DNA of 41,458 nt from a virus: IMG/VR virus record IMGVR_UViG_3300023223_000229, positions 1 to 41,458 of that record; one strand, given 5' to 3'. Below the pieces are notes generated by a model that searched no databases, was not told the DNA's origin, and saw only the letters and a list, made by a program, of their open reading frames with translations. Position numbers and translations under genes: made by a program. The number at the start of each line of letters is the position of its first letter. Within the stretch, counting starts at the first letter, position 1. Below, one piece after another: positions 1 through 41,458 of the stretch.

Positions 1-5
1 ACATT

Positions 6-449
6 TCATTTATTATCCTTGTTTTTAACTGTAATTTTATCTAAGTCTTTTCTGTTTGGGAACTCTGGAGCTTCTACATTGTGCGTAGCCATAAAAGCTG
101 TAATAGTATCAATGATAAGTTCAAACTCTTTTTTAATAAGTTTAGTAGTGCTATCTTTTTGATATAGGCTTTTAACTACCTCTTTAAAAATAAATTCTTT
201 TACTTTTTTCATAGTCCATTCAATATCCATTTTTATTACTTTTTGGATTGGTAGATTATTAGCATTTAAAGTATCTGCAATTAATTCGCAATATATATGA
301 ATTGCAGCGTTTTGCTTTAGAGTTCTTTTATCTAAATTTTTTATATCTAATTCATAAACAGCATTATTAGCAAAAGAATTTAATTTTTCTTTTGCTTCTT
401 TATCATAAGGATATAAATTTCCATCCTTCATAATCATTGCAATTTTCAT
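6..449 (-). CDS. NinB-like phage recombination-associated protein
   Basis: A 147-residue protein with the pattern KRTLKQNAAIHIYCELIADTL, then PWT/EWT-K-VKEF and STTKLIKKEFE. I recognise this pattern from phage proteins that sit beside Erf/exonuclease pairs and resemble NinB/Orf-type recombination mediators. Such proteins are thought to modulate recombinase access to single-stranded DNA. Its ATG overlaps the stop of the exonuclease gene (TAATG), so it is the last visible gene of the leftward recombination operon. The family assignment is by pattern memory only. Confidence 0.6.
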   Translation of the reverse strand: MKIAMIMKDGNLYPYDKEAKEKLNSFANNAVYELDIKNLDKRTLKQNAAIHIYCELIADTLNANNLPIQKVIKMDIEWTMKKVKEFIFKEVVKSLYQKDSTTKLIKKEFELIIDTITAFMATHNVEAPEFPNRKDLDKITVKNKDNK

Positions 450-1057
450 TATAAATACTTTTCTCTGATATTCTTTTCCATCTCAATCATTTCCTTGGAA
501 AATCTAGTAATTCCATCTTCCATCTTGCTGATATACTCTTCATCTCTTGGAATTCTAATAATCAAGGGTGGTAAATCGGGATGATAACTCATAAAATCCC
601 ACCATTTCCTCCCAGTTATCCACATTGAACCTTGTACTTGTGGCTTATAAATAGAAGGAAGCTCACCTTTTACTAAATAAGAAATATGGGTTGTTTCTTT
701 AGGACATTTAATTTCTAGCCCTCCATCTTCTCCTATTAATCCATCAGGACTTACACCTACCAATTTGCTGTCTGATAGACAAAAACCTACTTCGTCTACT
801 TTACAATCTTTTACAAATTCATATGTTGCTCTTGCCATTGGCTCTAAATCGTTACCTCTTTGCATATGTTCATTTTGGTAAAAATCAATAGTTGCACCCA
901 TTCTTTCAGCTACCAACTCATACATATATTTTTCACTAGATTTTGACAACTCCCCTTTGGATGGCGTTACAACGTCTTTAAATCTTGACCCAGTAACTAC
1001 TCCTTTTCTTGCTTGTAACCATTCAGGAGTGCCCTGCTCAATATTAATTACTTGCAT
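449..1057 (-). CDS. YqaJ-family (lambda Exo-type) viral exonuclease
   Basis: A 202-residue alkaline exonuclease of the YqaJ/lambda Exo family, which resects dsDNA ends to give 3' overhangs for an annealing protein. Visible features are the N-terminal GTPEWLQAR motif (W13), GNDLEP around residues 68-73, the metal-binding SPDG motif with D105, the LEIK motif with E115 and K117, and a Q-x-Q pair at 140-142. Length fits the family. The gene begins inside the last codons of the ERF gene (14-nt overlap) without a clear Shine-Dalgarno, suggesting coupled translation with its annealase partner. Confidence 0.92.
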   Translation of the reverse strand: MQVINIEQGTPEWLQARKGVVTGSRFKDVVTPSKGELSKSSEKYMYELVAERMGATIDFYQNEHMQRGNDLEPMARATYEFVKDCKVDEVGFCLSDSKLVGVSPDGLIGEDGGLEIKCPKETTHISYLVKGELPSIYKPQVQGSMWITGRKWWDFMSYHPDLPPLIIRIPRDEEYISKMEDGITRFSKEMIEMEKNIREKYL

Positions 1058-1658
1058 TTTGCTTGCTCATTAAAGAATTATAAACTTCATTTGTTTGTTT
1101 TATATTTAGATTTTTATATCCATCTACTTTAAAAGTATTGTTTATCCATTCTTCAATAGCTGTTTTATTATTAACTTTTTCCATTAAATTTTCAAGCTTC
1201 CCAAATGCTTCATTTTTTGCATCATCTGTTATATCTTGTGGCACGTTATTAGTGTCTTCGGGGTCAATATCACTAAGTCCTAAAATTCTAATGCTTAATA
1301 TTCTACTCCAATATCCAAATTGCTTACCTCTTTCAATTTCCGCATCAAGATACATTGCATTTCCGTTTTTGTCTTTTCTTGGAGCTACTGGAGGTAAAGA
1401 TATTTGAGTAGAAACATTTTCGCCACTATCTACATGATATAAAGTAGCTACAATAGTATCTGTGCTTAATTCTTTTATGAAGTTCATAGTAACTATTAAT
1501 TCAAGTCCGCATTCTGTTAAAGGCTCTTGTATGGTTTTTATAAGGTTATCTTCTCCTGCAAATTTCCAAGAACCACCTCCACCACTTTTTGTTTTATCTG
1601 CTGTTAAAACTACACCTTTTTTTCTAAACTCACTTTTTGCTTTTAATAATTCTTTCAT
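1044..1658 (-). CDS. erf: ERF-family single-strand annealing protein
   Basis: A 204-residue protein of the ERF superfamily, which anneals complementary single strands in partnership with an exonuclease. The region FAGEDNLIKTIQEPLTECGLEL, then LPPVAPR and the GKQFGYWSRILSIRILGL segment correspond to the family core, where a G-x-x-x-x-Y-x-R-R segment is typical. I place the start at 1658: ATG follows AAAGGATATAGG and overlaps the preceding stop as ATGA. A longer open frame reaches 1703 but lacks such a site. It lies directly upstream of the YqaJ exonuclease, the usual arrangement. Confidence 0.82.
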   Translation of the reverse strand: MKELLKAKSEFRKKGVVLTADKTKSGGGGSWKFAGEDNLIKTIQEPLTECGLELIVTMNFIKELSTDTIVATLYHVDSGENVSTQISLPPVAPRKDKNGNAMYLDAEIERGKQFGYWSRILSIRILGLSDIDPEDTNNVPQDITDDAKNEAFGKLENLMEKVNNKTAIEEWINNTFKVDGYKNLNIKQTNEVYNSLMSKQNASN

Positions 1659-1882
1659 CCTATATCCTTTGCTTTTTTCAATGTAACTATCATACTTGTA
1701 CAATCATCTAAACCATTCTGTACACCTCCGATAACATCTTCATCCGATAAACCTTGTTCTTTCGCAAAATTTAAAGCTGTTTCTATTAACTGTACAAACT
1801 CTGCATTTGCTTCTTCGTATTCTGCTTCATTAGTACTATCAAACTCTTCTTTCTTTTCTAAATCTTTGTCCTGTGATTCCAT
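1655..1882 (-). CDS. Small acidic protein of the recombination operon
   Basis: A 75-residue protein rich in Glu and Asp, especially in the first 30 residues. No family is recognised. The C-terminal half looks helical (LIETALNFAKEQGLSDEDVIGGVQNGLDD). It overlaps its neighbours at both ends (TAATG upstream, ATGA downstream), so it is translated as part of the ERF/exonuclease operon. An accessory role to annealing, or DNA mimicry by an acidic protein, is possible but unsupported. Confidence 0.7.
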   Translation of the reverse strand: MESQDKDLEKKEEFDSTNEAEYEEANAEFVQLIETALNFAKEQGLSDEDVIGGVQNGLDDCTSMIVTLKKAKDIG

Positions 1883-2010
1883 TATTTATCCTTATCAACT
1901 AAATGTTTAATGTAAGACTTTAATGTCATACCTTTACTTGCTGCGTTTTTCTTTGCTTTCTTATGAGTATCTACTGAAGACTCAAAATGCTTGATTTTTT
2001 TCTCTTCCAT
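1882..2010 (-). CDS. Small ribbon-helix-helix-like protein, putative regulator
   Basis: A 42-residue ORF with a good ribosome site (AAAGGAAACAC before ATG) and a TAATG overlap with the next gene. The segment THKKAKKNAASKGMTLKSYI has the pattern of Arc/MetJ-type ribbon-helix-helix proteins: a short basic strand, helix A, a G-M-T turn, then helix B ending in LVDKDK. Such proteins are dimeric DNA binders that act on short repeated operators. It is the first gene of the leftward operon and borders an intergenic region full of repeated TCTTTAA motifs, which suggests autoregulation (inference). Confidence 0.6.
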   Translation of the reverse strand: MEEKKIKHFESSVDTHKKAKKNAASKGMTLKSYIKHLVDKDK

Positions 2011-2052
2011 GTGTTTCCTTTAAATAAGTTATGGTGAAAGTCTACCAGAATA

Positions 2053-2106
2053 TCTTTAAATTAAACTTAAAGAAATTAAACAAATCTTTAATCTTTCTTT
2101 AAGTTT
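2053..2106. repeat. Candidate operator cluster: 13-bp inverted repeat plus TCTTTAA repeats
   Basis: A perfect 13-bp inverted repeat (AAACTTAAAGAAA at 2063-2075 and its complement at 2094-2106, 18-bp spacer) lies between the divergent operons. The heptamer TCTTTAA occurs at 2053, 2085 and 2096 on the plus strand and at 2067-2073 on the minus strand. The 2085 and 2096 copies are 11 bp apart, one helical turn. This suits cooperative binding by a small dimeric repressor such as the adjacent RHH-like protein. Confidence 0.55.
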
Positions 2107-2125
2107 CTTTCTTGTAAACTGATTC

Positions 2126-2131
2126 TATATT
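2126..2131 (+). promoter_or_regulatory. Putative rightward early promoter -10
   Basis: TATATT sits 18 bp before the AAAGGATG ribosome site of the first rightward gene and just right of the operator cluster. It lacks the TG extension seen at the better promoters here, so it is a weak call. Confidence 0.35.
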
Positions 2132-2148
2132 AATTTAAAGGATGAAAG

Positions 2149-2436
2149 ATGAACAAGGAAGATATAAAAAATAAGTTAGTAGAGTCTAATGGTGGAGGTG
2201 ATGCTTATAATAGAGGTATTCAAAAAGCCAATAGAACTGCCAAGATTTGGATTAATAAAGTTTTCAATCACTTTGAGGAAAACGAAAAAAAGTTAGTAGG
2301 TACAATTATCGACATTGAAGAAAAGCTAATAAAATCTGAAAAAGACTGTGATGAATTAGCAAAAGATTTTCACGATTTACAAATAGCACATGATAAGTTA
2401 TTTGATATTGCAAAACATTTAAAGGATAACAAATGA
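2149..2436 (+). CDS. Early protein with coiled coil, unknown function
   Basis: A 95-residue hydrophilic protein preceded by AAAGGATGAAAG. Residues 1-35 contain a Gly-Gly-Gly turn and basic residues. Residues 40-92 form a predicted coiled coil with regularly spaced Leu/Ile. No family is recognised. It is the first gene of the rightward operon, directly across from the RHH-like gene, and overlaps the next ORF by 4 nt (ATGA). Confidence 0.65.
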   Translation: MNKEDIKNKLVESNGGGDAYNRGIQKANRTAKIWINKVFNHFEENEKKLVGTIIDIEEKLIKSEKDCDELAKDFHDLQIAHDKLFDIAKHLKDNK

Positions 2437-2813
2437 ATTATAAAATAGGAACACAAAAAGCAAACATCTTATCTCACTTATTAACAGGTGCAACTTTAAG
2501 CTGTGAACAATGCAGAGATAATAAATGGGGTAGCAATTGCTCACAACGTATTCACAACTTGATTAATGACGGTTATGAGATTGGATCAAATCAAATTAAT
2601 GACGGTGGAGGGTCTTATCACTTTGAATACTATTTAACACCTGGTTATTTCATTCGAGAAATTCAAGCAGTATCAGGGCATAGAGTTAACGATATTATCT
2701 CTATTTTTAATGATATCCATGAGAGTTATATTTTTAATGAAGATGGCGATATTAAACATTTGGCTGGAGTTTTGCGAGATATCAAAGGCGATTACATGGC
2801 ATTGACTTTTTAA
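2433..2813 (+). CDS. Phage protein with N-terminal helix-turn-helix
   Basis: A 126-residue protein. Residues 5-50 (TQKANILSHLLTGATLS...RIHNLINDGYEI) match the phage HTH pattern in which a short winged-helix domain is written Q-x-x-x-I-L-x-x-L-x-x-G ... RI-x-x-L-x-x-x-G-Y-x-I. The family binds DNA and is often encoded near replication genes. The C-terminal part is not recognised. A small early regulator is the best guess. It ends just before a TATAAT element and the structured leader region. Confidence 0.6.
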   Translation: MNYKIGTQKANILSHLLTGATLSCEQCRDNKWGSNCSQRIHNLINDGYEIGSNQINDGGGSYHFEYYLTPGYFIREIQAVSGHRVNDIISIFNDIHESYIFNEDGDIKHLAGVLRDIKGDYMALTF

Positions 2814-2825
2814 GTTTTGTTTAGC

Positions 2826-2831
2826 TATAAT
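2826..2831 (+). promoter_or_regulatory. Rightward -10 element TATAAT downstream of the HTH gene
   Basis: A consensus TATAAT follows a T-rich stretch (TTTTTAAGTTTTGTTTAG), in the style of Campylobacterota promoters. It would start transcripts near 2838 that run into the 2895-2920 hairpin. Confidence 0.45.
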
Positions 2832-2887
2832 ATACACAGTAGATTACACGACTTGTTTTGATAATAATTAAAACATTAGACAACGAT

Positions 2888-2920
2888 AAAAAAATTAAAG
2901 TCTATTCCCGTAGGCTTTAA
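2888..2920 (-). terminator. Hairpin with leftward-facing T-tract
   Basis: TTAAAGTCTA (2895-2904) pairs with TAGGCTTTAA (2911-2920) around a TTCCCG loop: 10 bp with one wobble. Seven A's at 2888-2894 read as seven T's on the minus strand immediately after the hairpin, the layout of an intrinsic terminator for leftward transcription. Every gene around it is rightward, so it would terminate an antisense transcript. For rightward RNA the nearest T-tract (2932-2936) is too far to be convincing. Confidence 0.5.
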
Positions 2921-2947
2921 CTCTCTTGTGTATTTTTAGTTTATTTT

Positions 2948-2956
2948 TGTTATAAT
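2948..2956 (+). promoter_or_regulatory. Strong extended -10 promoter for the replication leader
   Basis: TGTTATAAT at 2948-2956 is a perfect TGnTATAAT after a T-rich periodic stretch (gtatttttagtttattttt). The predicted start is near 2963, so the RNA opens with the highly structured segment that precedes the 54-residue ORF and the replication initiator. Confidence 0.6.
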
Positions 2957-2962
2957 ACATTA

Positions 2963-3094
2963 TCAGTTTTAGAATCGCACTCATTGGAGTGTCTTAGTGA
3001 GCGTCCTAGTTCTTGGAAGCTCTTGCCACTTGGTAAGGGCGTTCACTAAGTTCTTAATTGAGTGATTTATGGAATTAGGACGCCTCAAAATCAC
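2963..3094 (+). ncRNA. Structured 5' leader RNA with competing stems or pseudoknot
   Basis: This fills the only gene-free stretch above 300 bases. Stems seen: H1 CACTC 2978-2982 with GAGTG 2987-2991; S2 2993-3003 with 3040-3050 (11 bp, one G-U); H3 CTTGCC 3022-3027 with GGTAAG 3032-3037, inside S2; S3 3001-3012 with 3072-3083 (12 bp, one G-U); outer pairing of 3060-3067 with AATC..ACTC 2974-2982; TTGAG 3058-3062 with CTCAA 3084-3088. S2 and S3 share bases 3001-3003 and interleave, so they compete or form an H-type pseudoknot. It could be a riboregulator of the downstream initiator, an immunity-type RNA, or a leader with another trigger. Confidence 0.55.
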
Positions 3095-3126
3095 AAACTT
3101 GAAATTTTAATGTTCCGAAAGAAAAC

Positions 3127-3291
3127 ATGAATGCAAAAACAATGACAATAATGTCTGCACTGTGGATAATGGCTTATATGGTAGGTTTCTTTTTAGGAGA
3201 GGATTCTGTATCTTTAATGATTTGTCTATTAATATCTAGTATGTATATTATAGGAAGTGCAATAGTGCAAAGATTAGATAATGGCAACTAA
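3127..3291 (+). CDS. 54-residue two-helix membrane protein or leader ORF
   Basis: ATG at 3127 opens a 54-residue frame with two hydrophobic segments (about residues 7-23 and 28-46) and a short polar tail. Its stop lies 11 nt inside the replication initiator gene, whose own start has only a weak ribosome site, so its translation may be coupled to this ORF. It could be a real small membrane protein or mainly a translated leader for the initiator. Confidence 0.5.
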   Translation: MNAKTMTIMSALWIMAYMVGFFLGEDSVSLMICLLISSMYIIGSAIVQRLDNGN

Positions 3292-3892
3292 ATTTATAAC
3301 AGTGCCAATTGAGATAATGCACGATAAAAAGCTTTCACCAAATCAAAAGTTTATACTTGCTGAAATAAGTCAATTAACATCATTAGAGAAGGGGTGTATA
3401 GCTTCTAATAATCATTTTAGTGAGTTAATAGGAATTAGCAAAGCAGGTGTTTCTAATGCCATTACAGACTTAGTTAAAAAGAACTATATTGAGATAGATA
3501 ATTCTAATACTAAACGTAATTATGGAAGAGTTATTACTATACACTCAGATGTACCCCCTCTACACTCAGATGTACAAGGTGTACACTCAGATGTAGAGTC
3601 TAAAGAGAATAAAACAATTAATAAAACATCTAATAAGAAACCCTTTGATTTATTCATTGAATACTTAAAGAAAAATGCAAGTATTAAAAGCAAAGTAACA
3701 ACTACTAAAGAAACTAAAAAGCTATTCGACTTAATAGAAAACAAGAATCAATTAGTAAAAGATTATTTACTGCATCAAAAAGATAAAAAAGAATTCTCAC
3801 AAAGATTAACTCCTTTCTTATTGGATTATATACCTAAAGAGAAAGTTCCTAAATACAGACCATGTGATGCTAATGGGAATCTTACACTATGA
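3281..3892 (+). CDS. Replication initiator / replisome organiser with HTH
   Basis: A 203-residue protein. Residues 1-75 form a winged-helix domain of the phage replication-protein type (FITVPIEIMHDKKLSPNQKF, then SNNHFSELIGISKAGVSNAI, then LVKKNYIEI). Residues 87-107 contain three copies of a 7-residue unit beginning HSDV, encoded by exact DNA repeats (see the iterons). The C-terminal half is basic and helical and may contact the helicase or loader. The layout parallels lambda O: N-terminal DNA-binding domain, origin inside the gene, helicase genes downstream. Its stop overlaps the DnaB-N-like gene. Confidence 0.72.
   Translation: MATKFITVPIEIMHDKKLSPNQKFILAEISQLTSLEKGCIASNNHFSELIGISKAGVSNAITDLVKKNYIEIDNSNTKRNYGRVITIHSDVPPLHSDVQGVHSDVESKENKTINKTSNKKPFDLFIEYLKKNASIKSKVTTTKETKKLFDLIENKNQLVKDYLLHQKDKKEFSQRLTPFLLDYIPKEKVPKYRPCDANGNLTL
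3540..3595 (+). repeat. Three iterons, putative replication origin
   Basis: TACACTCAGATGTA occurs identically at 3540-3553, 3561-3574 and 3582-3595, with a period of exactly 21 bp (two helical turns). Each unit has TACA/TGTA dyad arms. The repeats lie in the initiator gene's linker region and are followed by an AT-rich stretch (about 3600-3645), which could be the unwinding element. The array resembles the origin inside lambda O. Confidence 0.7.
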
Positions 3893-4233
3893 GGGCTTCA
3901 ATAGAAAGATGTATGCTATCAACATTCTTATACAGAGATTTAATGAGTGATAGAGATTTTGATAAGATAATTGATTACACTATACCCTACAAGCTATTTA
4001 CAGCTAACAGAACGCACAAACTGATAGCCAAGAGTATATTTAATCTCCAAGAGTTAGATTTGCCCTTCACGGAGCTATGCGTGGTTGATTACGTTTCTAA
4101 GATTGAGAAGATAAACGAGGTTGAATGGTTGGAAGTTATGAGCGCAACTCCAATTACTTTAAACACAATGTTTGGATATGTAAAAATCCTTGAAAGAATG
4201 GCGAATGAAGATTATATTAGGAGCATGAGATAA
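3889..4233 (+). CDS. DnaB N-terminal-domain-like protein, helicase partner
   Basis: A 114-residue protein resembling only the N-terminal domain of DnaB helicases: an opening E-R-x-x-L-S-T-x-L, LFTANRTHKLIAKSIF, a hydrophobic VDYVSKIEKI segment, and NTMFGYVKILERM. In DnaB this domain forms the trimer-of-dimers collar and binds primase and loader. There is no Walker motif, and the ATPase is encoded separately at 4953. It starts within the initiator stop (ATGAG) and ends in a TAATG overlap with the next gene. Confidence 0.55.
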   Translation: MRASIERCMLSTFLYRDLMSDRDFDKIIDYTIPYKLFTANRTHKLIAKSIFNLQELDLPFTELCVVDYVSKIEKINEVEWLEVMSATPITLNTMFGYVKILERMANEDYIRSMR

Positions 4234-4856
4234 TGAAAGAAAAGAAAGTAATATTACATTTATGTGCGGACTTAGGAAGCGACAGCAGATTTTATCAATT
4301 AGATGATGATTATGAAGTTGTTAAGATAGGTCAAGAAATAGGAGTAGAAAATTATACACCTCCTAAAAATGTTTATGGAGTAATTGCAAATCCGCCATGT
4401 ACAGAATTTAGTACCGCAATAAGCTTTAATCATGTTGGAGATTTAGAAAAAGGAATGGAACTAGTAAACCATTGTATGAGAATAATCGAAGAATGTAACC
4501 CCACTTTCTGGGTAATGGAAAATCCTGCAAGGGGTAGATTAAAAGAAAAGATAGGTAAATATAAGTATTCGTACCAACCTTGGCAATATGGAAGCCCTTG
4601 GACTAAATCCACTGCGTTATGGGGAAATTTTAATATGCCTGATAAATTATATACTAAATGGGAGCAAGTGCCGAATAAAATTGACTTATGGATTAGAAAA
4701 GGAAGAACAAAACCTGCTTTAGTTTACTTACATAAGAGCGCAATTAATTTAATACCAGAGTTTGAATTTGCAAGAGAACATATTAAATGTGATGCAGATT
4801 TACGTTCTATGTGTTCGCAAGGTTTTGCAAAATCATTTTATGATGCCAATAGATAA
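4233..4856 (+). CDS. DNA cytosine methyltransferase-like protein
   Basis: A 207-residue protein with features of phage C5-methyltransferase-like proteins: ANPPC at 52-56 (motif IV, candidate catalytic Cys56), WVMENPARGRL at 94-104 (motif VI region, usually ENV), and KSTALWGNF near 125-133. The N-terminus (ILHLCADLGSDSRF) is a poor match to the SAM-binding FAGxG motif. It shares its design with the methylase-like gene at 22371. Activity and target are unknown. Placed in the replication operon, it may mark or modify phage DNA. Confidence 0.55.
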   Translation: MKEKKVILHLCADLGSDSRFYQLDDDYEVVKIGQEIGVENYTPPKNVYGVIANPPCTEFSTAISFNHVGDLEKGMELVNHCMRIIEECNPTFWVMENPARGRLKEKIGKYKYSYQPWQYGSPWTKSTALWGNFNMPDKLYTKWEQVPNKIDLWIRKGRTKPALVYLHKSAINLIPEFEFAREHIKCDADLRSMCSQGFAKSFYDANR

Positions 4857-4894
4857 TTACAAAAGGTAACACCAAAAAAAGTAATTAAATAAAC

Positions 4895-4932
4895 AAGCCT
4901 AAATCCTTGATATAAAAATAAGATTTAGGCTT
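4895..4932. repeat. Perfect 11-bp inverted repeat enclosing a -10-like sequence
   Basis: AAGCCTAAATC (4895-4905) and GATTTAGGCTT (4922-4932) are exact complements with a 16-bp spacer containing TATAAA. The element sits between the methyltransferase-like gene and the helicase, 20 bp before the helicase start. It may be an operator over an internal promoter or an RNA hairpin that modulates helicase expression. No T-tract follows, so it is not a standard terminator. Confidence 0.5.
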
Positions 4933-4952
4933 AATGGTTGAAAGGAAATTAA

Positions 4953-6011
4953 ATGGATATACAAGAACTAAAAACTCTAAAACAAAAACTAACAATTGAA
5001 AAGGTTGGACTTAATAGCTTAAATGATGTTATTGGTGAATTAAAGATTGATAAGCAAATAGCAGAATTAGATATTAAAATTATAAATATCTTATTGCCTA
5101 AAAATTCAAGTACAAAATTATTCCAGCCTATGAAGTCAAAAAATATCAAAGCTGTATCAATGGAAGTAATAGGACAAGATTACATTCCTTGGATAAAAGG
5201 GGCTTATAATGTTCTTGCGGGTCGTGGGGGTTCTGGTAAATCAGGGATAGCATTAAAGTCCATGATTAAATGGTTAAATCTAAACCCAACAAAACAAAGT
5301 TTATCTTTCTTTACAGAGGACGGAATAACAGAGATAAAAAAAAGATGTAGAAATATTTGTGAAACTCTTGGCTTAAATTTCAATGAGATAGATGACAGAA
5401 TCCATTATATAAGTTTAGATAATGATGACCGTATAAAATGGGTTACAGAAAATCGTGATGGATATAATATTAATTCAGATTACATTGAAGAGGTTAAAAG
5501 TTTCTGTTTAGATAATTCAATTGAGTTTATTATCCTTGACCCTTTAAAAAGGTTTCATTCATTAAGTGAAAATTCTAATGATGATATGGATATTTTAGTT
5601 AGAGATATTTTTACAGATTTAGCAGTAAAAACAAAAGCTGTATTAATTGCATTACATCATAGTGCTAAAGCTCAAAACGGAGCAAGGGGAGCAAGTACTA
5701 TTACAGATTCCGCACGTATGGCTTGGCAGATTGAAAAGTTTTTTGCAAAAGATGAAAATGATAAAATTGTGCCAGACCCAAATAAAAAAGACAGAATCAA
5801 GCTAGAAATCATTAAGGATAATATGGGAATTGAAAAACTTTGTACTATTCGAGAAGATGATAACAGCATTGATAATCCTTTAAGTGGGATATTTACGATT
5901 AACCCAAGAAGGAATAGTGACCCGATACAAGTTACAGAATATCAAAGTGAACCAGTAAACAATGACAAGATAGAAGGCTTTGAGCTTGACATGTCGATAT
6001 TAACAGATTAA
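4953..6011 (+). CDS. RepA-like replicative DNA helicase (RecA-fold ATPase)
   Basis: A 352-residue protein. Walker A is GRGGSGKS at 90-97. TEDG at 121-124 may hold the catalytic glutamate. Walker B is FIILD at 192-196. A sensor-like ALHHSAK lies at 233-239 and a possible arginine finger in RGAS (245-248). This is the pattern of hexameric RepA/DnaB-type helicases encoded by phages and plasmids. Residues 1-60 form a coiled coil rather than a DnaB N-domain, which fits the separate DnaB-N-like gene upstream. The ribosome site is AAAGG. Confidence 0.8.
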   Translation: MDIQELKTLKQKLTIEKVGLNSLNDVIGELKIDKQIAELDIKIINILLPKNSSTKLFQPMKSKNIKAVSMEVIGQDYIPWIKGAYNVLAGRGGSGKSGIALKSMIKWLNLNPTKQSLSFFTEDGITEIKKRCRNICETLGLNFNEIDDRIHYISLDNDDRIKWVTENRDGYNINSDYIEEVKSFCLDNSIEFIILDPLKRFHSLSENSNDDMDILVRDIFTDLAVKTKAVLIALHHSAKAQNGARGASTITDSARMAWQIEKFFAKDENDKIVPDPNKKDRIKLEIIKDNMGIEKLCTIREDDNSIDNPLSGIFTINPRRNSDPIQVTEYQSEPVNNDKIEGFELDMSILTD

Positions 6012-6021
6012 AGGAAAATAA

Positions 6022-6300
6022 ATGAAGAATAAGACAATAGAAGAAACACTAAAAGACAGAGGCTCTAACTATGGTTCTTTTTCCGCAAATGTAGAAGCAA
6101 TTGCTTCAATAATGGACACATTGGATTGTCTAAGAGAAGATAAGGCAAATGCAAAATTAACATCAATGGAACATGCTCACTTAAAATATATTGTAATTAA
6201 ATTAGTTAGACTTGGAGCTACTCCAGACCATTGTGATTCTTGGCACGACTTGCAAGGATATGCAAAATTAAGTGAAGAATATTTTGAAGCAAAAAAATAA
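6022..6300 (+). CDS. DUF6378-type phage protein
   Basis: A 92-residue protein of a widespread phage family with the pattern TLxxRGxxYGxF near the start and DSWHDLQGYAKL near the end. The function is unknown; members usually lie in early or replication regions, as here. A conserved His/Asp-rich C-terminus suggests metal binding, but that is speculative. Strong ribosome site AAAGGAAAATAA. Confidence 0.75.
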   Translation: MKNKTIEETLKDRGSNYGSFSANVEAIASIMDTLDCLREDKANAKLTSMEHAHLKYIVIKLVRLGATPDHCDSWHDLQGYAKLSEEYFEAKK

Positions 6301-6466
6301 AAAGAAAGCATCAATATATCCAAAGTGTAACAACTCGTGCAATTCAGCAGTAAAGATTAAAGATGATTTTTACTGTAGATTGAAAGTCCAAGATGTTAAA
6401 TTTTCAACTGAATCTGGAAAGTTGACGTTTAAAGAATGTATGTATTATAGAAAAGGATTGAGATGA
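6272..6466 (+). CDS. Small cysteine-containing protein
   Basis: A 64-residue ORF starting with GTG inside the end of the previous gene (29-nt overlap) and ending in the ATG of ninG (ATGA). Four cysteines (YPKCNNSC, FYC, FKEC) could bind a metal. The N-terminus is very basic. No family recognised. The exact start is uncertain: the GTG at 6272 and a TTG 12 nt downstream are both weak. Confidence 0.55.
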   Translation: MKNILKQKNKKKASIYPKCNNSCNSAVKIKDDFYCRLKVQDVKFSTESGKLTFKECMYYRKGLR

Positions 6467-7044
6467 ATAAGAAAAGACAAAGAAAAAGATGTAAGCTAGG
6501 ATCTTGCAAAAAGCTTTTTGATCCTGTTAGAGATTTTCAGAAATGCTGTAGCTTTGAACATGACATGGAATTTATTAACGATAAGAATAATCTTAAAAAT
6601 TTAATAGATGAAGGCAAGAAGCGAGGAATTAAAGTAGCTAATAAAAGAAAGAAAGAATTTAGACAAAGTGATAAAAGCTTATTAAAAGAACTTGCTCAAA
6701 AAATTGTTAATACTTATATTCGATTAAGGGATCAAGAGAATCCTTGTTGTTCATGCGGTCATACTGAAGGAAGACAATTTCATGCGGGTCATTATGAAAG
6801 TGCTGGAGGTAATCAGCAGCAAAGATTTTATACTTTAAATATCCATAAACAATGTAGTATTTGTAATAACTATAAATCTGGAAACTTAATACCTTATAGA
6901 TTATTTATGATTGAGAAGTACGGTCTTGAAAAAGTGGAAGCAATTGAAAGTGATCATTCGATAAAGAAATATGATGTTGAATATTTACAGAAATTAATAA
7001 AAGTTTTTAGGAAAAAGATTAAATTATATAAAAAGAGGAGATAA
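6463..7044 (+). CDS. ninG: NinG (Rap) recombination nuclease-like protein
   Basis: A 193-residue protein closely matching the lambda NinG pattern: N-terminal zinc-type cysteines (C10, C15, C28, C29), a basic helical region, PCCSCGHTEG, the FHAGHYESAG motif, IHKQCSICNNYKSGNLIPYR, and a C-terminal helix. NinG is a structure-specific nuclease/recombination accessory with an HNH-like His/Cys core. It completes a recombination set with ERF, exonuclease and NinB-like protein, although it lies in the rightward replication operon. Confidence 0.92.
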   Translation: MNKKRQRKRCKLGSCKKLFDPVRDFQKCCSFEHDMEFINDKNNLKNLIDEGKKRGIKVANKRKKEFRQSDKSLLKELAQKIVNTYIRLRDQENPCCSCGHTEGRQFHAGHYESAGGNQQQRFYTLNIHKQCSICNNYKSGNLIPYRLFMIEKYGLEKVEAIESDHSIKKYDVEYLQKLIKVFRKKIKLYKKRR

Positions 7045-7077
7045 AAAAATAGAAGCGAGGATGAGGACGCTTCTATT
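7043..7077 (-). terminator. Intrinsic terminator for leftward late transcription
   Basis: AATAGAAGCG (7048-7057) pairs perfectly with CGCTTCTATT (7068-7077) around a 10-nt loop. On the minus strand the hairpin is followed by seven T's (7049-7043). It lies beyond the lysis genes and would end the leftward late mRNA, which would then run antisense to the tiny rightward unit. Confidence 0.7.
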
Positions 7078-7144
7078 CCAAAGGATGAACTAAAAAATTC
7101 AAGTCGATGTTTTAAGAAAGACTGAAAGATTATAGCATGATTTT

Positions 7145-7152
7145 GATATAAT
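7145..7152 (+). promoter_or_regulatory. Extended -10 promoter of the tiny transcription unit
   Basis: TGATATAAT (7144-7152) follows T-rich DNA. The predicted start is near 7159, 12 nt before an AGGAGG ribosome site. Confidence 0.55.
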
Positions 7153-7182
7153 TGTATATTAAAACTTAAAAGGAGGATTAAT

Positions 7183-7233
7183 TTGAAAAAGTTACGATTA
7201 CTTGGTTGCTTAATAGATGGCGGAGACATTTAA
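7183..7233 (+). CDS. 16-residue micro-ORF or small RNA unit
   Basis: TTG at 7183 follows AGGAGGATTAAT, the best Shine-Dalgarno in the window, and encodes a 16-residue peptide (MKKLRLLGCLIDGGDI) with a basic start and hydrophobic middle. It has its own promoter (7144-7152) and a classic terminator (7257-7282), giving a transcript of about 120 nt. It may be a micro-protein, a leader peptide or mainly a small RNA. A second AAAGGCGG with GTG at 7242 encodes only four residues. Confidence 0.4.
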   Translation: MKKLRLLGCLIDGGDI

Positions 7234-7256
7234 GAAAGGCGGTGATTTATTTCTAG

Positions 7257-7282
7257 GGGAAGTTTCACAACTTCCCTTTTTT
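7257..7282 (+). terminator. Rho-independent terminator of the tiny unit and replication operon
   Basis: GGGAAGTT (7257-7264) and AACTTCCC (7269-7276) form a perfect 8-bp stem with a TCAC loop, followed by six T's (7277-7282). It faces rightward and overlaps the end of the M15 peptidase gene. Confidence 0.85.
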
Positions 7283-7646
7283 AATATACCCAGAGAACAT
7301 TAGCAGGTTTATTATTATCTTTGTCTGCATGTATAAAAGTCTTAGCAATTCCTACTCTATTAAAACCAGCTTCAAATAAAGATTTAACAATTATCATTCT
7401 ATCTCTTGAATTTGTACAGCTAATATCATAAGCGGTTGATTCAATTATTTCATCTGCAATATGAGAAGAAGTATCTGATCCACCAACTCTCTTATTATGC
7501 TTTTTGCAACTTGCTGCACGATTTATTTTAAAAGGAATTCCTGCATATCTTCTAGCTTCATCAATCATCATTAAAGAATCAGCACTACAATTATTTACAC
7601 CGCATCCGTCTTTACATGAGAATTCTTCTTTCTTGAAAAAATTCAT
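7281..7646 (-). CDS. M15-family peptidase endolysin
   Basis: A 121-residue D-Ala-D-Ala-type carboxypeptidase-like (Peptidase M15_3) endolysin. The pattern EEFSCKDGCG near the start, SCKKHNKRVGGSDTSSH, AYDIS and FIHADKD supplies the likely zinc ligands H62, D74 and H106. Such enzymes cleave peptidoglycan cross-links during lysis. It has no signal peptide, so it needs a holin for release. It is the last gene of the lysis cassette, with ATGA overlap to the outer spanin. Confidence 0.87.
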   Translation of the reverse strand: MNFFKKEEFSCKDGCGVNNCSADSLMMIDEARRYAGIPFKINRAASCKKHNKRVGGSDTSSHIADEIIESTAYDISCTNSRDRMIIVKSLFEAGFNRVGIAKTFIHADKDNNKPANVLWVY

Positions 7647-7900
7647 TTATTATCCTTAGTGAAAGATTCTTTATAATCTTTTATTTGTAATATATAAAAA
7701 TCAATATGCTTTCTTAGTTGAGTGATATATCCCTTGTAAAGTTCCATATCTCTAGGATGAACCCTTATCTCTCTTTCTTTGGGTAATTCGTTTACTTTGA
7801 AATCAAAAGGCTCTGGCTTGATATATACGTATTCAATTCTTGCGCTACAACTTGATAGACTTAAAATCATCAAGATTGATATCAGGATTATTTTCTTCAT
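7643..7900 (-). CDS. Outer-membrane spanin lipoprotein (Rz1-like)
   Basis: An 85-residue protein with a lipoprotein signal: basic start, hydrophobic core, and lipobox LSSC with Cys18 as the predicted lipidated residue. The mature part is short, with prolines and a C-terminal helix. Its start lies 56 nt inside the inner spanin gene in another frame, the classic Rz/Rz1 nesting. Spanins fuse inner and outer membranes, so the host is Gram-negative. Confidence 0.75.
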   Translation of the reverse strand: MKKIILISILMILSLSSCSARIEYVYIKPEPFDFKVNELPKEREIRVHPRDMELYKGYITQLRKHIDFYILQIKDYKESFTKDNK

Positions 7901-8165
7901 ATTCTTTTGCCTCCGCTTCTATCTCGTCTAAACTTATTTCAAAATCTTTTAAAATGATTGATCTTGATTTTTGTTTTGATTCAAAGATGGCTCTTTTGAC
8001 TTCATCTTTTTGAACTTCTTTTCTTACTATGATTTCTTTTTTTAATCTTATAATGTTTTCTTGCTGCTCTTCATTTGAAGACCTTAAATATTTAATATAT
8101 GCCAAGACACCTAAAACTATTGCACCTATAAACATAGAGCTATAACCTTTTATTAAAGCAAACAT
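7845..8165 (-). CDS. Inner-membrane spanin (Rz-like)
   Basis: A 106-residue protein with an N-terminal membrane anchor (about residues 9-26), then a long charged coiled coil (residues 30-95), the architecture of Rz-type i-spanins with N-in, C-out topology. The lipoprotein partner overlaps its 3' end. It follows the holin candidate directly. Confidence 0.72.
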   Translation of the reverse strand: MFALIKGYSSMFIGAIVLGVLAYIKYLRSSNEEQQENIIRLKKEIIVRKEVQKDEVKRAIFESKQKSRSIILKDFEISLDEIEAEAKEYEENNPDINLDDFKSIKL

Positions 8166-8166
8166 A

Positions 8167-8370
8167 TTAACTCATTTTCTTTTTGATTAAATCTGCCACT
8201 ACTTCAAATAATTTTGCTCCAATATCAGAACGTGACATAATCGCTAAAAATGCGACTAATGCTATTAATCCTGTGTTCCAGATAGTATCAGGGTTTTCAC
8301 CTTTAAATACTGTATATCCATAAACAACTATGAATAAAAAAAATGCTATAAAGCTTTTCCAGTTTTTCAT
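8167..8370 (-). CDS. Putative holin
   Basis: A 67-residue protein with two hydrophobic segments (about 7-23 and 33-48) and a basic C-terminus ending KKKMS, typical of two-helix holins. The start at 8370 is chosen because ATG follows AGAGGAG and overlaps the previous stop as TGATG; the GTG codons further upstream lack this. Position between membrane protein genes and the spanins supports the role. The holin identity is inferred from topology and context. Confidence 0.62.
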   Translation of the reverse strand: MKNWKSFIAFFLFIVVYGYTVFKGENPDTIWNTGLIALVAFLAIMSRSDIGAKLFEVVADLIKKKMS

Positions 8371-8597
8371 CACCACTCCTCTTTATCTTCAATTTTATTT
8401 AAAAGTTCTTCGCCTTTAAGTTTGCCCCATTCATCGTTAGATAAGTCTTCTCTTTTTCTGCCCCTCATAGGCTTGGAAGTTCTTCCTGCTCTAACTTTTA
8501 CTCTTGCTCTTTCTATGCCATCAAACACCATAAATATTTCAAATAAGGTGACTATTAAAATTAAAATAACTACTGGATAAAAAACATAGGGTTTCAT
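8370..8597 (-). CDS. Small membrane protein of the lysis cassette
   Basis: A 75-residue protein with one N-terminal membrane segment (residues 5-25) and a basic, then acidic, cytoplasmic tail. The start at 8597 overlaps the preceding stop as ATGA; a longer open frame reaches 8672. It could be an antiholin or a second holin, based on position only. Confidence 0.55.
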   Translation of the reverse strand: MKPYVFYPVVILILIVTLFEIFMVFDGIERARVKVRAGRTSKPMRGRKREDLSNDEWGKLKGEELLNKIEDKEEW

Positions 8598-8977
8598 TTT
8601 AATACCAAGTTGTATATTGCAATTGCCATAAACACTACCATTGCAAAAAGCTTTGAAAAAATAAATTTCCATGCATAATCCAAAGATGTTTTTATTGGAT
8701 TAATATGTTCTGTTTTGATTTCTTGGATTTCTTTGTCTATTGTTTTTTCTATTTTGTCTAATCTTTTATGAACGGTAACGTTATTATGGTTTATTTTATC
8801 ATCCATGTTATTCATTTTTTCTAGTAAGACTTTTTGCTCGTGCTGTGAAATATTTATTTCTTTTACATCTTTAGACATTGCTTTCATAGTGCTAGACATA
8901 AAAGTGATAGCATCGGTAAGCTTGATGTTTATCTCCTCTTGTCTAGTAATGTGAATAGTCACAGCTTCATCCGTCAA
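8594..8977 (-). CDS. Coiled-coil protein with C-terminal membrane anchor
   Basis: A 127-residue protein starting at TTG after AAAGGAAAGATT. Residues 35-95 are a coiled coil and residues 105-125 a C-terminal membrane helix. The layout resembles XhlA-type lysis-accessory proteins (coiled coil plus terminal TM), which assist holin activity. First gene of the lysis cassette; a weak promoter element lies at 9013-9021. Confidence 0.55.
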   Translation of the reverse strand: MTDEAVTIHITRQEEINIKLTDAITFMSSTMKAMSKDVKEINISQHEQKVLLEKMNNMDDKINHNNVTVHKRLDKIEKTIDKEIQEIKTEHINPIKTSLDYAWKFIFSKLFAMVVFMAIAIYNLVLK

Positions 8978-9012
8978 AATCTTTCCTTTTCCCTCATGGC
9001 TATTTTGTTATT

Positions 9013-9021
9013 ATTGTAGCA
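9013..9021 (-). promoter_or_regulatory. Leftward -10-like element before the lysis cassette
   Basis: Minus strand TGCTACAAT, one base off TGnTATAAT, 36 bp before the first lysis gene. It overlaps a 7-bp inverted repeat (AGCATAA 9018-9024, TTATGCT 9031-9037) at the end of the upstream gene. Confidence 0.4.
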
Positions 9022-9030
9022 TAAAAGTTA

Positions 9031-9354
9031 TTATGCTCCTTGTACTACAATATCCCAATCTGCAGCAGTCCATCCTGTGCCTGTATCTTTGTTGGCTTTC
9101 CATATTGAACCGTCTTTTGTGCATTGCTCGCCGATACAATAACCGATATCTACATTGTAAGTTATATTAATTTTATTTATCGCTGGTGCTTGTGCTGCAA
9201 GCCCTAGGTCAATTAAGGAATTCATGTTTCCAGTAGTTAGTCTGGCGTGTGAATCAATCACTTCCCCATTTTTTAAAACAACAGGAAGTCCATCTATTCC
9301 ACTTACAGGAAGAGTCCAATCTTGTAACATTCTTATATGTTCGTAATCTTCCAT
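9031..9354 (-). CDS. Tail-fibre-associated protein with carbohydrate-binding-like C-terminus
   Basis: A 107-residue protein. The N-terminal half contains GLPVVLKNGEVIDSHARL. Residues 62-107 (ITYNVDIGYCIGEQCTKDG, then IWKANKDTGTGWTAADW) resemble the short aromatic W-x-x-x-x-Y-x-x-G modules of chitin/carbohydrate-binding domains. A similar module is present in the tail fibre two genes upstream. Likely a virion tip or fibre accessory. Confidence 0.45.
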   Translation of the reverse strand: MEDYEHIRMLQDWTLPVSGIDGLPVVLKNGEVIDSHARLTTGNMNSLIDLGLAAQAPAINKINITYNVDIGYCIGEQCTKDGSIWKANKDTGTGWTAADWDIVVQGA

Positions 9355-9355
9355 T

Positions 9356-9832
9356 TTATGCTCCTAATATTTCTATAAGTTTATCATCAATTGCTTTGTT
9401 TGCTTTTGAGATTGCTTCTGTAAAGTCTGACATTGGAACATCTATATAAGTATCCCAATCTTCAACCCATAAAGGCTCTAGTTTTGATGCACCTTCTCCA
9501 TGAGTTTTAATAATCCAAATCATTAAATTCTTAGGACTTGCTAAAAATGTACTTCCAGAATCAACTGTCACTTGTAAAGTTTCTTTGAATGTGTCAAAAT
9601 CATCCCATTTTTTAGATTCTATTTCTTCATCAATTTCCTGTTGTGTTCTAAAATCAAAAGTTTCAAAAGATATATTATCCCCATTAATTACAATTTTATT
9701 AAACTTTTGCGATTCTAATAATTGAACACGAGATACTTCTTGTGTAATTCCTTGATTTTGTGATTTTGTGTCACTAGTCAAAAAGCCTAATATTTCGTTA
9801 TTGGAGTCATCGTAATCTATAAAATATTTCAT
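9356..9832 (-). CDS. DUF4376-like tail fibre assembly protein
   Basis: A 158-residue protein whose C-terminal half (VTVDSGSTFLASPKNL, W-V-E-D-WDTYIDVPMSDFTEAI) matches the DUF4376/tail-fibre-assembly pattern: a short strand pair, then W-x-x-x-D-N/T-x-x-x-V and a helix. Such proteins chaperone or cap fibres and are encoded just downstream of the fibre gene, as here. Good ribosome site AAAAGGAAAATT. Confidence 0.5.
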   Translation of the reverse strand: MKYFIDYDDSNNEILGFLTSDTKSQNQGITQEVSRVQLLESQKFNKIVINGDNISFETFDFRTQQEIDEEIESKKWDDFDTFKETLQVTVDSGSTFLASPKNLMIWIIKTHGEGASKLEPLWVEDWDTYIDVPMSDFTEAISKANKAIDDKLIEILGA

Positions 9833-9842
9833 AATTTTCCTT

Positions 9843-10805
9843 TTATCTTAATTCTGACCATGCGGATATTGAGCTCACAACACCCCCAGAAGCTTCTATT
9901 TTGTAACTACTATTTTTTGTTACGATTTCTGCAATCCCTGCTGTATCACCAGCTATCCCTATGGCTGTACTAAAATATACAAATCTTCCGCCTATTGTTA
10001 TTCTTAAGGCATTACTAACTATGCTTATATTGCCACTCATTGAAACTTTCATTCCTCTCCCTGTAGGGTTTGTGAATAAAGTATTTACACTTCTTATTGA
10101 TTTTACATCAACCCACCCACGTCCTAGGTCAAAAGGTGCGTTAAACCATTTAGCTAGTAGTGCAACCGTCACTCCTGCTGTACTAATTTCACTTATTAAT
10201 GCCTTTTCTGCAAAGTCTGGTGTTGTCCGTAACTTTCCTGCATGTGCTTCGTTAACAATAATATTATCATTATCTGTAATTACTTCAACTGTATAATCCT
10301 GGTCGTTTGATACTGAATTTGTAACTGTAATTACATCACCAATTTCTAATCCAATATTTCCTATATTTATTAAATTAATATTATTAGTTGCATTTGTAAA
10401 TGTTGCCGTACCTGTAATCGTTGCGGTAAATGTTATTTGCTTCCAGTTTACATCATCACCTATTGGATCATTTCCAGTTTGTGCAATCTTTGCTCTATAT
10501 AAATTTCCATCACTTCCTGACACCCATCCATTAACAGGATAATTAACATTAGTATTCCACTCCGCAACACCTCTTTCATAAAGATATTTCATTAGTTTAG
10601 ACATAGTAAAAGCATAAGCGTTAAATTGTTCTTTAGTTGGAAAATCATTAACGCCTAAAAAGAACCATCCTCTTTCTGCTTCTGCAGTACTTAATAATTC
10701 ATTTATATCCGTACTGTCTGTTGAATTTCCGAATTCTTTAATTTCTCCAGCAAGTGCATTTTCCCCAAATATAGGAACGTCTTTATTTATTCTTATTTCT
10801 GCCAT
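9843..10805 (-). CDS. Putative tail fibre / receptor-binding protein
   Basis: A 320-residue protein with an acidic-aromatic N-terminus, a carbohydrate-binding-like module near residues 80-125 (WNTNVNYPVNGWVSG, YRAKIAQTGNDP), then repetitive beta-rich Thr/Asn/Ile/Val sequence and a Gly/Ser-rich C-terminus, as in tail fibre tips. It is the last large structural gene after the baseplate block, where host-range proteins are normally encoded. Confidence 0.62.
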   Translation of the reverse strand: MAEIRINKDVPIFGENALAGEIKEFGNSTDSTDINELLSTAEAERGWFFLGVNDFPTKEQFNAYAFTMSKLMKYLYERGVAEWNTNVNYPVNGWVSGSDGNLYRAKIAQTGNDPIGDDVNWKQITFTATITGTATFTNATNNINLINIGNIGLEIGDVITVTNSVSNDQDYTVEVITDNDNIIVNEAHAGKLRTTPDFAEKALISEISTAGVTVALLAKWFNAPFDLGRGWVDVKSIRSVNTLFTNPTGRGMKVSMSGNISIVSNALRITIGGRFVYFSTAIGIAGDTAGIAEIVTKNSSYKIEASGGVVSSISAWSELR

Positions 10806-10828
10806 GAGTAACCTTTCTTTTTATTTAT

Positions 10829-10834
10829 ATTATA
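10829..10834 (-). promoter_or_regulatory. Leftward promoter -10 before the tail fibre
   Basis: Minus strand CGGTATAAT lies inside the 3' end of the upstream baseplate gene, about 25 bp before the fibre start, and could boost fibre expression. Confidence 0.4.
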
Positions 10835-11495
10835 CCGTTATAAATTGTGCTATTACACCTTCATTAAATGTTTTAGCGTTTGGATTATCTACAAATCCAA
10901 ACGTATTTAGTCCTATTGATTTATATCCTATTCCAACTGTTGCAGGACGCGGAACTAAATCTAAAGCATTTACAAAAGTCAATAAAGAAGTATCAACAGT
11001 GTCTTCAATCATTACCGTAAAGTTCATGTTAAACCCATCAACTGCATAAGCTCCACCATCAAATAAGAAGTTTAAAGCTTCATTTGTTGATATTTTTTCA
11101 TTACTTGCAATGGTATTTGATGCAAAATTTTTAGACACTTTTGCTTTTAAAAACTTTCTGTAATCTGTGTCATTTAATTCTAAGTCAGTAAAAGAAGCTT
11201 GTGTTACATCCAAAATAGGAGCTTTATTAAATGTTTCAGCATTGGGATTTCCTGCAAAACCAAAGTAAATCTTAGGAACTATAAAAGGAACAGTCCTGCT
11301 TAATCCAATAATTCTACCAAGGATGTCAAGTTGCGCCCCAATCGCTAAGTCTAAATCAAAAGCATCATTAAAGACCTCTATTAAATCAGCAGAAGCTAAA
11401 CCATCTTTAATCAACGCTTCGATAGTTGCCTTTGCTTTTGGCTTATCACTGTATTGTAAGATTATTAGATTTAAGTATATTTCCTTTAAAGTCAT
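10830..11495 (-). CDS. DUF2612 baseplate protein
   Basis: A 221-residue protein of the DUF2612 family, which occupies the P2 gpI-like position after baseplate J. Signature stretches are LDLAIGAQLDILGRIIGLSR, the repeated FGFAGNPNAETFN / FGFVDNPNAKTFN, and DTDYRKFLKAKV. It probably links the baseplate wedge to the fibre. Two near-identical GxxxNPNAxTFN segments (about residues 79-90 and 201-212) suggest an internal duplication. Confidence 0.75.
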   Translation of the reverse strand: MTLKEIYLNLIILQYSDKPKAKATIEALIKDGLASADLIEVFNDAFDLDLAIGAQLDILGRIIGLSRTVPFIVPKIYFGFAGNPNAETFNKAPILDVTQASFTDLELNDTDYRKFLKAKVSKNFASNTIASNEKISTNEALNFLFDGGAYAVDGFNMNFTVMIEDTVDTSLLTFVNALDLVPRPATVGIGYKSIGLNTFGFVDNPNAKTFNEGVIAQFITV

Positions 11496-11496
11496 T

Positions 11497-12678
11497 TTAC
11501 GCCACCGTTATATTAATATTCGCATCTGTTATTACAAATTTAGCAGCAGCAGCAGCCTCTAATATTACTGGTTCAAATGTAATGTTATCATCACTTAATT
11601 CCAAAGCCGAAGCAGTGAAGTTTGTTCCTCCAGCATATACGTTCGCATATAGATCCGTAACAATTCCATCTTCATTAATACTATAAATTCTTTGTATTAA
11701 TGAGTTTTTAACGGCTTGCTCATCAATAACATCTGTTGGCTGTCTTCTTGTAAGAGTTACATTAATGAAAATATTTATTAAATCAGGTCTGTCAAATTTA
11801 ACCTCATTGTTTACGACTCTTATGCTTCCATTTGGCTTTGTAATATTTTCCGAAAAGTTAGCTGTTGCACTTCCTTTAAATCCTGCTCCTAGTGTTTTCT
11901 GCTTTGCAAGTACTTCCGCTATGTCTGCATCTGTTCCGCCCTCTACGATAGCCCAGATAGTCCTAGCTGTTAAAGGTAGTACTGTATTATCAATATCTGT
12001 ATCATTCTCGTAAACTATAGCATCAACAACATTATCGACATCATTAAAAAGACTTCCTAAAATTGAACCAATAGAACTTTTTGCAGGTTTTTCTACAGAT
12101 TTGTTTCTTCTTACTCTTGCTTCTGGGTCTGTTTCTTCATCTAGCCCAATAGTAGCAGCAAGTGGATTTGTTACCGTATCAACTCCAATAATAATAGTTA
12201 CGGGTGCTGTAATTGTTCCTGTTTGTGCTTCTACTGCTCCAAAGTTCTCAGCGATAAAACTTACGGATTGAGTTCCAGCGGTTGCTATTAAAGTCTCTAC
12301 ATCAATAACCCAGTTTTGGCTTAAATTATCTGCTATGGTATAACCAGCTGTAAGAGTAATATTATTTTCTAAAGTTGTTATGTCTAAGTTGACAGTTGAT
12401 TTTGTTGCAGGATTTGGAGTAAGTCCTGCTAATTTCATAATAGAAGATAAAGATACTCCTTGTGCTGTATCTGGGTCACGTGAGTCATAAACTTGTGCGA
12501 CTGCTTCTTGGATATCAATATCTAGCTTAGAGTGAATTCCTATCATTTGGCCGTCTGGAGTGTCTTGATCTAAATTAATATCATCCCCATAAATTACTTT
12601 CATTTCAGTATTTAACTCTTCTATTCTCTGGTCTAATGTATCAATATTAATACCTGTTGAATCTATATTAATTGCCAT
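11497..12678 (-). CDS. Baseplate J-like protein
   Basis: A 393-residue baseplate wedge protein of the J/gp47 family: N-terminal DTPDGQMIGIHSKLDIDI and SRDPDTAQGVSLSSIMKLAGL (where families show G-x-x-LD-x-x-A), a central beta region, then GLDEETDPEARVRRNKS. The start at 12678 follows AGAGGAGG; an open frame extends to 12732 without a site. It overlaps the gp25-like gene by 11 nt. Confidence 0.88.
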   Translation of the reverse strand: MAINIDSTGINIDTLDQRIEELNTEMKVIYGDDINLDQDTPDGQMIGIHSKLDIDIQEAVAQVYDSRDPDTAQGVSLSSIMKLAGLTPNPATKSTVNLDITTLENNITLTAGYTIADNLSQNWVIDVETLIATAGTQSVSFIAENFGAVEAQTGTITAPVTIIIGVDTVTNPLAATIGLDEETDPEARVRRNKSVEKPAKSSIGSILGSLFNDVDNVVDAIVYENDTDIDNTVLPLTARTIWAIVEGGTDADIAEVLAKQKTLGAGFKGSATANFSENITKPNGSIRVVNNEVKFDRPDLINIFINVTLTRRQPTDVIDEQAVKNSLIQRIYSINEDGIVTDLYANVYAGGTNFTASALELSDDNITFEPVILEAAAAAKFVITDANINITVA

Positions 12679-13033
12679 TAAGTAATACCTCCTCTGTAAA
12701 TTGTTTATTATATATAGTAGTGAATTGTACAATTATCTGTAAATTTCTATTCTTTTCGTCTAAAACTTCTATGTTATCGACTGATACTACACCGTCTGTA
12801 TTTAATGTGGTTACTTTTACGTTCTCGACAATTGTATTCTTATTATTCTTTTGACCTAAGATATTAAACCAGTCTATATTTGCATCTTCATCAAATAGCC
12901 AATCGAATTTAAATGACTGTAATCTGGTCTTTACGTTTTGTTTTATTGCATTGTCTTTGGTTTGATATACAGCTCTGCTTTGTCCGAATTTAAAATCTAA
13001 GTTTTCATCAAGACCTCTTACGGTGATTGCCAA
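12668..13033 (-). CDS. Baseplate wedge protein, gp25/W-like
   Basis: A 121-residue protein with the family pattern LDFKFGQSRAVYQTKDNAIKQ, LQSFKFDWLFDEDANID and a C-terminal strand (NRNLQIIVQFTTI). gp25/W proteins connect the sheath base to the wedge. It starts at TTG after an AAAGG site. Its location just upstream of baseplate J fits. Confidence 0.68.
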   Translation of the reverse strand: MAITVRGLDENLDFKFGQSRAVYQTKDNAIKQNVKTRLQSFKFDWLFDEDANIDWFNILGQKNNKNTIVENVKVTTLNTDGVVSVDNIEVLDEKNRNLQIIVQFTTIYNKQFTEEVLLNGN

Positions 13034-13054
13034 AATAGAGCCTTTTTTGTTTTA

Positions 13055-13063
13055 ATTATATCA
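13055..13063 (-). promoter_or_regulatory. Leftward promoter (TGATATAAT) before the gp25-like gene
   Basis: A perfect TGnTATAAT on the minus strand in the 38-bp gap between the spike and gp25-like genes. Confidence 0.6.
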
Positions 13064-13071
13064 TATATAAC

Positions 13072-13713
13072 TTATGCTATGTTTGTAACTATCCCATTAG
13101 TTATGGTTAAAGTTCCACTTGTAAAATTTCCAGATACTCCCTCTTGACCGTTTACATTTAAAGTGTCACTTGTCAACTTTCCATCTGTTGTTATATTCCC
13201 AGTGTTTTCAAGGTTTCCTATTAATGTAAATTCTCCTGTTTGTTCTCTATCTCCAGTATGAAAATAATCTCCCACCTGGTTGACATCTCCATTCATTAAT
13301 ATTCTTCCATCAATAGGTACTTGAATTGGATTCTTAGTATTGTTAAGTCCAACTTCTGCAATAGTATTTGAGTAGTCGTGTATTTGATATTCTCTAGGTA
13401 CTTTGTAGTTTTCTCCTAGCCACCAGTTATCGAAATCTCTTTCGCATACATGAAGCAAACAATAATCCCCAACGGCTAAAGGCATGATTATAAAACTTGT
13501 TCCACCTTGAATAGTCTTAAAAGGCACGTTTATAAACTCTGGAAGTCTTACGCTTCTTCCATCTACACTTGCATTTATAACAGGCAAAACATTTATTGTA
13601 TTTCCGTTTATCTTGCTAATCCTTCCAATTGTAGTCGTTCTAATATTTAAGATTCTTTCATTGATTAATGTTTGAATTAAGTCTTGTAATTCTGTATCGT
13701 TTAAAACTGCCAT
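13072..13713 (-). CDS. Baseplate spike / gp138-N-like protein
   Basis: A 213-residue protein. Residues 1-110 resemble the Gp138 N-terminal OB-fold domain (GRISKINGNTINVLPVI, then VGDYCLLHVCERDFDNWWLG). The C-terminal part consists of short GNxxxTGxxT-type beta repeats, as in trimeric membrane-piercing spikes. It follows the hub protein with a TAATG overlap. Confidence 0.75.
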   Translation of the reverse strand: MAVLNDTELQDLIQTLINERILNIRTTTIGRISKINGNTINVLPVINASVDGRSVRLPEFINVPFKTIQGGTSFIIMPLAVGDYCLLHVCERDFDNWWLGENYKVPREYQIHDYSNTIAEVGLNNTKNPIQVPIDGRILMNGDVNQVGDYFHTGDREQTGEFTLIGNLENTGNITTDGKLTSDTLNVNGQEGVSGNFTSGTLTITNGIVTNIA

Positions 13714-14573
13714 TATTTTTTCACCTCAAAATTAGTATTAGACCTAAGCGTTAAAGTTTGTTTCCAATCTTCGCCCCTTGTATCGCCTTTGTATTTAATT
13801 GTATCTACTGTGTATAATCCGTTTAGATTCTCAGCTTCTATTGATGATAACTGCACAAGTCCTCTAAGCCTCACTATGGGGTTAAAAAGTGTAATGGCTT
13901 CTACAAATGTATTCGCACGAGTAGGAACTCCTAGCATCCCAGTACTTGCACTTATTACTACTGCAATATCATCTAGGATTTGATTATCTTTTAATATATA
14001 TAACTTTTCATCATCAATAAACCAGTTCGCATCTGTTCCAACTTCTGCATTTATAATATCAAACGTTGCACCAAAAAGAATCTTAGCTCTTGGAAATTCA
14101 ATTCCTTTTAAATCAATAACACCCTTTTTAGTATTTGGCATATCTTCTAAAAGTTGGTCTATTACTACATCTTGTCTTGTAACTGTTTTACTTGTGAAAG
14201 AATTTTTATAGTCAAATCCTCCAGAGTCACATATAATATTAGTAATATAATCATTGTCTTTCTTCTCAGTAAACGCTTGAAATATATCGCCTTGAAAAAC
14301 TGTACTTTTTTGAGAGTTGTTATATCCTATATTTAAGATAACTTGAAAGTAATCCATTCGATTTTCTTTATCTTTAAATATTCTATCACGCTTTGTTTTT
14401 TCAAGGTTATAAATTTGTAAGTTTAATTTATTTATTCCTTGTGCTGTTGCTGATTTTTCCCCTTCAAATATAATTCTAAGAGGTTCGATGTTTACACCCT
14501 CTGGATTTATTTCTATTAAATCGTTTTCTGAGAATCTAATTATAAGTGAGTAGGTTCTTCCAAGTCTTGACAT
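13713..14573 (-). CDS. Baseplate hub protein
   Basis: A 286-residue protein equivalent in place and size to gp27/gpD-type hubs: SRLGRTYSLIIRF at the start, a conserved LNLQIYNL segment, ICDSGGFDYKNSF in the middle, and a C-terminal VQLSSIEAENLNGLYTVDTIKYKGDTRGEDW, which recurs in phage hub proteins. Expressed from divergent module A. Confidence 0.65.
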   Translation of the reverse strand: MSRLGRTYSLIIRFSENDLIEINPEGVNIEPLRIIFEGEKSATAQGINKLNLQIYNLEKTKRDRIFKDKENRMDYFQVILNIGYNNSQKSTVFQGDIFQAFTEKKDNDYITNIICDSGGFDYKNSFTSKTVTRQDVVIDQLLEDMPNTKKGVIDLKGIEFPRAKILFGATFDIINAEVGTDANWFIDDEKLYILKDNQILDDIAVVISASTGMLGVPTRANTFVEAITLFNPIVRLRGLVQLSSIEAENLNGLYTVDTIKYKGDTRGEDWKQTLTLRSNTNFEVKK

Positions 14574-14683
14574 ATGTTACCTTTTGTAATCTTTGTTAAA
14601 TTTATACTTTAATTATAGCATTTTTGTATTTTTTTGTTTTGATGTGTGTTATAGTTTATATAGAAAAACATTAAGGATTTGAA
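14574..14683. promoter_or_regulatory. Divergent promoter module A
   Basis: Leftward: TGCTATAAT at 14612-14620 (minus) and the GTAAC/TTAC-flanked AAAGG site before the hub gene. Rightward: TGTTATAGT at 14647-14655 and a TTAAGGATTTGAA site before the moron at 14684. Shares sequence with modules at 17490, 22262, 24209 and 32031. Confidence 0.7.
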
Positions 14684-14962
14684 ATGATTAAGATAGGAAG
14701 TTTAGTTAAAGCAACAGTTTTAGGATATGAAAAAATAGGTGTAACTTTAATAGAAGATGCAAGATATGTTATTGAAAACATTAATCCTTTAACTCCTGAG
14801 TTATGCACAATATCTTTAAATGGAAAAGTAATTAAAGGAAGAAGAGAGAAAGACAATAAATTAATTAAAGTTAGCTTTAGTATTGTTAATTTTAAAGAGT
14901 ATAAGGTTCCTTCTGCTTATATCTATGCTAAAAAAACAAAATATGAAAAGATTAAACTTTAG
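14684..14962 (+). CDS. Moron gene of unknown function
   Basis: A 92-residue basic protein transcribed against the late genes. The first 30 residues (IGSLVKATVLGYEKIGVTLIEDARYVI) look like a small beta domain and the C-terminus is Lys-rich. No family recognised. It has its own promoter and a convergent hairpin, so it is an independent cassette. Confidence 0.65.
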   Translation: MIKIGSLVKATVLGYEKIGVTLIEDARYVIENINPLTPELCTISLNGKVIKGRREKDNKLIKVSFSIVNFKEYKVPSAYIYAKKTKYEKIKL

Positions 14963-14979
14963 AGGATTAAACCCCTCTA
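14960..14979. terminator. Convergent hairpin terminator of cassette A
   Basis: TAGAGG (14960-14965) and CCTCTA (14974-14979) around an ATTAAACC loop. The first arm contains the moron stop codon. T-tracts are poor on both sides, so efficiency is uncertain. Confidence 0.45.
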
Positions 14980-14980
14980 G

Positions 14981-15316
14981 CTATTCGACTTCAAACCCTC
15001 TTATCTCTGCTGTTTCTTCTCTGTTTAATAAGTAGAAAGAAACTCTATCTTCTGAAAAATCATCTTGTTTAAACGGATCAATTCCAGTATTTAAATTATC
15101 TACTAATGCAATGTCATACGGTTGGTTATTCACGCTTAAAATAAAATTCCCTAAACTTAGCTTTCTGTTTGAAACAATCCTAGTTTCTCCTCTATCTAAT
15201 GTGAGAGTCCATGAGGTTGTCATTGGAAAGAATCTTAAGTCAAATCTTAAAGTGAAGTCTTCAACGTCTACGAAGAACTCTTGCCTTGCTGCGCCACTTA
15301 TTTTTAATTTTTTCAT
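14981..15316 (-). CDS. Phage baseplate plug-like protein
   Basis: A 111-residue beta-rich protein with the pattern of the baseplate plug family: F-x-L-R-F-x-x-R-F ... WTLTLDRGETRIVSNRKLSLGNFIL ... D-P-x-x-x-D ... VSFYLL. It overlaps the upstream gene as ATGA and sits between the Dit-like protein and the hub, the expected position. Confidence 0.6.
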   Translation of the reverse strand: MKKLKISGAARQEFFVDVEDFTLRFDLRFFPMTTSWTLTLDRGETRIVSNRKLSLGNFILSVNNQPYDIALVDNLNTGIDPFKQDDFSEDRVSFYLLNREETAEIRGFEVE

Positions 15317-16125
15317 TTAAAAAGTCCTATAATTGTTGTTGCTAAACTCTTCGGCACATCTTCGCCTTGCTGTTTTCCTCCGTTTTCTTTCTGTGAGGTT
15401 TGCGGTGCTGCTTGTCCAGAAGGTTTTTTAAAGAACTTTGCAACTTCTAATACCTGCGTTTCTGCAAAAGTAACTTGTTGAAAAACTAGATTAAAGTTTG
15501 TTAAAAATTGATCGCTTCTTTCTTCTGGAAGTGAAATCAAAACCATGTTATTATAAATCTTGTGCTTTGTTTGTATTTGTATTGGCTGTGAAGAAGTAAA
15601 TAAGTAATCAAAATATAAAGACACTTGTTTTTGTAATGGTTCTTCTTGTACTGACTTACTAAATAAATCAAAAATGTTTCCTGCTTTTTCAAGTACTGAT
15701 TGAATTTTATTGATTTGATCGTTTGCTTGAGTTATTAATCCACTAACCTTAGTCAATTGTGTAGCCGTTCTCTTTGGTAAAAAAGCTGTTACATTTGGAA
15801 GTGCGCTTAATAATCTTTTATTGATAGCGTTTAATCCTTTGTCAATATCTATATCTGTATCGCCTACTTGTGCAACTACGGATAAAAGTATTGGGTCTTT
15901 AATGATATGGTCTGAAACTTTAACACCGCTTTCAACTGGGTTTGTTGTTAGAGTCTGTTTCTTTGTGATAGTTTCTGCTGTAACAGAATTTAATAACAGT
16001 CCTCCAATTCCGATATTTTCATCATCACTTACGTTTACGATATTATTTAACGTGCTGCTAATCGCTTCTTGCGTTAATGCAAAAGGATTATCTACACCGC
16101 TTATACTTGATACACCTATTGCCAT
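15313..16125 (-). CDS. Dit-like baseplate/tail protein (DUF6046-type)
   Basis: A 270-residue protein whose N-terminal half carries VSDHIIKDPILLSVVAQVGD, recurrent in phage Dit-like N-terminal domains, and a C-terminal LPEERSDQFLTNFNLVFQQVTFAET segment common to this family. It probably forms the ring that joins the tail tube to the baseplate hub. The C-terminus is a flexible Gln/Gly/Lys-rich stretch. TAATG overlap with the tape measure gene. Confidence 0.65.
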   Translation of the reverse strand: MAIGVSSISGVDNPFALTQEAISSTLNNIVNVSDDENIGIGGLLLNSVTAETITKKQTLTTNPVESGVKVSDHIIKDPILLSVVAQVGDTDIDIDKGLNAINKRLLSALPNVTAFLPKRTATQLTKVSGLITQANDQINKIQSVLEKAGNIFDLFSKSVQEEPLQKQVSLYFDYLFTSSQPIQIQTKHKIYNNMVLISLPEERSDQFLTNFNLVFQQVTFAETQVLEVAKFFKKPSGQAAPQTSQKENGGKQQGEDVPKSLATTIIGLFK

Positions 16126-17489
16126 TAAAAATTACCTCTCTTGTTTCTGCTTTTAACTAAATCAAATTCTTGTTTAATACTTTGTGCTGCTGCTGCCCCT
16201 GCTGCTTGTGGGTCGCTTGTTGTGATATTAATAGTAACTGCTTGACTCGTGCTATTAGATACGTTTGAAGTGCTACCAGCCACTAGATTATCAAGTCCAG
16301 CGTTTGCATTAGTAAATATATTTTCAAATCCTATTGCTTCTCCAAGTTTCCCAAGTGGTTCTAATATCGTATTAATACCTTTTAATACAGGTGCGAAAAA
16401 TATTAATAAATCTTTTAGCGCATCTTTTAAAATATCAATTCCACTTGTTAACTTATCCACTATATCAATGTCAAAAGCATTTTTAAAGAAGTCTGCAATG
16501 ATTGACTCTCCACCTTGGAAAGCGACTATTAAATCATCTACTGCTAAGAATAAAGCGATTATCCCCGTAGTTATTAACACAACTGGGTTTGCCAACATTG
16601 CCCTATTTAATACTAGGACCGCACCAGTTAAAAGAATTGCTGCGTTCTTCAAGCCAATAGTATTATCTACTAAATCAAGAATAGCACCTCCAACTCTAAA
16701 CAAAGAACCAAGTCCAGCGTTTATCACTTCAAAAGTTTTGCCGATTCCGTTTGCTATTAAATCTTTATTAGCTTTTAAGAAAACTATAAAATCATCGCTT
16801 ATATTAGTCATTTGTGGTCCTAATCCAATTGCTATAATTTTTCTCAAAGAATCCATCCCAAAAGCGACCCTAGTTAAACTGTCATTAAATTCTATAATCT
16901 CTTTTGTTTGTTCTGTTGTAATTATCCCAAAGTCTTCTGCTTCATCTTTCAAGGCTTTCATTTCACTAGCTGTAAGTCTTAAAGTCTGTGCGAGGTTCTT
17001 ATTGATTCCTAGCTCTCCTAAAAGTCTTCCTTGCTCTGCTACGCTTAAATTCAATGCTTTAAATCTTTGCCCTACTTCTGCTAAAACTGTATCAGCTTTT
17101 TTAACTTCACCGTTTGCGAATCTTATATTTATTCCTAAGCGATTAAATGCTTCGCTTCCTTGAATAGCAGCTTCACCAATTTTTTCATTTAAACCTTCAA
17201 GTGAGGATTGCATATCTTCTAAACTAGAACCGTTTACAGAAGCAGCGAATCCAAGTTTTTGTATTTCTTCAACTGTTACACCGATTGTCGCTGCAAGTTG
17301 TCCTTGAGCATCTGCACCAGCTAAAGAAGAAACAACAAAAGCATTAAGTGCGATTGCTCCTGCTGCGAATATTGTTGCGCCAGTAGTAATTAATCCAATT
17401 GCATCTTCCATTGAAGTGTTAAAAGTTTCTAATGGCTTCGTACTCCCACTAAATTTAAATAAAGTTACGAGTTCTGTTACTTGTGCCAT
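16125..17489 (-). CDS. Tail tape measure protein
   Basis: A 454-residue protein with Ala-rich helices, a hydrophobic segment near the start (TTGATIFAAGAIALNAFVV), a lambda-integrase-unrelated but tape-measure-typical VTVEEIQKLGFAA...SSLEDMQSSLEGL pattern, and several central hydrophobic stretches (residues 255-320). The family sets tail length; 454 residues at roughly 0.15 nm each predicts a tail near 70 nm. It follows the frameshifted chaperone genes, apart from cassette B. Confidence 0.85.
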   Translation of the reverse strand: MAQVTELVTLFKFSGSTKPLETFNTSMEDAIGLITTGATIFAAGAIALNAFVVSSLAGADAQGQLAATIGVTVEEIQKLGFAASVNGSSLEDMQSSLEGLNEKIGEAAIQGSEAFNRLGINIRFANGEVKKADTVLAEVGQRFKALNLSVAEQGRLLGELGINKNLAQTLRLTASEMKALKDEAEDFGIITTEQTKEIIEFNDSLTRVAFGMDSLRKIIAIGLGPQMTNISDDFIVFLKANKDLIANGIGKTFEVINAGLGSLFRVGGAILDLVDNTIGLKNAAILLTGAVLVLNRAMLANPVVLITTGIIALFLAVDDLIVAFQGGESIIADFFKNAFDIDIVDKLTSGIDILKDALKDLLIFFAPVLKGINTILEPLGKLGEAIGFENIFTNANAGLDNLVAGSTSNVSNSTSQAVTINITTSDPQAAGAAAAQSIKQEFDLVKSRNKRGNF

Positions 17490-17597
17490 ATGTTACCTTT
17501 CGTAATGTCTTGTTAATTTTTATTTTAATTATAGCATTTTTCTTGTAATTGATTGGATTGTTTGTTATAGTTAAGTACCAAAATTTAAAGGATGATT
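17490..17597. promoter_or_regulatory. Divergent promoter module B
   Basis: Leftward TGCTATAAT at 17528-17536 (minus) drives the tape measure. Rightward TGTTATAGT at 17563-17571 drives the NYN cassette. The leader hairpin GTTAC-CTTTC-GTAAT begins two bases before the tape-measure ATG. Confidence 0.72.
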
Positions 17598-17924
17598 ATG
17601 ATTAGTAAACAATTAATGAGGGAAATTTTAGGCAAAGAAGTATTTAATATTAGATTTGCAAGTTTTGGAACTTATGAGGATAAGAACACAATAATTGCAG
17701 ATTATATGAAAGATGAAGACCACTTCTCTGATACAATTAATATACACGAAGTAACACATAAATGTAAAGTGTGGGCAATGGGCGAAGGATTTAGAGTAAT
17801 TGAGTATGGATATTGCGTCAAAGTCTTTAAGGAAGATAATATAGTTTTTAACCAATGCAGACTAGAATTATTTGACAAAGAATTGTTCTTTGAAGCTTGT
17901 CAATGGGTAATAGAAAACAGATAA
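17598..17924 (+). CDS. Moron gene of unknown function, first in NYN cassette
   Basis: A 108-residue protein. I take the ATG at 17598 because it has proper spacing from AAAGGATGATT; the frame opens six bases earlier. Sequence is mixed alpha/beta with an acidic surface and Trp/Cys near the C-terminus (FFEACQWVIENR). No family recognised. It is 14 nt from the NYN gene, so the two are co-transcribed and may work together. Confidence 0.6.
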   Translation: MISKQLMREILGKEVFNIRFASFGTYEDKNTIIADYMKDEDHFSDTINIHEVTHKCKVWAMGEGFRVIEYGYCVKVFKEDNIVFNQCRLELFDKELFFEACQWVIENR

Positions 17925-17938
17925 TTAAAGGATGAAAG

Positions 17939-18514
17939 ATGAAAACTCTTGTACTATGGGATATTGAAAATATATCAATACGATGTTATCCATTATTTAA
18001 AAGTCAAATACAAAAAGAAGATGATATTATCATTGTGTCAAAAAGAGAGCTTGGATATACAGAAAAAAATTCATGCGATAAAATGAACGCTATTATTCAT
18101 AAGACGAATCAAGATACAGCTGATAAGTTTATAATAAGAATGGCAAGAAGATATTATAAATTTTATGACAGAATTATAATAATTTCAAGTGATTATGATT
18201 TTGTAGATATCTCACTTTTCCTAATATGGGTAAATGTAAAAGTTAAATTCATTACAAAAGAAAGCCAGAAAATGAGAATTATTATGCATCATAGGTTAGA
18301 TGATAATAGATTTAGTATGTTTTTATTTGGGGAAAAATTAAACGATAAGATAAAAAATAAAAAGAAGATTCCAAAGCAAAGTAAAAGAATTTTCCATATG
18401 ACAAAAGAAGAAAGAGAAGCGCATTATAGAAGTAGAGAAGATAGAAGCAATCATTTTGTAGGTAAGTATAAAAAGAAAATATCCAAAAGAAAGAAGAAGC
18501 AAGAGGAAATTTAA
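17939..18514 (+). CDS. NYN-domain (PIN-like) ribonuclease candidate
   Basis: A 191-residue protein. Residues 1-115 have the NYN/LabA-type PIN-fold pattern: strand 1 with WDIENI (D8, N11), a helix with NQDTADKFIIRMA (acidic D59/D62), and strand 4 with IIISSDYDFV (D85, D87), followed by a hydrophobic strand and KFITKE. These acidic residues bind the metal in NYN RNases. Residues 120-191 are strongly basic (KKK, RKKKQ) and may bind RNA. In a moron, host RNA turnover, tRNA cleavage or antiphage exclusion are options; none is shown. Confidence 0.75.
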   Translation: MKTLVLWDIENISIRCYPLFKSQIQKEDDIIIVSKRELGYTEKNSCDKMNAIIHKTNQDTADKFIIRMARRYYKFYDRIIIISSDYDFVDISLFLIWVNVKVKFITKESQKMRIIMHHRLDDNRFSMFLFGEKLNDKIKNKKKIPKQSKRIFHMTKEEREAHYRSREDRSNHFVGKYKKKISKRKKKQEEI

Positions 18515-18521
18515 TCCCTCT
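18502..18521. terminator. Convergent hairpin at the end of cassette B
   Basis: AGAGG (18502-18506) and CCTCT (18517-18521) with a loop containing TTTAAT. The loop holds the stop codons of both converging genes. A short stem, so a weak call. Confidence 0.4.
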
Positions 18522-19100
18522 CGCTAATAACTTGCTGCATTGCTGCTTGAATTTGATAAAACTCTAAAGCATCTAGGATTTCTTTAGCACTGTATTTTTC
18601 TAAGTTGGATAAGGTGTCGATTCCTTTATCTGCTAACATGATTAAAATATAACTAGAGTCTTCAATGTTGGTTTCCTTTAGTAGGTCTTTATGTTTCTTG
18701 GGAGTAAACCCTTCTACTTCCCATTTACTCCTGGAAGAAAAGGGAAGCTGAAAACCGTTAAACAAGTTTGCATTAATGGATCATAGTCTTTCATATTATC
18801 ACCAAAATGCTTATCTATTCCAATTGCTTTAATTGAGCTTTTGTTGAAATCTATATACTGACAGATAAGTTCTTCTACTTCTGCGAATTCTGGAGTCTGC
18901 ATAAATAAGTAATTACCTACTGTTAAGTTCATTTGGATGCTTGTGAAGTATGTAAAAACTTTTCTACCTTTTCTAAAATCCATCTTTTGAATAGTGTAAG
19001 AGTTTTCACCAATTTCAATAGTTCCGCTGTCAATAATCTTTTTTGTTTCTTCTAAGATTTTTAATCGTTTTTCTTCTAAGTCTTCTTTTGAGAGTTTCAT
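18511..19100 (-). CDS. Tail assembly chaperone, -1 frameshift product (GT-like)
   Basis: Joined reading frame: zero frame from 19100 to the slippery site CCCTTTT (minus strand of 18738-18744), then -1 frame to the stop at 18511, giving about 196 residues. After the slip the product reads SSRSKWEVEGFTPKKHK and contributes 75 residues. Tail chaperone pairs made by -1 frameshift lie between the tube and tape measure genes in most long-tailed phages, exactly the position here. Confidence 0.75.
18714..19100 (-). CDS. Tail assembly chaperone, short product (G-like)
   Basis: A 128-residue zero-frame product. Start at 19100 chosen for spacing from AAGGA; an in-frame ATG lies 6 nt upstream. The sequence includes FRKGRKVFTYFTSIQM and PEFAEVEELICQYI, typical of tail tape-measure chaperones that coat the tape measure helix. 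It ends with VNGK just after the slippery site. Confidence 0.75.
   Translation of the reverse strand: MKLSKEDLEEKRLKILEETKKIIDSGTIEIGENSYTIQKMDFRKGRKVFTYFTSIQMNLTVGNYLFMQTPEFAEVEELICQYIDFNKSSIKAIGIDKHFGDNMKDYDPLMQTCLTVFSFPFLPGVNGK
18738..18744 (-). other. Programmed -1 frameshift slippery heptamer CCCTTTT
   Basis: On the minus strand the codons are TTC CCT TTT; the heptamer C CCT TTT fits X XXY YYZ. Slipping back one base joins the two chaperone frames. Confidence 0.75.
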
Positions 19101-19120
19101 ATTCATCCTTTTTGTTTGTT

Positions 19121-19148
19121 GTATAGAGAAGGAAATCCTAATCTATAC
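19121..19148 (-). terminator. Hairpin between tube and chaperone genes
   Basis: GTATAGA (19121-19127) and TCTATAC (19142-19148) form a perfect outer stem, and AGGA/TCCT an inner one. No T-tract follows leftward, so it is more likely an attenuator or mRNA-end stabiliser below the abundant tube transcript than a full terminator. Confidence 0.45.
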
Positions 19149-19568
19149 TGATCGTCTAACTAATGCGAAGTTTATCACGTATGCCATAAGGTCATTACCT
19201 TCTAAACTGTTGTCAACTTGTGTAGGTCTTGTAGTTATCGTACCGCCTTGTAGTTCGTATGAGTCGATTCCTGCTGATCCGTCACGAACAAAAGAAGCTT
19301 GGAAAGAACCCGTTAGAACTACTGGCAATTCTTGATTTAACGCATCATTTAAAAATGAATCGTCACCAGATGCTTTTAGTAAGTTTACTGTTATGTTCGC
19401 TTCTCCACCATTTGATGTTTTTGAAGCGTTATAGTTACCCTCTAAACCTCTTCTTTTTGAGCTAACAGGATTAGGGAATTCAATAGAGATTTTATCTCCC
19501 TCCATGAAGTCTGTAAATCGTCTCTCATTTAGAGTGAAGGTTGAGCCTACTGTGTCATATACTGTCAT
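19143..19568 (-). CDS. Tail tube protein (DUF3277-like)
   Basis: A 141-residue protein with family traits: the FTDFMEGDKISIEF start, S-N-G-G-E-A-NITVNLLKASGDD, FQASFVRDGSAGIDSYELQGG and NSLEGNDLMAYVINF. Tube proteins of this type polymerise inside the sheath. Its ribosome site (AAGGATAATAC) lies in the last codons of the HNH gene, and an extended -10 is just upstream. Confidence 0.8.
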   Translation of the reverse strand: MTVYDTVGSTFTLNERRFTDFMEGDKISIEFPNPVSSKRRGLEGNYNASKTSNGGEANITVNLLKASGDDSFLNDALNQELPVVLTGSFQASFVRDGSAGIDSYELQGGTITTRPTQVDNSLEGNDLMAYVINFALVRRSV

Positions 19569-19571
19569 GTA

Positions 19572-20204
19572 TTATCCTTGTGAATTAATTTCTTTAATTA
19601 TAACATGTTTATATTTCCAAATAAAACCGCCTGCTGTCTTGCGCTTATACCTGCAACAACTTCCAATATGACTTTTGTTTATTTCTGTTTGTCTTTGTGC
19701 TTCTGCTGAAGAAAAGTATTCACTTATAAAAACATTACTTCTTGAATATTGAAGAACTGCTTTGCTATTTTTATTATTGACTCCATTTTTTATATCACAA
19801 TGCCCTTTGATATGATTATCTTCCCAAGTCATTAACTGTATATTTTCAAAACAATAACTTTTATAATCATTCTTCCTATCGATACTAGGAGCAAGTAGAT
19901 TATTATAATTTGACTCAACCCATTTATCATATATAATGTGAAAATTTTCTTGGCTTAAGCACCAACTTACTAGCTCTGATCTAGTATAAGAAGGTGGTTT
20001 ATGACCTCTTCTTTTTGAATTGCCTCTCTGTGAGCCATACAGACAAGTAATATGACCTTCTTTTGTTCTCTTATATAATTCTCTTTGAATACCTATACAA
20101 GCTTTACATTTCCATGTTCGCCCATCTGTAAAAGTTTTATCTATATGAAATTCTATTATTGATTTTGTGATTTTGCATTCTCTGCATATTTTAGTAGTTT
20201 CCAT
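19572..20204 (-). CDS. HNH homing endonuclease, free-standing
   Basis: A 210-residue selfish endonuclease. N-terminal zinc-type cysteines (CRECK, CKAC at about 7-36), a central HNH-like segment (APSIDRKNDYKSYCFENIQLMTW, with D-R-K and N-I-Q-L as in phage HNH families), and a C-terminal NUMOD1-like DNA-binding repeat (VLQYSRSNVFISEYFSSAEAQRQT, then GGFIWKY). It sits between sheath and tube genes and overlaps the sheath 3' end by 49 nt, so the insertion happened at that junction. Confidence 0.82.
   Translation of the reverse strand: METTKICRECKITKSIIEFHIDKTFTDGRTWKCKACIGIQRELYKRTKEGHITCLYGSQRGNSKRRGHKPPSYTRSELVSWCLSQENFHIIYDKWVESNYNNLLAPSIDRKNDYKSYCFENIQLMTWEDNHIKGHCDIKNGVNNKNSKAVLQYSRSNVFISEYFSSAEAQRQTEINKSHIGSCCRYKRKTAGGFIWKYKHVIIKEINSQG
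19597..19605 (-). promoter_or_regulatory. Leftward promoter (TGTTATAAT) for the tube gene
   Basis: A perfect extended -10 inside the HNH 3' end, 29 bp before the tube ATG. It would keep tube expression high despite the inserted endonuclease. Confidence 0.58.
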
Positions 20205-21739
20205 TGTGAGTTCCTTGTTTTGTTTTGCTTAAGATTAATGTTCAGAATAATATCTATACTAGAAAATGCACCTGCAAATTTACAGAAAACCTGAATCGGA
20301 GGAGTCTTTCTTTGTGCGCGTTCATCCACGGTTTGGCTTGATAAAGGATTTGGAAACACGTAATAACCTATTGATTCTATCTCTTTGTCAAATACGTTTA
20401 AATCTCCTCCACGGTCGGGAAGTGTCCAAGTACCAGGAGCAATAACCCCATTAGTAACAAATCTTGTTAAAGTCTTTTTAATTGAATCTGTAATCTGTAA
20501 AAGTCCAGGAGTTGTTTGAGGAACTTTTGTATTAGTCAAATGCAATAAATTAAATGAATCTGTTTGAATTGCATCTACTAAAGCAATCGTATTGTATTCA
20601 TCGTCAAAGTATGAGTTTCTTCCAGCTTCAAATAAATTAGGAACATTCTTAACAGTTGTATAAACTTTCATTCCAACTTCTTCCGCTGCTCTTAAATCTG
20701 TTTCAGAAATATCATCTGGAGTAATTAATTTTAATTCTTTATTTGCTAAAGTATTTGCTGTTTTCTGAGCATTGAATTTAACTACGTGACCTCTTGCAGC
20801 CATTGCTAGCCATGAAGCTCTATTTCCATTTGGCTTATAAACCATTTGAGTACGCTTGTTACTTGCCAGTACAATATCAGTCCATACAACATTACCAGCT
20901 ACTTTTAATAAGTTATCTGTTTCTGTAAATACGTCCCAGTACATTTTGTCTGGTTGAGTTTGCGCATAATCAGATAAGATTTCAGAATCTGCATCTATTG
21001 GATTGTCGATAAAACCAAATGAGATAAAATTTTCTACTGCTTGACCTGCTGTAACTGCTTGTAATTTTGATTCTGCTGTTAATACGGCAGCTGCCAAACC
21101 TTGTACTAATGTTGCGCCAGTTCCAGTTGCTAGTTTTAAAATCTGACTAATATCAGTTCCAGTTACTGCTGTTGTTGCAAAAGTTAATAAAGAAGTTACG
21201 CCTGTTGTATCAGAAGTAATAATAATCTTTTGATCTGATTCTGTTGCAGTTGCACCACTTAAAGCTGTGTCAATAATTGTTGCAATATCTGCTAAAGTTC
21301 CAGCTGTTGCAAAATCTAAATTTGTAATGTTTTCTGTAGTTCCATCAACATCAATGTCAAAACTTCCATCTGTAATTGGTTGTAAAGTTGGTAAAACAAC
21401 TGATAAGCTTACTTGTTCACCTGTTAACACTCCAGAAGTCGCTGGTGCGTTAAAGTCGACTGCTCTCCAATGTGAAATAACTAAATAACCGTCCGCACTT
21501 ACTGGGTTTGGTTGTTGTCCGAAAAATGCTTGTGCAAATTGATACGTTTGTGAAGTTGTTCCAAAGTCTGTTTCTACATCTCCAATTGTAAAGTATCTAG
21601 TTGCTCTTTGAAAATTATCAACTTTTCCTATTGCTGTTTCTGCTGTAAACAATCCGATAACATTTACGTTTGCAGCTTGTGCAGCGGTTGCTTGTCCGAA
21701 TAGTTGAACATTAACTACGTTTGAAATATCTACGCTCAT
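20156..21739 (-). CDS. Tail sheath protein (DUF3383)
   Basis: A 527-residue contractile sheath subunit. Marks of the family: VNVQLFGQATAAQAANVNVIGLFT at the start, YAQTQPDKMYWDVF and AMAARGHVVKFNAQKTANTLANKEL in the middle, and CKFAGAFSSIDIILNINL near the end. The family normally ends about at that last strand; here about 24 more, hydrophilic residues follow, encoded by DNA shared with the HNH gene. Confidence 0.87.
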   Translation of the reverse strand: MSVDISNVVNVQLFGQATAAQAANVNVIGLFTAETAIGKVDNFQRATRYFTIGDVETDFGTTSQTYQFAQAFFGQQPNPVSADGYLVISHWRAVDFNAPATSGVLTGEQVSLSVVLPTLQPITDGSFDIDVDGTTENITNLDFATAGTLADIATIIDTALSGATATESDQKIIITSDTTGVTSLLTFATTAVTGTDISQILKLATGTGATLVQGLAAAVLTAESKLQAVTAGQAVENFISFGFIDNPIDADSEILSDYAQTQPDKMYWDVFTETDNLLKVAGNVVWTDIVLASNKRTQMVYKPNGNRASWLAMAARGHVVKFNAQKTANTLANKELKLITPDDISETDLRAAEEVGMKVYTTVKNVPNLFEAGRNSYFDDEYNTIALVDAIQTDSFNLLHLTNTKVPQTTPGLLQITDSIKKTLTRFVTNGVIAPGTWTLPDRGGDLNVFDKEIESIGYYVFPNPLSSQTVDERAQRKTPPIQVFCKFAGAFSSIDIILNINLKQNKTRNSQWKLLKYAENAKSQNQ

Positions 21740-21771
21740 TATTAACTCCTATATTTATTTTTTATAAACTT

Positions 21772-21780
21772 ATTATATCA
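21772..21780 (-). promoter_or_regulatory. Leftward promoter (TGATATAAT) before the sheath gene
   Basis: A perfect extended -10 in the gap upstream of the sheath gene, followed by an ATAGGAG ribosome site. Confidence 0.6.
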
Positions 21781-21781
21781 T

Positions 21782-22261
21782 TTATAAGTCTATCGTTAAA
21801 ACAGTTTGCGCTGTGTCGAATCTAGGAACATCAATTTCTGTTTGCTCTGAGAACGTAACCATAATTTCTAATTGTGTACGGTTGTAATATATCTTTCCCT
21901 TTAAGTCTTTCACGTTGTTTATATTGTTACTTAAAAGAACTCTTATACTATTTTCTTCCGAAGCCAAGATTGCTCTTTCACTATTTTGAAGGTTTATAAA
22001 ATCATTTACATTTGTATCAAGTGCAGGACCTATAAAATCAATTGTGAAAACCTGCTTGAAAGTTGTAATGTATTTCATCGTTTCTAAATCACCGTCAAAG
22101 TTTTCATTCGATCCTAAATTTTGTCTAGGTGCTAAAGTGTCGATATAAATTCTATCTGTTGAATAATTGTCTTGAATGAAGTTTAATCTTCCTATTATTA
22201 TTTTAGTTTCATCGAATTGTAAAACATCTCTTACATAGTTTGCTACTAATACATTTATCAT
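21782..22261 (-). CDS. Neck/tail terminator protein (LIC_12616/gp12-like)
   Basis: A 159-residue protein with DETKIIIGRLNFIQDNYSTDRIYIDTLAPRQNLGS and a central YITTFKQVFTIDFIG strand, the pattern of the phage neck terminator family found between connector genes and the sheath. It would cap the tail at the head-proximal end. First gene downstream of module C. Confidence 0.65.
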   Translation of the reverse strand: MINVLVANYVRDVLQFDETKIIIGRLNFIQDNYSTDRIYIDTLAPRQNLGSNENFDGDLETMKYITTFKQVFTIDFIGPALDTNVNDFINLQNSERAILASEENSIRVLLSNNINNVKDLKGKIYYNRTQLEIMVTFSEQTEIDVPRFDTAQTVLTIDL

Positions 22262-22370
22262 AAGTTACCTTTTGTATCATATTGTTATTTCTTTTACTTA
22301 TTATATCTTTTTTCTTTGTTTTGGTTTTGGGGTATGGTATAGTTTTTATATAAGAATTTAAAGGATGATT
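22262..22370. promoter_or_regulatory. Divergent promoter module C
   Basis: Leftward TATAAT on the minus strand of 22300-22305 and rightward TGGTATAGT at 22335-22343, with the GTTAC-CTTTT-GTA leader hairpin. This is the most diverged of the five copies. Confidence 0.65.
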
Positions 22371-23015
22371 ATGAAAGTATTAGAACTGTTTGCAGGAAGT
22401 AGATCTATAGGAAAAGAAGCTGAAAGACTAGGTCACGAGGTCTTTAGTGTTGATTGGGAAAAATTTGAAGGTATCGACTTAGCCATTGATATAGAAAATT
22501 TAACAATAGAGATGCTTCCTTTTATTCCTGATATGGCATGGGCTTCTCCAGATTGCACAACATATACAATTGCTGCTTGTAGTACTCATAGAACTGATAG
22601 TATTATTCCAAAGTGTGATAATGTCAATAAAGCATTTTTAAAACTATTCGAGAAAATCAAAGAGATAAATCCTGAGTTTGTTTACTATGTAGAAAACCCT
22701 AGAGGAATGATGCGGAAAATGCCCTGGATGCAAAATCATCCAATTAGAAATACAGTTTGGTATTGTCAATATGGAGATAAGAGAGCTAAGCCAACAGACG
22801 TGTGGACGAACAATACTGCATGGAAGTCAAGACCTATGTGTCATAATAAGAGAAAAGATAAAGATGGTAATATTATTGATCATTGTCATCATGAGAGTGC
22901 GCCAAGAGGTAGTAAAACTGGAACGCAAGGACTCAAAGGAAGTTATCAAAGAAGTATGATTCCTAAAGAGCTTTGCATAGAAGTTTTAACTTGCGATAGA
23001 AGAGCTAGTAAATAG
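22371..23015 (+). CDS. DNA methyltransferase-like protein (moron)
   Basis: A 214-residue protein. The start at 22371 has proper spacing from AAAGGATGATT. SAM-binding motif I ELFAGS (5-10) and SVDW (26-29) are clear. The motif-IV position reads ASPDC (58-62) with candidate catalytic Cys62, and the motif-VI region YYVENPRG (105-112). CQYGDKRAKPTDVW near 138-151 is typical of this phage methylase family. It probably methylates or was derived from an enzyme methylating cytosine, perhaps for protection from host restriction. Confidence 0.68.
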   Translation: MKVLELFAGSRSIGKEAERLGHEVFSVDWEKFEGIDLAIDIENLTIEMLPFIPDMAWASPDCTTYTIAACSTHRTDSIIPKCDNVNKAFLKLFEKIKEINPEFVYYVENPRGMMRKMPWMQNHPIRNTVWYCQYGDKRAKPTDVWTNNTAWKSRPMCHNKRKDKDGNIIDHCHHESAPRGSKTGTQGLKGSYQRSMIPKELCIEVLTCDRRASK

Positions 23016-23035
23016 AGGGAAATTAATCCCTCTAT
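23012..23035. terminator. Convergent hairpin terminator of cassette C
   Basis: ATAGAGGGA (23012-23020) and TCCCTCTAT (23027-23035): perfect 9 bp with an AATTAA loop. Both arms contain the stop codons of the converging genes (TAG and TAG). Confidence 0.65.
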
Positions 23036-23355
23036 AATTTAACTTCCTCCCCGAATCCTTCCCAGTATCCATAATCACTATATGGAACAGGACTTATTAT
23101 CTTATATCTAATTCCATTATGCTCTATAAAATCCCCAGTGACTAATTCAATCAAAGAAAATATCCTTACAAATCTTAAACTAACGTCATATCCTAGTTTA
23201 ATAATTTCATCTGGCTTCATTGGCTGTAAATTCATTTTTACGGTTGCTGCGACCTCTTCAATTACTGGCTGATAATTTACTACTGTTTGCGTTGTTGTTA
23301 TGTGCGTAACGGGAAAAGAATATCTCTTAACTACGTTCATCATATTAGGTATCAT
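23032..23355 (-). CDS. Head-tail connector / head closure protein
   Basis: A 107-residue small beta protein with VVKRYSFPVTHITTTQTVV and IELVTGDFIEHNGIRYKIISPVP, a pattern of head-closure proteins (SH3-like barrel with a GDxxxxxGxxYxI turn). It lies between a gp10-like tail completion gene and the neck terminator, as expected. Confidence 0.6.
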   Translation of the reverse strand: MIPNMMNVVKRYSFPVTHITTTQTVVNYQPVIEEVAATVKMNLQPMKPDEIIKLGYDVSLRFVRIFSLIELVTGDFIEHNGIRYKIISPVPYSDYGYWEGFGEEVKL

Positions 23356-23837
23356 TTGCTTCCTTTATTTCTCACTACATGAAGGATAGAACCTCTTAAG
23401 ATTCCAGAATCAATCAGTACTTGTGAGCTTCCTTTATTGTCTTTTGTTTCTTGTGTAATATCTGCCCAAGTGCCATAACCCCTAGAAGTAAATGCACCTT
23501 GACTTATTCCAACTGCTTTAACTCCTATTTTGGAAAGTGCGTTAAATGCTGTTTCTTTTCCATCTAAAACCTTTGCAAGTTGTATGTCAATTGTCTTTGT
23601 TATCTCTTTGTCTTTTATTAAAAATGGAGCTCTTAGAAAACTTCTTTGAGGTAATCCAATAGCAGGGTTTCCGAATTCATGCGCTAATCCTACATCTAAA
23701 GTTGTTAGTCCTTCTGGATATGGTTTAAATCCTTTTGACTGAGGAAGACCAACTGCGACTTCTAATTTCTTAGCCTTGTTGATCTGCTTTAAAAGCTCTT
23801 TACCTGCATCCCCATTAATTACCCGACTCTTTGCCAT
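23352..23837 (-). CDS. Tail completion / neck protein (HK97 gp10-like)
   Basis: A 161-residue protein. The features VAVGLPQSKG, VGLAHEFGNPAIGLPQRSFLRAPF and DSGILRGSILHVV are the standard gp10/neck signature (x-E-x-G-x-x-x-x-P-x-R-P-F-L-R, then DTGxLxxSI). It joins the tail tube to the connector. Overlaps both neighbours. Confidence 0.75.
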   Translation of the reverse strand: MAKSRVINGDAGKELLKQINKAKKLEVAVGLPQSKGFKPYPEGLTTLDVGLAHEFGNPAIGLPQRSFLRAPFLIKDKEITKTIDIQLAKVLDGKETAFNALSKIGVKAVGISQGAFTSRGYGTWADITQETKDNKGSSQVLIDSGILRGSILHVVRNKGSK

Positions 23838-24208
23838 TAGATGCTACTTACGTTTCCAGTGCCTACTATCTTTCTATATCTTAAGTATTGCAATCCATAA
23901 GAAGTTGAGCCTAGTAATTGGTCTGCTAAATTGTTAATAGGTGCGCTTCCAAAACTTTCAGAAACAGAACCTACTGCACGTGCTGTAATTGAACCGCCAG
24001 AACTTGTATCTCCTGCTGTTGTGTTGTCTCCTACAGCCAAGTAATGCGCGGCAAGATAAGATGTTGCGATATCTGTTAAAGTGTTAAATTTGCTCTCTAA
24101 GACAATCAGTCCTGCATCATCTAAAAATAATTGAATTCGTGTATCTGGATAATCTGTTAAGTCTGAAAATTCTGGGAATCTTACCCTAAATATTGCTATT
24201 GTAATCAT
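23837..24208 (-). CDS. Head-tail adaptor (DUF4054)
   Basis: A 123-residue helical protein with FRVRFPEFSDLTDYPDTRIQLFLDDAG, DIATSYLAAHYLAVGD and a C-terminal YGLQYLRYRKIVGTG, the DUF4054 pattern. These proteins sit on the portal ring as adaptors. Expressed from module D. Confidence 0.8.
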   Translation of the reverse strand: MITIAIFRVRFPEFSDLTDYPDTRIQLFLDDAGLIVLESKFNTLTDIATSYLAAHYLAVGDNTTAGDTSSGGSITARAVGSVSESFGSAPINNLADQLLGSTSYGLQYLRYRKIVGTGNVSSI

Positions 24209-24319
24209 GGTGTTACCTTTCGTAATGTTTTATTATTTTGTTTTTAAATTATATCATTTTTCTTGATTTTGTTTTGTGTAGGTGGTATCATTGGATATAT
24301 TTAAATTAAAGGATGATGG
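24209..24319. promoter_or_regulatory. Divergent promoter module D
   Basis: Leftward TGATATAAT at 24248-24256 (minus) and rightward TGGTATCAT at 24283-24291, with the GTTAC-CTTTC-GTAAT leader hairpin before the adaptor gene. Confidence 0.68.
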
Positions 24320-24592
24320 ATGAAAAAGATTACAATTAAAAAAGAGATTAAAATAGAAGAAGGTTTAAGTTATAAGGATTTCACTAGTAAGCACAAAGAG
24401 ATATGTGATACATTGCAAATAGAATGGGAACTAACTTCTGATTATGTACCGATGGCTCAAGTACAATATAAAACTTCTTTCGGTGAGGAATTCATCATGG
24501 ATGTAATGTTATCTCATGAACCTTCTTCAAAACTTTATTTATATTTAAACAATTTAAAAAAAGATTTATACACTATAAAGGATAACAAATGA
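24320..24592 (+). CDS. Moron gene of unknown function, first of cassette D
   Basis: A 90-residue protein with a Lys/Glu-rich start and a beta-rich middle (SDYVPMAQVQYKTSFG). No family recognised. Starts after AAAGGATGATGG and overlaps the next ORF as ATGA. Confidence 0.6.
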   Translation: MKKITIKKEIKIEEGLSYKDFTSKHKEICDTLQIEWELTSDYVPMAQVQYKTSFGEEFIMDVMLSHEPSSKLYLYLNNLKKDLYTIKDNK

Positions 24593-24828
24593 ATTTAGAA
24601 ATAGAATGCAACAGCGTATTAATTAATTCGTACCAAAAAGATGGTAGTGTGAAATTAGACCTTCAACATGTAGAAACTGATTTTATCAATCAATTATCAG
24701 TTGAAGATATTTGCATTAACGTAGTTAGCCAAGAAGAATTATTTAACGAGCTTATGACGTTTGATTGTATGCCAGAGGTTTTGCACAAGTATTTAGAAGA
24801 GCAAGGTTATATTTTTAACAAGGCATAA
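24589..24828 (+). CDS. Moron gene of unknown function, second of cassette D
   Basis: A 79-residue acidic protein. LSVEDICINVVSQEELFNELMTFDCMPEVLHKYLEEQGY looks helical. No family recognised. A weak stem (AAAGCGG 24832-24838 with CCGTTTT 24845-24851) follows its stop. Confidence 0.58.
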   Translation: MNLEIECNSVLINSYQKDGSVKLDLQHVETDFINQLSVEDICINVVSQEELFNELMTFDCMPEVLHKYLEEQGYIFNKA

Positions 24829-24884
24829 GTTAAAGCGGTTCAATCCGTTTTAGCGTAGTACATTAAGTAATCAAAGGATGAAGG

Positions 24885-24974
24885 ATGATTGGATTAGGTT
24901 TGATGGTATTTGGATTCGTGGGCTTTTGTTTTATGCTTGGTGGAATATTGAAGAGAATACAGAAAGAAAATTAA
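24885..24974 (+). CDS. 29-residue single-helix membrane micro-protein
   Basis: ATG at 24885 follows AAAGGATGAAGG and encodes a Gly/Phe-rich hydrophobic helix (residues 2-21) with a basic tail (KRIQKEN). It is read in a different frame from the open frame at 24878, whose first 36 residues appear to be only a shadow. It ends 11 nt before the YopX-like gene. Confidence 0.5.
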   Translation: MIGLGLMVFGFVGFCFMLGGILKRIQKEN

Positions 24975-24985
24975 AAGGATTTAGA

Positions 24986-25375
24986 ATGGAAGAATTTATA
25001 GAAAACTGGATAGATTATAAAAAAAGATGCCAAGATGGTGATAGTAGGGCTAAATGTGTGTTGGTTTCAGATATCCCAAAACTTGTAGAGTTAATAGATA
25101 AAGAAAATGACTACATAGGAAAAACAGATATAAACGGTAAAAAGATTTATGCTGATAGTTCAATTGTTGAGTTTGACTTTAGAGGTTTTGGAGAGCATAA
25201 AAGTAGTAGATATCATGGAGTTGTAGTTTGGAATAGTGATAGATGCAGATATGATATTAAGACTTTTTCACATGAAGACGAATTTGTATTTGATTTAGGG
25301 AAATGTACAGATAGGATTGATAATATTAAAATCATTGATACAATTCAAGAAAACAAACTAGGATTAATAAAATGA
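24986..25375 (+). CDS. YopX-like phage protein
   Basis: A 129-residue protein whose C-terminal two thirds match the YopX pattern: IGKTDINGKKIYADSSIVEF, HGVVVWNSDRCRYDI, and a final beta segment NIKIIDTIQEN. The family is common in phages and its function is unknown. I choose 24986 because ATG there follows AAAAGGATTTAGA; the frame stays open to 24878, but that part overlaps the membrane micro-ORF. Confidence 0.65.
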   Translation: MEEFIENWIDYKKRCQDGDSRAKCVLVSDIPKLVELIDKENDYIGKTDINGKKIYADSSIVEFDFRGFGEHKSSRYHGVVVWNSDRCRYDIKTFSHEDEFVFDLGKCTDRIDNIKIIDTIQENKLGLIK

Positions 25376-25470
25376 AAGAGCTTTTAATATTTGGAGGATT
25401 ATTTATCTTCCTTTGTTATGCAGCAGAACGCCTTGAAGTTTGGCAAAGAGATAGGAAAAAGGATAAATAA
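25372..25470 (+). CDS. 32-residue membrane micro-protein
   Basis: ATG at 25372 overlaps the YopX-like stop (ATGA), and the stop overlaps the next ATG (TAATG). It has one N-terminal hydrophobic segment (residues 4-17) and a highly charged tail (WQRDRKKDK). The tight coupling on both sides supports real translation. Confidence 0.55.
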   Translation: MKELLIFGGLFIFLCYAAERLEVWQRDRKKDK

Positions 25471-25727
25471 TGGGAACAAGTATGAATGATAATCTTGGAG
25501 GTAAACTTTTTAGAAATGATTCTGAAACTTTTTACAGCACGATGAATGAATTAAAACTGGAGTTTAATTATATAAATGACGATTATGATTGTCCTATGCT
25601 AGACTACAAAGATGTTTTAAAATTGTTAAAAGGAATAGAAGATAAAAAACAAGAGAAAGATGCTGATTTAATATTACAGTTAAAAGATATCATCAGTAGA
25701 AAAGATGATTTAATGTTGATATATTAA
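25470..25727 (+). CDS. Moron gene of unknown function, last of cassette D
   Basis: An 85-residue acidic protein with two helices in the C-terminal half (YKDVLKLLKGIEDKK, ADLILQLKDIISR). No family recognised. It is coupled to the preceding micro-ORF and is followed directly by a strong terminator. Confidence 0.58.
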   Translation: MGTSMNDNLGGKLFRNDSETFYSTMNELKLEFNYINDDYDCPMLDYKDVLKLLKGIEDKKQEKDADLILQLKDIISRKDDLMLIY

Positions 25728-25757
25728 AAAAGGGAAGCGATTAAACTTCCCTTTTTT
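25726..25757. terminator. Bidirectional terminator of cassette D
   Basis: Six A's, GGGAAG (25732-25737), loop CGATTAAA, CTTCCC (25746-25751), six T's: symmetrical, so it works in both directions for the convergent genes. The strongest intrinsic terminator of the late region. Confidence 0.85.
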
Positions 25758-25771
25758 AGTTTAGAAGATTA

Positions 25772-26128
25772 TTAGTCTTCTTCTGGTTTTAAAAGATCAA
25801 CAATCTCTTTCTTGGTCAAGTCTTTTAAATCTTCATCGTATTCAATAAATTCATCTAATGTGTATTTACTAAGCTTTGAAGTTGTTAATTCTGCAATTAA
25901 TTCTTCTGTTAAAGTTTCTCTTGAAGTTGTTTCTTTTTTAACAGGTGCAGAAACGATTTCTAAATCACCGTCTTTGATCCAAGCAGCAACAACTTTATTA
26001 TCTTTTGTAGCTTCTTTGTAATCTTCATCAGATACTTCAACTGTTTTAGTAGGAATTAACCTAATAGACTTTCGACCTTCCAGATTAATTATCTTCATGT
26101 TCTTTGAATTGTTTTTAATATGTTTCAT
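25772..26128 (-). CDS. Small head-region protein with HeH-like C-terminus
   Basis: A 118-residue protein between the capsid gene and cassette D. The N-terminus is a small basic beta domain (IRLIPTKTVEVSDEDYKEATK). The C-terminus (LKDLTKKEIVDLLKP) resembles the HeH/LEM-type helix-extended loop found at the ends of small phage head proteins. Probably a head-associated protein. Confidence 0.5.
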   Translation of the reverse strand: MKHIKNNSKNMKIINLEGRKSIRLIPTKTVEVSDEDYKEATKDNKVVAAWIKDGDLEIVSAPVKKETTSRETLTEELIAELTTSKLSKYTLDEFIEYDEDLKDLTKKEIVDLLKPEED

Positions 26129-26150
26129 TCTTTAATTCTCCTTTAAATTG

Positions 26151-26172
26151 TTGAGAGGGATTAACCTCTCGA
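26151..26172 (-). terminator. Hairpin below the major capsid gene
   Basis: TTGAGAGG (26151-26158) and CCTCTCGA (26165-26172), 8 bp with one wobble, loop GATTAA. It lies between the capsid and next leftward gene without a T-tract: attenuator or mRNA end protector. Same family as the moron terminators. Confidence 0.5.
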
Positions 26173-26197
26173 CTAGCTTTCCCTTAGAATAGCTTAC

Positions 26198-27127
26198 TTA
26201 GATGCCATCAAAATATCTGAGACTGCCAGGAAATCTAACTTCAAATCCACCTAGTTTAAATTCACCAGGAACTTCAAAACCAAGACCTTTTGCTTGTGGA
26301 GCAGAAAATCTTAAAGGCATTGGAATATGATAAATGATTTTATCTTCACTTTTCGTGTAAATAACCATTCTATCAGTAGAACCAGCACCAGCACCTTTTA
26401 ATTCGTTCAATGGCATGATATCATCTTTAGAATTTAAGTAAGGTGAATTAGCAACAATGTAATCTAAAATTGTCGTATCCGAATTCGCACTTCTTGGAGT
26501 AGAATTAATCAATCCCCATTGTTCTGGTGGAATAGCAACTCTATCAGCACTTTCAATCATTTCAGAATCTTCAAAGATTGCATTTAATCCAGAAGTAAAA
26601 TCTGTAATAATTTGATCTGGAGTTTTAGTTGCCCACGTTGTTCCTGAACCAGGATTAACAACAGAAGCTGCTGTTACATTTGAGTTATTAACAAAACCTT
26701 CATAACCTTTTGAAGCATCACCAGTCATTGCAACTCTTTGTGTCATTTCTTCAAATCCACGTCTTGCTAAGTTAGCTTTTAATTGTGGTAAAGGTCTGTT
26801 TAAGTGTTGAGCTTGTCTTAATTCTTCTAAAGAATAGTCATAACCAATACCAGCTAATTCAACAGGAATAATTGTTCTACTAGATGATAAATCAACCATA
26901 GGAACATCAAACGCTTTTGATCCTAACCATTTTGCAACTGCTGCACCGTCCATTGAGAAGTACTCAATTGATGTAGCCCATTCTCCTGCTTCAAAAGAAA
27001 CTGGCAATACTTTAGGGTATGTAATTTGAGCATACTCTACTTCATAAAGCTTTGATTCTACGTGAACTAATTGTCCAACAAGAAAAGCCAATCCACTATC
27101 CATAGTCATTTGTTTATTATTCATCAT
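26198..27127 (-). CDS. Major capsid protein (DUF2184-type)
   Basis: A 309-residue protein of the DUF2184 capsid family: DSGLAFLVGQLVHVESKLYEVEYAQ, PVELAGIGYDYSLEELRQAQ (with an HK97-like E-loop context), RRGFEEMTQRVAMTGD, and the C-terminal PMPLRFSAPQAKGLGFEVPGEFKLGG with a final P-G-S-L-R-Y. Followed by an attenuator-like hairpin, as expected for the most abundant virion protein. Confidence 0.85.
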   Translation of the reverse strand: MMNNKQMTMDSGLAFLVGQLVHVESKLYEVEYAQITYPKVLPVSFEAGEWATSIEYFSMDGAAVAKWLGSKAFDVPMVDLSSSRTIIPVELAGIGYDYSLEELRQAQHLNRPLPQLKANLARRGFEEMTQRVAMTGDASKGYEGFVNNSNVTAASVVNPGSGTTWATKTPDQIITDFTSGLNAIFEDSEMIESADRVAIPPEQWGLINSTPRSANSDTTILDYIVANSPYLNSKDDIMPLNELKGAGAGSTDRMVIYTKSEDKIIYHIPMPLRFSAPQAKGLGFEVPGEFKLGGFEVRFPGSLRYFDGI

Positions 27128-27139
27128 TAACCTTTCTTA

Positions 27140-27613
27140 TTACGGTAATTTAACAATTGCGATTTCACCAGCAGCTGCTGTACTTTCAAAAGTCGCTCCT
27201 GTGATTTGATCTGCATCTGCTGTATCTGCATCTGTTCTAAATGCACCTAATACTTCATTTCCTGCTGCTGTATGTCTAAAGAAAACATCATCACCTGGAA
27301 CACAAGCATCTTCACAAATAACGTAAATTCTACCAGTTTCTAATACATTCATTGCATCATCTTCTTGGTAAACAAACGCATCTGTTCCGTCTGCTTGACC
27401 TGCTGTTGTAGAAGTTGTAATCCCTACGAATTCCGCAGCTGTTGCAGTTGCAAGTAATGCTTGATCGTCAAGTGTTCCTCTTGTTACTGCAAGTCCTGGA
27501 GCAATTGAGCCACCTTCTGCAAGTTTTGTGATAATATTTTTTAATCCTGCATCAACGATTGAACCAGGAAAACCAACTACGTGTTCTCTTGTATATGCTG
27601 TTTGTACTGCCAT
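27140..27613 (-). CDS. Capsid cement / decoration protein
   Basis: A 157-residue Ala/Thr/Gly-rich beta protein with GLAVTRGTLDDQALLATATA, FVGITTSTTAG and DVFFRHTAAGNEVLGAFRTD, the pattern of structural cement proteins placed just before the capsid gene in DUF2184 phages. It likely binds the capsid exterior. Confidence 0.65.
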   Translation of the reverse strand: MAVQTAYTREHVVGFPGSIVDAGLKNIITKLAEGGSIAPGLAVTRGTLDDQALLATATAAEFVGITTSTTAGQADGTDAFVYQEDDAMNVLETGRIYVICEDACVPGDDVFFRHTAAGNEVLGAFRTDADTADADQITGATFESTAAAGEIAIVKLP

Positions 27614-27614
27614 T

Positions 27615-28160
27615 TTATTTCCCCTCTGCGATTTTAGTCATATATGCAGCTCTTGCATCTGTAACTTTTGTATCTGTTGAAAGACTGTTTCCAAGTGCTA
27701 TCAACGAATCATTTGTTTTCTTTGCATTTACAATAAGAGTATCATACATTGCACCAATATAAACTTCTGATTTTTCAGATAAATCTGCATCTGAAACTTT
27801 TCCAACTGCTAATTTTCTAATATCTGCATCATTCATTTTTGAGATATCAGCATCACCAATATAAGAAGCTACTTGTAAGAATAAAGCTGCTCTATCAATT
27901 ACTCGAGCATGAATATCAGCATCACCTGTTTTTTCCTTTTCTTTTTCTTCTAAGTCTTTATTATCTTTTTTTAGTTTTTCCATCTCAGCATCTTTAGCGC
28001 CGTCTTTTTTATCATTTTCTTCTTTTTCTTCTTTCTTCTCTTTAATGAACTCTTTAAATTCTTTGTCTAAAGTTTCATTTTTACTTTGAAGATTAGCGTA
28101 AGCACCTGCAATAGTGTCACATACTTCAAATTCTGTATCACCGATTCTTATTTTTGACAT
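27615..28160 (-). CDS. Internal scaffold protein start within DUF2213 gene
   Basis: In-frame ATG (codon 232 of the fusion) preceded by GAAAGGTTTACA and by TGTTATAAT 32 bp upstream, giving a separate 181-residue scaffold with the coiled coil. It mirrors the nested protease/scaffold arrangement of lambda C/Nu3. Confidence 0.6.
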   Translation of the reverse strand: MSKIRIGDTEFEVCDTIAGAYANLQSKNETLDKEFKEFIKEKKEEKEENDKKDGAKDAEMEKLKKDNKDLEEKEKEKTGDADIHARVIDRAALFLQVASYIGDADISKMNDADIRKLAVGKVSDADLSEKSEVYIGAMYDTLIVNAKKTNDSLIALGNSLSTDTKVTDARAAYMTKIAEGK

Positions 28161-28853
28161 TGTAAACCTTTCTTTATTTGTTTTCGAATTAATTATAACA
28201 TTTTTTATTGAGTCGTTTATCTTACAAGCTCCTTGACATCTTCCCTTATCTACTAAGGCAATGTGATTAATCATTATGTCGGTTTGAATGAAATCGTAAT
28301 CTAACCCTTGAAAGTTTCCAGACTTCTTTTCGTATCTTGTAGAATAACCTGGACTTAATTCAACTTTGCCGTCTTTGGCTTTTTTTATCGTTTCTTTGTC
28401 TGTGATAATCATATCTGTTTGAATAAAATCAATACCACCACTATTAAAAGTCTTTACAGAAGCGATACTTCCTTTTCCTAATTGACCTATGTTATCAACT
28501 GTTACGAACTCACTAGGATGATTATCTGTAATAGTTGCATTAGTATAAGAGTCCAGACTTTCTTTCTTTAGTACCTCTTCTTTAGGTCTGAACACGTTAT
28601 ATATTTTAAACGCATCAAGTCCAAATTCTTTTGGCAATTCCATTCCTAAATATTGCTGTACTCCAGTCCTTGCAAGTGTTGCACTAACTTTTAAGAATCC
28701 TGTTTCATCATCTATCTTTGAAGTAAAGTCTAAATCGTTAGTATTGTAATCAAAGGTTTGAATTGCAGTATCTTTTGATTTGCAGCTACATACAGTAAGG
28801 GCTGAACTCTCGCTATGCCCTTTTTTTTGTAGTGCCTGTATTTCTTTTTTCAT
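27615..28853 (-). CDS. DUF2213 prohead protease-scaffold fusion
   Basis: A 412-residue protein. Residues 30-215 resemble DUF2213 prohead proteases: GVQQYLGMEL, RPKEEVLKKESLDSYTNATITDNHP, VELSPGYS and NHIALVDKGRCQGAC, where His (DNHP and NHIAL) and Ser (LSPG) are catalytic candidates. Residues 232-412 are the scaffold: a charged coiled coil and an Ala/Asp-rich C-terminus with ADI-type repeats. An internal start exists at 28160. Confidence 0.78.
   Translation of the reverse strand: MKKEIQALQKKGHSESSALTVCSCKSKDTAIQTFDYNTNDLDFTSKIDDETGFLKVSATLARTGVQQYLGMELPKEFGLDAFKIYNVFRPKEEVLKKESLDSYTNATITDNHPSEFVTVDNIGQLGKGSIASVKTFNSGGIDFIQTDMIITDKETIKKAKDGKVELSPGYSTRYEKKSGNFQGLDYDFIQTDIMINHIALVDKGRCQGACKINDSIKNVIINSKTNKERFTMSKIRIGDTEFEVCDTIAGAYANLQSKNETLDKEFKEFIKEKKEEKEENDKKDGAKDAEMEKLKKDNKDLEEKEKEKTGDADIHARVIDRAALFLQVASYIGDADISKMNDADIRKLAVGKVSDADLSEKSEVYIGAMYDTLIVNAKKTNDSLIALGNSLSTDTKVTDARAAYMTKIAEGK
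28192..28200 (-). promoter_or_regulatory. Internal leftward promoter (TGTTATAAT) inside the protease gene
   Basis: A perfect extended -10 within coding sequence, placed to drive the nested scaffold and the cement and capsid genes. Confidence 0.58.
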
Positions 28854-28888
28854 TGTTTTCCTTCTTTGTAAGTTAAGAGCATAGCTAT

Positions 28889-29923
28889 TTATGATCTTCT
28901 AAGGGCATAAATGAAGCCCCCGTCATAATTATATGCCCTCATGATTGCGCCATCCGTTATTACTTGCACCACATCATCTATTGATTCACTCAGCACCGTA
29001 GCTGATGTCACACGTATGGTATCAGAATCGACAATAGCGAAACAAGTACAAATGTCCCCATCCACTTTTAAGTTGGATGATTCTTCGATTATAATACCTA
29101 GCCCCTTACCCGTAATCTCGTATGCTCCAAATGTTGAGCTTGATAATTTTTTATTATACACCGTCCCTTTTAAATTACTATAATGAGTGTAGTATATGTC
29201 TTCGGGGCTAATACCTCCTGCAATACTTAAAAAGTTGAGAAGCGTGGACGTTTTCATTACTTCTTCGAAATTAGCATCTAAAACATAAATAGGAGTAGGC
29301 AAATCTGATGCATTATTCAAAGAAGTCCCAACAGCTATATATCCCGTAGGAGTAGAAATCAATTCTAGATAAAAATTATTATTGGGCATTGGAGTAAGCG
29401 GAGTTGTAGTATTCCCATTTTTGTCTATTATGGCATAAGAGTTGTGGTATCTAAGTGTAATTACGTTATTACCTATATTCCCACTGCCCATAAGCTGAGA
29501 TGTAGCTTCCGTTACGTTATCGGATACTAAGTCACCACTACTATCGAATAAAGCTATATTCCAAAGAGTAGTACTATAATTACCCGCTCTGTGAAATATA
29601 GCAAGGTTGCCATCTATCACTCCTGCTTTGATGCCTCCCGTTGTAATATCAATTCCCCAAATTTGTGCCATTGAAGTCCATTGAGTTCTTGCCCCATCAA
29701 TAGTAGGTGAAAACTTAATATCATTCGTAGGACTAGCTTCGCCTTCAAAGAAAACGAAACCATTAGACACTTCTATTATATATTGGTAGTAATCATCAAA
29801 GCTTTCAGAACCATAATCTGCACTCTCAATAAACAAACTTTTATCTTGTGCTTCTCTAGTACTAGTTATAACTGGTGGTTCAAAATCTATCTCGCTACTT
29901 GGCACTGGGTGTGTTTTAAACAT
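28889..29923 (-). CDS. Virion-associated protein with beta-propeller-like repeats
   Basis: A 344-residue beta-rich protein. Recurrent short strands such as WGIDITTGGIKAGVIDGNLAIFHRAGN and NNFYLELISTPTGYIAVGTSL suggest a blade-like repeat fold. No family recognised. It overlaps the preceding gene (TAATG) and lies between the protease and the Gly-tipped fibre gene. Possibly a capsid-attached fibre head. Confidence 0.45.
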   Translation of the reverse strand: MFKTHPVPSSEIDFEPPVITSTREAQDKSLFIESADYGSESFDDYYQYIIEVSNGFVFFEGEASPTNDIKFSPTIDGARTQWTSMAQIWGIDITTGGIKAGVIDGNLAIFHRAGNYSTTLWNIALFDSSGDLVSDNVTEATSQLMGSGNIGNNVITLRYHNSYAIIDKNGNTTTPLTPMPNNNFYLELISTPTGYIAVGTSLNNASDLPTPIYVLDANFEEVMKTSTLLNFLSIAGGISPEDIYYTHYSNLKGTVYNKKLSSSTFGAYEITGKGLGIIIEESSNLKVDGDICTCFAIVDSDTIRVTSATVLSESIDDVVQVITDGAIMRAYNYDGGFIYALRRS

Positions 29924-30942
29924 TATACTGTTCCTCCTTTTTTAGTTGCTAAATCTAAAAATTTCCATTCATTATCTGCATAGTAAAATAAATATGCATC
30001 GTTCTTAGTTTGCAATACTGCATCTCCTTGCGTTCCTCCAAAGGCAACGGTACAAGGAGATTGTACATTAAAGCTTTCATTAGCATCATATACTATAAAT
30101 GACCCTCTGAAAACATTAGCTATAAAAAGACGTACAGAGTTAGATGTAGTATCCACTATATTAGTACCGTTATTAGTAAGAGTTTCATTAGCTGTAATAT
30201 AATAAATGTGGTTTAATCCATCTACTTTGTCTTCAAATTCTAGCAATGTAACTCTTACCCAAGGCGATGTATTGTTAAAAGCAGCAGCTCTAACTAGCAA
30301 TGCACTTCCATCCTCTTTTTTCATATTAACAGCAATAACATCGCCACTTAATGACTCTGCTGGATGGTCAAATATGAACTCCAACGCATCACCTTCTACG
30401 CCATCAACAGCAATTGTTTGTGAAAATTTAACTGTGCCTGTTTCACTATCCGCCCTTAAAGTGTATTCCATTTCGCCTATATAATCCTCTCCAAGGATAA
30501 CTTCTAGTCTCAATACTGACTCATTGGCAGTTAGAGTTAATACTTGTGTATAAGTCACATTGATAGAAGCATGAGCTGTTGCGCCCGCAGGTGTAATAGC
30601 TAAGGGTACGCCATTGCGTGAATAAATTCTAGTAGAAGGATTAATAACTAGAGAACCGTTACCTCCATCATATTGTCTAACCCCTTGCCATTGAGGAAAC
30701 CAGTGTATGTTTGAGTTATTATTTTTAAAGAAAGTATTTTCTCCACCTGAGCTCATTGTATGCATATCTCCAAGACTAAATGAGTTTAATCCTGCTTTTA
30801 AGCTTGCACCTGTAGAAAGCTCATTTGCCTCTTCGTTAAAACTAAGATTATTTAAGACTGCTAATTGTTCCGCTGTTAAGCCAGAGCCTCCTGGAGCGCC
30901 ACCGCCCCCGCCCCCGCCTAATGATCCTGTTCTTGATGGCAT
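29923..30942 (-). CDS. Putative head or capsid fibre with polyglycine start
   Basis: A 339-residue protein opening with an unusual Gly/Pro-rich segment (residues 8-20) followed by GLTAEQLAVLNNL, a motif of phage fibre N-termini. The rest is beta-rich with Thr/Asn/Gly repeats. The strong site AAGGAGG precedes it. Location in the head module suggests a capsid fibre rather than a tail fibre. Confidence 0.5.
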   Translation of the reverse strand: MPSRTGSLGGGGGGGAPGGSGLTAEQLAVLNNLSFNEEANELSTGASLKAGLNSFSLGDMHTMSSGGENTFFKNNNSNIHWFPQWQGVRQYDGGNGSLVINPSTRIYSRNGVPLAITPAGATAHASINVTYTQVLTLTANESVLRLEVILGEDYIGEMEYTLRADSETGTVKFSQTIAVDGVEGDALEFIFDHPAESLSGDVIAVNMKKEDGSALLVRAAAFNNTSPWVRVTLLEFEDKVDGLNHIYYITANETLTNNGTNIVDTTSNSVRLFIANVFRGSFIVYDANESFNVQSPCTVAFGGTQGDAVLQTKNDAYLFYYADNEWKFLDLATKKGGTV

Positions 30943-31173
30943 CTAATCCTCCTTAAGTACGCATAGAACCGTAGTTCCAGAAGTTACCCAAACATCAACG
31001 TTATGATCTAAAAGAACATCATCATGTGCTTTTAAAATCCTAAACCCATCTACTCCGTTTGAGTAGTTTATTTCTTTGTTTATTTTGTTCTCTAGAATCA
31101 TTGTTCCAGTAGTTCCTACTTCGACTGTTGTTTTTACCTCTGTGACTTCTACGTCTGTGTATATTACCGCCAT
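30943..31173 (-). CDS. Small beta-rich virion protein
   Basis: A 76-residue protein with a Val/Thr-rich strand pattern (VEVTEVKTTVEVGTTGTMILEN) and a C-terminal strand (DVWVTSGTTVLCVL). No family recognised. It sits between the fibre genes and may be a fibre clamp or decoration subunit. Confidence 0.5.
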   Translation of the reverse strand: MAVIYTDVEVTEVKTTVEVGTTGTMILENKINKEINYSNGVDGFRILKAHDDVLLDHNVDVWVTSGTTVLCVLKED

Positions 31174-31208
31174 CTTATTTTCCTTATGTTATTTTTTCTT
31201 AACCTACC

Positions 31209-32030
31209 TTAAACTGGCTGTCCAATTGCTACCAAAAAATCATTTGGAAAGCTTGTCGAATCAACCAGCAAGATATCTAATGTCGCCCAGATTCCCATAT
31301 CTTCTGAAACGTCATCAACTGTAATTTTAACATCTGTCAATCCTGGGATAACATCTTTAAATGATCGCGTGTCTTGAAAAATGCTTGAAGCGTGATTTAT
31401 AAGTGTAATTGTTTTTTTAACTTTAAATACTCCGTTTGGTCTTCTGCTTCTGTAAGAACACATTGCAAAGTTTGTGCCTGCCCCAGCGTTCCCCTCAAAA
31501 GACATACCTATCTCGCCTCTAAACAAGAAACCAACTTTATCTTTAGGAATTGTAATTACTGCCATTTGAGTTTGATTATTGCCTATCTCAATTCTTGCCT
31601 TTTCAATTGAACCACCAGAAGGAACACCACCTGCATTCGTAGTTCCAGAATAACAAAAAACAGTACCTAACAACTCTGTATTACTATCATTTTCTAGTCT
31701 AAAAACTCTTAGTAAAGACGTAGTTAAAGCTACTCTTGTTTGCCCGTTTAATGTAATAGGTTGAGATACTTGCAATCCATCAGCATCTAAACCGACAACT
31801 GTTATTATTTGCGCATCTCCTGCATTGCTAGAACTTAGACTTACAATATCAGCAGTAGTACTAAAAGGATACGTTCCTCCTGATTCCCATACGTCCTCAG
31901 GCGCACTTCCCGTTGTAATGGTGCTATTTAAACCAAACTTATCAATAGTACTCATGTCACCATATGCGCCCATTGTGACTTTTACGTCAAATGGTAAATC
32001 TTCATTAAGTATTATTTTTTTAATTGGCAT
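31209..32030 (-). CDS. Putative capsid-attached fibre or decoration protein
   Basis: A 273-residue beta-rich protein with VSLSSSNAGDAQIITVVGLDADG, ITLNGQTRVAL and FRLENDSNTELLG, a pattern I know from uncharacterised virion proteins of marine and environmental phages. Gly/Ala/Asn-rich loops fit a jelly-roll or Ig-like exterior domain. Expressed from divergent module E, opposite the rightward cassette. Confidence 0.5.
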   Translation of the reverse strand: MPIKKIILNEDLPFDVKVTMGAYGDMSTIDKFGLNSTITTGSAPEDVWESGGTYPFSTTADIVSLSSSNAGDAQIITVVGLDADGLQVSQPITLNGQTRVALTTSLLRVFRLENDSNTELLGTVFCYSGTTNAGGVPSGGSIEKARIEIGNNQTQMAVITIPKDKVGFLFRGEIGMSFEGNAGAGTNFAMCSYRSRRPNGVFKVKKTITLINHASSIFQDTRSFKDVIPGLTDVKITVDDVSEDMGIWATLDILLVDSTSFPNDFLVAIGQPV

Positions 32031-32130
32031 ATGTTACCTTTCGTAATGTTTGTTTTTTTATTCTCTTATTATACCACTTATTCTTGCTTTTGGTTTGGGG
32101 TAGTGGTATAGTAAATAAAAAGGATAGAAG
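32031..32130. promoter_or_regulatory. Divergent promoter module E
   Basis: Leftward TGGTATAAT at 32068-32076 (minus) and rightward TGGTATAGT at 32104-32112, with the GTTAC-CTTTC-GTAAT leader hairpin. Confidence 0.7.
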
Positions 32131-32235
32131 ATGACATACAAAAAAAAGAAAGAAGTTTGGGACAGAGGTGGATTTATTTTTGTAAGATTTAATCCAACTA
32201 CAAAAGAATATGAATATACAATACAAGAGGGATAG
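32131..32235 (+). CDS. 34-residue basic micro-protein
   Basis: ATG after AAAAGGATAGAAG. Basic start (MTYKKKKEVW), then FIFVRFNPTTKEYEY as a beta hairpin, so it may be a small folded nucleic-acid-binding peptide. No family recognised. Same position as other cassette-first genes. Confidence 0.5.
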   Translation: MTYKKKKEVWDRGGFIFVRFNPTTKEYEYTIQEG

Positions 32236-32264
32236 TATTTAATTACCAAAAGTAACACATCAAA

Positions 32265-32325
32265 AACTAACCCTAAAGAACAAGCGAAATGATTGCAATT
32301 TTCTTAGGGAGTTGGTAGAATAAAA
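32265..32325 (+). promoter_or_regulatory. Leader hairpin before the second gene of cassette E
   Basis: CCCTAAAGAA (about 32271-32280) can pair with TTTCTTAGGG (about 32302-32311) with a one-base bulge, and the flanks extend it. No T-tract. It may stabilise the transcript or regulate the 248-residue gene downstream. Coordinates are approximate. Confidence 0.3.
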
Positions 32326-32339
32326 TAAAAGGATTTAAA

Positions 32340-33086
32340 ATGGATATGGATTTAGTATTAGAACAAGAGAAAAAATATAACACTGGTAATTATATAGCGT
32401 TGTCAAAATGGAAGCAAGACCATCCAATGCACATGGATTCAGAAATGTTTGGAATAAATGAATACCCAAAGTTTGATGATGGAAATGGAGATTATAAACT
32501 TATCCGCAAAAAACACGAAGAAGTTTTAAACGCTTGGCTGTTGAATAATGATGTTAAGATTGAATTTAATGCGATGATAGAGTGGTTAAGTTTAGATGGT
32601 TGTAGTTTTATAGATGGATATAATGAAGGATTTGATTATAGATTAAAGCCTAAAGAAGTCGAAAAGACTTTAGAAGACTTGAAAAAAGAAGAGTTTACTG
32701 AGTTTGGATTTGAAGTTCCTGATTTTGAGTGTGAGATATTGAAAGAGGTTAAAGGAACAGAAACTCAATTTGTGGGATATATAAAATTAGGAGATTTAGC
32801 CGAGCCAGTTTGTTGGAATACAGACGGAAGGTGTTATGGAACATTTGATGATGATTTCGACAATAGCACTAAAGAATATAACTTGATTCCAATCAAAAAG
32901 CCTTGGTATAAGAATGAAGATTGTGTGGGGAAATTAGCTATTGCCGAAGGTGGGTGCATGGTTATTATACAGAGGTCTTATTTTGAAAAAGGATATGCAA
33001 TGACCGCAGAATATAGCAGTTGCCCTCTTAAGTTTTTAAGACTAGCAACAAACGAAGAAATAGATTCTTTAAAGACTAAGGGTTAA
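32340..33086 (+). CDS. Large moron protein with phage WL-GYNxGFxYRLKPK motif
   Basis: A 248-residue acidic protein. Residues 77-109 contain MIEWLSLDGCSFIDGYNEGF followed by DYRLKPK, a motif recurring in small phage proteins. The C-terminal part (SSCPLKFLRLATNEEI) also looks domain-like. Function unknown. Ribosome site AAAAGGATTTAAA. Confidence 0.62.
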   Translation: MDMDLVLEQEKKYNTGNYIALSKWKQDHPMHMDSEMFGINEYPKFDDGNGDYKLIRKKHEEVLNAWLLNNDVKIEFNAMIEWLSLDGCSFIDGYNEGFDYRLKPKEVEKTLEDLKKEEFTEFGFEVPDFECEILKEVKGTETQFVGYIKLGDLAEPVCWNTDGRCYGTFDDDFDNSTKEYNLIPIKKPWYKNEDCVGKLAIAEGGCMVIIQRSYFEKGYAMTAEYSSCPLKFLRLATNEEIDSLKTKG

Positions 33087-33097
33087 TCCCTTTAGTC
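33074..33097. terminator. Convergent hairpin terminator of cassette E
   Basis: GACTAAGGG (33074-33082) and CCCTTTAGTC (33088-33097), 9 bp with one bulge, loop TTAAT. The stops of both converging genes lie in or beside the loop. Same family as the cassette C terminator. Confidence 0.58.
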
Positions 33098-33967
33098 GAT
33101 AATCCCTTCCGACAAACAGCGACAATTAAAATCAATCCCAGGATGCAGTTCTACACCTCCAATACTCGAACGCTTTAACCACTTAGTATCGTTAATATTA
33201 TTTTTATAAACTGTTGCATTATCCCATCTACAAATTTTACCCTCCATAACTTTATGATTATCTCTCACACGTTCATCTTTTGATGTTCTGAATATATACT
33301 CACTGATTCCAACGCTTTCTTGTCTTGCTTTGTTTAGGTTAGCGTTAATGGTTTCAACTTCATTACGTGAAATAAATTTGATCCTATTTTCAAGTTTTCC
33401 AAACACTGACGATATATTCTTAATGCCTGATATCTGGCTCGTTATTTGCTTAACAGATAATCCTTCGCTAATTCCATTTTGCACAACAACTTCAATATTC
33501 TTAATAAACTCCTGAGGGATAGACTTTGTCAAAGACACGTTCTTATTCTTCTGCAACGCTACGATGTCGCCAAGACCTTCCTGTGCAATTATATCCTCTA
33601 AGTTCACACCGATTGAGTTTTTAACATTAGTAAAGAACTTAGATTTATTCGAGCGCTCTATTTGGTCCACGATTATATTAGATGTAGAATCCGCAAAGCC
33701 TGTTATATTAGAAAACTTATCTCTTAATCTATTTAATGCAGCTAATATCTCAGCAACTCCATCTGTAGTCATATTTGAGTCAAGCGTTGAGGTTTTCAGT
33801 AAAGGAATGATATTTTCTCTTACATCGTTCTTTAATTCAGCGACTAACCTTTTCAACATTTTAAGATATTTACGTTCAACGATTCTTGGCTCTTGGATGC
33901 CTTTTATATTTGGAATTCGTTTGATGTTTTTATTAGTTGCTATCTCTTTTAATTTGATTTCAGCCAT
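33092..33967 (-). CDS. Mu gpF-like minor head / head morphogenesis protein
   Basis: A 291-residue protein. The C-terminal domain has the hallmark pattern FRTSKDERVRDNHKVMEGKICRWDN followed by LHPGIDFNCRC (W-x-x-x-x-D-x-R-x-R-x-x-H, then D-x-x-C-R-C), as in Mu gpF/SPP1 gp7. These proteins act in portal assembly and DNA packaging/ejection. The N-terminal 200 residues are helical. It overlaps the portal gene as TAATG. Confidence 0.85.
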   Translation of the reverse strand: MAEIKLKEIATNKNIKRIPNIKGIQEPRIVERKYLKMLKRLVAELKNDVRENIIPLLKTSTLDSNMTTDGVAEILAALNRLRDKFSNITGFADSTSNIIVDQIERSNKSKFFTNVKNSIGVNLEDIIAQEGLGDIVALQKNKNVSLTKSIPQEFIKNIEVVVQNGISEGLSVKQITSQISGIKNISSVFGKLENRIKFISRNEVETINANLNKARQESVGISEYIFRTSKDERVRDNHKVMEGKICRWDNATVYKNNINDTKWLKRSSIGGVELHPGIDFNCRCLSEGIID

Positions 33968-35271
33968 TAGTCAACAACACTTCCATTGTCAACTTCTTTA
34001 TTCTCATTAATAAATTCTGAGATATCTCCATAAGTCTTATTAGAATTTAATTCATCTAAAACTATATCATCATTAACTACATTGTTAGTTAAATAAACTG
34101 CATCCCTTTGTGACCTAGTAAATTCAACATCTGCTTGTTCTTTCTCAGTTAATTGAAATAATGCTTTCCAGGTATAAGTAACTTCAATATCACTACCGAA
34201 TAAAGATTGACTCATAACTTTATCCAAGATGTTTAAATGCGGATTGTACTCTCTCTCTTGCATTGCGGAAATCATATCGTAGTAATTTGTCAAATCTCCA
34301 ATTTGGCTATTTCCTAATCCTTGCGCTTGAGTTCCTAGTAATTTAGTCATAGGAATCTTTGAAGCTCCTGATACTTTCTGTAAGTAAGCGTTATCTAATT
34401 CTGCAAGTCCTGCAAAGTTTGCGAATACTTTTATAAAGTCATCCTCTTTATCAAGTGCTACCCCGTTAATAGTTCCTTTAAGTTCATGCGCTAACTTTAT
34501 TCTTTTAACTGCTAGTTCGTCTTGCCCTGCTTCTACTGCTTCATTTAATCCAGCAATTTTATAAACATCAATATTAGACTCAAATAATAACCCTGATATT
34601 AAATCGCTTGAAGTCATTGCATCTTGGATAACTAACATTATTTTTTCATAGATAGATAATCCCCAGCCGTTATTTTCTCTAAGTTCTCTAATTGTTGGAC
34701 TATCACCGTTAAATTTTAATATTCTTGTATGGTGTATCTCTTGCCCTGATTCTGAATGAAGGTAGCTCGTAGGCTCGTTAAAGTTCTTAGATAATATATC
34801 TCTTTCTCTTTCGTTAGCATTAACTTCCCATCTATCCAGCACAAGCAATCTTTTAAGAGAATCCTTCTTAATGCTATTAATATTAAGCTCTTCACTTAGT
34901 TTTAATCCATCGTCAACCATCATTACGATAACTGCACCTCCGAAAACACTTGCCCATTTTCTAGCCTGTGCAAAACTTCCCTTGACATTCAATCTAGTTT
35001 CTTCTTTTTCAAACTCACTTAATTGATTATCATCTTCAATGTTTAATTCTCTCCAACTCTTAATGCTTTCATCTGCTGGAACGTCTACAACATTACTGCC
35101 CAACCAGTTTGTGACGTAAAGGTTATTAGCTGTTCTTTGGTCTATCTTTAGCCCACGCACAAAGAATGTACCTTGTCTTGGGTCTTTTCCTGTGCCTAAA
35201 GATTTATTGATGTTTTGAAATGAGTCATTAGATTTTATAGATGCTAATTTGTAGGGATTATGATTACTCAA
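33967..35271 (-). CDS. Portal protein (DUF1073)
   Basis: A 434-residue portal subunit of the DUF1073 family. Recognisable stretches are NLYVTNWLGSNVVDVPADESIKSWREL, ARKWASVFGGAVIVMMVDDG, NGWGLSIYEKIMLVIQDAMTSSDLISGLLFESNIDVYKI and LLGTQAQGLGNSQIGDLTNYYDMI. It starts at TTG after AAAAGGAATTAA. It makes the dodecameric ring that links packaging motor and neck. Confidence 0.85.
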   Translation of the reverse strand: MSNHNPYKLASIKSNDSFQNINKSLGTGKDPRQGTFFVRGLKIDQRTANNLYVTNWLGSNVVDVPADESIKSWRELNIEDDNQLSEFEKEETRLNVKGSFAQARKWASVFGGAVIVMMVDDGLKLSEELNINSIKKDSLKRLLVLDRWEVNANERERDILSKNFNEPTSYLHSESGQEIHHTRILKFNGDSPTIRELRENNGWGLSIYEKIMLVIQDAMTSSDLISGLLFESNIDVYKIAGLNEAVEAGQDELAVKRIKLAHELKGTINGVALDKEDDFIKVFANFAGLAELDNAYLQKVSGASKIPMTKLLGTQAQGLGNSQIGDLTNYYDMISAMQEREYNPHLNILDKVMSQSLFGSDIEVTYTWKALFQLTEKEQADVEFTRSQRDAVYLTNNVVNDDIVLDELNSNKTYGDISEFINENKEVDNGSVVD

Positions 35272-35294
35272 ATTAATTCCTTTTTTTTATTTCT

Positions 35295-35303
35295 ATTATA
35301 GCA
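35295..35303 (-). promoter_or_regulatory. Leftward promoter (TGCTATAAT) before the portal gene
   Basis: A perfect extended -10 overlapping the end of the terminase gene, 24 bp before the portal start. Confidence 0.6.
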
Positions 35304-35304
35304 T

Positions 35305-36711
35305 TTAATCATCCTGCATCGAAGCCATAAGACCGCCCCCGCCTTTTTTCTCCACACCTATTTCAATTGCATCCATCATAGGATCAAGAGTATCATCATG
35401 CTTGGCATTTGGAAAGGCTGTAGCTTCTGCTGTTAATTCGCTGATATCTTTTATATCTTCATTTAAATATACTCTTCCTGCTTCAATCTGTGGTGCTGTA
35501 TCATTAGCTCTCGATACTTTATCAACGCTTCTTTGTATAGCTCCTATCTTCATTTTATCTTTCTTGAAGTCTTGGATTAATGAAGAACCAGAAGACTTAT
35601 CCTCTATGTACATTTTTCTCAATGCACCGTTTATCTTATTATCATGTTTCTTATAGAACAATTTAGCTTCTTTTCTTAAATCAGGTGCTTCCCATTTTCC
35701 CCGTTTCATATCAAGCAAATAAATGTCACTATCCATTGACACACCCCAGCATTGAAGGACTGAAAAATCGTTTTGTTCTTTTGTCTTTTGTGCTGTATCT
35801 GCTGTTATGAATTTATATCTCATTTTAGGCAACACAGTCCACCATCTAAACCAAGCTAATTTAAATAAATTTCCACCTTTAATCACTGGCTCTTGTTGAA
35901 ACTGTGAGTAAAAATATCCTTTGTTTGAATCTCTCATAACTAATAAGTCTTTTGCAGGATAATACTCTTCCCAAAATGATTTATTAGTATCTTCATTTAG
36001 TGCAGGAACCTTTAAAAATGTCCAATCATCTTTGTCTTTAAATGCGTTTTGAAGTATGCAGCCTACTAAGTCCTCCATGTGTAATCTTTGCATAATGATA
36101 ATAATAGGCACGTTAGGGTTATTCTTTCTGTTTGATAGTGTTGTTTCGTACCAGTCTTTTACATTGTTAAGTTTTAATAAGCTTTTAGAATCATCTGGTT
36201 TAAGTGGATCATCAACTACAATACAACCGCCCCATTCTTCCATCGTTTTTAAACCTGCTCCATGTCCTGTGATTTGTCCGAAACTTGAAACTGCATAGAC
36301 TCCCCCTCCTGCATTTGTCTTCCATAACTTTTTAGACTGTGAATCTTTCTTAGTTTCTATTCCAAACATTGATTTGTGTTCTAATGAGTTAAATACATCT
36401 CTGATTGTTTGCGAGCTATTAGCAACTAATGTATCAGAGTATGAAGTTAATATATATTTACTGTTTGGATGCTTTGTGAAAGTCCACTCAATAAAAGTGT
36501 TTACTATTTCAGTTTTACCACTTCTAGGGGGAATATTAATAATAAGCTTTTTAGTATAGCCCAGGTAAACATTAATTAAGGCATTACATACATCTACATG
36601 AAAATCTTTGAGTATTATCTTTGAATTGTATTTTGTTTTAAAGCTCCATCTAAGATAACGTGTAAAGTCTTGTATTAGTATTTCTTTTAGTGCGTGATCG
36701 TTAATACTCAT
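35305..36711 (-). CDS. terL: Terminase large subunit
   Basis: A 468-residue packaging ATPase-nuclease. Walker A PPRSGKT (61-67), Walker B CIVVDDP (about 165), coupling motif MQRLH, and nuclease acidic residues in FITADTAQ and KHDDTLDPMMD near the C-terminus. I place the start at the ATG 36711; the frame begins at a TTG six bases earlier. The last residues are Gly-rich (EKKGGGGLMASM). It overlaps TerS by 11 nt. Confidence 0.92.
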   Translation of the reverse strand: MSINDHALKEILIQDFTRYLRWSFKTKYNSKIILKDFHVDVCNALINVYLGYTKKLIINIPPRSGKTEIVNTFIEWTFTKHPNSKYILTSYSDTLVANSSQTIRDVFNSLEHKSMFGIETKKDSQSKKLWKTNAGGGVYAVSSFGQITGHGAGLKTMEEWGGCIVVDDPLKPDDSKSLLKLNNVKDWYETTLSNRKNNPNVPIIIIMQRLHMEDLVGCILQNAFKDKDDWTFLKVPALNEDTNKSFWEEYYPAKDLLVMRDSNKGYFYSQFQQEPVIKGGNLFKLAWFRWWTVLPKMRYKFITADTAQKTKEQNDFSVLQCWGVSMDSDIYLLDMKRGKWEAPDLRKEAKLFYKKHDNKINGALRKMYIEDKSSGSSLIQDFKKDKMKIGAIQRSVDKVSRANDTAPQIEAGRVYLNEDIKDISELTAEATAFPNAKHDDTLDPMMDAIEIGVEKKGGGGLMASMQDD

Positions 36712-37261
36712 TTTCAAACTCGATCAAAGTTTCTTTTACATTTTCCTTTGTTACTTCTGTTACTTGATTCATATTGTTTTGAGTGCTTACGTTGATTTGT
36801 TGATTAGCGTGTCTTTGATTAACTCCTAATGTTATAGACGCTTTATCTATTGTTTCTTGTGCATTTTTATAATCACTAGTACCAAGCCCTACTTCTTCAA
36901 AGTTTTGAACTCCATCTCCTACGTTTATCTTCTCTAATTTTTTGTTTGATGTTAAGTGTTTGCCTAATTGACCCAAGTTTAGGTTTGTTAAATCATATAT
37001 AAAGTTACTTGCCTTTACCCTCTCTTCTACTACCTTTTCAATAGTGTTAATCTCGTGTGGATTTTTTGTGGATTTTTTAGCCATTTCATACTGTACACCT
37101 AAATCTACAATAGCCTCGTTATCTTGGGAGGTTTCAGATATAATTTTCTGTGCAGTTTTTGTGGATATTTTATAGTGTTTCGCAATAGATGTAGCACTCT
37201 TAAATTCTCCAGTTTTCCACATAGCAATTATTATGTTTTTCTTCTTAGTTGATATAGCCAT
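36701..37261 (-). CDS. terS: Terminase small subunit
   Basis: A 186-residue protein with an N-terminal HTH (ATSIAKHYKISTKTAQKIIS, residues 23-42), a central coiled region and an acidic tail, the layout of small terminase DNA-recognition subunits. Located directly upstream of TerL. Site AAAGGTAAGTA. Confidence 0.7.
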   Translation of the reverse strand: MAISTKKKNIIIAMWKTGEFKSATSIAKHYKISTKTAQKIISETSQDNEAIVDLGVQYEMAKKSTKNPHEINTIEKVVEERVKASNFIYDLTNLNLGQLGKHLTSNKKLEKINVGDGVQNFEEVGLGTSDYKNAQETIDKASITLGVNQRHANQQINVSTQNNMNQVTEVTKENVKETLIEFENEY

Positions 37262-37277
37262 TACTTACCTTTATTCA

Positions 37278-37511
37278 TTATTTATGTTCCCAATAATCGC
37301 CACATCCTCCGATATCTTGATAAATGTGTAATTGTTCACAATATCCCTTGCTTACGTTTGTATTCCAATGTTTGCAGTTAATACATTCGTGATTGTGTTC
37401 ATCTGGTCTATACCCTTCTTCTTTAAAGTCTGCGTATATTTGCTCAATTAAAGAATCGCTCATTAAACAGCAAGTATCTTTATTTTCTATTAGTGCTTGT
37501 TCTTTTGTCAT
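37278..37511 (-). CDS. Small cysteine-rich zinc-binding-like protein
   Basis: A 77-residue protein with a C-terminal CINCKHW...GYC...GGCGDYW cysteine cluster (ordered like a treble-clef zinc site) and an acidic N-terminus. Family unknown; phage proteins of this kind are often called zinc-finger proteins. It lies just upstream of TerS. Confidence 0.6.
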   Translation of the reverse strand: MTKEQALIENKDTCCLMSDSLIEQIYADFKEEGYRPDEHNHECINCKHWNTNVSKGYCEQLHIYQDIGGCGDYWEHK

Positions 37512-37534
37512 CTCTTATCCTTTATAACTTTAGA

Positions 37535-37625
37535 GAGTAGATACATTACTGGCGCATTACGACTCGCCTTAAGTTTTTTTATTTTAGGTGCTGTACTTTA
37601 CAAAACCACTCCACTTTATCTACTC
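37535..37625 (-). other. 91-bp element bounded by a 9-bp inverted repeat (tRNA-like relic?)
   Basis: GAGTAGATA (37535-37543) and TATCTACTC (37617-37625) are exact complements 91 bp apart end to end, the same span as the adjacent tRNA-like element. On the minus strand its start (AGTAGATAAAGTGGAGTGGTT) resembles the start of that element (AGTAGATAGTGGCTGAGTGG). No canonical anticodon or T-arm could be folded, although GGCG/CGCC frames a loop (37549-37566). Confidence 0.4.
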
Positions 37626-37647
37626 ACTAAAACTATAACTCTAAGAA

Positions 37648-37738
37648 TAGATAGAAGGGATTCGAACCCTCGGTAATAATTTATTATCACTCTTTAACTC
37701 TATCATTTTTGCGCCTTAAACCACTCAGCCACTATCTA
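37648..37738 (-). tRNA. Class II tRNA-like gene (Ser/Leu type), probably degenerate
   Basis: Minus strand: acceptor arm TAGATAG/CTATCTA (7 perfect pairs), TG, D-arm GCT-GAGTGGTTTAA-GGC, a long variable arm GTGATAA-TAAA-TTATTAC, and a T-arm GAGGG-TTCGAAT-CCCTT. The anticodon region (CAAAAATGATAGAGTTA) cannot form a 5-bp stem, and no U33 plus Ser/Leu anticodon is evident; 'GAT' would be the nearest loop reading. No CCA is encoded. It may be a pseudo-tRNA, or need another fold. Confidence 0.5.
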
Positions 37739-37748
37739 CTCTATAAAA

Positions 37749-37883
37749 CTATCTAAACCACTTACTAAACAATTTCCCCGAACCTTTAGCCCATATTCTA
37801 AAATATATTCTTTCCTTGACCTTGCCTTTTTTAATAGCCTTTGCATCGTTGAAATACTTTAGGAACTTATATATTAAAGTCAT
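37749..37883 (-). CDS. 44-residue basic micro-protein
   Basis: ATG at 37883 overlaps the stop of the upstream gene (TAATG). Very basic, with helix-like KAIKKGKVKERIYFRIWAKGSG and a Trp/Phe-rich end (FSKWFR). No family recognised. It ends 11 bases before the tRNA-like element. Confidence 0.5.
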   Translation of the reverse strand: MTLIYKFLKYFNDAKAIKKGKVKERIYFRIWAKGSGKLFSKWFR

Positions 37884-38086
37884 TATGCTTTCTCAATTGT
37901 CATGTTTTCTAAATTATCATCAGTCCATACAACTTCTGTGTGTTCGTTATCTGGAGTCCTGTGCTTTCTTGCGTACTCAATAAATACAGGAAGTTCTTCT
38001 AAAAATCTTTCTATTCTATTCTTTGGTATTAAATCTATAATGTCATTTATTGTTTCTGCTCTTAATGTGTATTCTTTTGCCATCAT
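37883..38086 (-). CDS. Small hypothetical protein
   Basis: A 66-67-residue protein starting with two adjacent ATGs after GAAGGG; either start is possible. Sequence: INDIIDLIPKNRIERFLEELPVFIEYARK helical, then acidic. No family recognised. Overlaps neighbours at both ends. Confidence 0.6.
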   Translation of the reverse strand: MMAKEYTLRAETINDIIDLIPKNRIERFLEELPVFIEYARKHRTPDNEHTEVVWTDDNLENMTIEKA

Positions 38087-38418
38087 TCACCCTTCATTAA
38101 TTGATCTATATAATCATCTTCACAAGTTCCAAATAGATTACCACTCTTATTCTGCTTAAATGCTTTTATCGTATCCATTGGCTTGTCACTTACTAGCTCC
38201 ACGAAGCCTACAATCTTGTGATAGTTTCTCTTTTTTGTTTCCGTGTCAAAGAATCTAATGTCTTCAATTACATTTAGAATCTCTTTTGGCTTTAACTTAC
38301 ATTGCCCTAGTTCTATCAATGCATTCCTAAATAAGAAATAATCATCTTCAAATAATCCGAGCATGAAAAAATAAAGCTGCTGTTCTTCTGTTACTTTTCT
38401 AGTATCTATAAACTGCAA
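38083..38418 (-). CDS. Hypothetical early protein
   Basis: A 111-residue protein starting at TTG after AAAGGATTCTTT, overlapping the HTH-like gene above it. Mostly helical with LKPKEILNVIEDIRFFDTETKKRNYHKIVGF. No family recognised. Confidence 0.6.
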   Translation of the reverse strand: MQFIDTRKVTEEQQLYFFMLGLFEDDYFLFRNALIELGQCKLKPKEILNVIEDIRFFDTETKKRNYHKIVGFVELVSDKPMDTIKAFKQNKSGNLFGTCEDDYIDQLMKGE

Positions 38419-38567
38419 AAAGAATCCTTTAGTTTGTAACCAAGCAAAGACTCTCTCATTAGCTCGATAGCTCTAGGATGCTTCTTCTTTAATCTATAAA
38501 AGACTTGAATATCCATGTTTATATATTTAGCTAATTCTTCATTTGTTACTTTTATTTCGATTTTCAT
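38406..38567 (-). CDS. Small HTH-like DNA-binding protein
   Basis: A 53-residue protein: VTNEELAKYINMDIQVFYRLKKKHPRAI has the pattern of a short helix-turn-helix (helix 2 ELAKYI, turn, recognition helix QVFYRLKKK). Its own extended -10 lies at 38573-38581, nearly at the ATG, so a leaderless or very short leader is possible. A regulator of the downstream late genes is an inference. Confidence 0.5.
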   Translation of the reverse strand: MKIEIKVTNEELAKYINMDIQVFYRLKKKHPRAIELMRESLLGYKLKDSFCSL

Positions 38568-38572
38568 AGTAT

Positions 38573-38581
38573 ATTATATCA
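38573..38581 (-). promoter_or_regulatory. Leftward promoter (TGATATAAT) before the HTH-like gene
   Basis: A perfect extended -10 only 6 bp from the ATG of the HTH-like gene; the transcript would be leaderless for that gene or serve the genes below. Confidence 0.5.
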
Positions 38582-38619
38582 TATATAAATCAAAAGCAAC
38601 CTTATTTACGTTAAATTTT

Positions 38620-39039
38620 TTAATATGTTGTTTGCATATATCCGTTATGAATTCCTATTATCTTTAATCTTGGATTCATTTTGTAAGCCATTCCATCAGT
38701 TCTCAACTCTTTATCTAAGAGTACTGCATGAAATTTAAAATCTTCATATATACAAATATGTGGCATTGCCTTAACGTTGTCATGTGGACTATACTTCACT
38801 ATATCCCCACCTTTTCCACTCTCGCTCAAACTTGCAAAGATTGGCTTATCGTTGCTGTCTTTCATGTCTGGGAAGTTTATTGCAAGGGTTGTAATGTCAA
38901 TTTTAGAACCATACGCTCCACAAGCATTAGGTATAAAACCTCCAATAGTATGACCTCCGTGTAAATCTCTGGAATAAAATCCCTGAATATAATCTTCACT
39001 GCCAGTCTTCTTTGCTCTATAAATTGGTATATTATTCAT
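38620..39039 (-). CDS. YopX-like protein
   Basis: A 139-residue protein with the YopX pattern: an N-terminal IYRAKKTGSEDYIQGFY, a central GSKIDITTLAINFPDMKDSNDKPIFA, and a C-terminal LKIIGIHNGY. Second YopX-like copy after that at 24986. Unknown function. Coupled to the upstream gene by ATGA. Confidence 0.6.
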   Translation of the reverse strand: MNNIPIYRAKKTGSEDYIQGFYSRDLHGGHTIGGFIPNACGAYGSKIDITTLAINFPDMKDSNDKPIFASLSESGKGGDIVKYSPHDNVKAMPHICIYEDFKFHAVLLDKELRTDGMAYKMNPRLKIIGIHNGYMQTTY

Positions 39040-39533
39040 TTCTTATCCTTAATTTTTGTTTGTTTCACTAAATACGATTCGACTCGCTTCCATCTTTTAA
39101 TCCAAAGTTCAGCACTTAATATGTATTTCATGCTGTACCCTGTCTTTAACTTATCGTTTGCCCTGTTTATCATAAACTCTATTTCATTAAGACTTATCAT
39201 AGAACAAGACTTATTTGCCTTAACTCCGTCTATCCTTGTAAACTTTGCACGACCTCTTGGCAGTGTTCTTTTTAATGAGCTAAACGTAGTACAGATATTC
39301 ATTCTCTCAATTGTAATAAAAACATCTCTTGCAAAAACTAATGTGTCTTTGTCTTGGTCTGTCTCAGTCACGTTTCTACTTGCTGGATTCTTTAGATACT
39401 CAATATTAGACAGTTTTCTTTTTTCTTTTGTCTTAATACTAGCTTTATATCCACTGTTTCTACTACAACATACGGAAGAACAAAACTTTTTCCCGCTTGT
39501 TTCTTTGTTGCATTTTATATATTCACAAGTCAT
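39036..39533 (-). CDS. Zinc-finger-like phage protein
   Basis: A 165-residue protein. Residues 3-23 hold CEYIKCNKETSGKKFCSSVC, a pattern like MYND/HNH-type zinc clusters. The C-terminal half is helical and basic with MISLNEIEFMINRANDK. Function unknown. Good site AAGGATGAAAG. Confidence 0.58.
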   Translation of the reverse strand: MTCEYIKCNKETSGKKFCSSVCCSRNSGYKASIKTKEKRKLSNIEYLKNPASRNVTETDQDKDTLVFARDVFITIERMNICTTFSSLKRTLPRGRAKFTRIDGVKANKSCSMISLNEIEFMINRANDKLKTGYSMKYILSAELWIKRWKRVESYLVKQTKIKDKK

Positions 39534-39620
39534 CTTTCATCCTTAATCTTGAATTACTTAATAATATCTACCTTCTTTCTAAATGTAAAGAAAAAAGATA
39601 GATACTGTAAATAATTTTAT

Positions 39621-39761
39621 TTACGTGTTACGTTTGGTTACTCCTTCTTGCAACTCCATAAAAATAGTGTTTCTTTTACATTTAGGACACGTTCCGCATA
39701 TATCCCCGTCATGCTCCCCATCCTCTAAGTATTTTAAATCAAACTTATAAGAACAAGCCAT
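39621..39761 (-). CDS. 46-residue zinc-ribbon-like protein
   Basis: An acidic N-terminal half followed by CGTCPKCKR, a zinc-ribbon half-site (C-x2-C, then C-x2-C needed; only one extra Cys at residue 3). No strong ribosome site. Immediately downstream of SSB. Confidence 0.45.
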   Translation of the reverse strand: MACSYKFDLKYLEDGEHDGDICGTCPKCKRNTIFMELQEGVTKRNT

Positions 39762-39770
39762 GCACTCTAT

Positions 39771-40235
39771 TCAGAAGGGAATCTCGTCTTCATCTATGTT
39801 AATCTCTGGGATTGTTGTTTGTCTAATGCCTTGTTGATTTACACATTCTCCACCGCCTTGTGGTGCGTTTTGCATATTTTGTTGCCGTGGTGCTTGGCTT
39901 TGTGGATTATCTGACTTTCTATCAATAAAACTAAATGACTTTAAACTAATAACTACTTTATCTCTCTTAGTTCCGTCTTGGGCATCCCATCTCTCTTGGT
40001 TAAGCTCTCCCATGATTCCAATTCGTGAGCCCTTCTTGAAAAAGTTATTTAGCGTTTCCGCTTGTTTTCCAAATACAGATACATTAAAAAATGATACCTT
40101 TTCAACTTTCACACCTTCTTTATTTTTGTAGTCTTGATTAACTGCGATACTGAAATTTCCTAAACATTGTCCGCTTGGAAGATATTTTAATTCTATATCT
40201 CTTGTCATTGTTCCTATAATATTAATACTGTTCAT
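39771..40235 (-). CDS. ssb: Single-stranded DNA-binding protein
   Basis: A 154-residue OB-fold SSB: MNSINIIGTMTRDIELKYLPSGQ, FSIAVNQDYKNKEG, FFNVSVFGKQAETLNNFFKKGS and a Gln/Asn-rich linker ending in the acidic tip DEDEIPF that binds partner proteins. Preceded by AAAAGGAATAAA. Serves replication and recombination. Confidence 0.92.
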   Translation of the reverse strand: MNSINIIGTMTRDIELKYLPSGQCLGNFSIAVNQDYKNKEGVKVEKVSFFNVSVFGKQAETLNNFFKKGSRIGIMGELNQERWDAQDGTKRDKVVISLKSFSFIDRKSDNPQSQAPRQQNMQNAPQGGGECVNQQGIRQTTIPEINIDEDEIPF

Positions 40236-40367
40236 TTTATTCCTTTTCTTTAAGTCTTTTCTTAACTCATTAGCCCCTCAATCTAGGGGCGCATCTCGGT
40301 TTTGATAAATTTTACTTTAAGTCTTATTTAAAGTCTTTTGCACCCTTTAAAATCTCCCTTATAAATG
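40236..40367 (-). promoter_or_regulatory. Leader region of SSB with hairpin and AAAGTC motifs
   Basis: This 132-bp gap has no gene. GCCCCT (40273-40278) and AGGGGC (40285-40290) form a hairpin with a CAATCT loop. The motif (T)TTAA(A)GTCTT occurs three times (about 40250, 40313 and 40327). These resemble the candidate operator region at 2053-2106. Confidence 0.35.
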
Positions 40368-40886
40368 TTATATATCACCACTACTTCCAAAGCCACCATT
40401 TCTTACAACATCTGTATCAATTCTAAACATAGACGACTTATGTTCTAGTAGTGTTATCTGTGCGATTCTGTCACCTGCGAATATTTTTAATTGACTATTT
40501 TTAAACCCCTCTTCTATATTAAAATCTCTTGCATCTGTTGGATTATTTAAAACTATTCCAATCTCTCCCGTATAATCCATGTCAATAATTCCTACACTTG
40601 GCATAATCAATCCAGTCTTTAACGCTAAAGAACTTCTTGGCATTAATTGAAGATAATGCTTACTTATGAATTTCTCTAGTCTATCTCTCCATGCTTCTGG
40701 ATATTTACCATTACTATTATGAAACAATGTACGGGTTAACATATCCATATCAAGACAAACACCTAAAGAAACTAATTTTGTTTCTCCTGCGCCTATTACA
40801 ACATCTTCACGTGCATACAAATCTACACAAGCAGAATACTTTGATCCTCTTGTTGGCAACTTTCCATCTTTTACTTTTTTAAACAT
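40368..40886 (-). CDS. dut: dUTPase
   Basis: A 172-residue trimeric-type dUTP diphosphatase. Motifs: SACVDLYA (about 18-25), PRSSLALKTGL, GIIDMDYTGEIGIVLNN, GDRIAQI and the C-terminal NGGFGSSG arm (163-170). About 25 residues longer than the usual core; an insertion of uncertain role lies between residues 45 and 80. Keeps dUTP low for phage DNA synthesis. Confidence 0.92.
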   Translation of the reverse strand: MFKKVKDGKLPTRGSKYSACVDLYAREDVVIGAGETKLVSLGVCLDMDMLTRTLFHNSNGKYPEAWRDRLEKFISKHYLQLMPRSSLALKTGLIMPSVGIIDMDYTGEIGIVLNNPTDARDFNIEEGFKNSQLKIFAGDRIAQITLLEHKSSMFRIDTDVVRNGGFGSSGDI

Positions 40887-40895
40887 ATTAATCCT

Positions 40896-41120
40896 TTAAG
40901 CGTGTATTGGTGTAAATTTTTCTAATATCTCAACTTCTTTAACTGGTTCAACTTCTTCATGCTCTAAGTTCTCAATTGTTCTTAAAGCTTTGAAGTAGTT
41001 CTTTTCAGTAGACTTTAACCTTGAAACTTCTGCTTCACTTTTCAAAAGCTCTGATTTAACAAACGCTAATTGACGTGTCATATCAATCAAGGCACTTTCT
41101 AGCTTATTGATTTTATTCAT
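40896..41120 (-). CDS. Coiled-coil protein
   Basis: A 74-residue acidic coiled coil (KLESALIDMTRQLAFVKSELLKSEAEV) with a C-terminal Glu/Pro-rich tail. ATGA overlap with the micro-ORF above. No family recognised. Confidence 0.6.
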   Translation of the reverse strand: MNKINKLESALIDMTRQLAFVKSELLKSEAEVSRLKSTEKNYFKALRTIENLEHEEVEPVKEVEILEKFTPIHA

Positions 41121-41194
41121 AGCTTGGTTCTTGCATAATATGCGAATGCTGAAATTACTACAAACATAAGAACAGCTTGATGTTCTGGACTCAT
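41117..41194 (-). CDS. 25-residue single-helix membrane micro-protein
   Basis: ATG at 41194 after AAGGAG. One hydrophobic segment (residues 7-20, VLMFVVISAFAYYA) and a basic end. The ATGA overlap with the next gene supports translation. Confidence 0.5.
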   Translation of the reverse strand: MSPEHQAVLMFVVISAFAYYARTKL

Positions 41195-41195
41195 T

Positions 41196-41378
41196 CTATA
41201 CTCCTTCACTTAGTATTTGTGTTTCCATATCTAAGATAACCATCTCTAATATTTGAATGGAAATATCAGCCTTGCTTCCAGGTTCTCTTTTGCTTGTCAT
41301 TTTTAACGTTGCAACTTCTGCTATATACTTATCCCTTAAATTGTTAGCAGCTATAAATTCTTTTGAAATATCTTTCAT
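41196..41378 (-). CDS. Small early protein at the right edge
   Basis: A 60-residue protein. The start at 41378 follows AAAAGGATGAAC; a longer frame opens at 41399. Helical, mixed charge, with IAANNLRDKYIAEVATLK. No family recognised. It is the rightmost gene and the first after the promoter at 41400. Confidence 0.58.
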   Translation of the reverse strand: MKDISKEFIAANNLRDKYIAEVATLKMTSKREPGSKADISIQILEMVILDMETQILSEGV

Positions 41379-41399
41379 GTTCATCCTTTTCATATACAC

Positions 41400-41431
41400 A
41401 TTATAAACTATTAGAATCTATATGTAAAGAC
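41400..41431 (-). promoter_or_regulatory. Leftward promoter with -35 and -10
   Basis: Minus strand: TTTACA, a 17-bp spacer, then TATAAT at 41405-41400. This is the only clear -35/-10 pair seen. A TTAAAGTCTT motif overlaps the -35. Confidence 0.6.
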
Positions 41432-41458
41432 TTTAACCGTCTAAACGTAATGAATTAA

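Follow-up and report, generated by a model that had tools for sequence, protein, structure and literature searches.

A covarying pseudoknot RNA with a conserved competing fold heads early operons of uncultivated phages

Control of early phage genes by structured leaders has been described for a small number of model phages. In plasmids of the ColIb-P9/IncB type, repZ is controlled by a pseudoknot, a coupled leader ORF and an antisense RNA. In the operator of the T4 replication gene 32, the site of gp32 autoregulation, a pseudoknot at the 5' terminus precedes a ribosome-binding region that is unstructured and rich in UUAAA (PMC535899), and the putRNA of phage HK022 is an RNA of about 70 nt with two stem-loops, putL being located just downstream of the promoter PL (PMC9378689). 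Among these known systems, the T4 gene 32 operator is closest in layout to the RNA described here, which likewise possesses a 5'-terminal pseudoknot and an A/U-rich ribosome-binding region, as judged solely by sequence and covariation. However, the T4 pseudoknot spans about 28 nt, whereas our leader comprises about 108 nt, five helices and a competing fold; moreover, the gene behind it varies and is not ssb (the SSB gene of the phage from which we started lies at 39771-40235 on the minus strand). The HK022 putRNA and the ColIb repZ leader each differ from our RNA in defining features.

The DNA stretch analysed here, referred to as the window, is the viral IMG/VR record IMGVR_UViG_3300023223_000229 with a length of 41,458 bases. 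Searches with its terminase and capsid proteins gave scattered matches of less than 45% identity and no host assignment; its T-rich, extended -10 promoters presumably resemble those of Campylobacterota. On the plus strand, a first promoter, P1, has its -10 element TATAAT at 2826-2831 with TTGACT 18 nt upstream (a consensus match only). The second and proximal promoter, P2, has TATAAT at 2951-2956 within TGTTATAAT (2948-2956), a promoter that a first-pass annotation of this region had correctly pointed out; its transcript is expected to start at about 2963. In most of the 19 relatives described below, TATAAT, TATGAT, TACAAT, TATTAT or TAGAAT is likewise found at most 50 nt upstream of the first conserved helix, S1. 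The first ORF of the window's operon (3127-3291, plus strand) encodes 54 amino acids with two hydrophobic stretches, is not conserved in the relatives, and overlaps, as annotated, by 11 nt with the ATG at 3281 of the replication initiator gene (3281-3892, plus strand; O-like/HTH_36, matching the PHROG replication initiation proteins with an E-value of 3e-14). Behind the initiator lie genes for a weakly DnaB-N-matching protein, a methylase, an AAA helicase and NinG. AAAGGA or a similar Shine-Dalgarno sequence precedes most of the phage's genes, whereas no more than GAAAG stands before the leader gene and AAAG before the initiator; the weak ribosome site ascribed to the initiator is indeed present. 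Elsewhere in the window, a segment on the minus strand (37647-37738) matches the Rfam tRNA model with 36.1 bits and is not called by ARAGORN.

Between P2 and the first ORF, the plus-strand segment 2993-3100 forms a double-hairpin, kissing-type pseudoknot of about 108 nt and five helices. One hairpin consists of S1, in which CUUAGUGA (2993-3000) pairs with UCACUAAG (3043-3050), and of H1 within the S1 loop, GCUCUUGCC(ACUU)GGUAAGGGC at 3019-3040 (3019-3027/3032-3040). The other consists of S3, GUGAUUU (3062-3068) with AAAUCAC (3088-3094), and S4, AAGUU (3048-3052, overlapping the end of S1) with AACUU (3096-3100); S4 reads AAGGUU/AACCUU in most relatives. Both hairpins are joined by S2, whose 5' strand b, GCGUCCUAGUUC (3001-3012), pairs with b', GAAUUAGGACGC (3072-3083), in the loop of the S3/S4 hairpin. 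A small hairpin discernible in the sequence further 5', H0 (CACUC(AUUG)GAGUG, 2978-2991, plus strand), is variable in the relatives and not conserved. The first-pass annotation had noted two stems, 2993-3003/3040-3050 and 3001-3012/3072-3083, that share three bases and should hence form a pseudoknot or exclude each other. The former is continuous and actually reaches 15 pairs, the latter comprises 12 pairs with one G-U, the shared bases are 3001-3003, and both possibilities apply, as the pseudoknot is real and the two alternative folds are conserved.

The reality of the pseudoknot is borne out by several measures. The folding energy of the leader has a z-score of -4.0, with none of 200 dinucleotide shuffles being as stable, and its pseudoknot score has likewise a z-score of -4.0, with none of 30 shuffles reaching the best score. 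In an alignment of 17 members, 92.5% of the cells of S1, S2 and H1 are standard pairs, as compared to 72.9% in shuffles and 32-46% when the strands are slid against each other; S1 alone is paired in 94.9% of the cells with both-side changes at 8/8 pairs, and H1 in 91.7% with both-side changes at 7/9 pairs. Covariation in relatives had been named beforehand as one test of the stems: cells changed on both sides number 81 for S1, S2 and H1 against 20.6 in shuffles (0/500 as high), and the covariation score of 0.602, against 0.218, was unmatched by any shuffle. As the alignment was fitted to a model of S1, H1 and part of S3 that lacked S2, the covariation of S2 is not a product of the fitting. The S3 strands pair in 92% of cases within their own sequence but in only 40% when partners are swapped between sequences, and those of S4 in 100% versus 55%, figures for which the segments were cut by hand, with a bias toward pairing.

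Strand b has a second partner. The strand AGGGCGU at 3036-3042 (plus strand) can contribute to H1 (3036-3040), or it can pair with 3001-3007, the first six to seven bases of b, thereby extending S1, breaking the outer part of H1 and excluding S2. This extension is itself conserved in the 17 relatives: 95% of its cells are paired, and both sides have changed in nine cells, where shuffles give 2.2 (0/500). In L010, in L141 and in the second RNA copy of L035, compensatory changes maintain the pairing of b with both of its partners. Furthermore, in most members the energy gap between S1 plus H1 and the extended S1 is below about 3 kcal/mol, calculated for the isolated hairpins with the pseudoknot energy left out. 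Because the competing extension is conserved and the two hairpin energies are close, the leader RNA looks bistable, a view derived from sequence and energy only. The evidence for two competing folds can be followed base by base.

We found about 19 distinct relatives, all in contigs of uncultivated phages, which share the shape of this RNA in other letters. Searching with the window's initiator brought up phages that have, at the corresponding position, a pseudoknot of again different sequence, and the helicase led to L009 and L010. The conserved box ATTTWWTGTTCCGAAAG, used as a search pattern, retrieved L013, L014, L035, L040 and L049; a covariance model built from eight relatives (R1) retrieved L058, L062 and L063; and a further pattern search retrieved L138-L141 and L143. 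L177 was found by the extended S1 only, with no start codon in the query, and shows box and ATG again at the same spacing. An R1 match in L003 is a decayed copy. Most phages carry one RNA. Two are present in L014 and L035, each abutting an ATG; the second copy is recognized by R1 with E-values of 2.5e-12 and 0.015, respectively, and the latter has by eye a 13-pair S2, a 6-pair S3 and a 7-pair S4. Rfam covariance models yielded no match to the leader above chance at gathering or permissive thresholds. BLAST searches with the window RNA found no match in plasmids and, among named phages, weak short matches in three records only (best E-value 0.04, none convincing). GTDB genomes contained no prophage relative when searched with the initiator, and five pattern matches therein included no convincing member. 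Initiator relatives in HU1, ANDSL2_ph1, c5, Skulduggery and phi39:1 have, according to their annotation, a short gap or none upstream of the initiator. The RNA is an element without an Rfam family, and it is common to phages with unrelated replication initiators.

Positioned near the 5' end of early or replication operons, the RNA is followed by initiator genes in L058, L062 and L063, DnaB-N-like genes in L049 and L140, genes of the DUF6291/Phg_2220_C type or a small ORF preceding such a gene in L141, L040 and L010, Rha regulator genes in L014 and L035, a helicase gene at the second L035 copy and small ORFs in further cases. The initiators behind it belong to unrelated types. The RNA is tied to whichever start codon comes next and not to an initiator. 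This bears on the proposal that it acts in replication itself, as a primer or R-loop former at an origin, and does not control a gene. Replication genes do adjoin the RNA in most relatives, and about 450 nt downstream of it three perfect 14-nt repeats, TACACTCAGATGTA, recur with a 21-nt period inside the initiator gene (3540-3595, plus strand; three matches in 0/100 shuffles) as a candidate lambda-O-like origin. However, the occurrence of the RNA with unrelated initiator types, and its presence twice in two genomes, including sites before the Rha regulator and before a helicase, make an origin RNA a very improbable explanation. When translated, the iterons encode an HSDV peptide repeat, which is also found in L009.

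The RNA is followed by a box, AUGUUCCGAAAG in the window (3110-3121, plus strand), which is present in the core relatives with the consensus (A/U)UGUUCYGAAAG. Its GAAAG (3117-3121) is a weak Shine-Dalgarno sequence 5 nt before the ATG at 3127, and this gap is 5-6 nt in most of the 19 relatives. Three other roles of the box were considered and discarded. It also opens a six-codon frame (3110-3130) whose overlap with the ATG reads ATGA, but a conserved peptide Met-Phe-Arg-Lys is contradicted by a stop codon in L062 and L177 and by a frameshift in L010. The longest complementary match to rRNA is 7 nt (E. coli 23S), and the partners of a small UGUUCC hairpin at the start codon vary among relatives. 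From the end of S4 to the ATG, the relatives have 24-26 nt, made up of an A/U-rich stretch and GAAAG; the folded block consequently ends at the 5' edge of the ribosome-binding site.

An exchange of genes around the RNA can be seen in two sister contigs. L138 (330-462) and L143 (13611-13743) are identical at 133/133 positions from the RNA through the ATG, the identity ending exactly at the ATG, while the 60-nt flanks on either side are 20-25% identical and the contigs are again nearly identical further out. The first gene and the part upstream of the RNA have therefore been exchanged around a constant RNA, which behaves as an exchangeable cassette. The constant spacing could instead reflect a module inherited as a single block. 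The comparison of relatives demonstrates the helices and the competing fold of this RNA as well as its position, its near-constant spacing and its independence from the gene behind it.

Taken together, the near-fixed distance to the ATG, the weak Shine-Dalgarno box and the variation of the gene suggest that the RNA acts where translation of the first early gene is initiated. It is probably a new element that controls translation in cis in early operons of phages, a reading of the sequence that we hold with moderate confidence. As the 5' leader of an early or replication operon, the bistable RNA would control translation initiation of the first gene as follows. During transcription, strand b would pair backwards, forming the S1 extension and hence one long hairpin; once the second hairpin has been made, b would pair forwards with b' to yield the kissing pseudoknot flanked by S3 and S4. 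The fold adopted, or a factor that binds one of the folds, would then determine the translation frequency of the first gene, and one of the two folds would represent the "on" state. In the window, the initiator lies behind the leader ORF and would be reached through the 11-nt overlap of the reading frames. Fold and ribosome access are linked indirectly, because S2 leaves the Shine-Dalgarno sequence of the core family uncovered; a nested model computed without the pseudoknot predicts GAAAG to be mostly open. More tentatively, the leader from S1 to the start codon may represent a new, modular class of phage RNA switch in which the partner choice of b tunes the translation of any early gene that follows, probably as a response to a signal of host or infection common to diverse phages; we regard this as possible, but doubtful. 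The RNA provides a concrete object to test whether early-gene translation is set by RNA alone or together with a common factor. Given the layout resembling that of T4 gene 32, SSB is a candidate binder; as a trans-acting factor it found no favor in our comparison, since SSB genes are present in 12/18 phages with the RNA and in 10/17 without it, counts from contigs that may be incomplete.

A location at the 5' end is equally expected of an element acting in transcription or in mRNA stability. A folded 5' end could shield the early mRNA from decay with initiation unregulated, and both the very stable fold and its proximity to the transcript's 5' end are compatible with this, but such a stabiliser leaves the competing fold, the conserved box and the fixed ATG distance unexplained; we consider it quite unlikely. 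Antitermination of the put type, in which RNA polymerase bound by its nascent transcript would, as with the HK022 putRNA, resist pause and termination signals of the early operon, appears unlikely as well. The RNA resembles putRNA in being a structured RNA that starts early phage transcripts: it adjoins an early-operon promoter, mostly in one copy per phage and sometimes in two, and putL has a corresponding place downstream of the early promoter PL (PMC9378689). However, size and fold differ, since the two stem-loops of putRNA have no long kissing helix (PMC9378689), and our RNA is tied to a start codon, while antitermination needs neither a constant start-codon spacing nor a conserved Shine-Dalgarno box. 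Moreover, the window operon has no internal intrinsic terminators to overcome; its sole terminator-like hairpin sits at its end (7255-7278), where the early and late gene blocks converge.

Control of copy number after the IncB/ColIb fashion was the interpretation initially offered for this leader. The pseudoknot would then serve translation of the initiator, be opened by the coupled leader ORF and be blocked by an antisense RNA. The window contains a pseudoknot in a replication leader in competition with another fold, the overlapping upstream ORF and the weak initiator site. The signals proposed to bracket the antisense RNA are likewise present on the minus strand: TATAAT at 3247-3252, and a candidate terminator at 2888-2920 between P1 and P2, a hairpin with T7 and a 10-pair stem with one mismatch. 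Yet TATAAT is not in excess in the window (85 occurrences against 80 +/- 8.5 expected), and a minus-strand promoter within 250 nt occurs in 4/19 relatives, about the number expected by chance, so that a conserved antisense promoter over the leader finds no support. No such terminator was seen in the other leaders; this absence is weakly tested, because the scan accepted uninterrupted stems only and missed the window's own mismatched hairpin. The short ORF fares no better as a part of the control: it is absent from the relatives, and the initiator stands directly behind the RNA in some phages and other genes in others. Its translation can also not open the stem as envisaged, given that the ORF starts 3' of the whole structure; there is no leader ORF between the start of the RNA and the pseudoknot, in contrast to repZ. 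With the RNA also preceding non-initiator genes, of the original proposal the pseudoknot and the mutually exclusive stems in a replication-operon leader stand, antisense promoter, coupled ORF and initiator link find no support, and we judge copy control of this kind to be highly unlikely. A pseudoknot in a replication leader need not mean plasmid-type copy control.

Leaders with a comparable architecture exist outside this family. Pseudoknot-scoring leaders precede related initiators in 16/54 cases, against 8/203 control segments. This enrichment, like the pseudoknots of L057 and L064 described next, speaks for the translational reading proposed above. In the sister phages L057 and L064, which have related initiators, a leader upstream of the homologous initiator or of the gene preceding it also forms a pseudoknot between a loop and a downstream strand, and the loop of its long hairpin can pair with the Shine-Dalgarno sequence of the next gene (L057, 3901-4003; L064, 1629-1720). 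It differs from the window RNA family, to which it has no sequence similarity, in that the 3' strand of the pseudoknot helix is itself the Shine-Dalgarno sequence. The leaders of L060, from a G+C-richer phage, L069, L070, L004 and L006 have the same general pseudoknot layout, again without sequence similarity to the family. A loop in L005 (5840-5975) carries UUGGCG, which we take to be the motif of ColIb/IncFII antisense-target loops, a single case that may be due to chance. In L047, a terminator-like hairpin with a T run at about 5868-5888 on the RNA's own strand separates the first promoter from the pseudoknot RNA; transcription from this upstream promoter could yield a short RNA. Finally, L010 harbors between promoter and pseudoknot RNA a tRNA-like sequence (3818-3905) with a T-arm-like GGUUUGAGUCC and acceptor-like ends of 9 bp.
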